From Lineolata rhizophorae (lineage: Eukaryota > Ascomycota > Dothideomycetes > Lineolatales > Lineolataceae): a stretch of DNA of 64,000 nucleotides. The notes beneath the pieces were generated by a model. That model was not told where the DNA came from and ran no database searches. It was given only the letters and a program-made list of their open reading frames with translations. This document shows positions 1-64,000 of this stretch, piece by piece; position 1 is the stretch's first letter, and each line of letters starts with the position of its first letter. The translations under genes were made by a program, and so were the position numbers. The stretch covers positions 636,751 through 700,750 of the forward strand of contig MU001683.1 in assembly GCA_010093515.1 (NCBI GenBank), in the 5' to 3' direction.

Positions 1-340
1 AGAGTTTGAAACACAAAATAAAAGATTAAATAGTCAACTTGAGGCTCTTAAGCCTCAACAGCCACGAAAGAAAGTTCGTGTTAATCCAAATCAACGATTT
101 GCAGATATAGATACAATCATGGTTGCTGTACAGGCCTCACAACTTCTTGAGGCACAACGGGATGCCGACGCTGAGGAACGGGCAGCAGAAAGAGTAGCAG
201 CTGAAACAGCAGCTCAAACACTTCAGTCTATGTGTACAGAGTGGCAATTGTAACTACGTTGAGAGAATAAACACGATTTTTCATGAGGATGGGTGGTTTC
301 GGGTCAGTGAGTTGGAACCCCGGGTGACTCGGAACCCGGT
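1..340 (+). mobile_element. 3' end of a pogo/Fot1-type DNA transposon (transposase C-terminus plus subterminal repeats)
   Basis: An open frame enters from the window edge at base 2 and ends with TAA at 251-253, giving 83 residues. It is rich in Gln, Ala and Glu, with a PRKKVRV basic patch, then FADIDTI and a coiled-coil-like Ala/Glu tail. This matches the C-terminal tails of fungal Fot1/pogo (DDE_1) transposases, where a basic motif and an F-x-x-I-E/D segment follow the catalytic domain. The catalytic domain lies outside the window. Downstream, GTGAGTTGGAACCC (307-320) and GTGACTCGGAACCC (324-337) form a 17-bp-period direct repeat, as expected of subterminal transposase-binding sites. The exact element end and TA target duplication cannot be fixed. 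It could also be a host coiled-coil protein tail. Confidence 0.55.
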
Positions 341-779
341 CAGCTAGCTTATGAGCCTGTCAAAACTAGACTCTGCAAGCACTCTCATGCGTTCGCAAAT
401 CAGCCCCCGCTTAGGACGCCCCGCTCTGCCCTCCGAGTGCCTCGGCCTGCGGCGTGCCTAGACCTCAAGGCGACTCACTGGCCCCCAGGTAAGCGGAGCT
501 TCACCCTGCCGTCGCGGCGAAGTCTCCGCTTCTCACTCCCAAGACGAAGGCGGCGTAGCGACATTAGCTTAAAGTCCCTTCAGGCCTGCCATCCTTCGAA
601 ACTGTGACACACCTCTACTCCGCCAACTCAGACCACTAGGTATCGTCGGACGAAACGGCGCTTCGGCAGGGCGTAAGGAATCAAGGATATAAGCTGCTGC
701 CAGGTCCAGCCGCCGTACGGAGTACTTCCTCGCCCGCGCTCAACAAAGGCGTCCAGTGGGGAGCGGCTGGCATTACGCA
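341..779. other. intergenic leader of the epoxide hydrolase gene
   Basis: About 440 bp without a supported gene. It is moderately GC-rich and holds the presumed promoter of the gene starting at 780. No TATA box or known operator stands out. Confidence 0.5.
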
Positions 780-3608
780 ATGGCCGCCAAGCCCGTCGAC
801 CCGCTCACTTCGCGCGATCCGCGCATAACGCATGGCCGGGCGACGCTCCACGATCGCAACTATCGTACGTTACTATTTTCCTCCCGCGTCCATTTCCGAC
901 TTGAACCCGGATCCAGAAGCAGGCTTTCCCGCTTGCCTTCAGTTGGCGTCCTGCCTATCTACGCGCCCGCTCGACTTCTTTTTCTTTTCTTTTCTTGTCG
1001 CTGTCTCCCGTTCGGCATCGAGATGCTCGTGGGCTGCGCACATAGCTTGGCCTCCGCATCCAACATCGTATCGTGTTGGTGTGGTTGTTCACGCTGAGCC
1101 GCGCTTTGCCGCTGCCGTCACGGCCGTGGGGGAAGCTGGGGAGCAAGTCAAGGCGGGAGACTGCATGCGCCCAACGCGCCCGGTTCATTTGGCGTCGCTT
1201 TTTCCTGGCCGTGCCCTCGCGTTCATTCGACGCCCTGCTTCTGCGCCGCGAAGGCCAGTTGGCTACAAGCGGCCAAAACGGCCGGCAAGCCCGGTCCACC
1301 AAGGTGCTCCGGCGTAGCGCGTCTCCGCGACCGGATTCACGGCGACTTCCCCACCACGCCGCGCGCGCCCACCCGCAAGCACCTGCCCCTCCCGTTCACC
1401 CCACGCCCCCTCGACATTATTTCTGCTCGCTGCCATGCAGTCTCCCACGCTGCAACGCGCTGTGCAATGATGACGGGGCGGGCCATTGGGCGGGCCGCAA
1501 CCGTCGGGAGCGTGGGTCAAGATGTGGCGTCAATCCTTTCTAGAATCTCACACGTGCGCGCCTCGCGTTGCATAGCTAGCGGGGTGGGAGGGCGCTGTCC
1601 AGGAGCATAAATGACTGGAGGGAGATAGACTGAGAAGGTGCAGGGCACGCTGCTTTGCTGACAACTGTTTTATCTCATGGCGCAGACTACCTTCTCGGCC
1701 TTCCCAAAGGCGGGGATTACAGCCATACGATCTTCCTCGTACGTACTTGTATTTCAAAGCGCTTTCTCGGCCGCCAGTCGCGAAGACCAAAATGAATAAC
1801 GTCTTACATTTGCTTCACCTATCTCCGGCCCTGCGTCTCCCGCTTCTTGCCAGCCCGCTTGCGAGCCGCCTTTGAACTCTAGACTCGGACAGCTGAGCGA
1901 TTGGAGTGCTGACTCCTTCATCCCGCGCCGCAGATCCATGGCTTCCCCGATCTGTCAATGGGCTGGCGGTGCCAGATCCCGATGCTCGTCGACATGGGGC
2001 TCCGCGTCGTTGCCCCCGACATGATGGGCTATGGCGGCACGGTATGTAACAGTACTCGCAGAAGCAGCGGATCTGCATGTAGAATCAAATGATTCTAGGC
2101 CTGATGCCGCGCGTCGTTTGCCCTTCAACCATCTCGGCATCGGTCATGAAAACGAGACTTCTCCGATGCAATGTGCAGCCTGTTCAAACAAGGTATTGGT
2201 GCTAACCGCGGATTCCGCGCCACCCGCCTTAGGATGCTCCTCGAGTACCCCCCGAGTCAATGCACCTATATGGTTTCAAGCGCGCGGCCGACGACATAGC
2301 CGAACTAGCTTGCCAGCTTGGAGAAAGCCAGATAGTGCTAGGGGGCCACGATTGGTATGGAAGCAAGCTCGAATTGCCACAACGGCCTCAACAAGACCAA
2401 CGAAAAAGAAATCAACCTGACCCGCTGACTGGGATTCCCCGCACTGCAGGGGCGGAATGATCGTGTGGCGAACTGCACAGTGGTCAGTGATTTCTAGTTT
2501 AATCTGGGTCTTGCTTCCTTTCTTTCGCCAAGAAGCGCACTGCCACCCTCCAGGCGTTCCTGTACAATCACACCATTTGGAGCTCTTCATAGGATCTTAC
2601 TGATAGGATCCTCCATGCTTCCGATCGGCCTATAGGCATCCGGAGCTCGTAACGCACATCATCAACCTCACGCCTTATGCGGGCCCTGGCAAGGACTTCG
2701 TGTCTCTCGAGCAGCTGGCTAAAGGCCCGCTTCCTCTACTCGGATACCAGCTCCAATTCGCCGGACCCGAAGTTGAGGGACGCGCCCAGACACGTAGCCA
2801 AATCAAAGCGTTTCTGAACGGCTTGTTTGGAGGCCGGGGTCCAAATGGTGAGGCGGGTATATCGGCTCAGAAGGGGATCTTGTTCGACAATTTGCCGAAG
2901 CTGGGGATAGCGAGACCGTGGGGCGACGAGGTGAGTGTTATGCTTCCTGTGGCTAGCTGTAAGCCGTGTCCACCTCTGGCGGAGCCAGGCATTTCTCGCT
3001 ACCCGGGTGCTAAACTTTACTGAAACGCGGCCGGAGTGGCAAAATGTGACTGCCACTAATTGATGCTCAAGATGGTCGAATATTACGCGGACCAATATGC
3101 CCGTAACGGGTTGCACGGCCCTCGTGAGGCTCCCCTTCGTTCAAATTTGACTTGGGTTGGTAGCTTTATTTCCGCTTGCTGACTCTCCTGACAGTAAATT
3201 GGTACCGCACCAGACGGGCGAACTATGAGGATGAGTTGCAGTGAGTGCTCACTCCAAACATTTCTTTGCAAAACTCGATATAGTCCCAAATTCCAATATC
3301 TGGAATGGCCATACCCGGTCGGTATGGGTGGTACGACGATCTGATGATCGCATAGACTGACTGAAGTATCACGTTACAGACTAAGGAAGCATACGATCGA
3401 GGTCCCGACGTTGTTTATACAGGCAACTTGTGATCCCATACTCCGACCGTGGATGTCAAAGAATTTAGAGAGGCATGTGACGAACGTGGTACGGGCCCAG
3501 GTAGATGCGACGCATTGGATTCTAATCGAAAAGCCCGACGAAGTCAACAAGATAGTTCACCAATGGCTGGTAAAGAATGGCCTTGGACGAGCTCATTCCA
3601 ACTTGTAG
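780..3608 (+). CDS. soluble epoxide hydrolase (alpha/beta-hydrolase fold), nine exons
   Basis: Hydrolyses epoxides to vicinal diols. Exons: 780-864, 1686-1738, 1934-2041, 2233-2354, 2450-2482, 2636-2930, 3072-3123, 3195-3240, 3380-3608; they join in frame to 340 aa, a normal family length. Visible motifs are the oxyanion-hole HGFPD (about residues 48-52), nucleophile GHDWGG (Asp122, split by the intron after 2354), lid tyrosine in LNWYRT (Tyr253), charge-relay acid in CDPIL (Asp283) and the catalytic histidine in THW (His310). Every family motif is present, so the gene looks functional despite the interrupted frames. Introns are 821, 195, 191, 95, 153, 141, 71 and 139 nt, long for a filamentous fungus, especially the first. 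An in-frame ATG at 756 would add eight residues; 780 is preferred because AAKPVDP-type starts align better. Role could be detoxification or secondary metabolism; no pathway partner is evident. Confidence 0.88.
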
Positions 3609-6431
3609 AGAAGTTGTTACGTCTCATCCCAAATTTCCCGTAGAAAGAAGACATGAAATGTGAGAAATTTCCTAGCGGAAAGTGCTGAGCGCAGGCAGAA
3701 ATTGCTTAAGTTTCGGCACATGCGCATTTGGAAAATGGTCCGATATCGGACGATCTCGTTGCGATCAAGTGAAATTCGGCAAGCGCAAGACAAAGGTGCA
3801 GTTCGTTGAATTGAAATAAAGCATGCGGGGCCGGGCCACGCGCAATTGGTAAATTTGGTAGGGTGCTTTCAGCGGCCTGTAAGCTGGCAGTCGGGGATCT
3901 CTTGGTGGTTGCTGCGCTTGGGAAATAAACTTCCTTCGACGGGGGGGCCATGGGTTTCGCTCACCGCGCATTTAGAGCGTTGACAGGGCCCTCGCGCGGT
4001 CGCAGAGGTACCCAGTACCGAAATATTTCAACGAACGTGAAACTAACTGCAAGGCCGTCCACCTGTCAAACGCCTAGAAGCCATGGATACTGATAAGAAT
4101 GACCTGTTTCAGCCGGAGGTGATCTCGGTTGCAGCCGCATATACCTGGAACAGAAGCGCCCCAGTGCTTGGGGTGGATGCACGCGCTGATAGAAGGGTGC
4201 AGGCGAGACCTACCGAGCGTGTTGCTCACGAAGGTATGTGACGCACAAGGCACTTTGAACGCGAAGATCGTGGGAAACTCTTGTCCGGGATCATGGGTCC
4301 ACGCTAGCATGCAGCTGGGCCCAGCTAGAGCTGCCAGATGCTCAGATTGGTATTCACTCGGTGGGGCTGTATGCAGGATGCAGCAAGCGCCAGCCAAGAC
4401 GAACATCCAGCAGCCTTTGGACGAGGGGTGGTCAACGTTCGTCCTACTACCGGCCATGTGGGCGAGCAACTTGGCCGGCGGCAGTCAGCCGAACTATGTA
4501 TGGGACGGGAAAGGCGCCGAAGCGAGAATCCGCAGACCCGGGCAGACAATCGAGTGACGGAGAGCGCGACAGGCGGCTGGCGCATTGACGATAAATCAGC
4601 GAGCGCATTGGCGGAACATAGCCGGTGCGTTGGCGGGGCAGCAGGTGCCTCGGTGCAGTCGTTCGACCGTAGTGGTGAGTTGCGTGGGCACAAGGAAGTA
4701 GGGGGCTCGGTACGGGTAGGCTGGCGATGGTGGTTCTTGCAAGGCGCAACGTCCGGAAGACCGGATTACTCGGCTGGCTTGTCGGTTGCTCTGGCATCTG
4801 TCTTCTTCTTGGATGGCAGTTCGTAATACCCGGTTGAGTTGCCCGCGGCGAACCGGACGAGGATGCGGACGCGAAAGCTCCGTGCGTACCTTACAGCCAG
4901 CAAAACGGCAGCTCGCGCAAACGTGCACCAAGGTCCAACAACGGAAATGCGACTAGCTATCCCCCGCCGCTTCCGGCTCAAGTCGCGCGCACATCGCTGG
5001 TGGATTCCCCGATGACGGCGGCGCGAGACGGACGCTGACGGCATTACCGTGTACACCGCTCGCAAGTCGTCGGCGGCTGCGGCACGACCCGGCCAGTTGG
5101 ATGACCACTGCGCGACCTGCAGAGACGACTGGCTCTGGCATCGGCCTATGCTGCTGGGCCTGAAGATGGCCGGCAATATAAGCTGCTGCTGCGAGCGCTG
5201 CTTATCAGTGAGGCCGGGTCCTTTTAGTAATTTGCATTGCCAGAATCGAGTGGGTCTGAGCACGTTTTTCTGGAAAAGCGGAAGGGTTGGAGGTGCAGCA
5301 TGGCCCAGGGGAGATGCTCGGACCTCGACGGCGCGCCGGAGCCATGCCAAGCCTACTGCACATTGGATGCGCACACCCAGGGCTCGCGGCACCGACGGGC
5401 CTTCTCTGCTATAGCCCCGCCGGAATGGCCGCCCGATGTGGCGCCGTCCTTTGGTGGATCAATCCGCCCGCTGCCCCAACGAGAGCTCGCGGCGGGCCAT
5501 CGCCGACGGCGAGGCAGATTGTTGAGCCAGCGAGAAGGAAGCGGTAGTGCGCTGGGCGGACATCGGGCCAGGCTCAGCGACTATGATAAGCTAGAGAGCG
5601 CAGGCCGCGAGGTGGGCCGGCAGCTGCTCGAGTACCGTCGATGATGCAGCGTCGTCTCCGGCACTGGGGACGGAGGCCTGGGCAAACCGAAGCGTCGGGT
5701 CCGAGCAATCTCCAGGGCATTCACGACTGAGCCTATGAGCGCTGCCGCTAGGAGCATCCAGAGCGCGAACGCGGCCACTCTAGCCTATTACACCTGCCAG
5801 ATGGCGCACCACCCGCGCACGCAAGGCGTTCTGGTGGCGTGCAATGCCATTCTCGACCGGCGCCGCTAGCCGTCGGATCCTATACAGGCTGAAGCCGCAA
5901 GTTAAGGGCCCAGGCAGGGGCCTGGGCAGGGACCCGTCTTCCTCACAGACCTCTCCAAGCCACATGCCTTATCGCTCGTTTCATAGTGCCGTTGATAGTC
6001 CATCGGGACGTCTGCGAGAGCTTTGCCAAACCCTGTTCCATCGCGCTCTCGGCTTGTTGATCCGGCCTTGGTGAGATGATATTCCATGGGGCAATTCTGG
6101 AATCTAGCCGCATCGACGATAGTCGCAACGGTAAAAAGCAAAGGCTCCGCGACGTTGCCTCCCTGGATGCATGTTGCAGCACGGCTTGATTCGCCCCTCT
6201 GCAATGACGTGGAAGCTTCGACGCCCTTAAGCCATTTCGCTATCGTCCCCCGGTGTGCAGAAGCTGTACCGAATGGGACCAGCATATGCCCGGGCTGATC
6301 AAAGAGACCATTCCCTCCCGTATATGTATCTGTCTCGAGTCCGCCGTGGGGTGTGGGCTCAACCCTCAACCATTTTCTTGACACGAAGAAGCTTGCTCCT
6401 AGTGCCACTGTAGACTGCCCAAACGGAAAAA
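3609..6431. other. 2.8-kb stretch with no confident gene
   Basis: Many overlapping open frames occur on both strands, as expected in GC-rich DNA, but none shows a recognisable domain or consistent splice structure. A start at 4083 opens a short frame (MDTDKNDLFQPEV...) that reaches a GTATGT donor-like site at about 4233, and a frame at about 5700-5869 reads coding-like (FTTEPMSAAARS). I cannot join or identify either. It may hold a decayed gene and the promoter of the downstream dehydrogenase. Confidence 0.4.
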
Positions 6432-7855
6432 ATGGCTCCAAGTGCCATCAATGCCATCTACAACGGACCGACCCTGGCGCGGCACTATTCCAAGGCGGCC
6501 ACAATCCAGGCGTCTGTGCTGTATGGTCCACGGGACCTGCGTCTCGTATGCTTTTTCCATACCCCAACCCTTTTCACACCATCCCACCTGTTCGTGGGGG
6601 TTTATTGGTCATGCCAGCCAGTCACACGTTTGTGCAATCCTGCTGATGCGCCTTTCAGGAAACAAAAACCATTCCGGAACCAGCGCCCAATGAACTCCAG
6701 ATCCTGATAAAGCGGACCGGCGTTTGCGGAAGCGACGTTTCCTATTACAAAAAGCACCGCAACGGCGACCTCCTTGTTCGGGAGCCGCTGTGCCTCGGGC
6801 ACGAGTCAGCGGGCGTCGTCGTCGCAATTGGGGACGGAGTTGCCAACTTCCAGATCGGTGATCGAGTTGCTCTCGAAGTCGGTGTGCCATGCGAGAGTTG
6901 CCGGTCATGTCTCCGAGGCCGATACAACCTTTGCCCTAAGATGAGGTTCCGAAGTAGCGCCAAATCTGTGCCACATTTCCAGGGCACCCTGCAGGAGAGG
7001 ATCAATCACCCTGCGAAGTGGTGCCACAAGTAAGCTTAATTCAACCTCATGCTTAGAGCGGGACGCTGACGCGGCACAAGGATTCCTGCCCACGTATCAT
7101 GGGAGGCGGCCGCTCTCTTGGAGCCATTGTCCGTCGCAATACATGCAACCGAAAGGGCAACAGTGAAGCCCGGCGACTCGGTCCTTGTCTTTGGTGCTGG
7201 CACCGTAGGCCTGCTCGCCGCTGCAATGGCTAGGCAGTGCGGGGCCACCAATGTCCTTATCGCGGACATTGACGCCGGCCGTGTTGACTATGCGGTTCGA
7301 CACGGCTTTGCCACGAAGAAATATATTTCTTCTTGTCCAAGACACCATACTGACATGGCCGGAATGCTCAGCATTGCGAAGGACTTGGCTGACGATGTTA
7401 TCGCCGTCGCTTGCGATGACGAGGATGAGTTCGATGTTGAAGGTGTCGACGTGACCTTTGACTGCACTGGGAAGGAAATATGCATGCAAGCCGGGTTATA
7501 TGTAAGTCTACCTTAGAGTTAGTTGCTCAAGTGCCAATGTTAGAAATACTCACGGTGTTTGTAGGCAACAAGGCCGGGTGGTCAATTGATCATGGTCGGC
7601 ATGGGAACGCCCGTGCAGACTCTCCCGATGTCGGCTTCGCATCTGAAGGAGGTTGACATCATCGGCATTTTCCGATACTGTAACACTTACCAAAGAGGCA
7701 TCAAGCTGCTATCGTCAGGGCTGCTCCCAAGCCTCGACAACATGGTCACGCATCGTGTCAAGGGACTCGCTGCAGCCAAAGAAGCGTTTGAATTGGCTGG
7801 TAAGACTGTCGACGAGCACGGCAATCTCGTGCTAAAAGTCGTCGTGGAGAACTGA
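6432..7855 (+). CDS. zinc-dependent medium-chain polyol (sorbitol/xylitol-type) dehydrogenase
   Basis: Oxidises a polyol or secondary alcohol with NAD(P)+, probably cytosolic. Exons 6432-6545, 6659-7029, 7081-7501 and 7565-7855 give 398 aa; introns are 113, 51 and 63 nt. The GroES-like half shows catalytic zinc ligands Cys61 (GVCGSD) and His86-Glu87 (GHES). The structural zinc site has four cysteines at 116, 119, 122 and 130 (CESCRSC then NLC). The Rossmann half has GAGTVG near residue 203, followed by an acidic strand end (ADID), which favours NAD+. The second intron uses a CAAG acceptor and restores the conserved stretch before LLEPLSV. The N-terminal leader is about 25 residues longer than most sorbitol dehydrogenases. 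The exact substrate (sorbitol, xylitol, arabinitol) cannot be told from motifs alone. Confidence 0.88.
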
Positions 7856-8577
7856 TGGCGCCTTTGGCCACCCTGGACATCTTTTGTACGCTGTTTAATC
7901 TCTCTATCGTGCAGGCTAACCCGGCTTTGCCGGCAAGCATGGGGCAGTCGCACGATTTTGTGTTTCTTATTCACTAATGTCTTGTAGTCGTGATATGACT
8001 GGCTATAGAGAGGATAGATTTCGGATGAGGGCCATCTCGGTTTCGGACTGCTCGAATTGTTACTAGGCAACGGGTGTCAGCGGGGTTAGGCTTCACACGT
8101 CAGACAGCCTGGGACAAATAATTGAAGTAGCAACTGAACAGCGAACTTAGAACAGCCAGCGATAGCCCTTGGTGTAGCGTTCACAATGGATGATGAAGCT
8201 TTGCTGACCCCTAGATGAAGAAGTTGAAAAAGCTACGAGCCAGCAGTTTGCGCGACGCGCCACGCCACGCGTGTTGCCCCGCGGTGCACGTGATACCAGA
8301 TATGCAAACGATGCAAAATAATACCCCAGCTTCCCACTCGTCAGTGCTTCCTCGCACAGCGCTTACCCAGCTCGCACCTTGCCACCCACCGGGCTCTCTA
8401 CCACGCGTGCACCAGCGCAACCGACGTCTTTGCACGCACGCCAACAACCGCACGAGGCTCTGAAACCCACCTGTGCAGCTTCCGAACATCAACTCTCAAG
8501 TTTCTACTACAAGGCTACAGCTGCGCTGGACGCCCCTTTCAGCACTTACCTCTGCCGGCCACGCCGGCCTAGACGCC
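7856..8577. other. intergenic region between polyol dehydrogenase and CSN6
   Basis: About 720 bp, no supported gene. Contains the 3' end of the dehydrogenase transcript and the promoter and leader of CSN6. Confidence 0.6.
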
Positions 8578-10105
8578 ATGGACGACGAAACGGCGAACCG
8601 GCTAATCTCCAACAGCGGTGCATCTGAGTCGAGCCCGCTCGTGCAACTTCACCCACTAGTTTTGCTCACGATATCAGACAGTATTACGCGACGCACGCTT
8701 AGGGGGCAGGAGGAGCCGATCGTCGGCGCCATTCTTGGACAACAAAACGGTCGTGATGTCACGATGGAAGTTGCATTTGAGTGCAAGCTCAGTACGAGCA
8801 ATAAGGGTGAAAAGCTGTTAAATCACGAATGGTTCAACAACCGTCTCGATCAATGTAGGCTGCACCAATGGCATTGCTCCATCACTCTCAGACTAACTAT
8901 GCATAGTTAAAACTGTCCACCAGTCTCCCACCCTCGACCTTGTTGGCTGGTTTACCCTTGGTCCGCCCTCGGGCCCTCAACCCTACCACCTTCCGTTACA
9001 TGAGACTCTCCAGGCAGCCTACTCTGAGACGGCACTACTCCTCCTGTTCCATCCCACCAATGTGCTAGAAGGCACTGCTATTGGAGGAAACCTGCCGCTG
9101 ACCATATATGAGAGCTTGCGGGAATCCACCACCGGAGGCGTACCAAATTCAAGTGAAATGGAGGTCGAGGGACCGGGCGGGAAACCTCTCGATAAGCAGC
9201 TGCGATTTCGAGAGTTGCAGTATTCAGTCGAAACAGGTGAAGCGGAGATGATTGGAATGGACTTCGTTGCACGAGGTGGGGCCAATGCCGCTGCGGTCAC
9301 TAGCTCTCCAGAACCGGTGAGCGCAAAGGGCAAAGCCGAGGCAGAAGAGCCGCCCCCCGCCTGGGAAGATGAAGGTGCACCAAGTAACGTCTTGAGTGCC
9401 GAAGACGAAGAACGTATGAAAACTCTGCTCTCTCTTTGCGTACATTGAATGTCCGAATGCCTATTTCAATACCAAACAATACTAACTATACATTTAGTTC
9501 TCGCAACGCTCACTGCCAAATATAATGCTATCAAGATGCTTTCACGCCGACTATCCCTAATTCGAGCATATCTCTCAGGTCTCCCGCCATCCTACATTAC
9601 TGATTCCTCGCTTCCTATCAACTCCAATCCCCCTGCACCTCAGCAACTCCCCAACCCTTCGGATCCTTCTAGCACACCTAATTATGAGATCTTACGGTCT
9701 ATTTCGGCCCTCCTCGCCCGTCTACCACTCCTAATACCACCAACACCATCTCCCGCCAACGCATTGAACTCAGCTGCACCGATGTCTGCCTTCCATCTCG
9801 AAGCGCTCGAGCAGCGCTCTGATGTCGCTCTCACCAACCTACTTAACTCAATGACATCTTCGATCGCGGCCGCCAAGGATCTCGGGCGCCGCCATGCAGT
9901 CACTGAAGTTATTCGCCAGGCCGCAATGCGCAAACAAGGTGCGCCCGGTTCAAATCTGCCAATGGGATTAGGCAGGGGTCAAGAGGTTCCCGCGGGCCTA
10001 GGCGGGCTGGGCGGCTTTAACAGGTCTCACGTGGTCCCTTCAGCCTTCAACGGGGGTTCTGGTATGGATCCAACGTCGTTATCTGCGCCTAAGTTTGAAG
10101 GCTGA
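8578..10105 (+). CDS. csn6: COP9 signalosome subunit 6 (CSN6/CsnF), MPN-minus domain
   Basis: Scaffold MPN subunit of the COP9 signalosome, the complex that removes Nedd8 from cullins. Exons 8578-8854, 8907-9413 and 9498-10105 give 463 aa; introns are 52 and 84 nt. The MPN domain starts near residue 20 (VQLHPLVLLTISD) and includes PIVGAILGQQNGRDV and AFECKL, typical of CSN6. The zinc-binding JAMM residues are absent, as expected for this inactive subunit. The second exon ends at GAAGAAC before GTATGA; the alternative donor at 9440 would break frame, whereas this one restores the EELLATLTAKYNAIKML helix. The C-terminal third is Pro/Ser-rich, then Gly-rich, and is longer than in animals, which is common in filamentous fungi. 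Confidence 0.9.
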
Positions 10106-11142
10106 AGGGAAATCTCGCCTGCGCGTCGAAGGAGTCGAAAAGCAAGCCGATGCAAGCTTTGGAAATGGCGAGTTGACAGATTATCCAAGACGCAGTGAGG
10201 AACGTAAAGCTTGAGAGCGAAGTATACTCGAACTGCCAAGAACTGCGGATCAAACTGAGCTTTCAGTACGCCCTGGGTCTGGCTTAACAGGAAGCACCCA
10301 GATAGAAATGAAAATAGAATTTCCAACCATTTTACGCTCTTCATTGTGGTGTGTTCTGTGTGGGGCCAAAGTAACCTCATGAAACGAACGAGCGGCTTAT
10401 GAATCTAATGCACGGACCGTCGTCTTGCGAAATCAAGCAACAAATGCAATTACCAAGGAACATTACTAAAAGCGGTTATTCCGTCATGGGTAAGCTCTTT
10501 ATACTTTGAAGAATTCCAAGACGAATTCGGCAAGTACCAGGCATCTTACGCTATATCTTTGTAGCTGAATAATGCCTCTTGGCATTGGTTCAACGTTACA
10601 TGAGGCTCCCGTCTACTAGGACAACAAGAGCTGGGCAACATTATTACTGCCCGCATTTGCTTTATGGCTTGACGCGCCCGTAAGCAAAATTTCTTTCTTG
10701 GTCACCAATCACACGTGGCGGGCCGAGCATCGGAGAAAAAGCGCAGCGATTTTCGCGACGCGAAGATGCACAGTAATAGGTGCATGTAGTTAGTTCGTCC
10801 TGCACTTCTTATCATGGACTAGAAATTTGGTCCGGCGTTATAGTGGTCAATGTCATGACGAGACGAGAGAAAGAACGGTGAATGCAATGGAACCTAAACC
10901 AACCTCTGTCGGCGAAAGTAATTTTGTTCCGTCAGCAACTCTTCATGATATCAGTATAAGGAGACGTGTAGTCGGCTAGTGTTTCCCAAAATGGCTTGCG
11001 ATGGTTAGTAGACCTACGAGTATATAAGCCTCTTCAATAACTTGGGCAAATGAAGGGCTTCCATGATTCCAACGCTCTTTCTCAATTATCTTGCCCAGAA
11101 ATCATCATTTCTTGAGCCGAAACAATTCTCTGGTTGGACACA
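10106..11142. other. intergenic region
   Basis: About 1 kb, no gene supported. Contains the CSN6 3' end and the promoter of the MDR reductase. The stretch 10400-11050 is relatively AT-rich. Confidence 0.6.
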
Positions 11143-12489
11143 ATGTCAGGACATAACGAAGCCTCGTGGATCCAAGGGGGTAAGGAGCACGCTCTCAAGG
11201 TTGGACCCACCGAGCTATACACTCCTGGTCCTAATGAGGTCCTTGTGAACAATTATGTGGTTGCAATCAACCCTATAGATTGGAAAGTACAGGTACGGAT
11301 CGCCTCGGAAACTTGGTTGAAGATATGACCAGTTCTAACCATTCATGCAACAGAGTACTGGTCAGCATCAACTCAATCCTTAGACGTAACTAGAGCTCAT
11401 CAAGTAAATAGGTTGGTTCATCAAACAATGGCCCATGATTATTGGCTGCGATAGCGCTGGGGAGATTGCTGCTGTAGGAAAAGGAGTGACCCGCCTCAAA
11501 GTCGGCCAACGTGTAATTGCGTAAGTAAACTCAGTGGGTTGTTCTTGCTGTAACGGCATTTTCCAGCGCTGAAACTTCCCTTCTAATAGACCCCACATGA
11601 TTCATCCTCTTTGTCACCTATGCTGGTCTGGAGTTATTAGCCCATGAACTTACCCTCCTACCAGTCACAGCCCTGTTCTTGCAACCAACGAAGCGAAGTT
11701 TGGCTCTTTCCAGAAATATTCTATTGCAGATGAGATCCTAGTAGCGCCAATCCCGGACTCGATCACCTTTGAGGAAGCGACTGTTCTCCCGTCCGCACTC
11801 ACCACCTCGTTCGCTGGCCTTTTTGGGCAGAAGAACCTCCGCCTTCCATATCCGCCAGCAGGCAATGCACCGCCCGGCTCAGCTTTGCTGATCTGGGGCG
11901 GCTCCACGTCGATTGCTTCCGTCGCCATTCAAGTTGCTGTTGCCGCTGGTTATTACGTGTTGAGCACCGCATCAGCCCACAACATGGACTATGTCAAGTC
12001 GCTCGGTGCATCGGCTGTCTTAGACCACAGGAAGGACACTGTCGTTGGCGATGTCGTTGCTGCGCTCGAAGGCAAGCAACTCGCCGGTGTCTACGATGCC
12101 GTGGGTACCAAAGACAGCCAGGAATACTGCATTGAAGTGCTCCAGAAAGTTGGTGGTGGAAGGTTGGCCACTGTGCTGGATCTCCAAGTGCCGGTCCCAG
12201 AGGGCATCCAGGCCAACTCGCGTATGTCTTAATCCCTTTGTTATTATGTCTTTCTTTCTTGCCATAGAACTGATCTCCACATGTAGTATTCGCTCTCAGC
12301 ATATATCTCGAGGAGAGGGACATTTCCGATGCTATGTGGCGTAGGTGGACCTCGGAGGCTCTAGCGAACGGTAGTCTCAAGTGCAAGCCGGATCCTTTAG
12401 TCATTGGAACAGGCTTGGACAAGATTCAGGAGGCCCTGGATCGTAGCAAGGCGGGCGTCTCAGCGGCTAAGGTTGTCGTCAAGCTCTAA
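11143..12489 (+). CDS. zinc-independent MDR oxidoreductase (quinone / trans-enoyl reductase-like), with a 7-nt exon
   Basis: NADPH-dependent reductase of the quinone-oxidoreductase/enoyl-reductase branch of the MDR superfamily. Exons 11143-11292, 11354-11360, 11412-11520, 11665-12221 and 12287-12489 give 341 aa. The N-terminal GroES-like domain has PGPNEVLVNNYVVAINPIDWK and IIGCDSAGEI; it lacks zinc ligands. The Rossmann domain has LIWGGSTSIASVA, the usual GGSxSxG-like nucleotide loop of this branch, and later LDHRKDTV. The 7-nt exon AGTACTG is the only solution I found that keeps frame between WKVQ and GWFIKQWP. An ATG at 11134 would add three residues. Such proteins are often stand-alone, and some act as trans-enoyl reductases for polyketide synthases, but no synthase is nearby. 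Confidence 0.85.
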
Positions 12490-14899
12490 AAGATTCCGAA
12501 GACACAACCGCTGAGTTCGTACGGGCACGTGTATAGCTAGTCTCGCCGACTCGTTGATAGGCTTTAGCTATCCACATCAATGAATATCAATCAAATTAAC
12601 CTGTGTCTTCACGTTGGATGTTGAGTGTGGTGTGGTGTGGTTGTGGTGTGAAATCTTAACCTACAATTGCGCACCGCTCATTGGAAACGTTTCCAGGATT
12701 TGAAATACCGGCCTTATCAGTGTAAAATCCATTAGGAAATCAACTAATTTCTATTCCCACGTACCTTAGAGACCTTGCACAACACTTCGCTGAGATTCCA
12801 GATAACAAAGCATACCTTCATCTTAGCAATTTGACCAAAGAGGCGTTGTATGCTATGGATGATGGGAATGAAGGGCTGCGCTACTTGCTAGCAGAGCAAC
12901 AAATTCCTACAACCACAAGAATAGGAAGGGGTAGCATATAAACAACTGAAGGACCAAAAAAAATCTGTGGTTGCAACTGAGTTTTCGAAATACTTGATGC
13001 TCGGGATGACTTTATAGTTCAACGACCGTTCTAGCACAATTGATCATTGTAGTCTTTTATAGATCTATCGTTTCCTCAGTCCAAATTAATTTTCCCTCTC
13101 GATTGCTAATAATTGACTTGGAGCCAGAGATTCACAAATTCTGCCCTAGCTTCTTTGGGGTTCAAAACTACAAGCTTCTAATGCCCCTTTTCCTCTTTAT
13201 CCCTGAATTTCAGACTAAGGGGATCAACTGACCATTCCGCCGACAGATGCAACAATTTGAGCGCCACTGAGAATTTCGACTTCCTCTTGACGCCATTTTT
13301 GATAGCTCGCACGCCAATTTCTCCTCACGAGCTACACATCTCCATTGTAAATCCATATCGATAATAGCAGTCCGCAACTTTCTTCCTCCTTTTTAAATTC
13401 TCTGGGCGCAGCTGCACAAATGCCCCGGGGAGAACTCCAATAGAAGCCACGCTAGCCGCGAAGTCACAATATTTCCACCGATAATACTACAGAATCGGTT
13501 TCCCCTCTCTAATAGCTCTACCAGGTAAAACACTGTTCGATTCGAACCCCTAGCAGCCCCCTGACTCCCTCGATATCGTATTCTGTACGCAGATATTTTA
13601 ACAATCGTGGAGACACCAAGGTCTTAAAAGCAAAGAACCCCAATGAGACGCCTGGCAGGGAGAGGAACGGCGTACGGATCCTCCCTGGTGCGGTAAGCCC
13701 GTAGCAATTTCCGGCCCGGATGTTGTGTAGGACTGTCTAGGAGCTAGAAGCTGATGCGCCCAGTGGCTCCCTGTGCCCCTCGGCCTGGCGCCCAACAACA
13801 GCAACTCAACAGATCGAATCACCAACATCGGCCAGCGGACACTCCGACCTCGCGGACGCTACCTCACATTCCCGATCTACAGAATCTTTGTCCTAAAATA
13901 GCAACTGCGCCATCGAGGTCTGGAAGAAGGAATTGGCGACATAGCAGCACGGTATTTTAGTAAGGGTAGGTTGACAGGATTATGCTGCAATTGGCTAACA
14001 AAGGCGCGGAGAGATGGCCAGCGGGTACACGAGCGCTGACTGGTTATTGCTGGCTGAGAAGTCCACCTAGAACTGTGCATGGAAGTACCACGACCGAGGT
14101 CTCTGAATGCGAAAGATGCGTGGTTTGATGAGACCGGAAAGTAGCTGTTGAGAAAGGCTACAAGGGAATAGGTGTCAAAAGATCGAGGACATTAGGGGAG
14201 TCGGGTCGACTTCTACACTGGGTGGTTAAGGGAACAACTAAGAACTCAGCGGCAAGACTTAAAACAATTAATTTCATTCCCTTCAATTAGCTAACTGCTT
14301 GTGGACGCTTTGGTCCATCTTGGCTTATCTCTGTCCTACTGCTTACTAACCTATGCTCAAAACCACTGAAGACATCTACGCTCATCGACATGTTCGGCAT
14401 CACTGGAAAAGGATGTAGCGGTCATGAGGCTGAGAAAAGTATGTTCGTGGTTAGCGGTATCTGCATGATTTTCTGGTGAAACTGAGCCTTGAATAACAGT
14501 GTGAGTCGTCTGGCAGCAACTATATGGAGCGCGCCTAGTGCAAATTCCCATTCTACTAGACAGGACTGCAAAGATGCCAGGACCAATCTTCATAAGCACA
14601 AGGGTAAGTCTATGTCCAAGCCACTCTACGCACCGGAACGAACTAGCCTAGTCATATCAACATAGAATTCACGAAAAAGAATGGGCGGGGATTAGGTGAA
14701 GAACAGAAAATTCATCTGACAAATGCCAATAACAACAACCATTAGAAGCCTGCATCAAAGCCCTTATCGACGCCACATCGGACAAAAGCCTCGGCGTTCA
14801 TCTGACGGCGAGTGGATGATGTGCTGACAGGAGTGTCGTTCCGGTGAGCTGGCAGCAGCTCGATGTCGACATTCCACCCATAGGCCTAGAGGAATATTC
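12490..14899. other. AT-richer, gene-poor segment
   Basis: About 2.4 kb with visibly lower GC than the flanks, most marked at 12650-13400. It contains a GTGGT-type simple repeat at about 12628-12652 and an open frame without a start codon at 12726-12941. A possible spliced small gene around 14375-14932 (MFGITGKG..., donors and acceptors near 14436, 14500, 14605 and 14664) could not be identified or completed. The AT bias could reflect RIP-type decay, but no parent repeat is recognisable. Confidence 0.4.
12726..12941 (+). pseudogene. unidentified coding-like fragment (71 codons, no start)
   Basis: A stop-free frame from 12726 to TAA at 12939-12941. It reads like real protein, with balanced composition and the stretches AQHFAEIPDNKAYLHL and GLRYLLAEQQ, within otherwise AT-rich noncoding DNA. 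There is no upstream start in frame. It may be the 3' exon of a lost gene or a transposon fragment. I do not recognise the family. Confidence 0.3.
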
Positions 14900-17800
14900 C
14901 AAGATGGAGGATTGGTCGGCCATGCTGTAGCTTGAGAGGTCGTGCGCTGCCGTCATCCTGGCGACCTTCGCGGTTCGCATAAAGCGGACAAGTTCCAGTC
15001 CACCCAATCCACTCATGCAGGGACAATTTCGCAATGGACAGTCTCAGTCTACATACCGACGTTGCAAGCGTTTTCAAAAACCGAGAAGCAAAGCGTGCCA
15101 CCATGCACGTCTCCCACCACACTTGCCCCAGTCCAGCGATCCCGTCTTGCGCGAAACCCAATCTTCTTTTAAAAGGCGGTCAGCTGGACTAGCCTGCCTG
15201 ACGCCTTGTTCTGTCACCGTCACACGGAGGCACCTTCGTCACTCCCGCACCACGCGCCAAAGCCACTCACGCCTCCCAAGACGCCGGGGAGGCGCTCGGC
15301 TGGTTAGCAGCGAGCGCGCCGATGACAAAACAGCGGCGTTCCAGTCGAGTCGCTCAGCCCACCTGTTCATGGTCCACGGCGCAACTAAACATACATAGCC
15401 GCGCCTCGCTGCGTGCCTAGGGTTACGTGCATACCGACGTGGTACGGAAAAAGACTGGGGCCACGCACCCACGCACACCACAGGCAAATATATTCGCACA
15501 CCATATCTCCGTTAGCAAGCGGCGAGCCGGACCGCTTCATGTGTTTGTGTTCCCATATTCCCAATGTTCTCACGTTGCCTCCCAGTGCCTGTCTTACGAA
15601 TAGTCGGGTCGGCAATCGTTTTCCAAAAGGCGAATTAGGGTTACACAACAGAAGGGAAGAGGGAAACCGTGCCTTCGGTAGCCAGGCAGCAAGTCACGCG
15701 CTGTGGCTACGGTTCACATGTACAAAAGTAGGCTTGCGCGTGTCTTGGGTGCGGATTGACGCCGAGCCGACGAACAGCGACCTAAGCCCGGGCAGGTTCG
15801 TGGGCATGGTAGCTTTTGCTGCTTGTGTGATACAGGTAGTACTGTACTAGTGATAGCAGCTGGAGGTTTTCAAACAGTTGGTTCGTTGGAGTAAATGGAC
15901 TGGCAGTGAGCACGAGCGGTATGTAGCAAGGTTAGTCGGCATTGATTGCCGCTTTGCCGACTTGTAGGAAGAAGAGTGCGCGAGAGATCCTAAAGAGCTC
16001 CCCGTTCGTACCATGCATGGAATAGCAACGTTAAAACATATCAAACTCATACTGGACATAGGGATTCCTAGCGGAATCTGCGGCAGGTGCATCTGTATAG
16101 AGAACCTTGTGCGCGAGAAAGCGAGCACAAATTTCTTTTTCTCGCCTTTCTCGCCTTGCCCTGACCGAAGGATCCCCGTGGCGTCCGGCTCCGTCGACGC
16201 CAGCGTCATTGCCAAACTCAAATTGGACCGCACAAGAAGGCAGGAACGCGGGAGGAAGAGTCTCGAACGGCGGACACATGCTAAAGGGGCGAGAGAGAGA
16301 GCTAGTGGAAGCGAGATGGAAGCGAACGACTTGGCCACCGGGCATGGATGATGCATGGGCGGTATGTATGGACAGACGGTGGGCGCGTCGCTGCCGACGG
16401 GAGCAGCTTTAAAAACGGGGTCCGTTGGCCGGATGCGGACATTGCGGTACCGAAGGCTTAGTAAGCAAGCGCACCACCGCGTTATCTACGCGCCAAGACG
16501 AGGGGCAGGAGGGGCACGGGTGGCGCGACGGAGCCATGGGTCGTTTACTTACTCTGAACATGGATACATAACCCAAACGTCCGGGTCGGTGCCCTAGTTC
16601 GCAGACTCCTAGACACCTGCCCGTGGCCGGCGGGTTCAATGCACCGACGGATGGATATCCTGTGCTCCATGAGTCCCTGCGCAACGTGCACCGCGACGAC
16701 TGCCAGCGATCATTGCCGCGGCAGCGGGGCAGACGGGTCCCATCGCACCTCCAGGTGCTGCCCCCGACCACGCCCCGCGGTGGACCCAGCGCCACGCAGG
16801 GTCCAGAATCCACGGCCGACTGCGCCGACTGCGCCTTCGCTCAAAGCGCCCGGTGCCCCGACGTATGGAAATAGCAGCTCCATACTAGCCTGCGGCCTGC
16901 GGGCTGGGTGGGCCACGCGCGGGAACGGTGTTGAGCGGAGGCCCAATGGGCGGGGCGGGTCGGCGCCCCGCGGCAGCCCTCTGGATTCGGCTGCCCCTTC
17001 GGGCTTAGCTGGGTCTGCGGGCGCCGGCTATACCGCAACCGGGCGCAGACTGGACGAAGAAGCGTCGGGCGAATTGGCTGGTTGTAGTCGTAGGTGCCTG
17101 GGCAGGGAGCCTGGGCTGGCGACGGTGTCGATACAAAGACGGCAGCGGGACTCAGCCGGGGACGGCAGCAGAGCCGCCCCCGGCCGGGCTGGGGTGGTCG
17201 CCCCACTGCTCGTTACATGCCTGCCCGCGGCTCGTGCTGCCCGTGCTGCTGGCTGTCCCGCTCTCCCGCTGTCCCGCTGTCCCCGCTGCCGCTGTCCAGA
17301 CGTAGATAACCAACCCGCGCGGCCCCAGCCACCTTAGCGCCCGCCCTGCCAGCCTCGGAGCCACGGAGGAGCCCACACTTCACGGCTCCTGCTAGTACCT
17401 GCCAGTGCATACTTGCCGGGCCGCCGTCCGCTCGCACCCTGACGGACATTCCTGGTTATCCTTGTTCGCTGGCTGCTTGTTCCCGTCCAGCGAGCTGCAA
17501 GGAGGATTGCTATGTCCGTACATGGTGTGCGTGTCTTTCTTGCGTGTGCTACCAGCGGAGACCTAAACAGCGAAGGCTTGCCCTCGCGAGCGCCGGAAAG
17601 AGGGTGAATGAGAGAGTCCGGGACCAGGGATCGTGGTGTGTCGGCCCAGGGAAGGGAATCTTTGCTGTGCTGGCTGGGACCCGTCATCGATCGAGAACCA
17701 TAACCCCTTCATTCACTTCCTCGAATTATATTTCCCTTTTCTGACATATTCCTCTCACTCACTCGTCGTGCCCGGCGCACTGGGACACTCGGTTGACTCC

Positions 17801-18446
17801 ACAAGCCACGCCACTAAGCTACGTCCTGCCCGCCCTGGGCCAGTGAGGTGATTGCCCCTCCTTCTTCCTCCTCCTCCTTCTCCTCGATCCTGCTCACTTG
17901 CTGCTGCTGGCGCTTCCACTTATAACTCTCGCAATTGCCGTCTCTTTCATCCATCCATCTTTCTTGCCGCCTGGGGTCGACTTGATAAGGCGTTGCCTCC
18001 TTCCGCATATCGTTTTTTATAAGATCCTCGATCTCCTCGATCCCTCTCCTGTACATATAGTACCATCTCTGTCCCCTCCCTCTCTCCCTCAGAATTCGTT
18101 TTTCCGCTTTTTCACATCATCGCGTCTTGGCCTTCAGTGGGGTGCGCCCAATTGAAGTAATCCCTGGCTCACCAACGACAACGTCATCCCTACCTTCCCC
18201 CTTATCGATACAGTCGCGCCTATCACGCAACATCACCCATATTTACCATCTTATCCAAAGATCGAAATCTATCCATTTTCGAATCTGTCCCATCCAGAGG
18301 AGGAACAAAAAAAGGGAGAGATCAGGAAACGACAATTCTCTCGATCTCCCAATAAATATAATCCCTCCCTCCTCTTTTGACCCCCCAATTCCACCCTTTC
18401 CCACATTCTCACCCCTTTAAACCAAACCAAAAAACCCCCCACAACC
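14900..18446. other. 3.5-kb gene-free region upstream of the DUF3445 gene
   Basis: GC-rich at 16.4-17.5 kb, with open frames on all six frames that carry no domain and look like composition artefacts. From about 17700 the strand becomes strongly pyrimidine-rich (CTCCTC, TCCATCC and CCCTCCC runs) up to the start codon at 18447. This is the typical look of a fungal promoter and 5' leader. No RNA gene was recognised. Confidence 0.5.
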
Positions 18447-20195
18447 ATGACATTCCTCCTCCCCGCCACTCCCTCCTCCCCCCTCCTCTACTTCGGCGCC
18501 CTCGGCCTCGGCCTCCTCGCCACCCTCCTCGCCCTCACCTTCAACAAGCGCCAACGCGCGCAACTCCTGTCCCGGTTCGGCCTGCCCCAGCGGCGCGCCT
18601 CGGGCTCGCGCACGCCGCCGCGGGACCTCTCGCCGGCCTCGAAGCAGAAGGAGAAGGAGGCCGCGCACTACGCGTCGGCGCCGTACAAGGACATCTTCCC
18701 GCCGTCGCGGCGCCACACGCTGGCCGAGGTGCGCGGCGCCGACGCCGTGGCCGGCAAGCTGGGCGTGCGCAAGGGAGACGTCGTCGCGGCGCCCGAGGGG
18801 TCGCGCTCGCGGCTGGTGCCGTTCGAGGCCAACGCCCTCGAGCTCGAGGGCGAGTTCTTCACCCCGACCGAGTTCTCGACCGACGAGGTCAGGGCCCTGG
18901 GCGACTTTCCGGATTATGCCACGCTGAGCGGGGTGCCGCCGCCGAAGCCGTACGAGGGTTTTGTGCTGGAAAAGGCGCTGCCGAGGCCGTATCGGCCGTT
19001 CCGGTGGGCGTATCATCAGACCATGTGTGAGTTCTTCTGCGACATCCTGTTCCAGGGGTGTCCTTCTGTGTTTCGACAATGATCTCGGCCCCGCTGGGAG
19101 ACGAAAGGGACTGCGATACTGACGTTCTCCTGCCGGATAGCGCTCACCAGACTGGAGCCCGACTGGTGGCTGGAGCTCGAGCGCTCGTACGCCCAGCGCG
19201 TCGCGCAGCGGCAGGAGCTCTTCCAAAAGCATGGCAAAATGGTGCTGGACGCGCTGCCTGGCTCGGAGCTGGCCTGCAAGGAGCTCATGGAGATGTGTCT
19301 GCAGTTCTACGCGGCGCGGTACCCGGGACTGTTCCGCATCGACAAGGAGAACATGGTGTTCCACAATGGGATCCTTGGCACGAAGACGGACCTCAAGGCC
19401 ACATCGCCGCTGCATGTGCTGTTGAATAATGTGCCCGAGGACTTCGGCATCATGCTGCGTGATCCCCAGGATGGGTCGTATCAGTTCCGCGCGGGCACGA
19501 TTTGTAGTAGCTTGGGCTGGCATGTTGGTACTAAGATCGGGATGCGTCTGCATGAAATCCATGAGCCGATTCCGGATTATAAGGAGAAGATGCAGTTTTC
19601 GATGGATAGGTAAGCATTCTTTCCCACCGCCCCGCACTCACTTCATTGGCGGTGTGGCGTGGTAGATGGTGGGAACGTCGGACGTGCGGTTCGCTAACGT
19701 GCGCACCCGCACAGATACTTCGCCAAGAAGCCCACCGACAAGGCGATCCAACGCGGCAGCTGGGGCCTTGAGGTCGACCAGCCGCTCTTCATGCCGCCCG
19801 GCGACCCGCACGAGAAGTACCGCGACTATCAGGCCTCGGAGCTGACGCTATCTCGCTGCAACCTGCGTGTGGACTGGCAGACGTTGCGGCGGCTGCCCTT
19901 GTCCGCCGCCGTCGTCTTTAACTTCAAGGGGCTCTTCACGCCGGTGGAAGAGTTCGCCGACGAGCCGTACGTGCCGTCCATCGTGCTTAAGGTGCTGCGC
20001 GAGGGCAAGAAGAGCATCATGGAGTACAAGAACACGTGGCATGTCGAGCACGTGGTTATCCCTGCATTGGAGAAGTTTGAGAAGGAGCAGGTGGAGAAAG
20101 GGATGGTGGAGAAGGACTGGAATGTGCATACGTTGGATGAGAGCCCGTTCTTCCCTGGGTGGGAGGAGAAGTGGCATCGTATGCAGGGGTTTTAA
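18447..20195 (+). CDS. DUF3445 / haem-dependent oxidative N-demethylase-like membrane protein
   Basis: Member of the DUF3445 (HODM alpha-subunit-like) family, whose bacterial relatives are haem enzymes that demethylate amines; the fungal substrate is unknown. Exons 18447-19026, 19141-19609 and 19715-20195 give 509 aa; introns are 114 and 105 nt. Residues 13-32 form one hydrophobic helix, followed by basic residues, so the protein is probably an N-terminal signal-anchored membrane protein. The body begins after a Pro/Ser-rich linker with the conserved RPFRWAYHQTMSL and WWLELE segments, then PDWWLELERSYA, GSYQFRAGTICSS and LHEIHEPIPDY. The Arg-rich C-terminal part has LRVDWQTLRRLP. All exons join in frame. 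The haem-binding assignment is by family, not from a visible motif. Confidence 0.82.
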
Positions 20196-20987
20196 GTGTG
20201 TGCGCTGGTTTATATACTGCTTGCCGGCGTAAGTGCTTTATAAGGTTGCAGGGTAGGTACTGATCCTACTGCCGACTCGGTTGTGGCGGTTAATGCCTGC
20301 GTGGCTGCGTGTGCGAAGGGTATTGTTAGAGGCGGACAACATTTTTATCCAGGTGTGGAGGTTTTGTGGCTTAGGCGCACATACCTAGGCTCCATTGGTG
20401 GCTGTTTCTTCTTTTTATTTGCTTTCTATATTCCTGGGGTTGTCGACATAGTGATGGCCTCAACGATCTGATATGAATTTCCTTAGGCGGTAGATCTAGT
20501 TGGATATATCTTATAGGTTATATAAAAGCAATAGCTGGGCCTCAATGGCCTAGAGAAATACCTAATTAGGTTATCGAGGCCTTCAAATATTGAGGGTCCG
20601 GGTTGTAGAGTGAACAATGCGTGTTTGTGTTGGATTTATCCAGGTCCGGTGCTAGGGCTACGCCCGTGACCTTGCCCCGCTTTGGCCTCCGAGTGGTCGG
20701 CAGCTACGCCATACCCGCCACGTTATGATTCAAACCACATGCCTAAGCACGGTACTGGCAGTTGCTAGTTGGTGCTTGTATCGCTACGAGAAGGATCCAC
20801 GTCTGTAAGCTCTGGCGCAATTAATCCTATTAGATGGAACAGGTAATCCTATGTATATGCATATGCCTTGGGTCAGATCTACACGCGCAACAGCAGCGTG
20901 GCATTTTTGTTCGTCCACCTGGCCTCTGCCCTCGCAGTGCCGTCCAATTTTCAAATTCACAGTTGCCTCACTCCACTCCCCTTAAAT
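20196..20987. other. intergenic region between convergent genes
   Basis: About 790 bp between the 3' ends of the DUF3445 gene and the beta-glucosidase gene. AT-rich patch at 20480-20600 containing the palindrome CCTAATTAGG. No gene seen. Confidence 0.6.
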
Positions 20988-23472
20988 CTACACTGTAATC
21001 TCCCCACTACTCCTCAGATCCCTCGAGCTGCTGCCAACATCCAGCGTGAACGTCCCCTCCGGGACGACCCACTGCTTGGCGTCTGTGTCCCAATAACTCA
21101 GATCCTTGCGGCGGATCTCGAATGTGACATCTGCGCTCTCGCCCGGCTCGATCATCACCTTGTCGAAGCCGCGCAGCTGGCGGGGCGGCTGGCCGGACGC
21201 CGACGACGGATAGCCGACGTATAGCTGGGGCACCTCGGCGCCGGCGACGTCGCCGCTGTTGGTCACGGTGAGCGAGACGGTCGAGACGGTCTCGTAGAGG
21301 TCGGCGGCGCCGCCGGGGACGGTGGGGCCCGTGGCGGGGCCGGCGGAGGGGGCGCCCTCGACGCTGATCTCGCTGTAGTTGAAGGTGGTGTATGCTGGGA
21401 ATCGATTCGGTTAGAGGAATCATAACTTGGACAATCAAAGCAAATATTGGAGATGCATGGGATGACCGCGGAGGGGAAAGCCTCAAGAAGGCAAGGAGAG
21501 GTAAACTTACACAGCCCGAAACCAAACTCGAACCGCGGCTCGATGTTGCTCTCGTCAAAGTGGCGATAGTCGATGAAGACGCCTTCCTCGAAGTTATCCG
21601 GGCCGGCGGTCACAATGGACGTGCCGTAGTCCTCTGCCGTCTTGGCTAGCGTATAGGGCATCTTCCCGCTCGGCGCCACGTCGCCCCACAGCACCTCGAC
21701 GAGCGAGTTGCCGGACTCCTGGCCGGGCAGTCCGGCCCACACGACGGCCTTGACGCCCGCCATGTCGATCCAGTCCTCCATGAGGATGGCGCCGGTGCTG
21801 TGGATCACGACGATCGTGTTGTCGTTGGCCTCGGCAACGGCGCGTACCAGGTCGTCGCCGTTGTGCCAAGCGTACAGGTCGTTGCGGTCGCCAAAGTTGC
21901 CCTCGACCTCGATGTAGCCCTCGCCCGAGTCGGCGTTGATGAAGACGATGGCTAGGTCGGCGCCCTGCGCTGCCGAGCGGCCCTGGTTGGCGTCGTCGTT
22001 GCCGCTCGTCGTGGCCGAGCCGCCGGACTGCTGAGCGCGCTCCGTGATGGCATCATTAGGCGCGATAAGATACTGGTCGGGAAAGTTAGTACGAGGATTA
22101 TTTGAATCGTCTTGCGTCTGAAGAAAAAGGGGTAATACCTGCATGTTCACAGTTCCAGATCCCCAGCCCATCGTCAACGTCCCTTGGTTGCAACCCATGT
22201 CCGCGCACGAGTTGATACCCTGCGGATTTGCAATAGCATCAGACCCGATAATAGCGATGCTGCCCGGGTTGCTAAGCGGCAGGATGTTATCCTCGTTCTT
22301 GAGCAGGACAATGCCATCGCGCGCCACCGCGAGCGCCACTTCGTCATGGTTTCCGGAGACGTCCGGACCCCCGTTTCCGTTCCACGAGTCGAAAGCAACT
22401 GGAGGGTAACTTTGATCCTGGCCGGTCAGGTACCACGAAGCAATGATGCGGGTCACCATATCGTCGACGCGGTCCTCGGATACTTGGCCCTGCTGCACTG
22501 CGCTCTGCAGCTGATTGCCCCAGTAAATGCTGTCGCCATTGAAGTCGGTGCCTGGTATTATTCGCGGTCAGCCTGGAGAGCCACAATTTGAAGCAGCATG
22601 CTTGTCTCCCAACTGAGAGAAGTTTGGTACTCTGCTAACTTACCTGGCATTGTCATATCAAGTCCAGCGTTTGCCGACTCGACGGTCGAGTGCTGCGCAT
22701 TCCAATCGGTCATAATGTAACCCTTGAAACCGAGCTCCTCCTTGAGCAGCTCATCCATAGCGTGCTCGTCCTCGCAAGTCCAGGTATCGTCTAGCTTGTT
22801 GTACGAACACATCATGGCGGCGACGTTTGCCCAAACGGAGTCGGCAAACGGCCAAAGGTACAGCTCGTGCATCGTCTTGTCGTCGATGTTCGAGCTGATG
22901 GTGTCGCGACGGTTCTCCTGCTCGTTGCCGATGTAGTGCTTGCCCGTCGCTTGCACGCCGGCATCCTGCATCCCCGCGATGGACTCAATCATGGCGATGC
23001 CCGTTAGGTATGGGTCCGGTGAGAAGCCTTCCCAGTTGCGCCCGCCGGCCGCGAATTTCCCGATACCGCCCGCCACAGGCCCGAGCATGACGTGGATTCC
23101 GAGCGCCTTGGCTTCTTCGCCAATGGCATGACCGCGATCGTAGATGAGCTTCTTGTCCCAAGTCGACGCCGCTTGAACGCCGGCCGGGAACGCCGTGATG
23201 CCTGTGGCATACCGAACCCCGAGAGGCCCGTCCTGAAGGCAAAGAGAGGGAAACCCGATCGAATTGGCTGCATGGGTGTTGCCTACGCATGGCCCCTGAG
23301 ACCAACCGACACCGGTTACGATGCCAATTTTATCCGAAAGGGACAGACGTGACACGTCGGACTCAGCCTGGGAATAGGCGGCATCCCAGTCACCGTCGAA
23401 GCCGCCCGAGTAGGTCTGGGCGAAGGCCACGGCGGCGGAGGCCGCTAGAGAAATAATTCTGCTGCCAAGCAT
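20988..23472 (-). CDS. secreted glycoside hydrolase family 3 beta-glucosidase
   Basis: Releases glucose from the non-reducing end of cellobiose and beta-glucosides outside the cell. Coding-order exons 23472-22644, 22551-22139, 22072-21511 and 21394-20988 give 736 aa; introns are 92, 66 and 116 nt. A signal peptide is clear (LGSRIISLAASAAVAFAQ, probable cleavage near residue 18). The GH3 N-domain contains LQDGPLGVRY, GKHYIGNEQE and the nucleophile region GYIMTDW (Asp256). The C-domain has GIVLLKNEDNILPL and WAGLPGQESGNSLVEVLWG; the end is a fibronectin III-like domain (GAEVPQLYVGYP, PPRQLRGFDK). The length matches compact GH3 enzymes of the bgl1/Cel3A type. The 66-nt second intron has no in-frame stop (see finding). 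It may respond to carbon source, but I saw no decisive site. Confidence 0.92.
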
Positions 23473-26102
23473 CTTGAAAGCGGCGGAGAACGACAGCAGC
23501 GGAGTATGCCTAGCGTAGAAGCAGCGAGGCGCGCGACAGACAGCGGCGACCAACGCGCGCCAACACTCCGGCGCGTCGCCATTATATACGGACGGAGAGA
23601 ACTAGAAAGAGGCATGGGACCGACGGAGGCAGCAACTAGTTTATTTGGGCCCCAGTGATACCAAGAAACCGAGAAACTGGTTGATGAATGACAAGAGTAG
23701 GACACTTGACCCCGACCGGGGACTGTTGACCGTCACGGACCTCGTCCCTTTTGGGAAGTCGACCGCGAACAAAATGCCACGCCTGGAATTGATTGACGCT
23801 CTGCTCTCGGCACAATGACAAGGTAGCGGGCTCGTCGGGTTGGTTCCTTGCTCAAAACTAGGCGGCCCGTCTATCCTTAATATAAAGCAACAGGGTCTCA
23901 CCCCGCAAAACGCGCAAAGCAGGATCACGAGGGTTCGTGCGCTCAGGAACGTCGCATTTTGCCGAGTCTAGCGCAATTAGGAAATCTGCAATTCAAAACA
24001 CGTTTCTGTGTTGTGCGATGTTTTGGTTAAATTTTGAGTGGTCAGTGGGGAAACAAAAAACAAAAACTGACGTACGCGCATGAAACCCCAAGAAGCGCTA
24101 GGCGGCAGATGCCACGATCATGCGCAGTGTAGATGATCACGCTCAGCCAACCCTGACATAGCCGAGGATCTTCAGTACGTACTAGAAATCAAACGCTGGA
24201 CAAACAGGAACTTGTTTTGTTGTAACTATCACGGACCCTCGCATCGAGACCGCGTCGGAGAATACAGCAAAGGGTGAACGTCCAAGCAAGACTGTACATT
24301 CAACAGGCGCTTGACTGGATCACCGATGGAAACGCTAGAAGGGGTAGGTAAATTTGAAATGGCCTCCCAATTACTTCAAACGGCAGAACTAGCAAATGGA
24401 AATTCGCTTTCCACCTGCCGCGATGCCTCGCGGAAAATGAACGAGTAGCACTAAGTTACTCGGTTGCCAAAGATTGCAGAAAAATTGAAGCCCAAGGGAT
24501 AATCAGGCACTTGTGAATAATATAGAGATGCGAATCCTACCTGAATGTATTTGAAGCCGTGGATCCTAATTGACATGCGGCGCCGAGACTTAGTGTAGTT
24601 AAATGTGAGAGTTAACTCTTGGCGGTGAGAAAAATCATATAGCAATTTGCAACCTAGAATGCGGACTTGGTATGACGGAAGATCTCTTTGTCGGACCGTT
24701 CCACCCGGCCGGGGAGACGGACCAGTCGCGATCCCGGGGTTGCGGTGGGCTTCCAGCCATTCGGAAGCAGGAGAGCGCAGACCCCGCCTTCAGAATCAAC
24801 CTCCGCTGATGGACCCGGAGCCTTCTAGGAAATTTCGAGGCTTCTTCGGCCTGAGCAAGCACGACTATTGACGTGCTTATATGGTTCAGATGATTCCCGC
24901 CCTCTTTTCCGCCGGCAAAGTATACCTCCCCGGCGTATTTCGATATTGTCAATTGGTTGGGCTAGGATTGTACTATGTCCCGTGAGCACGTGGTATTGGA
25001 CCTGCCAAATGGCTATCATCTTTCTGGCCTTCTGGGCCCCAACAGACACCAGAGAAGGCGACTGCGACGCGAGCGGGTCATGCAGAAAGAACCATAAAGA
25101 GGAGCAACCGCAAAGTGGTGCGTTTGGACCTTCTTGCCTTTGCAGCGACTGTAAACCGTACCAGGATTCGATTTTGTGAACTCGTTCATCTTACGACTGA
25201 CTAGGAAAAAGACTGGATATAGACCTATTAAAGAGGCTGCAGTGAACTGATGGTAGGTAACGTCAGATTACATTGGCTAAGAAAGGTTCTTCAGCTAGTA
25301 CGCGGACGAGATTGTAGAGAATCGATAGTTAGCAAAAGACTAGAGTCGAGACACGCCTAGACACGGACGGCGTCCGATGGCAAATGTGGGACCGACTGGA
25401 TTCGGCGGCAGACTTGGACCTGTTTGTTGGCGTCTAGAGACTTGTAGGGCCGAAAAGCTTTGCGAGCATTACGCAAGGTGAACATCAGCTCGGCGATGAG
25501 AAAGTACGTAGGTACATAGTCTCGGGCGCCATTGAGCCCACAGAAGCTGGTGAAAGAACGGGTTTGAAGTAGCGGGGTCAATCTGCCGCAGTAAACAACA
25601 AGAACACGCGGCCGTCAATCTGCGATTCCGTGAGTATACGGTAGGTCTTCGTTCGGTGGTTGATTGCTTCTCTCGCGGGCCGTGAAAAGCTTTAGAGCCA
25701 AGACTGGACCGGGCGCTTGAGAGCGGCGTCAGAGGAGCGTAAAATTCTGAACAAGCCATTCGAGCTCCCAGGCACGTGGAGCAGCACAGCAGGAGCAGCC
25801 AATGGAACGCGAGGTGGAGACGAGAAATCGAGAGCTTCTGGCGTGGAGCGCAGAGATTTTCGAAGCCGCCGGGGCTTTGCGTCATGCCGCTAAGCCCGAT
25901 CGGGCCGCCGGCAAGCGACCGACTGCGGTTTTTCGCCCGCCGCCCCACGATCGCTGCCTCTCCTGCCCTCAACCATCTCCGCCCCTCGACGAACAAAAGG
26001 CTGCCGAACCCGCCGTCCATCCGCCACACGACTTTTTGCGCCCACGCCCTGGCTGTATTGCCTCCTCTTCTCCCATAGCGAGGCACCCTCGCCGTAGCGC
26101 TT
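23473..26102. other. 2.6-kb divergent intergenic region (beta-glucosidase / arginine CPS)
   Basis: Shared upstream region of two divergent genes. Open frames at 24647-25179 and 25469-26128 have no recognisable domain and no splice continuity. The part nearest 23473 is the beta-glucosidase promoter; the last 300 bp before 26103 are the leader of the attenuator uORF. Confidence 0.5.
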
Positions 26103-26443
26103 ATGCGTGCTGCCCCGACCATCTTCACTTCCCAGGTACGTTACCCTTCGGCTTGTGACGTGTGGGTTTTGCTCATCGTGGCCTCTCTTATCGCCCACCG
26201 CCCCCAATCCTCCTGTCCAAACAAGCATACGCCTTCTAAAGCCTCAATTGCCCAATTCTTCCCCTCCCCCTGTCGTCTCGTCAATTGGCACGCTGGATAA
26301 TGCTTTTGGACATTCACTAATCGCCTATTGTGTTTTAGGATTACATTTCTGGTACGCTGTCTCACAATAGTCCTGTCTGCGACTGCAGTCCCCGCTAACA
26401 AATCGCTATCTTAGACCACCTCTGGAAGGCGTCCGTCAACTGA
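26103..26443 (+). CDS. arginine attenuator peptide uORF, split by two introns
   Basis: Upstream ORF encoding a 24-residue arginine attenuator peptide in the leader of the arginine CPS small-subunit gene. Exons 26103-26135, 26339-26351 and 26415-26443 join in frame; introns are 203 and 63 nt. The peptide carries the family core FTSQDY followed by SDHLW. Asp12 and Trp19 sit at the same positions as in the Neurospora and yeast peptides, where they are known to be needed for arginine-dependent ribosome stalling. The stop is 62 nt before the main ATG at 26506. By family knowledge, high arginine stalls the ribosome at this uORF and reduces translation of the CPS subunit and promotes mRNA decay. Confidence 0.92.
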
Positions 26444-26505
26444 ACGACCCTTCCAGTCGATAGCATATCCATTCCTTTAGCCCTCCACCAGCCCTTCACT
26501 CGAAA

Positions 26506-28041
26506 ATGTTTAAGACCTTCGGTAAAACGAGCTTCGCCAGAACTGCTGCCGGCTATGGCCGGCCGGCTCCGTGGACGCCGAAGTCCCGCCTCCTAGCCAC
26601 TGTCCAAAACAACCCCGCTGCTGCTCGTCGGGTGCCTGGGACAAGCACCAGGTCTACCCGCCCTTCGCACGAGCGAGCCACGTTCACGATCAAGGTGCGA
26701 ACAACCGTCCCCGGCCCTATCGTCGCGGAAGATCTGTGGGGGTGCGACCCATCCTACACCGCCATTTGCTAAAAACGCTCTTTATAGGACGGTCCAATCT
26801 ACAGTGGCAAGTCATTCGGCGCCAAGTCCAACATCTCGGGTGAAGCCGTCTTCACCACTTCGCTCGTGGGTTATCCTGAATCTATGACCGATCCCTCTTA
26901 TCGCGGCCAGATCCTCGTCTTCACGCAGCCTCTGATTGGCAACTACGGCGTTCCATCCTCGACCCGCGATGACTACGGACTTCTCCGCTTCTTTGAGTCG
27001 CCAAACATCCAAGCTGCCGGCATCGTCGTTGCTGATGTTGCGGAGAATCCCTCGCACTGGACTGCCGTGGAAAGCCTCGGGCAGTGGTGTGCCCGCGAGG
27101 GTGTCCCAGCTATCTCTGGCGTCGACACCCGAGCCATCGTCACATTCTTGCGGGAGCAGGGGTCCAGTCTAGCGCGCTTGACCATTGGCGAGGAGTATGA
27201 TGCTGATGAGGACGAGGCCTATATTGACCCTGAGGGCATCAACCTTGTGCGCAAAGTATCTACCAAGGCGCCCTTCCATGTGCCGTCTGCGGGGGGTGAC
27301 GTGCACGTCGCCCTCATCGACTGCGGCGTCAAGGAAAACATCCTACGCTCGCTCGTCAGCCGCGGGGCCTCGGTGACGTCCTTCCCCTTCGACTACCCTC
27401 TACATAAGGTGGCGCACCACTTCGATGGCGTCTTTATCTCCAACGGCCCTGGCGACCCGACGCACTGCCAGTCAACCGTGTACCACTTGCAAAAGCTGAT
27501 GGAAAACTTCGTCTCGCTACCTATCATGGGTATCTGCCTTGGCCACCAGCTAGTAGCGCTGGCGGCTGGCGCCCGTACGGTCAAGCTCAAGTACGGCAAC
27601 CGGGCCCACAACATCCCCGCCCTAGACCTCACCACGGGCCGCTGCCACATCACATCGCAGAACCACGGGTACGCCGTGGACGCGACGACGCTGCCGCCCA
27701 ACTGGAAGGAGTACTTCGTCAACCTGAACGACAGCTCCAACGAAGGCCTGATCCACACGCAGCGGCCCATCTTCTCGACGCAGTTCCACCCCGAGGCCAA
27801 GGGCGGCCCGCTCGACAGCTCGTACCTCTTCGACGCGTACCTGGACAGCGTGCGCAGGTACAAGAAGGAGCAGCTCGGCATCAGCCCCGGGAGGGACTCG
27901 CGGCCGAGCCCGCTCTTGGTCGATCTGCTCGCGAAGGACCGCGTGGGCGTGAAGCCGGGCGTCCCGGATTATCCGGGTCAACCGGTGGCGGCGGGTCAAG
28001 TGGAGCAGGAGCAGAGGCCTGCGGTCGCTGCGGCGGCATAG
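26506..28041 (+). CDS. arg2: arginine-specific carbamoyl-phosphate synthase small (glutaminase) subunit, mitochondrial
   Basis: Supplies ammonia from glutamine to the CPS large subunit for carbamoyl phosphate in arginine synthesis. Exons 26506-26694 and 26788-28041 give 480 aa; the intron is 93 nt. The first ~35 residues are basic, Ser/Ala-rich and free of acids, a mitochondrial targeting sequence. The CPSase small-chain domain begins near [12 protein letters not shown]. The class I glutamine amidotransferase domain has the catalytic Cys313 in GICLGHQ and His397-Glu399 in [20 protein letters not shown] is the conserved oxyanion loop. The C-terminus carries an extra Pro/Gln/Ala-rich tail of ~25 residues. 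The uORF immediately upstream ties this copy to arginine, not pyrimidine, synthesis. Confidence 0.95.
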
Positions 28042-29264
28042 GTGTGGTAGAAGTGCGGGGGAAATCTCTCGTGGGGGGAATTGGGTTGGGGTGGGGAAGA
28101 AATTTGATTGAGGCAGGCCATGCTTCTATGGAGTTATCTTCTATTCTGTTTAGTTCCTGCGGTCCAGTTTTCGGTTTGTCTTGCTGTTAAAGCTTAGCAT
28201 GATTGTGAATAGGAAAACGATTAATATTTAACACAAGTATAGCGCATTATCGGTATTGCAATAATGTGACCGGCAAAGTAATTGTGCGCAACGAACAGAT
28301 GAAAATGGCGTGAAATGGCCGCTATCCGCAGTCTTAGTCCGGCGTCGAACGATGTCGAAAGTCGAGGACTACCCGCCCATAATTTATTTTACGTCTTAGT
28401 TTATTGTCTGCATTTTGTGGACCACTAACTCTGCATCTGGGAGGTGCGTTCAGTCCGGTACCTAGGCATTATTAGGATCTTTGGAGTGCATATTGCCCTA
28501 TAATTTTTTAGATTTCTACGGAGGCCTATAAATCTTTCTTTGTACTATAGACGACAGAAGGACTGGTTTATTCCGTCAGAGCACTCAAAATAGTCCCGTT
28601 TGCTCTTTGTCTCTTTCTTCGTCCCGGGTTCATACATGCTTTGGTTGGAATAATGAGATCCAGCTCTTGGCCGGGCCGTTCATTCCGCACCGCAATGCAG
28701 GTCGCGAATTCGTGCATGCTTCGGGTGTTGCCAAAAGCCGCCAAGCTCCACACGTCGGGCACCGTTTGCGGACGTGGCGCAGCCTGGCCAAACGCGGCCA
28801 TGACGAACGACGGCGGCCGATCCGCGGTTCTTTCGACAACCCTACGCCGTGCTCCGCAACAACCATCAGCCTTTCTTTGACGCAGCAGGCCTTTCACAAT
28901 CCGCTCCCGAGCACGCCACAGCTTGAGCCTGTATTTCCGCTCGCGCGCACTGGGCTCGATGTCTGGCTTTTCCTTATTATTGTCGAGTCGTCCAGCCATC
29001 ATGACTGGAGCCTTCTTCACTTTGCATTGTCCGACGCCCGTCTAGTGCTTCTTGATTTCCTTGCTTCGCCCCTCCCAAGTGGGTTGACTGCAAGGCGTAT
29101 TCCATATCATTCCAATTCACCGCGACATCTTGTGTTCATAACGGCCGCTATTGTGCCGAAAACTGAGCTGTCGCTTTTGCACGTCCTGCCTGGGCCCTTG
29201 GCTCGTAGCCTCGTAGTGTATACCGGCGCCTTTGCCCATCACATCACCGCAACTAGCCATCACC
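28042..29264. other. intergenic region upstream of the acinus-like gene
   Basis: About 1.2 kb. Locally AT-rich between 28150 and 28560. An open frame at 28607-29287 has no domain and is taken as chance. Holds the arg2 3' end and the next promoter. Confidence 0.55.
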
Positions 29265-31388
29265 ATGCCGGTGGACCGCGATTATAACACGTTTACCGTT
29301 GCTAACCTGCGCGTATTGCTACGCGAGCGCGGCATCCCGAGCACAGGCCTGACCCGCAAGGCTCAAATAGTCGCCAAGCTCGAGGAAGCGGATGCCGCTG
29401 AGAAAACTAAGATCGCCCAGAAGGTTGCAAGTCAAACGCAGCCAACGCCGGCCCCACCTCCGGAACGAGAGGAGTCGAAAGTGACGGTAGAACTGGTGGA
29501 AGACGAGAAGGTTGCGGGCAAAACGCAGGCAACGCAAGGCCCACCTCCAGAACCAGCGGAGTCGAAGGTGACGATTGGGCCGGCCGAGGATGAGAAGGTT
29601 GTTATCCCTAAGGTTGATGTGGTGGAGAAAATAGAGCGCGAGAAATGGCAGGTTGTCCCTGGAGATGTGACAACGGAGCCGGGGAAGATGAGCGAGGAGT
29701 TGCGAGAGGCAAAGGCCGAGGAGGCGGAGGATACCAACGGGCGCAAACGGCGTAGTGAAGCGCCCTCCGTGGACGAAGAGGAGATTGCGCGCAAGCGAAT
29801 AAAAATCGATGCAAGGTCGACGAGCGACACGGCTCAATCTAAACCAGAAATAGAACTCCCTGTTGCCAAGGAAGCGTCCAAGGAAGCTGAGGCAGTCGAG
29901 ACGACAGCTTTTGCACAAAATTTGTCCCCGAAACCCGCCGAGCAGAACGAGACCAAGGCTGCTGAAGATGGCGTGGAGGCAGCTACGCAGACTAAAGATC
30001 AAGTCTCAGAAACGAACGAGCCAATGGAGATCGACACTATCAATGCGTTCCATGAGAAGGACGCTACGATTTCGGAACATCAGCAGCTGCCGCAGGAGGA
30101 GCGGCAAGCCGCGTTCAGTCCTGATCCGGCGCATGGCACTTTTAGACAACGATCTCTATTTGAAGACAATATCATTCCAGAACGACGACCTGCGGTCCCG
30201 GAGATCATCACCAAGCCCGACCAACTACGGTCTTCGCCCGAGGAAAGCCAATCGAAAGACGACTATCAAAATCGAGACGTGGAGCCTTCCATTCATCCAG
30301 CTACTCGCGCAGTCTACATTCGCAACTTTATGCGTCCACTACCACATAGAAAATTGATCGGCCACATTAAGCAGCTTGCCGGCGTTCACCCGCAAGTCTT
30401 CCATGTTGACGACGTGCGGACCCACTGCTTCGCAATCTTCCCAGACATGGCGCCAGCGGAGCGTCTCCGCACCGCGATCCACGGGGTAGTGTGGCCCGAG
30501 GAGAGCACGCGCAAGCCCCTTTGGGCCGACTTCGTCCCGGAGGATTCAGCCCATGAGTGGATCAACGTGGAAAAGATGGAGTCGCACAAGACAGCCGAGG
30601 GTGGGTCGTGGGCGCCCGGCGCGAGCCGCATCAACATGAAGCGTTTCGAAGTCGAGTACATCCAGAAAGATGGATCTGACGTTGAAACCAACTTCAGGGA
30701 GGTCCCTCGCAACGGCAATCTTTCCGTGTCAAATAAGGACTCATCGAAGTCGAACACATTCAACGACCCAGGCACGAACGCCCCGCGCTCCGCCCCGCTG
30801 ACCAGCCAAGGCCGCTTCAACGACCCTTTCGACACCGTCTCAGACACCACTCTCTTGGACCCGCTGAAGCAGGGCAACGACCTCATCTCGCCGCGGACCT
30901 CGGACCGCGGCAGCCGCCCCGATGGCGCCTTCGGCCGGCTCAGCCGCCAGGACTCCCGCCCCACCATCCCCGGCCTCGCTCTCATCAGAGAATCCCGCAG
31001 CTTCTCCGACGCGCCGCCGAACGCGCCGACCGGGCCCAAAGACCCGGGGCTGCCGGGCGCGCGTCAGCCGCAGGGCCTGCAGACGACGCGCCGCGCCCTG
31101 CCGGCGGTCGAGTTTCGGCCCGTGGCGCCGCACCTGGCGAGGCGGCGGCTCGCGCAGATACGGCGGCTGGGCGCGAGGGATTGGCAGGATGGCCGGGGCG
31201 GGGAGAACGAGCGCGGGAGGCCGTGGTCGAGGTGGGAGTTGGCGGAGAGGAGGTTCACGTTTGAGAATGGGGACGTCTTGGTGGATGAGGGACCGGCGGA
31301 TATGGAGCCGAGAGCTGCGAGGCCGAGGAGAGAAAGGCAGGGGAGGCGGGGGAGGGGTCGGGGTGGGTTTCGGAGGGGAAGGAGGTAA
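29265..31388 (+). CDS. SAP-domain RNA-binding protein resembling acinus (ASAP/PSAP complex)
   Basis: Single-exon gene, 707 aa. Residues ~9-45 form a SAP domain (FTVANLRVLLRERGIPSTGL), a putative DNA/RNA-binding helix-hook-helix. Residues ~50-340 are acidic, Lys/Glu/Pro-rich and disordered, with two related copies of a PPPE-x-ESKVT-x-ED-EKV segment. Residues ~349-425 look like a degenerate RRM (RAVYIRNFMRPLPHRKLIGH to KPLWADFV). Around residue 620, HLARRRLAQIRRLGARDW resembles the RNPS1-SAP18-binding (RSB) motif of acinus, and the protein ends in an Arg/Gly-rich tail. This order (SAP, disordered, RRM, RSB, RGG) is that of acinus, a subunit of the splicing-linked ASAP complex. An upstream in-frame ATG at 29232 is less likely. 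The RSB assignment is by similarity of pattern only. Confidence 0.75.
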   Translation: MPVDRDYNTFTVANLRVLLRERGIPSTGLTRKAQIVAKLEEADAAEKTKIAQKVASQTQPTPAPPPEREESKVTVELVEDEKVAGKTQATQGPPPEPAESKVTIGPAEDEKVVIPKVDVVEKIEREKWQVVPGDVTTEPGKMSEELREAKAEEAEDTNGRKRRSEAPSVDEEEIARKRIKIDARSTSDTAQSKPEIELPVAKEASKEAEAVETTAFAQNLSPKPAEQNETKAAEDGVEAATQTKDQVSETNEPMEIDTINAFHEKDATISEHQQLPQEERQAAFSPDPAHGTFRQRSLFEDNIIPERRPAVPEIITKPDQLRSSPEESQSKDDYQNRDVEPSIHPATRAVYIRNFMRPLPHRKLIGHIKQLAGVHPQVFHVDDVRTHCFAIFPDMAPAERLRTAIHGVVWPEESTRKPLWADFVPEDSAHEWINVEKMESHKTAEGGSWAPGASRINMKRFEVEYIQKDGSDVETNFREVPRNGNLSVSNKDSSKSNTFNDPGTNAPRSAPLTSQGRFNDPFDTVSDTTLLDPLKQGNDLISPRTSDRGSRPDGAFGRLSRQDSRPTIPGLALIRESRSFSDAPPNAPTGPKDPGLPGARQPQGLQTTRRALPAVEFRPVAPHLARRRLAQIRRLGARDWQDGRGGENERGRPWSRWELAERRFTFENGDVLVDEGPADMEPRAARPRRERQGRRGRGRGGFRRGRR

Positions 31389-32236
31389 GTCGGTCGTTGG
31401 TTGTGTTTTAGGTGAATTTTATGTTTGAGATGCAGGCTTCCAAGCTATGAGAAGTAGGACCAAAATCTATTTAAAAAGTCAACATGTTTCAGTATGACTT
31501 AATCTGCCGTGAACATTGAAGTCAAGTGACTTACGAAATGTTCCACTGGCCTACGGAGTAACGTTCGGTCTACTATTCGTGAGAAGTTGCATTAGGCGTT
31601 CATAAGGTATTCCGCTGAGCTTCAAAGTAGAGCGCCACGTCTCTACGTATTAATCTCAAATCTACATCTTCTGTCCGCAAACTTTCGAACTTAGGTAAAG
31701 AGGACGCCAAGTCGTCCTACTCATGCACATCGCTCCATTATGTACACTGCCATATTATCAAGCCGCCTTGCCTCCTTCGTAGGTCTTGATGTTGCATTGA
31801 AGTCCGATGCTAACTTGCTGTAGATTCGGCCGCAAACAGCTGTTGTGACAAGACGCAAAACCAAAATGCGGATATGGCAAGTCTCATGGCTTCTGCGTGC
31901 AGCCAACGTACATTCGAAGATAAGCCAAAATGCTTCGTTCAGCACAAGGTAGGAGTTGCGCTGCTATATCGACTTCTCTTTGTCCATTCCTATCCGTTGC
32001 AAAACGCGTAATTATCTAAAGTACGTACGCGCCTAGAGCCCTAATCTCCTTCGAAACCCAAGTGTTTCTCCTCCGCCGTAGAGTCACTCCAGTTTTCGGG
32101 GTATCGTGTCTTTTTTTGCTGTTTGTGCCAGGACCCAGAAAATGTCCCAAACTCGGAAATCTCCTGCCATGCCCAAAGGGAACATATATCGCCGACGCCC
32201 CCTCACATTGTCGGAAATGGGTATCTCTGTACGCAT
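31389..32236. other. intergenic region between convergent genes
   Basis: About 850 bp between the 3' ends of the acinus-like gene and med20. AT-richer than its neighbours; no gene or RNA recognised. Confidence 0.6.
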
Positions 32237-33111
32237 TCAGCCCCTGAACTTCAAGACCTCACACCAGAGCCTAACCACGTCCTCGGCGGTCTCATCACCC
32301 TGGGCGCCGGTGATGTACTCCTTCCCACCAGGAATCCCCAACGACTGCCACATCTCCCTCGCTGCCTGGCGGGCAAATTCCGCCTGCTCGGCAGTCATAG
32401 CTTTCTTCTTCCGACCCATGCTGACCTCCCTGTCCTCGTCCACCATGACCACGTCCTCGCCACCTTCCCGCGCCACGTCCTCCTCGTCCTCTTCCTCCTC
32501 CGCTTCGCCCCGGCCCATTTCGATGACGCACACCACGGCCCTAACCCCTCCCGACATGTTCCGGCCCATGGGCGCCGAACCGCTCGCCCCCGCGTTCCAG
32601 CGCTCCTGCCGCACCTCGCCGATGCGCACGACCGCGTCCCCCACCAGGAACGCGTGCCCCTGCGGCACCGCGACGACGAAGCGCGGCTCCCAGAGCAAGC
32701 GCAACTTGCTGCTCATGATGTGGCCGTAGAGCCCGTCAGCCTGGACCGGCGGCATAGCGAGGAACGGCCCCGGATGCGCCGCCACCCTCGACTCGGGCGT
32801 CGTCGCCACGACCATCTGCTGCATCTGCATCTGCTGCGACTGCTGCTGCCTTGCCGCCGCCGCCGCCGCGCCCGCCCCCGTCGGCATCGGCCCCGTCGAG
32901 AAGCACACCCACGTGCGCGGCGGCTGGCTCCAGGCCGCGCGCTGCGCGTACTCGCGGCCCAGCCAGGCCCTGTCGCGGCGCCTGTCGCGGGCGCGCTCGC
33001 GGCGCGCCGGCGCCGAGAGCGGGCCGCGCACCGCCTCAAAGGCGCCGTCCTGCTCCGCCAGCGCCGCCGGCGCCGGGCCCATCGTCACGTAGTGCTGCCA
33101 CGTCTGCATCT

Positions 33112-33156
<45 letters not shown>

Positions 33157-33441
33157 TGCCGGCGGGGGCGGCGGCGGCGGGGCCCGCCGGCGTCGGCGAG
33201 TAGGGGTCGCTGCTGGGCGCGCCGTCGGGGACCGGGATCGCGCGGAGCATGCGGCGCTCGAGGGACCAGCGGCCGCGGGGGGAGGCGGCGTAGGTGCGGT
33301 GTAGGGCGGTGAGGACGGCGGGGAAGGGCGACGGGGCGGAGGAGGGCGGCTCGACGAGGAAGATGCTGTTTGGGGCGTGGAGTTAGGTCTGAGGCTCGTT
33401 GGCAGGATCGGATCGTGAAGTAGGCACCTGGTGACGGTCAT
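32237..33441 (-). CDS. med20: Mediator complex subunit 20 (Med20/Srb2)
   Basis: Head-module subunit of Mediator, which links activators to RNA polymerase II. Coding-order exons 33441-33428 (14 nt) and 33365-32237 give 380 aa, with a 62-nt intron. The N-terminus MTVTSIFLVEPP is the conserved opening strand of Med20. Later segments are RGRWSLERRMLRAIP, KMQTWQHYVTMG, RTWVCFSTGP, GHIMSSKLRLLWEPRF and the terminal WQSLGIPGGKEY to VRLWCEVLKF. The protein is longer than yeast Srb2 because of low-complexity inserts: a serine run coded by about 12 AGC codons, an Ala run, a Gln/Met run and an acidic run. The first exon holds only four full codons; a start 60 nt upstream in the same frame exists but would add a non-conserved leader. 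Confidence 0.85.
33116..33154. repeat. GCT/AGC trinucleotide microsatellite in med20
   Basis: About 12 GCT units followed by GTTGCTG, coding for a serine tract on the minus strand. A length-variable CAG/CTG-type repeat inside a coding exon. Confidence 0.95.
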
Positions 33442-34163
33442 GATGCTGGCGCAACGTAGAAAAAGAGATACGCGTTCGAGTTGCGCTTTCCAGCGCAAAC
33501 CGGGTACCGATGCGAGGATACTTCGTAGCGATTAAGACAGGATTTGAGACCGATGTCGGTAGCGTCGCTCAAGCGTGCGACCGAATTAGGAAGTATATCG
33601 CAAGACGTGGCGATCGTCGTGAGCGATGCTGGAAGTGAGCATGTTGGAGATGGCGAGGAAGGGAAGTGGGTGGGTAGGAAGGCGCTTCAAAGCGAGCTTG
33701 AATAGCGTATTGTTCTTATTGGGGCCCACTCGCTTCCTAGACTGGACTCGAACCACGGTTGAGTTACCATTCCATAACCTTTACGCGCTTTGCATGGAAC
33801 TCCTTACCATGAGATAGTGAATAGTCATTCAACATTTTGCGGACAGACTGGTGCATTTCAAAGTAATTTTTACCCATCAATTGCATGTTGTCCACTTGCA
33901 ACCAACAGAATATCCAGGGCTCGCTCTACTAGAGAATCACTAGCGCACCCCTTGCCCGCACGCTCTAAAAAAGTCGAATAGAAGTATTGAACACAATAGG
34001 AAACTTGTAGGATACCACGACACATGGGTAAAGGCAATGACAAGGGAGGCGCTTAGGATTACAAATTTTCTCTCTTCACGAAGACCGAACGAGCCCCACG
34101 CTACAACCCACAAAACACTCGGCTCCCATGATCCCAAACCATGCAACCCTCAACTCAGACCGC
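33442..34163. other. intergenic region med20-pda1
   Basis: About 720 bp between the med20 start and the pda1 stop (both minus). Contains a B-box-like sequence, CTGGACTCGAACC at 33742-33757, discussed under findings. No complete tRNA folds here. Confidence 0.55.
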
Positions 34164-35748
34164 TCAGGTCCGCGCCACCGCCGGCGGCGTGTCCGGCTTC
34201 GGGATGTCTGCCAACGCGTAGTAGAAGTTCTCCTCGGGGATGCGGCCGCGCATGAAGTTCGGCTCCGAGCCGCGGACGTAGATGTCCTCGAAGAGGATCT
34301 GCGGCGTCGGCTCCGGCGGCGGCATCTTCTCGGCCTCGGCCACCTCGGCGTCGACCATGCTACGCGCCTCTTTGTCGATGGCCTTCAGTTCGTCCTCGGA
34401 CGTGACCTGCCAGTCGAGCAGCTTCTGCTTGAGGCCTGCGATCGGGTCGTTGGTGCTACGCATGCGCTGGATCTCCTCGCGCGTCTGTTTTCGACGGCAA
34501 TTAGCATCGCAGTTCCCTTAGCTAGATAGTTTTGGACTTGTCGGGACACCATGTCGACTCACCCTGTACGTCGTGCCGGGGTCACTCATCGAGTGGCCGC
34601 CGTACCGATACGTAACGTACTCATAGACAAGCGGGCCCTTGCCAGACCGTGTCCATTCCTTGCCGTACTGAACGGCCGCCTTAACGGCGAGAACGTCCAT
34701 ACCGTTAATCTTCAGACCCGGAATATACTGCCCACGTTTGTAGTAGTCCGTCAGCGCCGCGGCGCGGTTCGCCGCAGTACCCATGCCGTACTTGTTATCT
34801 GTGCGAGGCATTCCGTTAGAGCTACAACACAGCTCCTAATGTCACGGCGGACGACTCACTCTCGCAACCGAAAATGACAGGCAGGTTCCACAGCTTCGCC
34901 ATGTTGAATGCCTCGAACACCTGGCCCTGATTGCTCGCGCCGTCGCCATACAGATCAATCGTCACGTTGTCCTTGCCCTTGTACTGGTTGGCGAAGCCGA
35001 TGCCCGCGCCGACGGGCACCTGGGCGCCGACGATGCCGTTGCCGCCGTAGAAGCCCGGGGCGAACATGTGCATGGAGCCGCCCTTGCCGTAGGCGATGCC
35101 CTCGCGACGGCCGAGCAGCTCGCCGATGATGCCGCGGACGGTGCCTCCGCGCATGAGGGCGAAGCCGTGGCAGCGGTACGCCGTGATGACGTGGTCCTGC
35201 TTGGTGATGGCGTGCTCGATGCCGACGGCGACGGCCTCCTGGCCGGACGACAGGTGGCAGAAGCCGCGAATCTTCTTCTCCTTGTACAGCCGATCGGCCG
35301 ACATCTCCATGCGTCTAGGGCGAGGAAAACGCAGCGTGTCAGCAAGACCGGTGACGCAAATCGGAGGTGCTCGCGCGGTCGCTCGAGCAAGCTAAGAAGA
35401 CCTCCTTAATCGGCCGCGGGTATGCCGCATTGGCACTCACCGGATGGCAACCATGTCGTAGTACATCTGCTTGAGCTCCTTCTTGGTCGTGTGCAGCGTG
35501 TACGACGGCGGATCGAGCTCGTACGTCTCGAAGCTCTCGTCCGACAGCTTCACCTCGAACGGCTCCTCGTCCTCGGCCGGCACCGCCTCCGCGTGCGCCG
35601 ACGCCGCGTCCGTCGTCACCGCCCGCGCCCACTTGGGCGCTCCCGCCGCCCGTCGTATCGCCGTCGTCCGCGAGATCGGCGTCGGCGTCCCGGCCCAGGC
35701 GCGCCGCCCCGCGCCGCCGAAGCTGCGGCGCGCGACACTTCTGAACAT
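34164..35748 (-). CDS. pda1: pyruvate dehydrogenase E1 component, alpha subunit (mitochondrial)
   Basis: Thiamine-diphosphate-dependent decarboxylation of pyruvate in the mitochondrial PDH complex, as an alpha2-beta2 heterotetramer. Coding-order exons 35748-35441, 35314-34860, 34798-34563 and 34484-34164 give 439 aa; introns are 126, 61 and 78 nt. The first ~45 residues are Arg/Ser/Ala-rich, a mitochondrial presequence. Key segments are [38 protein letters not shown], the ThDP-binding [23 protein letters not shown]-type motif (GDG to N), and the phosphorylation loop [16 protein letters not shown]. The last exon ends in the conserved [16 protein letters not shown] region. The fungal presequence is slightly longer than usual. 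The beta subunit is not in the window. Confidence 0.95.
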
Positions 35749-36308
35749 GGCGGCTCGCTTGCGTGCGTGGGGAGTCGGGCAGTAGGAGAGAACGCGGGAC
35801 AGAAAATGCGTAGAGGGGCGGAGATGGGAGAGGCAATTGGGAGGATGGGGAGCGACGAGCGGAGAGCGACGGGGGAGCTGGAGGTCGTTGGGCGGTGTTC
35901 GGCGGTCGCGTTGGGTCGGGAAAGGCTGCCGGGCCCGGTCGGAGGTTGGGGAAGCGATCCGGAAACAGCCTAGCTGCGTAAGGTAGGGCTGAGCTTTGTC
36001 CGACGACGCCCCTAATACGCCTCCTCTCCGTTCAGCTGGCTGCTGACGAGGACGACAATCAAATTGCGAACGCAAATCCTTGGGACTAATATTGCAGTGC
36101 TCTTGGGCCACTTTTTAGATGTTGCAGTCATCTAATTGGGGCGGACACGCAGACATTGAAGGCGCAAATTGCGGGAAAGCCTTCCACATTCGGCCATCTG
36201 GCGTGTAGAATTCTTGAAAACAGCAATCTACCTATACTTTTGCAATCGCTATGCTGAGAGACGGTAGCCCTCCATGGCTCTATTTGTTTCCACCGTGGGC
36301 CCAACCTC
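35749..36308. other. pda1 promoter region
   Basis: 560 bp between the pda1 start codon and the 3' end of the BTB gene (same strand). No gene seen; GC-rich near pda1, AT-rich beyond 36050. Confidence 0.6.
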
Positions 36309-37364
36309 TTACTTACGTCCCGCAACCTGCTTGAAGATGGCCTCGGCCAGTTCCGGCCAAGAGAGCAAGGCCATGAACTCAGGGTTGTCGACCAATTTCT
36401 TCGAAAGTCTTACAGCGCTTTTGACGATAATCGACTTCAACTTGTCGTCAGCTGCCGCAGGGAAGCCCTCGGATGTGAATACATGTTGAATCAGGCTAAC
36501 AAGAGGCCCCATCTGCGGCCCTCTAAATGTACGCAATACTTTGGCAAGCTTCGAAGCGGAATGATCTCCGAGGCTTTCGGCGCCGAAGTAATCGGCCAAT
36601 CTGTACATCCGAGCATGGGTTAAAAAGATGTACTTCTTTTTCTCAACCAATGTAAGCTTGAGCTTTGCGGCCTTGAACTGATGCCCGAAGCTGTTTATTG
36701 TCCTTGCTGTTAGTTCTGTTTTCCTTTGCTCGCTTTCACAGCTTCTTCGTTCGACGCGATTACATACCTCTTGAATTCCGGCGGAGCGCTCGTGGCTTGT
36801 TCGACGCGACCAGCACTGCCACTCTTCACTGTCTCGTCGTAGTCACTGCGGTCGACTTCAACACGGTTTGGAGAAGTCTTGGCCTTCCGAGGTGGCAACA
36901 CTCTTCTCGCGCCGCGTGTTCCTAGCTCTTGAATATCGTAGGTTCCTTCGTACGCGAACTGGATCAAGCGCGCGAAGTCCTCGGGTAAGACATCGATGAT
37001 GTCTACCGTACCTGTGACACCCTCGCTGAACGGGCCGTTGACTAGGGTATTCAACGCCGGGGAAAGCTCCCCAATTATGGTGCAATGGGCAAAAAAGCGG
37101 ATCTTCTCCGGGCCAACGCGGAACATGGCAACTAATCCAGCCGAATCCCTATAACCCAGGTCAATCTGTTCACCATGGCTTCCTCGGGTATTGCAGGGCT
37201 TACTCATTGGCTTCTGTGGGGAAGGCCGAGGCAGGAGCAGGCGAAGCTGTCGGAGTGTCAAGCACATGTCCAGAACTCGGAGCGCTGCTGAGAGCAGAAG
37301 ATGGAGGAGTAAGGAGCAAAGGAACAGGGCGCCTAGGCGGCGTCGTAGGATCTTGGGGCTTCAT
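36309..37364 (-). CDS. BTB/POZ-domain protein
   Basis: Coding-order exons 37364-37204, 37148-36768 and 36690-36309 give 307 aa; introns are 55 and 77 nt. Residues 1-53 are Pro/Ser/Ala-rich. The BTB fold spans about residues 54-130, with VGPEKIRFFAHCTIIGELSPAL, then VDIIDVLPEDFARLIQFAYEGTYDI. The second half is helical (THARMYRLADYFGAESL), the BACK-like region common in fungal BTB proteins. Such proteins may serve as Cul3 adaptors, but many fungal ones have no known partner. The stop codon lies in CGTAAGTAA, which also looks like a strong 5' splice site, so the last few residues may differ. The start MKPQDPTTPP is preferred because the first intron then joins in frame; a start at 37207 inside the same transcript is an alternative. 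Confidence 0.75.
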
Positions 37365-39530
37365 CGTGGCAGACGGCAGCTTCCAAGTGAGACGTGAGCG
37401 CTGAAAGAAGAGAGAGGTTGGGTAGAGAGTGCCGAAGAGGCCTTTTAGGATCCGTCAGAGAGAGACGAGTGGCTATAGCCTCGAGGAGGAAGCGGCGGCT
37501 TGACGGCATGTCTGCCTAATAGGCATAGGGGTGAGGTTTCCACGGTTAGAAAGCGCGGGTTGGTTGCAGGCTGCAGGTAGACGGCGTCCTGATGTCTATG
37601 TCCAGCGGCGAAACGGCGAGGAAGGAACGAAAGGAAGTGTCGAACAGAGGGAAGAGCGGAGTGTTATGCGAAGGCGTGAAATAAGGAGCTTTCTCGTACT
37701 TGTATCACGGCCTTAGGACAGAGCTGCGATGATGACGCAAATATGCCTGCTGCGGCCAAGTCTCGGGATGCTATTCCTTGGTCGCCAAATTATTTCGGTT
37801 CCAATTTAGACATGCTTTGCAAACATGTTGATCATAGAAGATGAGATGCGTCTGTCTGGCACGGGCGTCGTGAGTCTGAGGCAGAGCAGAGAGGATGGTG
37901 CGAAATATGCATGCAACGGTCCGACTGTGCATGAGGTGCTGCCGCATGTTCTTCCTCCATCTCAAAAGGAACGAAGACAATTGAAGGTTAAAAATATTCA
38001 ATTATGTTAAATATTCAATTATAATTTTCAGAGGACCAACGGAACGGTCTGGGTGTGCAGGCCGCATGGGTTTGTTATACTTGATCTCAATTAATGGAAG
38101 ACTTTGGTCGGCCAAAAATGAGTGATGCTGCCTTGGTGCAGAATAAGTGCAGTGCACGATCACGATTGCCACAGGCCTGTCTGCGATTTTGAGGCTCGGT
38201 CGACAATCTGTCCTGCAATGCGCGGGGGCATGTTTGGAGAAAGATGTTAGACTTTCGGACCAGCTAGGGCTTCTTTCCCACCTTGGACGCATAGTCACAA
38301 CAGCACAAGCTTCTTTCCCGGACCAATGTGCGCGGCGGAGATGAGCGACGAATCCGGCCAAGCGGCTCTCCGCCCGGCCGGGACAGCAGGCGCGCGGCGG
38401 CCATCACGAAGGCGGCAGGATGGCCTCGGCGTCGCTTCGTCCTTGGGCGCAAGCTACGCAAACGCGCGACCCGTGGCTGCCTGCTACGTGCGTGCCGTGC
38501 CACCGGCGTAGTAAGAGCGTGCCGCACGCATGACGACAGCGTGACGAGCGGGTGCGGTATGCACCTGCTGCGTATGTAGGCGCTCCGGGGCCCGGCGCCC
38601 ACTGATCGGGCCCATGTGGCGCCGGTGGTTGGTGTGCAATTGCCAGCCTTTCCCGGGGCTGGGCCCGGCCCGCAATCAACGCCCAATCTCGGGCTGCCGT
38701 TCCCGGCCGCACGCACCGCGTAGTAAGCATGTCCTGCTCCGTGCTCTGCTGCGTTTCCGGGCGCCTTGGACGGGACGCTGCGCCACCGTTTCTTTTTCGA
38801 CATCCCGTGGGGCGCTGTACCATGTCCGTAGTACATCTGTTGTCGACTTGGACTTCGAAGCCTCCGGGCCTTCTCCCGCCCGTTCCACCACCGCCGTCTT
38901 ATCTGTGCCACGGCGCGGCGGCTGATATCTACTTGTAGCAAGCACCGGAGTGGTAGTAGCAGTGGGTAGTACTGGTCCGCGCGATAGGCGCCTTTATGCC
39001 TTGGCTCGGCGCGCAGCAATGATGATGGCGCGTTGTTGAATCGGCGCGCCCCGAGTCGCGATTGCCCGAACCAGGCCCAGTCGTGCAGGTCGTCGGCTCC
39101 CTCGTCGCTTCCTTCCTTGCCGGCCCCTCGCTCTCCCTCTCGCTCTCGCGCTCGCTCTCGCTCTCGCGCTCGCTCTCTCTCCCTGCCTCGTCTAATCCAG
39201 GCACAGTCGCGAGCCTCAAGGAGCTCCCGAGGCCAAAGCATTCATTCATTCCCTACCTGCACCGGCGGGCCGACTGGGAGCCCGCGCATGTCGCCAGGCT
39301 GCCGCCGACCAACCAGCCGCCAGAAAGCGTGCACCGCCGCGCTCGCCCCGTCGTCCTCCCGCTGCCTTGATCCCGACCTACAAGACTCCGTACCTACATA
39401 CGCCTCCCTAGCACCCGCGTAGGGCCACGCCGCGCCGCGCTACCCTACTACCTTGGAGCCCTCCCCTCCCCTCCCATCCCCTCCTCCACACCCGGGCCAT
39501 TGACCAGCCCGCCCTACCAGTCCCCGTTTC
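37365..39530. other. 2.2-kb divergent upstream region (BTB gene / kinase gene)
   Basis: No supported gene. Short AT-rich patch with a repeated AATATTCAATTAT element at about 37991-38023. From 38300 GC-rich, with open frames on all strands that lack domains. A CTCTCG microsatellite lies at 39128-39183. The last 300 bp form the leader of the kinase gene. Confidence 0.5.
39128..39183. repeat. CTCTCG/CTCGCG-type imperfect microsatellite
   Basis: Pyrimidine-rich tract built from repeated CGCTCTCGCGCTCGCTCT-like units, in the 5' leader of the kinase gene. Confidence 0.85.
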
Positions 39531-42500
39531 ATGGCGGGCGACTCCCGAGACGCCCGCCACGGGCAGCACGCAGCCTCACCCACGGCAGGCTCGGGCCCCG
39601 CCGCCGCCGCCACGCCCGCGACCCACGACGACGACGCGCCATTGACGCCGGCGGACCGTGGCTCCGCGACCCAGCAGCGGCCCTCGGCGAGCTCGCCCGC
39701 CGACGCCCAGCCGCGCGCCCTCGGTGCGCGCGACGACGACGCAGAGCAGCACGCCGCCGCGAGCGCGCGGAGCGGGCCCGGCGACCACGGCGCGGCGGCG
39801 GCCCTGCCGTTGCTCGACACGCGGCGCGGCGCCGGCATAAATACCTCGCCGCTGGCGACGCCGTCGCGGCCGCACATCCGCACGCCTTCGGAAGCGGGCC
39901 TGCACATCATCACGCCGTCGTCGGCTGTCGCGCCGCCGTCGGCCTCGGCGATCGTCGAGATCAGGGACGGCAAGGAGCTGGATCCGAACGGCAACCATCA
40001 CGCTGCTGCGAGTGCGAGTGCGAGTGCGAGTACGACAACGAGTACGACGACGAACAACAACAATAACAACAACATCAACAACAACAACAACACGGGCGCG
40101 TTCGGCCACTATCGCCGGGACAAGAGTCCCACGACCCCCACGATCGTCGAGAGCAAGGCCCAGGCGCCCGGACGGGAGCAGGACGGAAGCGGAGGCGGAT
40201 ACTTCGGGCTGCGGCGGCCGTCGGCCCAGCAGGACGAGGGGCGGCTCTTCGCAGACCAGCAGAGGCAAGCCCAGCAACCGACCTCTTCGCAGGCGCAGCT
40301 TCGCTCCTCGGCCTCCTTCTCGTCCATAACCGGCGCCTCCTCGCAGCAGCAACAGCAGGGCGGCTCCGCCAACAACGGCGGCTCCCTCCGCTACACCTTC
40401 TCCGCCGCCAGCCTCGCGTCCTCGCTCTCCCCCGGCTCCGCCCTGTCGTCCCCCGCCCTCGGCGCCCTCGCCGACATCACCCCCCTGCCCTCCCCGCTCG
40501 TCCCCAGCGACTCCCCGCCCAGCGCCTGGCGCCGCTCCACCCGGCCGGCGTCGCGCGACAGCGAGACGGGCGGCGCCATGAGCACTGCGGGCGGTAGCGG
40601 CGGAGGGGGAGGCGGCGGCGGCGGCGGCGGTGGCAGCAGCAGCAGCGGCTTGCCGACCCACTCGCCGTCGCAGCGAAAGAAGAAGGGCGGGTACCAAGGC
40701 CTGGGGTGGCGGCCGGCGGCCGTGGCCGAAGGGGCGGGCGTCGCTGGGTGGAAGGCGCAGCAGCAGCAACAGCAGCAACAACAACATCAGCAACAGCAGA
40801 CGCCGGCGGAGATGGCGGACGAGCAGGCGCGCATCGAGGCGCGGGGCCACGCCAGGAACAGGAGCGTGAGCGAGCTGGCGCCCGATGCACTACATAACAT
40901 CCGGCCGCGGCACGTGACGATTTCCGCGGCGGGCGGTCACGGCGGCGCGAGCGGCGCGGGCGCCGAGGAGCGCATCCTCGAGGGCGCGGGCATGCATCGC
41001 GAGCAGTATCTGGCGGAGCAGAGAGGTCTGGTGTCGGCGGGCGCCGCCGCCGCTGCCGCCGCCGCCGCGGCACCTCATCTTCACCCGCACCCCCCTCCTC
41101 ATCCTCATCCTCCTCCGACAGCCCCGCCGACCGCCCTCGCCGGCCCGAGCGCCCGCTCCGCGCTCAAGGAAGGCCTCCCGACGCCGCCGCCCAGCACGCG
41201 CAGCGCGACGGAGAGCGAGGAGGACGACGCGGTGGCGGCGCGCGAGGACGCCGCCGGCCCGCCGGCTGAGTACCTGACGGTGCGGCTGAGCGAGGCGGAT
41301 GCCGCCGCCGCCGCCGACGACGACGACGAGGAGACGGCGGCGCCCTGCGCGCGGTTCCGGCCCATCAGACAGCTGGGCCAGGGCACGTTCAGCAAGGTGG
41401 TGCTCGCGCGGCGCGAGGAGCGGGCGGCGCGCGCGGGACGCCCGCACTCGCACCGGCCGCGGCGCGAGCGGCTGGTGGCGATCAAGATGGTCGAGCACGG
41501 GCCGGCGGGCGGGGCCGACGAGGAGCGCGTGTCGCTGAGCCTGCGGCGCGAGGTGGAGATGCTACGGAGCGTGCAGCACCCGAGCTTGGTGCGGCTGATG
41601 GGGGTGGACTTGGAAGGCGGCGGCGGCGGCGGCGAAGAGGGGCGCCGCGCGCTGCTGGTGCTGGGGTACTGCTGCGGCGGGGATCTGTTCGAGGTGGCGA
41701 GCGGCAGGCGCGAGGTGCTGACGCCGGGGGTGGTGAGGAGGGTGTTTGCCGAGTTGGTAGGCGCGGTCGGGTATTTGCACGGGAAGGGGATCGTGCATAG
41801 GGATATCAAGCTGGAGAGTGAGTTTCCCTTCGTTCCCTTTTTCTTCCGGGAGGGTTTTTTTTAATTAATTATTTTTTTTTCTGGTACTAACGCGACTCCT
41901 CAGACGTTCTCCTCAACGTGCCGCCGAGCGCCCTCCTCCAGATGCCCGACCCGACAACCCACCCCACGGCCCTCATCACCCTCACCGACCTCGGCCTCTC
42001 CCGCCGCATCCCCGACCCGCCGGCCTCGCCGCTCCTCACCACGCGCTGCGGCTCCGAGGACTACGCCGCGCCCGAGATACTGCTCGGGCAGCCGTACGAC
42101 GGGCGGGCCACGGACGCCTGGGCGCTCGGGGTGCTGCTGTACGCGCTCATGGAAGGGCGGCTGCCGTTCGACGTGCCGCCGGCGGGGGCCGGGGGCCGGG
42201 CGGGCCGGGGCGCGGCGGCCAAGGGCGGGCGGTCGAGGACGACGCACAGGATCGCGCGGTGCGAGTGGATGTGGTGGCGGTTCGGGGACGAGGACGGGGC
42301 GTGGGATGGGGCGAGGGATCCGCGGCGCGAGTGGCAGGGCGCGCGAGAGGCGGTCGAGGGCCTGCTGAGGAAGGTGAGCAGGGGCCGGAAGAGCCTGGCC
42401 GAGGTGGCGGGCGGGGAGTGGGTGGCTGGGGGGGTGAGGGTGCAGGGCGGGCTGAGGGCCCCGGGCGAGGAGGGCGGGCTGGACGAGCGCGATGCGAGGG

Positions 42501-42538
42501 ATGGGGATGGCGATGTGTACATGGTGGGGGGGAGGTAG
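39531..42538 (+). CDS. large serine/threonine protein kinase with long disordered N-terminus
   Basis: Exons 39531-41817 and 41904-42538 give 973 aa; the 86-nt intron falls inside the catalytic loop (HRDIKLE|N). Residues 1-600 are low-complexity: Ala/Pro/Ser-rich, an Asn run near 185, a Gly run near 365 and a Gln/His run near 410. The kinase domain runs from about 608 to 950. It shows LGQGTFSKVV (glycine loop), Lys652 in VAIKM, HRDIKLEN (Asp758), a DLG variant of DFG (Asp791), and CGSEDYAAPE as activation-segment end. All catalytic residues are present, so it should be active. An insert of ~20 basic residues separates the glycine loop from VAIK. The segment TTRCGSEDYAAPEILLGQPYD resembles fungal Prr1/Prr2-like and CAMK-group kinases, but I do not assign an orthologue. 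Confidence 0.8.
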
Positions 42539-42631
42539 TTGTTAGTGAGGAGCTGGTTGGGGCGAGGCGAGGCGAGGTGAGGTGAGGGTATGGTTTTTGG
42601 TTGGATTGGTGTTGGGGGTTTGATCTCTCTC

Positions 42632-42653
42632 TTTTTTTTTTTTTTTTTTTTTT
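42632..42653. repeat. poly-T tract, 22 nt
   Basis: Uninterrupted T run about 95 bp after the kinase stop codon, in its likely 3' untranslated region. Confidence 0.95.
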
Positions 42654-42929
42654 GGATTGGGGAGGGATGGATGAGTGTTGTGAAGAACGCATGGAAACGA
42701 ATACAGGCGGGCTGGGAGGGACTGGCAGACGGGCGGTTGCAAATGCTTCGCGCGCCTTCTACTTTGTTTCTACTTCATCTTGCCTCTCTTCTACCTCCTG
42801 GTCTTCTTCGCTCGTCTTCCTCCTTTTCCGTCGTTTCTGCTTCTCGGGCCGCTTTCGGTGAGAGCGGTGCATTTCGGCTAGCTGTCTCCATTTCGTATTC
42901 TTTGCTTTATTATTTTTTTTTCCCTGTGT

Positions 42930-42956
42930 TTACCTACCTACCTACCTACCTACCTA
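42930..42956. repeat. (CCTA)n tetranucleotide microsatellite
   Basis: About six consecutive CCTA units (TACCTACCTACC pattern) in intergenic DNA. Confidence 0.95.
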
Positions 42957-43852
42957 TCTTAGCCATCTTCCTCGTCTTCTTCTACCGGTGCCGCCTTTGT
43001 TTCCTTCTCCCTTTCTGTATGGGCGCCCCTTTGAGATACCACTGCCTTTTTATCTTTTATTCGGTTGCAGACCACTTCCGTTCGCTACTAGCTTGCGCGT
43101 TCTTGAAGTCGTTGTTGGCATCAGTTGACATAGCTGCCCAGAGTAACGCCAAAATCTTCCCCCCTTTTCGCTTTGATTCGAAATGGTTCCTTGAATTCGG
43201 CGCGTTTCTCTTCTCTGTGCGACTCGGCTTGCTTCTTCTACGTTGGATTCGGGGAAAAAAAAGAATGGCTGTTCAACCAGGTAGCTAGTAGAAAGTTTTA
43301 GACCCAAAAAGAGGTAGCCAAAAGATCAGGACGGTGTATGTCAGGCGCAGGCTCGAATCTAAGAAAATTGGTTTAACTGGGAGGTTTGAGTGCTGTGAGA
43401 TTTGAACTGGGGGAGAGCTCGAAGTAGCTTTCCGTGAGATACGTTTGAGCACTGAAGTTTTGGCGTGGACGAGATGAGGTGAAGGACTTCCAAGGCATCA
43501 CTTGCGACAGAAATCCAAAACCTACGTAGTACTGATCCTTGAACTGAAAGTGCGTTCCTAGGCCGCTGCGAAGCGGGTACATACGGGAGGGCCTCGGGCC
43601 CCTTGGCTGAGGTCGCCGGAAGCTGCGTCCTTGGGCGCGCCGCCCGCCCGAGAGCACGGCGGCGGCTCAAGCGCAATCCGCACCCGCAATCTGCACCCAG
43701 CCGCACACCCACTCGTCGCGCTTTCTCCTCTGCCCGAAACCGCGTCCTCGTCCCCCGCCCGATATCTTCGTCCCGCACCGTCGCCGAGATCCCGGCGCGA
43801 CGATGCGCTGACTGTCCCCGCTGGGGGTCGACCAAGAGCGCGCCATTGAGCC

Positions 43853-45799
43853 ATGTCGTCGGCGTCGGCGCCGGCGTGGCGCGCCGTGCACGTCGCGGTG
43901 GCGGCGGCGGCGGCGTCGGGCGCGCTCGTCGCGGCGGGCATCCTGGGGTTCCAGGGCGCTCGGCGGCGGCGGCGCGTCGCGAGGGTGAAGGAGTCGATTC
44001 CGGAGGCTGGGGAGGGGCATGAGGCGCTGAGGGTATGCTTGTTGTCCTGTCTGATATATCTGCCGGGAAGACGCCGGGCGGGTTGGAAGGGCGGGTTTTG
44101 TCCGATTGCGCTCGCGTCCTTGCGGCTTCGAGTCTGTTTTGCTTGCTTTTGCTCTCGCGAGTTTAGGTGCTTCGCGGATTGTGTTCAATACGCGAGTTCG
44201 TTTGGCGTGTTGTCGTCCTTGGCCTCAATTGCTTCATAGAAGCTGACTGCCGAGCCCTGAAACAGCTGACCGAGTACGGCGCCGCATCGGACATTTTCCA
44301 CCCATCTAAAGAAGACCAACAAAGCGCCGCCCTCGCCGCCCGCGCGCGCCGCGGCGACTACGACGAAGGTACGCTCTCTCCGCCTTCTCTGCCGCCAACT
44401 TTCCAACCCTCCTCCCCTCTCGACTTCCTCCCACTCACCATTACCACCACTTCACCCCACAGACCTCATCCTCGAGCAACTGGCGCGCAACCGCGTCTTC
44501 CTAGGCGACGACGGCCTGCGCGCGCTGCGCGCCGCCTTCGTCGTCGTCGTCGGCTGCGGCGGCGTCGGCTCGCACGCGGCCGCCGCCCTGGCCCGCTCCG
44601 GCGTCGGCGCCCTCCGCCTCGTCGACTTCGACCAGGTCACGCTGAGCTCGCTGAACCGCCACGCCGTCGCCACGCTCGCCGACGTCGGCACGCCCAAGGT
44701 GCATGCCCTGCGCCGGAGGCTCGAGCAGGTCGTGCCGTGGACGCGCTTCGATTGCGTGAACGACGTCTTTCGGGCGCCGACGCCGGCGGTGGGCGGCGGC
44801 GACGGCGGCGACGGCGGCGACGGCGGCGACGAGACCCACGCGCTGAAGCTGCTGCTGCGACCAGACGGGTCGCCGCCCTCTTTCGTCGTCGACGCCATCG
44901 ACAACATCGACAGCAAGGTGGCGCTGCTGCGCCTGTGCGCGGCGCGGAACCTGCCCGTCGTGTCCTCCATGGGCGCCGCCTGCAAGTCGGACCCGACGCG
45001 GCTGCACGTGGGCGACGTGTCGGCGACGACGGACGACGGGCTGGCGCTGGCGACGCGGCGGCGGCTGCGGGCCCTCGGCGTGGCGTCGGGGGTGCCCTGC
45101 GTGTACAGCAGCGAGCGGGCGGGGCCCGGCAAGGCGGAGCTGCTGCCCGTGCCGGAGGAGACGGCCGCGCAAGGCGACGTCGAGCAGCTGGCCGTGCTGC
45201 CGCAGTTCCGCGTCCGCATCCTGCCCGTGCTCGGCACCATGCCGGCCCTCTTCGGGCTCGCGGCCGCCAACCACGTCATGCTGAGCCTGGCCCGCTATCC
45301 GCACGACTACCGGCCGACCAAGGTGCGCCCGAAGCTTTACGATGGCATCCATGGCGCGCTGCAGGGGCTCGAAGAGCGGTGCGCGCGCCACGCCAGGGCG
45401 GCCGAGGCGCCCGACCGGACCGCGGACCCGGTCGTCGGGCTGCGGTTGCCGGTCACGGTGGGCGAGGTCGGGTACGTGGTCGAGGAGGTGTGGGGCGGGA
45501 GGAGCGTGGTTAGCGGGCTGCCGACGAGGCTGGTGGTCGCGCGGTGGGAGCCGCCGGGGAGCGAGAGGGGCTGGCTGGACGAGAGCGTGGAGGGGCAGAA
45601 GAGGAGTTCGGTGAGGCTGGATGAGCTGGTTTGCTTCACGAAGGAGGAGGTCGCGAGGCATGAGAAGGAGGTGCTGAAGGGGGCGAAGAGCGCGGAAGAG
45701 GTTTGGGGGCCTGACGTGGCGGAGAGGGTGGGGAGGAAGATGGAAGAGGAGCGGGAGGTAAGGAGGGCGATGGAGAGGGCGGCAGGGAGGGGGTTTTAA
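43853..45799 (+). CDS. tRNA threonylcarbamoyladenosine (t6A) dehydratase, TcdA/Tcd-type E1-like enzyme
   Basis: ATP-dependent dehydration of t6A at position 37 of ANN-decoding tRNAs to the cyclic form ct6A. Exons 43853-44032, 44266-44368 and 44463-45799 give 539 aa; introns are 233 and 94 nt. Residues ~12-34 form a hydrophobic helix followed by an Arg cluster, an N-terminal membrane anchor; yeast Tcd1/Tcd2 sit in the mitochondrial outer membrane. The ThiF/E1 domain has the nucleotide loop VVGCGGVGSH (125-132), VDFDQVTLSSLNRHAVA and the PSFVVDAIDNIDSKVALL strand. A GGD repeat near residue 210 is an insert. C-terminal region (GEVGYVVEEVWGGRS, LVVARWEPP) is typical of fungal family members. All exons join in frame. 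Confidence 0.9.
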
Positions 45800-46618
45800 C
45801 TTGGAGGCGAGATGGAGCGGTACATGATTGCCACATACCCGTGAATCGTAGGTTGAGGTATGCGGACTTGTAAATATGGATTAGATGGGCCGATGCGGCC
45901 TGTGGGATACCTATCTGTTGGTTAGCAGGATAATGGGACAGCCTAGGCTTCTTTTTCCTCTATTACTCTAGCAAAATGATAGAAATAAAATCGTATACCC
46001 AATGGTCAAGATGATTAAATTCATTAACCCGTGGCAGTTATTCATTGCAAGGGCATAGTGCGGGAGTGCGCCAAATGTTCCACGTGACAACCAGTGGGAG
46101 CCAGATCCCCGAGTGAAGTGAACACGAAAGGGAAAGCTTAAGCGAGCCAAACCAGCGGAAGCGATCCCGTGATAGCGCGCATCATATAAAATCGGCCATC
46201 AGCCTTCCACCGTCTTCCCTCTTCAGTCGTAACAAAGAACACAAGTAAGCGCCCCCTGAAAATTCTATCTTCTCAGAGCCATCGCCTGCAAAAGAGCATC
46301 TCCCAGTCTTCTTTTCTAGATCAATTTCCCTCCTTTCTGACTCGTGACAGCTGACACCAACCCACAGGCCGCGGTGACGAAACCAAAAACTACCGGGTGA
46401 GCCCCCGAACCCGCCAGACCACGCGCCCACCCGCTTCCGCCGGTACGCCTGCCCGCATCTACGGAGACGGGCCAAGGTAACCGCGTGCGGGCGTGCCCAT
46501 GATGGCCCTGCGCTCTCGTCCGGGGGGCGCGGGGACAGAACGGAAATCTGAGCGGTGCTGATTTGTGTCTCTTTGATACGCGTCTTGGTCCGCTGAGCAC
46601 GCGCGGAGTCCTGCGTTC

Positions 46619-46845
46619 GTTCTGGATGGATCTCGTTCAGGATGGCGGTGCCCATACCCGCGCCACTCTTGACGTTTCCCATCGGGGGTGGGGATCCCAC
46701 GCCCGCGCCATTCTCGTTGTTTCCCATCGGGGATGGCGATGCCATGGGCCCCTCTTCCTTGACGTGTCACGTCGAGAAGGTGATGGTATGCCTACGTCGT
46801 TCTCGGTGTATCTGTTGAGGATGGCGACGGAATTCTAGCGTCGTT
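46619..46845. repeat. degenerate minisatellite, about five units of 40-47 bp
   Basis: Units share a TTCTCGTTG/TTTCCCATCGG part, a GATGGCG-type core (near 46641, 46688, 46732, 46779, 46819) and a CCCGCGCCA or CTACGTCG end. The first three are most alike. Confidence 0.8.
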
Positions 46846-47310
46846 TCCCGGCGGCTCCTGTTTTGTTTCGCTTTCCATGGTGAGTTCCTCGCTCTGCTCT
46901 TGCCGCCCATCCCGTCCAGGCAGCCGCGTCCGCCATTGCAGCTTTCTTCTTGTCTTCTCTTGTAGCGCGGCACGGCCCGTGCGAATTTTCTGGCACGGTG
47001 CGTGAGGCGAGTGCCTGCAAATACCCCACGTCGCCCAGTCTTCTGAACTCTTTCTTCCTTCAACTTCCTTTCATCCTCCTTCCTCGTCATTCACCGCTAA
47101 TATGCGCCCGTCTTCCAGGCGCGGGCAATGATGACAACACTTGTACTTACCGCAAGGTGCTCCGGCCGCGTCTCGTCGTCTTTTTCGACGTGCGTGTTCG
47201 CGCGAACTCTCAGAGTTGTTCCGTCGCAGCGCCCGTGACCGCACTCAAACGGTAGTTTTCAAGCTGAGCCCGGCCTCTGCGGCCCCCATCTCCTGCCTCA
47301 CTGCTCTCAG

Positions 47311-47628
47311 GGTAAGCACCTCTTCTTCCTGTTCTTTTCTTTTTTTTTGCTGTTGGCAATTCGATGATGAACGGTCCCGTCGGGGACCGTTTTACTAAGC
47401 CAAATTTGATCCTGGTGCGCGGACACAGCCAGGGAGCGCTCGTGCCCGCGACGCATTGTAACTCGGGCTTCGGCTGGCTGTAGGGACTCGCGTTCGTGGG
47501 TGTGGCGCTCTCGTCCGCGTGCTGGATGATGACCAAGAGAGCTGATCTGAAGATATGGGATATGCTTGCATTGTGTGGTCTCGCGTCTGTTTGATTGAGC
47601 TTATGCTAACGGCGACTCTCGTAATAGG
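47311..47628 (+). ncRNA. putative intron of a noncoding transcript, with C/D-box-like motifs and a hairpin
   Basis: A GGTAAGC donor at 47310-47311 and a GCTAAC branch site at 47606 followed by a TAATAG acceptor at 47628 outline a 318-nt intron in gene-free DNA. Inside are two ATGATGA motifs (47364-47370, 47526-47532), two CTGA motifs (47542, 47547), and a hairpin with stem ACGGTCCC/GGGACCGT closed by GTCG and framed by TTGGC/GCCAA. Intron-hosted snoRNAs in noncoding hosts are known in filamentous ascomycetes. I cannot place a full canonical C/D snoRNA, so this remains tentative. Confidence 0.3.
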
Positions 47629-48067
47629 TCTATTTCACACTATGAGCGAAGGAATCCTGTGAGCGGGTGGTGTAGCGGTGTTTCCTATGTAGATGGCTCC
47701 CGTGTAGTAGTGCTCTTCCACTTCCATTTCATGAACATTGAGTCGGCCCTTTGCTTGCAGCATGTGTGATTCAAGTATTTGCCTGTGTGATTTGAGTATG
47801 CTATGAAACGTGTAAGTCGTGCTGACGCGTGGGTAATACAACTTTTTGCTACGCTGAACGACACATCCAAACGTCCCCGCCGTCCACTACACCCATCATT
47901 CCATGGCCTTCTGCCGCCGTCGTCGCCGCTGCATCCTCATTTAGCACGCCAAGTGCATACCGCTCTCTTCTTCATCTCCATTCCCGTCACATATACATGA
48001 ACTCCAGAGGAGACAAAAAAAAAACCACTAGTCTCGCAGTCCACCTCACCCCGAACCTTTCGCCCGC

Positions 48068-49191
48068 TTAAAACCGCGACCGCTGCTGCCTCATCCTGTA
48101 CGCGGTGAAGCCCGCATAGCCGCCCGCCACGACGCAGCCGAACAGGATAAACTTGAAGAAGAACCAGGCCCAGCCGCCGCCCGCCTTCTTGTAGCCCTTG
48201 CCCTTCTTGCCCTCGAGCATGGTGGCGCCGGCCTTGGGCCTGGCGGCGCCGGGGCCGCCGCTCGCGCCGGACGAGGGCGAGTACAGGTTCTTGGTGGCGA
48301 CGGAGACGACGTCGTGGTTGTCGGCGAGCTCGCCCGTCTCGGCGGAGAAGCCGAGGTAGGCGACGGGGGGCAGCTTGACGCCCTCGACGTCGAAGCACTT
48401 TGTCCACGAGCCGTCGGTTTTGTACTGCAGGTCGAGCCGCAGCGACTTGTCTTGGAAGTAGGTGAGCTTGGCTTTGGTGGGGACGTTGTTGTGGGGGTTG
48501 CGGATGCCGCGGGCCTAAGGGGGGTTAGCATTGGCGGGTTTTCTTGGCGACGTTGGCAATCTTATGCGCCGAACGGTTGGTTGGTTGGTCGGAGAAGAGA
48601 TTAGGAGGCTGCTGAACATACCGAACACCCAGCCAACTCGTTCAACTTGCCGTCGTTGTTGGCGTCGTAGCTCTTGGTCCCGTCGCCCAGCATGGCCATG
48701 ACGTAGGGAAACACGGTGCCGGGGCGATTGTTCTTGTATGTGTCGATGAAGATGCCGAGGCCCTCGAAGTTGTCGACGCTACCAAAGACGGGCCCTTGCT
48801 GACCGCGCTGCTTGGTGATCCACATGGCCATGCCGTCGCCGTACAGGGTCCCGCTGCCGTGTATCTTGAACGCCACCTCGATCTCCCAGTTGGTGGCCGT
48901 GAGCGGCACCCGCGAGAAGAGCCAGCCCGACCGCGACGTCTTGTCCGGCGTCAGCCGCACGTACTGGTCCGTCCGCACCACCGTGTCCCCGCCGAAGTCG
49001 AACCACCGCGACTGCATGTCCGAGTCCAGGTACGGCGCCTGCAGGCTGTGCGTCCGCAGCGGGATCGACTTGACGTCGGTGTCGCGATCCTGCGACACTT
49101 GGGCCGCTGCGCCGCCGAGCAGTGACATCCACTGCAAGAGCAGCGCCAGGGCGAGCGCCCACAGGGGCTGCCGCCGCGGGAGGCGCGCCAT
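48068..49191 (-). CDS. L-type (legume-like) lectin cargo receptor of the early secretory pathway
   Basis: ER-Golgi lectin of the ERGIC-53/VIP36/Emp47 group, binding high-mannose glycoproteins. Coding-order exons 49191-48622 and 48514-48068 give 338 aa; the intron is 107 nt. A signal peptide ends near residue 30 (LLGGAAAQ). The lectin domain follows with VKSIPLRTHSLQAPY, RWFDFGGDTVVRTDQYVRLT, TNWEIEVAFKIHG, GDGMAMWIT and the Asp/Asn-rich metal site FIDTYKNNRPG. A transmembrane helix lies near residues 305-328 (AWFFFKFILFGCVVAGG), followed by a short basic tail RMRQQRSRF. There is no coiled coil, so it is closer to VIP36 than to Emp47 in layout. The tail lacks a KKxx signal. Confidence 0.9.
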
Positions 49192-49920
49192 CGTGTGCGG
49201 GCGATGCGCGGTGTATACGCAAGAGGGAGTCGTCGTCCGCGCGCGGAGAATTGGAGGGTCTTTCGGTGGCAGTGGTGGCTAGTGTCAGGGACCGACCGCC
49301 TGGGCGCAGGCGCGAATTATACGGCGGTACGGAAGAGGGCTAGGGGCTACTTCGTGAAAGGACGCCGCCGTTTCTGCGCCAGCAGAGCAAATACACAACC
49401 CTCCCCACGTAAAAGGAAAAGGGAAAAAAAAAAAAAAAAAAAAAAGAGCACAAAGGAGGGTATAGAATTCCGCGCTGGTTGTGGAGGTGGGGAATTCGGT
49501 GGCCGGCAGCCGCGAAACGGGCTCGGATGATGTCGCGCGTGGGACGGAGCAGAGTGAGAGAGAGTGTGGGTGAGGGCGCGAACGTTCAAGCTGGCCTCAA
49601 TCCATCGCGGCTCGGCTGGGAAGGTTGTGGCGAGTTGCCGCGGGCGGCCATTTTGCCGCGGTCCGGGGTCCCTGCCTCGCGCGAGGCCCGCGCGTCATCG
49701 ACCTGCGGACGAGAGCTTTCACCACCGACAACAAGTTTTGCTTCACGACTGCCCATCGCCGAACTCCAGTCGCAGCGCATCGCGATAGCTTCAGACGCTC
49801 CCGAGACCTGTGCAGCAGCGAGAGACATTACGAAAGCTGCAGCAGTCCCCGACGGCCGACCCTTTCTAGGAACCTCATTTCCCACCCCCCCCAAATCCCC
49901 CGACGAAAATCGCCGACAAA
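49192..49920. other. divergent promoter region lectin / tim13
   Basis: 730 bp shared upstream of two divergent secretory or mitochondrial genes. Contains a 22-nt poly-A run (49424-49445). No other gene seen. Confidence 0.6.
49424..49445. repeat. poly-A tract, 22 nt
   Basis: Uninterrupted A run inside the lectin/tim13 divergent promoter. Confidence 0.95.
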
Positions 49921-50284
49921 ATGGACTCCTTCACCTCGGCCTTCAGGAACCCGTCCCAGCAAAAAGACCCCAAGGAAGCCATCATGCAGCAAGTGCGCGA
50001 AGCGGGCGCGGTGCAGAACGCCAAGCTGCTGGTCGAGGCAAGCCGTTCGCATCCCCCTCGCTTCTTCTCCCTCCCTAACCCCCGGGTCGCAGAAACTCAA
50101 CGAGCACTGCTTCGACAAGTGCGTGCCCAAGCCCGGCGCGAGCCTGTCCCGCGGCGAAGAGGCCTGCTTCTCCCAGTGCATGCAGAAGTACATGGACGCC
50201 TGGAACGCCGTGAGTCGGCGGTACGTGCAGCACATCCAGCGGGAGAGCGGGGCCGCGCCGGGAGCCCTCGGGAGCGGCATATAA
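49921..50284 (+). CDS. tim13: mitochondrial intermembrane-space chaperone Tim13, with a GC-AG intron
   Basis: Small Tim chaperone that pairs with Tim8 to escort hydrophobic inner-membrane precursors through the intermembrane space. Exons 49921-50037 and 50093-50284 give 102 aa. The intron (50038-50092, 55 nt) begins with GCAAG instead of GT and ends CGCAG, with a CTAAC branch site. Splicing restores LLVEKLNEHCFDKC in frame. The twin CX3C motifs are Cys45/Cys49 and Cys64/Cys68, which form the two disulphides made by Mia40 import. KYMDAWNAVSRRY after the second motif is typical of Tim13. The length is normal. Confidence 0.93.
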
Positions 50285-50856
50285 CACGTAACGTGGGAAC
50301 CTGGGGCAGGTGTGGGAGGGTCGGGGAGGAGGGTATGAGGGCAGAGGGGAGACGGTGTCATCTTTGGGCGGGGACGGATGAGGGATGTGTCGCCTGGCTG
50401 TCGATGGGTTCGCGCACTGGCTAGGGCGGCTGGTGTTGCAAAAGATACCTGGTAGGATGGCTTTGGCATAGGAACTGGCTGTGACCCGGGGGAAGCAACC
50501 GGGTTTCTCCATGGATGCTTGCAGCCCTGTAGGTTTCTCGGACTAGGAGAACGAAAACGAAATATGTAACTTTAGGACCCGCTCCCTGTAGATATACTTA
50601 GATTTCTCCCGTTATAGCCAACGAAGCTTCCTCAGAACGTGGATTGGATACTACGTATCGGATCTGTGAGCCGGATGGATATTTTGGTGCGAATATAACC
50701 TGCCTAGACCCATCTTACAATGCGGTGTAAGGTGTCAGGGCTAAAAATAAAGTCTAATTCTCATACCATTTTGAGAATCGCACGTCGTCCATGAAACTAA
50801 ACAACTAGGTTTCACATCCCATTTATAGTCGCTTTTCAATTCCCCAAACACGCCCC

Positions 50857-50891
50857 ATGGCCCAGCGGTGCACGCCCACCGCTGGGGCCAT
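50857..50891. repeat. strong inverted repeat (hairpin)
   Basis: ATGGCCCAGCGGTG and CACCGCTGGGGCCAT are complementary apart from one bulged base, separated by the 6-nt loop CACGCC. Confidence 0.9.
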
Positions 50892-51182
50892 CACCAGCCA
50901 CTTAAAACACCGCAGTAGAAGACCAATATACGGCACGCCTCAAACAGCAGTTGCTTGTGTACTCAAACCCATTGCCGCTATGCATTCGGAAAGGTAGAAC
51001 AGGGTAGCACCTGTGCCAAGCCGAGAAAGTAGTAGGCACCTAGTCCAGGTAGGAAAAGGCCGTCCCGGAGCCACGGCAACCCTAGCGTGACCCTGAGAAA
51101 ATCGCAGTTAAGGAGATGAAAAGAAGAGAAGAGAAGAGAGGAAAGAAGTCATGAATCTACGTCAAGGGCACCGTGTCAATCC

Positions 51183-51210
51183 CATCCATCCATCCATCCA
51201 TCCATCCATC
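51183..51210. repeat. (CCAT)n tetranucleotide microsatellite
   Basis: About seven CATC/CCAT units, the last one degenerate, in intergenic DNA downstream of the NC2 alpha gene. Confidence 0.95.
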
Positions 51211-51492
51211 CATTCATCAGAACCCATTTCTACCCGACCAGCGCCCTCCGAACCCCTCGCACCTATGCCCAACCAACCCAACCCACTCACTTCAGCCGCA
51301 GCGGCCGAAACGCGTCGATCAACCCCCCGGCAACACTGTCCTCCTCCAGAACGCCTTCCACCCCCGCATCCCCCATAGCCACATCCCCCTCCGCAGCGCG
51401 CACTCCCATCCCTGACACCAACAAACCCACATTAGCAGACTCATGTCCATACATGCCACACAAAACTCAAAAAACCAAACACATGCAGCCCC

Positions 51493-52998
51493 CTACTCCT
51501 CCTCCTTCTTCTTCCTCCCCACCTTCCTCCCCTTCTTCTTACCCTCACCAGCACCCACCCCAACAACACCGCCTTCCTCGCCCATGCCCCCCATCATTTC
51601 GTCCCCGTCGCCCGTGGCCGCCGCATGCGCCGCCGCGCCTCCGCCGCCGCCGCCGCGCGGCCCGTCCTGCACCTTGCCCACGATGTCGAGCAGGAAGTCG
51701 AAGCGCGCCTCGTTGAGCACGGCCTGCTTGAGGTGGGCGGCGGCGACGCGCTTGGAGTGGCGGGCGCGAGCCTCGGCCGCCGCCTTTGTGACGAGGGAGA
51801 TCATGAAGAGCTCGAGGGCCTTCGCTACGGGGGGACGTTAGTTTGGATTTGGCGGAATCGGGCCACCGGCCCGGGAGGGGGAAGAGGGGGGGGGGGGGGG
51901 GGGGGGAAACATACACACGACGACGGGCGTCACCTGCGCCACCTTGCCCACGTCCTCGTCGGCCTGCATGATCCGCTTTATCCGCGCGACCGGGAACTTC
52001 GTCTTGACCTCGATGCCCATGTCCGCTCCGCCGCCTGGCCCCGCCCCACCACCACCACCTGCCATCCCTCCTCCCATCGGACTCTTCTCCTCCTCACGCT
52101 CCTCCTCGTGCCCGTGCCCGTGCCCGCGCCCACGCCCCTCGTCCTCGTCCTCGTCCACCCCGTCGTCCTCGCCCTCCCGCCTCGCGCCCGCGCGCCCCGC
52201 CGCCGCAGCCCCCGCCGCGTTCACCCACTCGGGCTCCTCCTCCGGCGGCTCCGCGTAGCTGAAGCGCTTCTGCTGCTGCTGCTCGCGGCCGCGGCGCGAC
52301 CGCAGTGTCGGAGGCATCGCGTCGTGGTGCGCCGGCGCGCCCGTGCCGACGGAGAAGGAGTGCGCGCGGGGCTGCTGCGGTTGCTGGGGTTGGTGCTGGT
52401 GCTGGTGCTGGTGGTTGGGCGCGAAGTAGGAGGCCTGCTGCTGGTGGTGAGGCGAAAAGGCGAAGTAGGACCCTCCGCTGCCGCTGCCGCTGCCGCTGCT
52501 GTTGGCGTTGTTGTTAGCGCCGCTCGCCTGGTGGGGTGGGTGAGGTTGTTGCTGCTGGTGCGGGTGCGCGTGTGCGGCGCCGGGGTGGTGGTGGTGGGCG
52601 AGTGGCGTGTACGGCGACGCGCCGGAGATGGAGCCGCGGTAGCCTTGGTGCTGGGGGTGGATTGCGTGCGTGGGCGTGGTGGCGGATGAAGGGGTGAATG
52701 GAGAGAATGCTGGGGCGCCGTGCTGCTGCTGCTGCTGCGCAGGCCCGCCGCCGAAGCTGTTTGTGAATTGGATGCCGCCGTGGGGGCCGGCGCCGGCGGC
52801 GTTGTTGGGATGCTGATGAGAAGGGTGGTAAGGTTGATGCAGCGGTGTGGCGGTGGAACTAGTAGCTAGTGGGACGTTGTTGGTGGATAAGGTGGGAGGG
52901 AAAGTAGCGGAGGTGGAGGTGGTGTTGGTGGGCAAAGAGGCGTGGTACGCGGAGAGGTCGGGCGATTGCGGCGCGTAGCTGGCGTCTGGGTCTTCCAT
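51493..52998 (-). CDS. bur6: negative cofactor 2 alpha (NC2-alpha/Bur6/DRAP1), histone-fold protein with long N-terminal extension
   Basis: Histone-fold subunit that with NC2 beta binds TBP on promoters and represses or redirects TFIID transcription. Coding-order exons 52998-51915 and 51824-51493 give 471 aa; the 90-nt intron splits the histone fold. Residues 1-325 are low-complexity (Gln, His, Pro, Asn, Gly, then an acidic/Arg segment). The fold spans about 330-410: [56 protein letters not shown]. The tail is Gly-rich, then a Lys/Glu cluster. Yeast and human NC2 alpha place the fold near the N-terminus, so the extension is unusual in length, although fungal homologues often carry some. The intron and the 5' leader each hold a long G/C homopolymer. 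Confidence 0.85.
51886..51906. repeat. poly-G tract, 21 nt, in the NC2 alpha intron
   Basis: Poly-C in the pre-mRNA, starting 8 nt after the 5' splice site. Confidence 0.95.
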
Positions 52999-55417
52999 TC
53001 GGTGTTTGTCTGCTGTTTGTGGGTGCCCGGGGGGGGGGGGGGGGGTAGGTTCTTTGTTTGCTGCGTTCGGTTGGCGGTGCCTAGGTACCTAGGTACGCGG
53101 GGGCTCGCTTACTTTCTGCCGGTAATACGGATTGAGTGCGCGCCCCGGGTCAGGTACTCCGTAGTCGCTGCTCGGTTTCTTTTTTCCGCATGCAAGCTCC
53201 GGTTTGGGTGGCGTGGTGTCTGCAGCGCCACACGGGAATGCAGAATGCAGCGTGCGCGGCCCCCGCAGTAGCGTCGGTTGTCTCGCTTCGTGTGCGTGCC
53301 GGATGCGAGTTAAGATGGGGCCGGAAGACGAAAGAACGAGGAACGGCCCGGAGGCGCGGGAAGAGAGACAACAAGAGTGGATTTAAGCCCGAGAGGAAGG
53401 GAAGTTTTAGCAGCAGCTGCCCTGCGCAAATGGAGAGGCAGCGGCCCGCCGCGTCCCGATTAAGCAACGGCGAAGCCGACGGGGTACGAAAACTCCCACC
53501 CCGTGGACGGTGGCTCTTATTGCCCGCAGGGACTACTACTGGGGGTGCGGAGTACGGAGTACTGAGTACAGGGTACGCAATCACCAGTCGGGCATCGCTC
53601 GCAATTTCCCGCAAGCAAAAGGCCAAAGAAATCCGAGGAAAAAAAAGGCTTCGGTAGCTTTATCGATAAGGGGTCGCCGTATGTATGTATGTAAACGGTT
53701 GTGGGTGGGTGGTGATCTGCGGGCGAGTCAGGTCAATCGTTCAATCAATAGTGGTCAGTTCTATAGGGCAAATCAGCAATGCCCGTGATTGGCCGCCGAA
53801 GCAGTCCGAAATGGTGGCTGGTGCACGCTGGGCTCGCCATCACGTGCCTCCCGTTCTCTTGGCGCTTGCTCGCTTGTCTTGGCATCCGGAAGGAAATTTC
53901 GAGTTTGGGCGGGAACACACCTTTGGTCTACTACGGAACGGGAGAGGGGTGGTCCGCAGTGGTTGCAGAGCTTGCAGGTCGAAGGGGGGGGAGGGGGGTG
54001 GTGTTGTGGCACGAGCGGGCGTCAAGCAGGGCGGGTGTGTGTGCGCGCGCGCGCGACTCGGTCTCTCTCTCTCTTTTTTCTCCCTCTGGTCGCTCCCGCG
54101 GGGCGGGCGGCGACCCGCGACTTTTTATGCCCCCGCCTCGCGCGTCCGTCCCTCCCCTACCCACCCCCCGGTCCACCATGGCTGTGCGCCGACGCGGCGG
54201 CCTTGGCGCGCGCCCCTAATTGGTACCGAGCTGGGCACCCCCCGGCGCGCCTCGGCCGGCGCGGGTGGCCAAGGCGGGCCTGCACGTGAGACGGACGCGT
54301 TTCGGTCGGGCTGTCGGCGGCTCGGTGGCTTAGAAAAGGCCCCGGGCCGCAGTTTTGCACTGTGCGCCTGCGTGCATCGTGATGGTGCCTGGCGTTGGGT
54401 GATGAGGATCAGAGCTGCCGAGGCGCAAGCTCCTTTGCGCGATCCGGCGGGCACCGCACAGCTTGCCTTCCCGTTCTCTCGCTTTGCCCCCTGCTTGTCT
54501 TGGGACAGGAAGACACGGAAGGAACGCAGGTGCTTGGTGTTCGCTTGGTTCCCCCTTTCCTCTCCCGTCCTTATCGCCGCCGTGCCCGCTGAGGCAAGCC
54601 TGCTGCGTGTACCGCCGCGCGCAACCGCAACTTGAGCGCACCCATGGTTTCCGCGCTATTCTCCGTTACTGTCAGCAGCCCCCGGCACGAAACCCGCCGT
54701 CCTCTTATAGGCCGGGCTTGTGGTTTCGACCGGGGGGATTGGCGGCGGAGGCGGAGAAGCCAGCCTGCATCAATGCGTGGTTGCCGAGACGTCTGCTGCG
54801 GCATGGAGGTGCGGGGATAGGAGGGGAAGGGGAACGCGCCGTTGAGGCCTTTTTTGACTTGATCTAATCTGACAACGCTGCATCGCGTCCATTGTGGCGG
54901 AGAATGTTCGTGGGATTTCACGCAGTGGAGGCTTTGTCGCGTGGGGATCATCCCATCGCTGTCTGGTTTATTCGTTACACTTGTACTTTATGGTCTGCTA
55001 TCTCCACCAAAAGGCCTCTGAAAACAGCCTTTCCTAAGTTGTTGACTCGAGGTTGAATCAATGCACCGCCCATCTGACTTGAGTACCACTCCAGTAGTTT
55101 CAGTCATCTACGTAGCACATGGTAGCATCTATATAGTCAACTCGAGTCGGCGGGAGTGAAGCCAAACCCTTAAGACTCCGGTCCCGGCTGTGACTGCAAC
55201 TGCGCCCGAGGCAAACACTCACTCCCTTGGTGCTCGACCTGCGCTTCTCTTTCTGGTAGGTTCCGGGCCGAGCCTCCCCTTCGGCTTGGGTGAGGTCCAC
55301 AACGCGCTCCCAAACCATGGAACGCGTCCCCCACATCCCCACGTGGCCCGCCTCAACCTACCGAAGATCGTAGGATCACGAGTCCAGAACCGTGGATGGC
55401 CATATCCGCTCTAAAGA
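52999..55417. other. 2.4-kb gene-free upstream region of NC2 alpha
   Basis: GC-rich, with many open frames but no recognised domain. Contains a 17-nt poly-G (53029-53045), a TACGGAGTAC-type cluster near 53550, a GTAT microsatellite at about 53679-53694, and an alternating GTGTGTGCGCGCGCGCG tract followed by CTCTCTCT at 54030-54076. A Z-DNA-prone purine-pyrimidine alternation, but no gene. Confidence 0.5.
53029..53045. repeat. poly-G tract, 17 nt, in the NC2 alpha 5' leader
   Basis: Poly-C in the mRNA sense, about 30 nt upstream of the start codon at 52998. Confidence 0.95.
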
Positions 55418-55537
55418 ATGAGCTCCCGCCAGCCTGCCAAGGCCAACATTCGTGTTCCGGCCCTCTACAACGGCACTAGAGTCGAGGTTCACCGTAAGAA
55501 CTTGATGTCAAGCTCCGAGTCGCTTCGTAAACAATGA
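55418..55537 (+). CDS. small ORF, 39 aa, possible first exon
   Basis: ATG AGC TCC... to TGA gives 39 residues beginning SSRQPAKANIRVPALYNGT. A good GTAAGA donor inside it (at 55494) and a CGCAG acceptor at 55551 could make it an exon, but the following sequence is the 3' end of the TMEM170-family gene on the other strand. No family is recognised and the translation context is unremarkable. Confidence 0.2.
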   Translation: MSSRQPAKANIRVPALYNGTRVEVHRKNLMSSSESLRKQ

Positions 55538-55580
55538 CGGATGCATCGCAGGCCCACAGGCTACACCCATTCTTTCGCCT

Positions 55581-56288
55581 TCACAGCCCGCCCTGGATAG
55601 CGAAAGACGACAGGATGAGCACGAGGGTGCTGATGAAGGCCCACACAAAGGGAATCCACGTCGACATGCGGAAATATCCCGCCGTGTAGACGCCACCGAG
55701 CCTGGCTAAAAATCAGCCCATCTCCGCGCACCACGCCCACCACCAAACAGACCCCGCCGCAAGCAACGCGAACGACAAACGGCCAGCTACCAGGAACAAT
55801 CATTAGGAAACAGAAACCCAAAAAAAAAAAAAAAAAAAAACTTACAACCCCCCAACAACACTCCCCGCAATCAGCGCCTCGATGCCCGCCACCCCCGCGT
55901 ACAGCACCGGCACCAACCACACCGCCTTCCAGTTGCGGCGCCACTGCACGCCGACCGCGAAGCCCGACGCCGCCAGGTGCACCCCGCCGTAGAACAGCAG
56001 CGTCCACAGCAGCGTGAAGCGCCAGACATCGTACGGGTGGTACAGGTAGTAGGCCTGGGTGCCGAGCACGGGGAACGGCCAGTACAGCGACGGGAACGAC
56101 GGCGGCTCGTAGTCGAGCGGCGCCGGGCTCGAGAGCCGCTCTGTGAAGCTGTTGCCGGGGGCATGGATCGTGAGTTTGTCTTTTTTTTCTTTTCTTTTCT
56201 TTTCTTTTCCTTTTTTTGTTTGGTCCGGGGGAGCGGGGTGTTGAAGGGGTAAAGTTGAGCGGAGAGGGTAGGTGGCTGCGTACCTCAT
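55581..56288 (-). CDS. TMEM170-family integral membrane protein
   Basis: Coding-order exons 56288-56284 (5 nt), 56148-55846 and 55701-55581 give 142 aa, the family length; introns are 135 and 144 nt. The N-terminus MSFTERLSSPAPLDYEPPSFPSLYWPF precedes three membrane helices: residues ~42-62 (DVWRFTLLWTLLFYGG), ~76-100 (AVWLVPVLYAGVAGIEAL) and ~118-138 (WIPFVWAFISTLVLILSSF). YYLYHPYDVWRFT is the conserved TMEM170 signature. Animal TMEM170A affects ER sheet and nuclear-pore organisation; the fungal role is not established. The first coding exon contributes only ATGAG. The second intron has 21 T (mRNA sense) directly after its GTAAG donor. Confidence 0.85.
55820..55840. repeat. poly-A tract, 21 nt, in intron 2 of the TMEM170-family gene
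   Basis: Poly-U in the pre-mRNA directly next to the 5' splice site. Confidence 0.95.
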
Positions 56289-56861
56289 CCTTTCGCTGAA
56301 GACTTGTGGATTTATGGATGTTGAGGTTGAATCTCCAGGCTCTTATGACATATTTCCGTCTCGCTGATTGTCCCAAGCTCAAGATTCCTTAGTGACTTTC
56401 ATGGGAAGGGGGAGGTAAATGACGCGTAGAGCGTGCACGCACGTGTCGCTAGCTGCGGCTACCAAAGAAGCAGAAGTGCAGCGCGAGAGATGCGCCGATA
56501 TAATCCCGTGATCGAATCACGTGATTTCTCTATGGCGTTCCGTGGCTTGGCGATTCACGCAAGCCAGAGGTCCAGCCTCGACCCTGGAATTGTCATATTG
56601 TGGACATTGCATGGCCATCACAATAGAGCTTAAAGATGTATCAGATTTCACAAATTTTTGCTTGGACTTTGAAGTAAGAATTGGTTCAAGGTTGCATTAT
56701 GATTGTGGATAGGACGAGGCTGGGCCTACGGCCCTTCTCGTAGGGCAGAGGGTAAGTTTGCCGTGCGTAGCCGAATAGACTGCGCCAGCAGAACTGGCAG
56801 GGTCGTATAGATCCCTTTTAGTTTGCTCTACGTCCTGTAGATTAGTCCATATCCTATCGCA
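56289..56861. other. intergenic region
   Basis: 570 bp between the TMEM170-family start and the LYS9 stop. A small hairpin CCTACG...CGTAGG lies at about 56724-56743. No gene. Confidence 0.6.
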
Positions 56862-59425
56862 CTATGCGATAACCTTCTCCTTGCACTCGATCCTGAAATC
56901 TCTGTTAATACGTGGAGTTCGAAGAGACTAGAATAAGGATAGCTTACCCGTACTTCTCCTTCAACTCCTTCATTAATGGATCGTTGATCTTGGAGTTCAT
57001 TGGCGCGAGAATACCCTTGTCGGAGATCGTGCCATCAAGGACTTGTTTGACGGCTATGACCCAGGACGTTAGTAAACCCTCTTTTCAGAAGTGAGAGACG
57101 CTGTCTGAGACTCGGAGTGGTCAATGGTGAAACTTCCGGTGGCAATGTATCTTCGCTACTTGAGAATCATTGTAGCCCCGGGAGGAATTTCACAAAGCGG
57201 GGAGACTTACCGACACCACACGGTATGCCGACTAATTTCGCCATTGCCGAGTAGCCTCCGGATCCAGTTGGGGCACCGTACTCGCAGAGAGTAGAAGTTC
57301 TGGTCTCCCTACTACCGTCCTTGTTCTCGATCTCGAACTTGTGTTGAAGCATCTTAAAACCCGGGTGTTAGCATTACTCATCTTAGAACATATTGGGTGC
57401 CGAGACAAAGCTTACCACTAAGTCACGCTCACCCTTCTCGAACTGCATCTTTTCCTCAAGAGTGGCGCACAAAGTATCCAGCGGATTTCCTTTCGGGGTA
57501 ATCTTTGAGTCGGAGAAGATACCAACTAGGCCGTGGTGTCAGCAGGGCTCTTCTAAGAAAGTTTGGGGAGCTGGGATGATGTATCTAGTTTTGGTGCATG
57601 TTCAAGTTCCCTCGCGGATTTACACCACTGACAGTCCGTAACTCCACCTGAAAGAGACCGGAAGGTGACTATGAAGGTGCATAGGGTTGCTTACGCCACT
57701 TGAGACCTGCCACCACTCGATTCTTCTCATCATTATCCTTGAAGGTCGTTTTGGATGAAATTGCCCATAGGAGATCGTTCTCGCTTGATGAAGTCGAACC
57801 AAGGATCTTCTGAGTGGCCTCTTTCCAGGTGATTGACTCTTTCAGGAAGCTCTGGTCCTTGTCACTGAGAAAGCCAATATCGACCAAAACCTTGACGAAT
57901 TCTGGGAATCCTTGATATCTGAGGGTCTGAAACCCTGCGGTATTAGCATTGCATAGACTGGAAGGGGAAGATGAATGATGCCTTACACCACGGATGATAG
58001 TCTCGGCTTCTGGGATATTATAGCGTTCCTTGTATGGGGTTGAATCACGGTTGGGATATGCGACGAAAGCGAAGCCTAGACGCACGTAAGGATGAGGTAC
58101 CAGTATACCATATACTATTGGGAGAGATGCCTCGGGCCAACTTACCTGGGTAGATGTGGTAAGGCTTGGCAGTAGCCATCAAGTCTTCGACCAGTAGTGT
58201 TAGCGTAACTCTAATTAAGAGGATTTGGAGCAAAGATATCATACAAAAGCCCAGGCTAGGCAGGTTCTGGGCCCCGGACAACCTAAAGTAGGAATTGGAA
58301 AATCCGTACGGCCCAAAACGGGAAGTGATAGGGAGCGCAGAGTTGCTTACCGTGACCAGCAACGTTGACAATCTTCCCTCCTTGGTAGAAGCTTGCAGAA
58401 TTTCTGAGAGCGAGCAAAACTCCACGGGATCTTTAGTCCTGTAGCGTTAGCCTTACTCCTTCACGAATAATTTGGGTGTTAAGGCAGTCTCTTGAATTCA
58501 TGTCCATGTAGAAGCGCCCAGCTGTACTCAGACAACCCCAAAGAGAACATTATACGCCTAAGAGAGCCTAGAAGAGGAAATAAAAAGGTCGGCTGGTTAC
58601 TTACGACCAAGAGAACCTTCAACCCCGCGGCATTAGCATTACTCTTTAAGAAAGATTGGGTGTCAAGACGGGCTAGAAAGGCGAATATGACGGCATGCAG
58701 ATTTGCTTACTTGTAGCCCAATGGGTTTCCGGAGTCTGAGAATTAGCTTTAGTCGTCATATATATCATCTATATGCTTACCTTCTGGAGCTGGGAGACCT
58801 CCACAGTATGACAAGAATGATATGATTTTTCCTCCCGCCTTATGCACACTTTCGATCGTAGAAATTGCGTACAGATGATCGATTCCAGGGTCGAGCTGAC
58901 AATTAGTACCTTAAATTCCAAGAGGTACAAACGATATTTCCAACTTACACCAATCTCATTCATCACAGTGATGCCCGCGTCCTTTGCCTGTTGTTCGAGC
59001 TCGAGCATGGCTGGCGAAACATAACTCGTGGTTACAACATTCTTCTTGTTTCGAATCGCGGACTTGATGACGGTAGCGTGGAAAGTGTATGGGATTAAGC
59101 TGATGACAAGATCGTGCTGTGCTACTGCAGCGTCGAGCGCATTGTCGTCGGTGGCATCGAGGGAAATTGGTCGTGCGAGCTTGACGCCTTCTGAGAGCTT
59201 CTTTGCGTTCTCGAGAGTTCTGCAGGCTAGAGGATGTTAGTGAAGACTGTAAAAGCCATATCGCGCAAGCGACTCACCAACGGTGACCTCGATGCCAGCG
59301 TCGCTCAAAAGATCCAGCGTAGGCCTCGTAACGAAGCCAGAGCCGCTGAAATGCTTTCAGTATGTGGGTCACCTTTCCAATGGTCGACTTGACACTTACA
59401 GCATCAAAACACGCTGGGGAGCCAT
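56862..59425 (-). CDS. lys9: saccharopine dehydrogenase (NADP+, L-glutamate-forming; saccharopine reductase), 14 exons
   Basis: Penultimate enzyme of the fungal alpha-aminoadipate lysine pathway; converts aminoadipate semialdehyde and glutamate to saccharopine, cytosolic. Coding-order exons: 59425-59400, 59345-59278, 59226-58949, 58895-58781, 58735-58711, 58616-58605, 58430-58351, 58184-58146, 58075-57987, 57926-57695, 57525-57416, 57352-57211, 57053-56948, 56892-56862; they join in frame to 450 aa, the normal length. The N-terminal Rossmann motif is LMLGSGFVTRPT; other family segments are [64 protein letters not shown] and the C-terminus KEKYGIECKEKVIA. Exons of 12 and 25 nt occur. Thirteen introns is exceptional here, and at least six share a 3' sequence module (see findings). 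Without the last intron the frame would stop at 56944, losing the conserved tail. Confidence 0.94.
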
Positions 59426-59738
59426 GTTTGTTGGCGTATAGCAGATGTGGTGAGGAGGATCGTCGTCTGCAATTTCTACCATGCAACTGTGCGCATCTTC
59501 CACGTCGTGTCGGCCAAGGCAATGCAGACGTTGAGGTTGGCCGCTGCAAAATTGCAGGGAAATTCCGCCTCCGGTTTAGCCGATCTCCTCTTCGGGAGCT
59601 CCTCTTGCCTGGAGCGGCCGTGGGGGCGGGCTGCGGATGGCGGGGTAACCTCCTCCGGGCGCGGCGAAACGCCCTGCGTGCAGAAAGAACCATCAGGGAT
59701 CTCTCTAAGGCGAGCATCCCACGGCATCCCTTGTCAGC
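59426..59738. promoter_or_regulatory. 313-bp divergent promoter of lys9 and the HET gene
   Basis: Only 313 bp separate the two start codons, so both promoters overlap. I saw no TGACTCA (Gcn4/CPC1-type) site in it. Confidence 0.6.
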
Positions 59739-61712
59739 ATGGCGACCGTCTCGTCCAATGAGTTTGGGGTCCAAGATATACCGCAACACAACAAATCCTT
59801 CTACGACGACGATCTTCGCAATACCCCTCCCAAGACAATTCGACTCCTCGGCATCCACCCAGGGCTCTTTGCCGACCGACTCGTCTGCTGTCTTCAAACC
59901 GTATCCTCCCTGTTGAAGGATCACCAACAGACTTACCATGCTCTCTCATACTCGTGGACCGACCAGCCGGGCTGGAAAAACATCAGTCTAAATGGAAAGT
60001 CCGATTTCAGGATCGGCAAAAGTCTCTTTAGCGCCCTGCGTCGACTTCGTCTCCGTAATGACTTGCGATGGGTTTGGACGGACCAGATTTGTATTAACCA
60101 GGCTAATCTCGAGGAGAAGGACGAACAAGTTTCTATGATGGGGGACATCTATCGCCAGGCTGACTTGGTTTGCGTATGGCTGGGACCATGTGGCCATACT
60201 AATCGAGAAGCCGGTGAGGAAGAGGCAGAAGACTGTCTTGCTCACGTCGTCCATAAAGATGGTACGGTCGATTTTGGCCGCAGGGGATTGGAAGTCGTGC
60301 AATTATGCGAGGCCCGAGTTGAGGATAAGTCGCAGTGGTGGTGGCGGATGTGGGTCGTGCAGGAGATCGTGCTGGCCAAGGAAATAAAAGTCCTTGTCGG
60401 CGCGCACGAATTCCCTTCGCTGACAACCGCCGTGAAAGCCCTAGGGAAGTCCTGGATCGACAAAGAGCCGGGTCACGTTGCCCGGGGAATCACGAGGCGT
60501 CAATGGCAACAAATGCCGAGTAGACGGGCTCGAAACGATGCGTACATACGACTTCTATCTCTTCACACCACCAAGGGCGCCGTTTTAAGGGGGGTAGGGA
60601 ACGTGTATGACCTACTACACCTGACAGCGGCGCAACATGCTGGCTTAGCCAAAGATAAAATCTATGCCCTGCTGGCATTGGTGGATAAGAAACGGTGCAG
60701 CTTCGATATCGAGGTGCAGTATAAGAGACCTGACGAGGAGGTCTATATGGATGTCACTGAGTATCTTTTGAACGAGAAAAGGAGCCTAGATCCGTTGTAC
60801 GAACATTGGCCAAGGCGAAGGTCGCCCTCATGGGCATTGGACTTTAGTACCGGGCTGCGGAAAGCCGAGTGCTTGGTTTTGCACGTGCGACCAAAGTTGC
60901 CGTCGTGCCACAATCAAGCGTCACATCCTAATGAGGAGCCCAAATGTCGTGCCAGCAGGGACGGAAGCAACCCGGTTTTCCGTCGAGAGGGTGGATGTCT
61001 ACTCGTGCGTGGTTTTCGATTCGCAATCGTAGTCAGCACTGTTCAATGGGATACATCCAGCCTTATCGTTAAGGACAACAGCGAGATAGAAATGGTCAGC
61101 GTCGGGGATATCCGCGATGGCAAAATCGAGGTTATGTCGCATGCGGATGAAGAAGTTGATCCGTCGGATAAGTTGGGGACATTAACGCTACGCTGGCTAG
61201 AAGACTTCTATTGGAAGAAAAAAGAGCAATGTCACCCGGGGCTAGCCTCCTCCGACCAGAGGGGATCGCAGAAAGCTTGGTTGTCTTCCATCGACCAGAC
61301 TGAACAATTCGCTCGAACAATCACCGCAGACAAATACCTGCATGACAAGCATGGGAAAGAGATCTCCACTGGGGACTTCTTGCCACATCAGCCTGGCTTC
61401 CAAGATCACAAGCGGTCGTTCGACTTTCGCTCGCAAGCCTACGTCACACTAGCGAATAGAACCTTCTTCGCCACCGACCTTGGCCTATGTGGAATAGCTG
61501 GGAGCACTGAGGTTCAACCGAGAGACATTGTCGTCGTGCTTTCGGGGGCGAGCATGCCCGTCATACTTCGACCGATGCCTTCTGGCGAAAATGATGCTAC
61601 GTCGGGCTTCCAGTTGATAGGAGAGTGTTTCGTCTCTGGAATTATGTACGGTGAGCTTATGGAGGGAGACGGAAGCATTCTGTGGGCAGAAGAGGATTTT
61701 AGACTCGAATAG
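59739..61712 (+). CDS. HET-domain (heterokaryon incompatibility) protein
   Basis: Single-exon gene, 657 aa. The HET domain (Pfam HET) spans about residues 67-215. Its three hallmark blocks are visible: YHALSYSWTDQ, LRWVWTDQICINQANLEEKDEQV and MGDIYRQADLVCVWLG, followed by WWWRMWVVQEI. The central region has DLLHLTAAQHAGLAKDKIYALLAL, the usual post-HET segment that ends in KIYALLGL. The C-terminal 300 residues are poorly conserved, ending with the RDIVVVLSGASMPVILRP and GECFVSGIMYGELMEG strands typical of such proteins. HET proteins mediate regulated cell death after non-self fusion, but most members of this large family have no tested role. It looks intact. Confidence 0.9.
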   Translation: MATVSSNEFGVQDIPQHNKSFYDDDLRNTPPKTIRLLGIHPGLFADRLVCCLQTVSSLLKDHQQTYHALSYSWTDQPGWKNISLNGKSDFRIGKSLFSALRRLRLRNDLRWVWTDQICINQANLEEKDEQVSMMGDIYRQADLVCVWLGPCGHTNREAGEEEAEDCLAHVVHKDGTVDFGRRGLEVVQLCEARVEDKSQWWWRMWVVQEIVLAKEIKVLVGAHEFPSLTTAVKALGKSWIDKEPGHVARGITRRQWQQMPSRRARNDAYIRLLSLHTTKGAVLRGVGNVYDLLHLTAAQHAGLAKDKIYALLALVDKKRCSFDIEVQYKRPDEEVYMDVTEYLLNEKRSLDPLYEHWPRRRSPSWALDFSTGLRKAECLVLHVRPKLPSCHNQASHPNEEPKCRASRDGSNPVFRREGGCLLVRGFRFAIVVSTVQWDTSSLIVKDNSEIEMVSVGDIRDGKIEVMSHADEEVDPSDKLGTLTLRWLEDFYWKKKEQCHPGLASSDQRGSQKAWLSSIDQTEQFARTITADKYLHDKHGKEISTGDFLPHQPGFQDHKRSFDFRSQAYVTLANRTFFATDLGLCGIAGSTEVQPRDIVVVLSGASMPVILRPMPSGENDATSGFQLIGECFVSGIMYGELMEGDGSILWAEEDFRLE

Positions 61713-62228
61713 CTTTTGAATGTAAGCCGTTAATATAGTGAACAGGCCTATATTGAATCTTTTATATCCTCTTCTCTTCCATTCCCAACAACATTATCTG
61801 GGCCCGCTCTGCCAGTCTCCCATAAGCTCGAATTTGACGGCAGGTTCCAACTTTTCATACGCAGGCCCGCCATAATAAAGCCTAGGTAATATACCTATTA
61901 CGATTTCTAAAGGGGAACGATTTCAGGGAACTCTAGATTTAGGTTAGAAGTAGCAGCGCTTAGGTTAAGGCAGCTCCAAGTTCGGACGTAGGTATCCCTT
62001 CAACTTGCGTTTTCGAGCAGACGCGGGCCCCAGAAATTGGCCAATGAGGGGCGAGCTTGCATCCGAGCCGAGGTCCACGGGTTCGAGCTCCATCTCTGCG
62101 AGTCTCTCCATCGTCAACGCGAGTCCACCCTCACCCAAGTAGCACAACCTTCCAATCTTACGACCATCTACTTTGCGAGTGCCATTTCGCAAACGCGGGA
62201 ACGGGTGCGCGTGCGAATCTCGCCCAAC
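61713..62228. other. intergenic region
   Basis: 516 bp between the HET gene and the next gene. Contains the palindrome-like TAGGTAATATACCTA at 61882-61896. No gene seen. Confidence 0.6.
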
Positions 62229-64000
62229 ATGCCGGCCGACCGGCTCCTCGGCACCCTCCTCCGCTCGCTACAGACCTACTCCGACCAGCAAGACACACCA
62301 CGGTACGTCCTCCAACTCCCCAACGCGCTCGTGTTCTCCGCGCACCTTCTCCTTCCTTCCCTCGCTTTAATCAAACCTTCCTTACTAACATTCGCCACAG
62401 CCTCCTCTCCACCGCCTCCACACTCCTCACCACCCTCACCAATCCCCTCAACATCACCCTCCTAACGACCCAACTCCTCCTCTCCCCCTCCCTCTTCCCG
62501 CCCTCCTCCTCCTCCCTCGCCGCCAGCCTCCGTCTCCTCGCCGCTTTCCACACCGCCGCCCGCACCGTCCAGCGCCACGAGCGCCACCTCGCCGCGCAGC
62601 GCCGCCTTCTCCGGCACCAGCGGCACCACCACCACAGCAGCGGCGCTGGCGCCGGCGGGCCGCGCGGAGCAGGCCGCGCCGGGTACGAGGGCCCGGGCCC
62701 GCGGGGCGCGGCGCCGGTGCCGGGGCTGGAAGAATGGGTACGCGCCGTGGTGAGGGGCGCTGAGACGGACAGGGCGGAGCGCTGGAAGCATGTGCTCGTG
62801 CTCGGGGGCTTGCTGGTTGGGTTTGAGAGCGGAGTGCGGGAGGAAGGGGAGCTGGAAGAGCTGGAGGAGGAAGGCATCGGTTTGTTGGGCGCGGGGCTGA
62901 GGAGTAGGTTGGGGGAGGCGTTGGTGAGGGCGGGGAATTTGGCGTTGAGGGAAGGAGGAGGAGCGGAGTTGGGGGGGATGACGGTGGCGCTAGTTTTGAA
63001 CCATGCGTTCCCGTATTTAGAAGATGGGGAGAGAGAAGCGGTGGAGTATGATGTGAGTTTTGAATTTGCCTTTTCTTTTGCGTTGTTCTCTGAAGGCGGA
63101 GGTGTCATACGTTCCTATATCGAGCAGAATCGTGCTGATTTGGCTGCGCGTAGTTGCTTCTTCCTGTTCTGATCAACGCGACCTTTTTCTCCTCGGAAGG
63201 TCTGCAGTCGGCGTATTTCCTAGGGAGTATGGATCTCGACGTCAAGCAGGTGCCAGGGAAGAAATTCAACTGGCCGAAGTCGTCACAATCCTTCAATCAC
63301 GTCCAGCGTATTCTATCGCAACCGCTGATGGCGTCCTTGGGGCCGCTTTCACGTCTCATGGCCCATGCTGTGGAGAACGTGCGGGACTCGTGGTTGATCC
63401 AGGCTGCTACCGAGGATATTGCGGCGTTTGCGCGCTCCATGTTGACGCAGTGGCGCCAGAACAAGCTCTCGGAGATTGATGTCTCAGAAGAGGCTGTGTT
63501 CTTGCATGGGGAAGCGCTCAAGGAGACGGTGCCTGTTCTGTGGAGACTTCTGCGATCGACTATGTTTGCGATTGTGATCATACTGCGGGCTGTTGTGGGT
63601 AGGCTAATAGGAGATGGTACCCTGGCTGCCGACGGAGGTACATAGTCCATACTCCACCATCGATTTTAAGAGCTGTATGCTGACACCCCCGGCCATCAGT
63701 CTCCCCCCACCTTGTTACCCAAGTCCTCCACACCCTCCGTGGCATCTATTTCATCTCCTCCCGTCTGGGCCCTTCCTCCTTTTCACAATACACCTTCATC
63801 TCCTTTGCCGCCATCGACATCCTTACCCAGTATCCGCAGCAATCCGACGCCTTCATCCACGCCATCGCGCCTTCGTCCCTCGGCTCGATCCCCTCACACC
63901 CGCTCGACCGCACCCTCGACCTCTTCTTCCTCAACACCGTCGAGCACTTCACCTTGGCCCTCTCCCCGCAAGCCACCGACACCCTCGTCCTCCCCGCCGC
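62229..64000 (+). CDS. possible peroxin Pex8-like protein, 3' end outside the window
   Basis: Exons 62229-62302, 62401-63052, 63154-63598 and 63700 to the window edge code for at least 490 residues; introns are 98, 101 and 101 nt. The start MPADRLLGTLLRSLQTY continues across intron 1 into LLSTASTLLTTLTNPLNITLLT. A variable His/Gly/Ala-rich insert lies near residues 90-130. Later parts are helical: WKHVLVLGGLLVGFES, GLQSAYFLGSMDLDVKQV, SQPLMASLGPLSRLMAHAVEN and HLVTQVLHTLRGIYFISSRLG. This resembles the fungal proteins annotated as peroxin 8-like, an intraperoxisomal import factor, but I rely on general resemblance. The C-terminal peroxisomal signal (SKL-type) that would settle it is off the window. 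It could instead be an unrelated helical-repeat protein. Confidence 0.55.

Follow-up and report, generated by a model that had tools for sequence, protein, structure and literature searches.

Evidence for a family of related introns with a common 3' module in the LYS9 gene of Lineolata rhizophorae

Five, and probably six, of the 13 introns of the saccharopine reductase gene LYS9 very likely share common descent, judging from their sequences, and searches of the whole 31-Mb assembly with degenerate patterns found no clear excess of their shared 3' module outside this gene. LYS9 lies in the window (the whole stretch of DNA analysed, 64,000 nt), which corresponds to C14:636751-700750 of an assembly of 48 contigs. 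Published work is cited below from excerpts of the respective papers, and statements about it refer to those excerpts.

LYS9 occupies positions 56862..59425 of the window on the minus strand and encodes 450 amino acids in 14 exons separated by 13 introns. Once the exons are joined, the reading frame is open over its full length, and 450 of 450 residues align with the saccharopine reductase of Magnaporthe (1e5l) with zero gaps (E 7.2e-252), bearing out the boundaries that a preliminary description had given for six of these introns. The same alignment demands the 12-nt exon between i5 and i6 (58605..58616, minus strand), which codes for part of KFSWSSRG and had also been recognised in that description, and it requires the AAG acceptors of i5, i6, i7 and i11, so that these features are fixed. 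Because the alignment is gapless, the exons are unduplicated. An acceptor of i9 at 57935 was considered and breaks the frame; 57927 is correct. A second copy of LYS9 was not found in the 31-Mb assembly, where the sole other match is weak (40% identity, E 6.3e-4), no relatives were detected in the scanned collections of viral contigs and genome contigs, and no Rfam match was obtained within 56500-59700. At 0.59, the GC3 of LYS9 is low but not outlying when set against 54 long frames of the surrounding sequence, whose first and ninth deciles are 0.57 and 0.85; this set includes non-genes and two runs of N. In Neurospora, LYS9 has three introns according to the excerpt of PMC10051792, compared with the 13 found here.

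The family consists of i5 (58617..58710, 94 nt), i6 (58431..58604, 174 nt), i7 (58185..58350, 166 nt), i10 (57526..57694, 169 nt), i11 (57353..57415, 63 nt, made up of donor and module only) and, probably, i9 (57927..57986, 60 nt), which lacks the CACCCAA part; all are read on the minus strand. The acceptor of i10 is TAG, and an AAG acceptor is used by four of the six family introns versus none of the seven other LYS9 introns (Fisher, by hand, 15/715 = 0.02). Their common 3' module is about 55 nt long. It was represented by a sequence-only model, R1, made from the last 55-60 nt of i5, i6, i7, i10 and i11, whose matches on the minus strand lie at 58619..58671 (i5), 58433..58487 (i6), 58185..58238 (i7), 57528..57579 (i10) and 57353..57408 (i11), with a partial match in i9 at 57932..57952 (8.1 bits, E 0.21). 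Sixteen of the 60 alignment columns are invariant, and identity among the five members without i9 ranges from 48 to 70%, being highest for i5/i6, which are 12 nt apart (70%), and reaching 65% for i5/i11 across a distance of about 1.2 kb.

Within the family, the last ~55 nt are strongly alike, the 5' ends show weak similarity, and that of the middle parts is marginal. Global alignment of the 3' modules gave z-scores of up to 9.9, the pairs of i9 with i6, i7 and i10 and the pair i6-i10 not being significant; at the 5' ends the similarity amounted to z 3.8 for i5-i10 and z 3.1 for i9-i10, and in the middle parts to z 2.5 for i6-i7 and z 2.4 for i6-i10. On the basis of this region-wise comparison (5', middle and 3'), i8 and i12 were rejected as members. 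The long intron i12 (57054..57210, minus strand, 157 nt) shows no significant family likeness, its 3' module reaching z 1.8 at most (i7-i12). By eye, i7 and i10 also contain TTTAG/GT and TTCAG/GT junctions (window positions 58283 and 57648, minus strand) that resemble recursive splice points; no good branch site was seen upstream of them.

To assess relatedness, all 78 pairs of LYS9 introns were compared by local alignment with 200 shuffles each. Nine pairs reached a score unreached by any shuffle, and eight of these are among the 15 within-family pairs; the ninth, the non-family pair i3-i13, is probably a chance likeness. Three further family pairs had scores reached by 1-3 of the 200 shuffles, and i6-i9, i6-i10, i7-i9 and i7-i10 showed no significant likeness. 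The pair i5-i7 gave z 4.5. Intron i10 resembles i5 (z 9.0) and i11 (z 7.9), and i9 resembles i5 (z 6.8), i10 (z 4.5) and i11 (z 3.9), neither of them being significantly similar to i6 or i7.

Leave-one-out profiles, in which the rows kept their places from the five-row alignment, were run over 260 kb on both strands, including 4,800 N bases that are not searchable. Runs of N were noted at G000:C14:635716-636750, which ends at the base before the first of the window, and at 719949-723713. Each of the five members was the best non-training match in the 260 kb when left out, with 28.3 bits for i11, 24.3 for i5, 22.4 for i6, 11.7 for i7 (E 0.055 in 260 kb) and a weak 9.0 for i10 (E 0.36 in 260 kb). 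For the whole assembly the corresponding E values are 7e-5 (i11), 0.001 (i5), 0.005 (i6), 13 (i7) and 86 (i10), and i5, i6 and i11 are the sole members to stand out across the genome. Model R1 itself gave its five members 37.6-46.1 bits in the window, by construction, and the next best match, at 8.1 bits, was i9. In the leave-one-out runs i9 obtained 8.1-8.4 bits in five of six and was unlisted in the run without i5, against a background of up to 8.1 bits; it is the weakest member, its place in the family resting mainly on the pairwise scores. When 1062 candidate branch-to-acceptor 60-mers from the 260 kb were compared all against all, i5/i11 was the top pair, in agreement with the likeness that the preliminary description had reported for these two. 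Seven pairs of neighbouring 60-mers scored at least 15 (0.73 expected), five of the seven being in LYS9 and none involving i7 or i9. The shared 3' module proposed in that description is thus upheld by the leave-one-out profiles for i5, i6, i7, i10 and i11 and is less sure for i9, which lies near the background.

Pattern searches of the assembly were evaluated against control patterns. A degenerate module pattern had 10 matches in the 31 Mb, corresponding to the five main LYS9 members and five outside sites, with one match for the control; none of the five outside matches exceeded 9.0 bits with the module model. Inspection of this pattern indicates that it would still recover three of the five members had its design not included them. 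Three stricter patterns each matched one or two LYS9 members, with outside and control matches of 0 and 0, 1 and 1, and 2 and 0, respectively. Two looser patterns gave 28 matches (five in LYS9, 23 outside, 22 for the control) and 81 matches (five in LYS9, which were the sole exact ones, 76 outside, 97 for the control), and a pattern for the 5' end gave five, of which the three in LYS9 were the sole exact ones (two outside, three for the control). BLAST-like DNA searches each yielded a single match, located in LYS9, without recovering even the sister introns there; therefore, they exclude only near-identical copies. No match to i11 was found in plasmids.

Individual outside matches were also inspected. 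The best among those examined, L010, was found with a stricter pattern and reached 12.0 bits (E 0.0046 for 24 kb); it was rejected as a member, its sequence context being A+T-rich and no CTRAY branch site occurring where the alignment calls for one. Another, L034, scored 9.0 bits with the module model. A match of a looser pattern, L049 (about 353-428, G000:C10), lies in an intron of a gene that we take to be importin-like and carries the exact 13-mer GAGTAATGCTAAC; at 9.9 bits, and with no clear likeness to the LYS9 family beyond GAGTAATGCTAAC, this intron was likewise rejected. In an assembly this large, chance alone is expected to yield scores like those of L049, L010 and L034 at least 100 times. 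Had tens of related introns of similar age been present elsewhere, these searches would probably have revealed them; they would miss a mere handful of outside members, or introns that have diverged as far as i9. A few diverged members elsewhere are conceivable, since i7 and i10 are undetectable by profile at genome scale and the degenerate pattern had five outside matches versus one for the control.

Marks of mechanism were sought at the six family introns. Repeats of 2 or 3 nt that could represent target duplications occur in at most one of the six at any shift, and repeats of 4 or 5 nt in none of the six. Near-terminal inverted repeats of about 10 nt are not beyond chance in five of the six introns (p 0.4-0.7), i7 alone giving p 0.034 among 13 introns tested. 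None of the six has a stable fold (z-scores of -0.35 to +1.92 versus shuffles), and the gapless protein alignment to 1e5l leaves no duplicated exon sequence. These marks disagree with DNA-transposon introners and with the exon-intron repeat expansion described for Cryptococcus CNN00420 (excerpt of PMC2395259). They agree with transposition of an intron into its own transcript, as set out in the excerpt of PMC3443670; related introns in one gene with unduplicated exons, the pattern by which intragenic intron transposition is recognised, is what we find in LYS9.

From the observed relatedness and the observed absence of clear copies elsewhere, we infer a direction and a route of copying. The reading that we favour, with about even confidence, is the proposal that one LYS9 intron was copied into new LYS9 positions, most likely via RNA, and that the copies were confined to LYS9; the smaller number of introns in Neurospora LYS9, three, counts in its favour. 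After excision, an ancestral LYS9 intron would have entered its own pre-mRNA or mRNA by reverse splicing; reverse transcription would have followed, and the intron-bearing cDNA would have recombined with the LYS9 locus. The copies would then have diverged, with the branch-to-acceptor module being the slowest to decay. Under this proposal, a LYS9 cDNA finds homology only at LYS9, and this would account for the restriction of the family to one gene, for the unchanged frame and protein length and for the lack of target duplications. The ancestor was probably the form of 165-175 nt, because i6, i7 and i10 have that length and the inner parts missing from the short introns differ from one to another; i5, i9 and i11 would have lost inner parts. 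The copies appear to be old, and a recent burst is unlikely because the five modules are just 48-70% identical. More tentatively, we suggest that a spliceosomal intron may be mobile strictly within its own gene, having given rise to four or five copies in LYS9 and none elsewhere by way of the gene's own cDNA.

Several points count against the RNA route. The other seven LYS9 introns persist, so each recombination would have to have been partial, and strong homology restricted to the last ~55 nt would be expected as well if acceptor ends had been converted or the module had been under selection. Significant likeness is missing from four of the 15 family pairs, and none of the six insertion sites is an AG|G proto-splice site. 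Reverse splicing into new sites has, moreover, had little direct demonstration according to the excerpt of PMC3443670.

The family could instead be the relict of a genome-wide introner-like family for which LYS9 was a hot spot and whose other copies decayed or were lost. We regard this as unlikely, though it draws some strength from the age of the LYS9 copies, given that fungal introner-like elements are said soon to become indistinguishable from regular introns, and from the report of two elements per gene in four genes (excerpt of PMC4457414); the five outside matches of the degenerate pattern versus one for the control also count slightly in its favour. However, copies in other genes should not have decayed more quickly than these, and the looser patterns nevertheless show no excess; a stable fold, a feature attributed to fungal introner-like elements (excerpt of PMC9024468), is also missing from the LYS9 introns. 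A somewhat less probable reading holds that the positions are ancient and that ectopic gene conversion, or template switching at the DNA level, spread 3' ends among older LYS9 introns. This would account for the concentration of likeness at the 3' end and for the closest pair by identity, i5/i6, being also only 12 nt apart; the 65% identity of i5/i11 at ~1.2 kb and the weak similarity that 5' ends share as well (i5-i10) speak against it, and precise splice-to-splice units would be easier to produce by RNA.

Had LYS9 been acquired, introns included, by horizontal transfer from a fungus in which introns of this family abound, its being private to one gene would be accounted for, and LYS9 is far richer in introns than its Neurospora counterpart (excerpt of PMC10051792), but the GC3 of LYS9, low as it is, falls within the local range, and we find such a transfer quite improbable. 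We give equally little credence to the view that the module is a splicing or regulatory element kept alike by selection in several LYS9 introns rather than by common origin. The module is indeed the best conserved part of the introns, with its invariant columns, but likeness continues between branch site and acceptor, including the poor AAG acceptor, and the module is clearly shown nowhere else in the genome. Least probable by far is that the branch-site regions resemble one another by chance. A branch site is required in every intron, and i3-i13, a pair outside the family, likewise scored above all of its shuffles, but the leave-one-out and all-against-all tests contradict chance, at genome scale for i5, i6 and i11, and the other seven LYS9 introns stay out of the family.

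Fungal introner-like elements were reportedly described by van der Burgt et al. in 2012. Like them, the LYS9 introns are related spliceosomal introns at several positions, and two introner-like elements can share one gene (PMC4457414); like ascomycete introner-like families, they also lack target duplications (PMC9860276). According to the excerpts consulted, however, introner-like elements are near-identical and occur in unrelated genes (PMC4457414), their published families number from a few tens to about 500 copies (PMC3879977), and fungal ones are stably folded (PMC9024468), whereas LYS9 has six copies in one gene and no stable fold. The preliminary description had assigned the LYS9 introns to an introner-like family, and in the published sense that assignment is not supported, given the lack of a clear excess outside LYS9, the module identity of 48-70% and the missing fold. 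Its suggestion of a local burst of intron gain survives insofar as related copies lie inside LYS9, a recent burst being unlikely at that identity, and the outcome that it had named as speaking against its reading, an absence of genome-wide matches beyond LYS9, is largely what the pattern searches gave, with a handful of diverged members conceivable.

Other known systems are also close in some respects. In Oikopleura dioica, four near-identical intron pairs, each within one gene, were attributed to reverse splicing (excerpt of PMC3879977); the LYS9 introns are similar in being related, confined to the same gene and explained by proposed reverse splicing, and differ in that a single fungal gene holds six copies, diverged from one another, rather than nearly identical pairs. 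The sister stwintrons and cropped introns of Xylariales resemble the LYS9 family in their seamless insertion without target duplications, in the occurrence of long and internally deleted forms and in the RNA intermediate proposed for them (excerpts of PMC12403724 and PMC8469720). Unlike those stwintrons, as far as these excerpts describe them, the LYS9 introns have no stwintron structure recognisable by eye and are confined to one gene, and unlike [D1,2] stwintrons, five of the six show no near-terminal inverted repeats beyond chance. Cryptococcus CNN00420, a case of intron gain by repeat expansion, also has several alike introns in one gene, but there exon ends are duplicated with the intron, whereas the LYS9 exons are unduplicated (excerpt of PMC2395259). 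In the parts of the open-licence PMC literature consulted, we found no description of a family of six introns private to a single gene.

The origin of new spliceosomal introns is a long-standing open question, and the best-described bursts are spread over genomes. A family kept to one gene would allow re-entry via the gene's own cDNA to be told apart from free transposition and, if the proposal is true, would document under natural conditions how reverse splicing in cis can make a single gene rich in introns. Comparison of LYS9 among the many fungi with sequenced genomes would allow each gain to be dated.

The divergent neighbour of LYS9 (window 59709-61712, plus strand) is a 667-codon open frame with a HET (heterokaryon incompatibility) domain (E 2e-25), its uninterrupted frame contrasting with the 13 introns of LYS9. 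Elsewhere in the window, positions 26788-28041 of the plus strand hold one 417-codon open frame with carbamoyl-phosphate synthase small chain domains.
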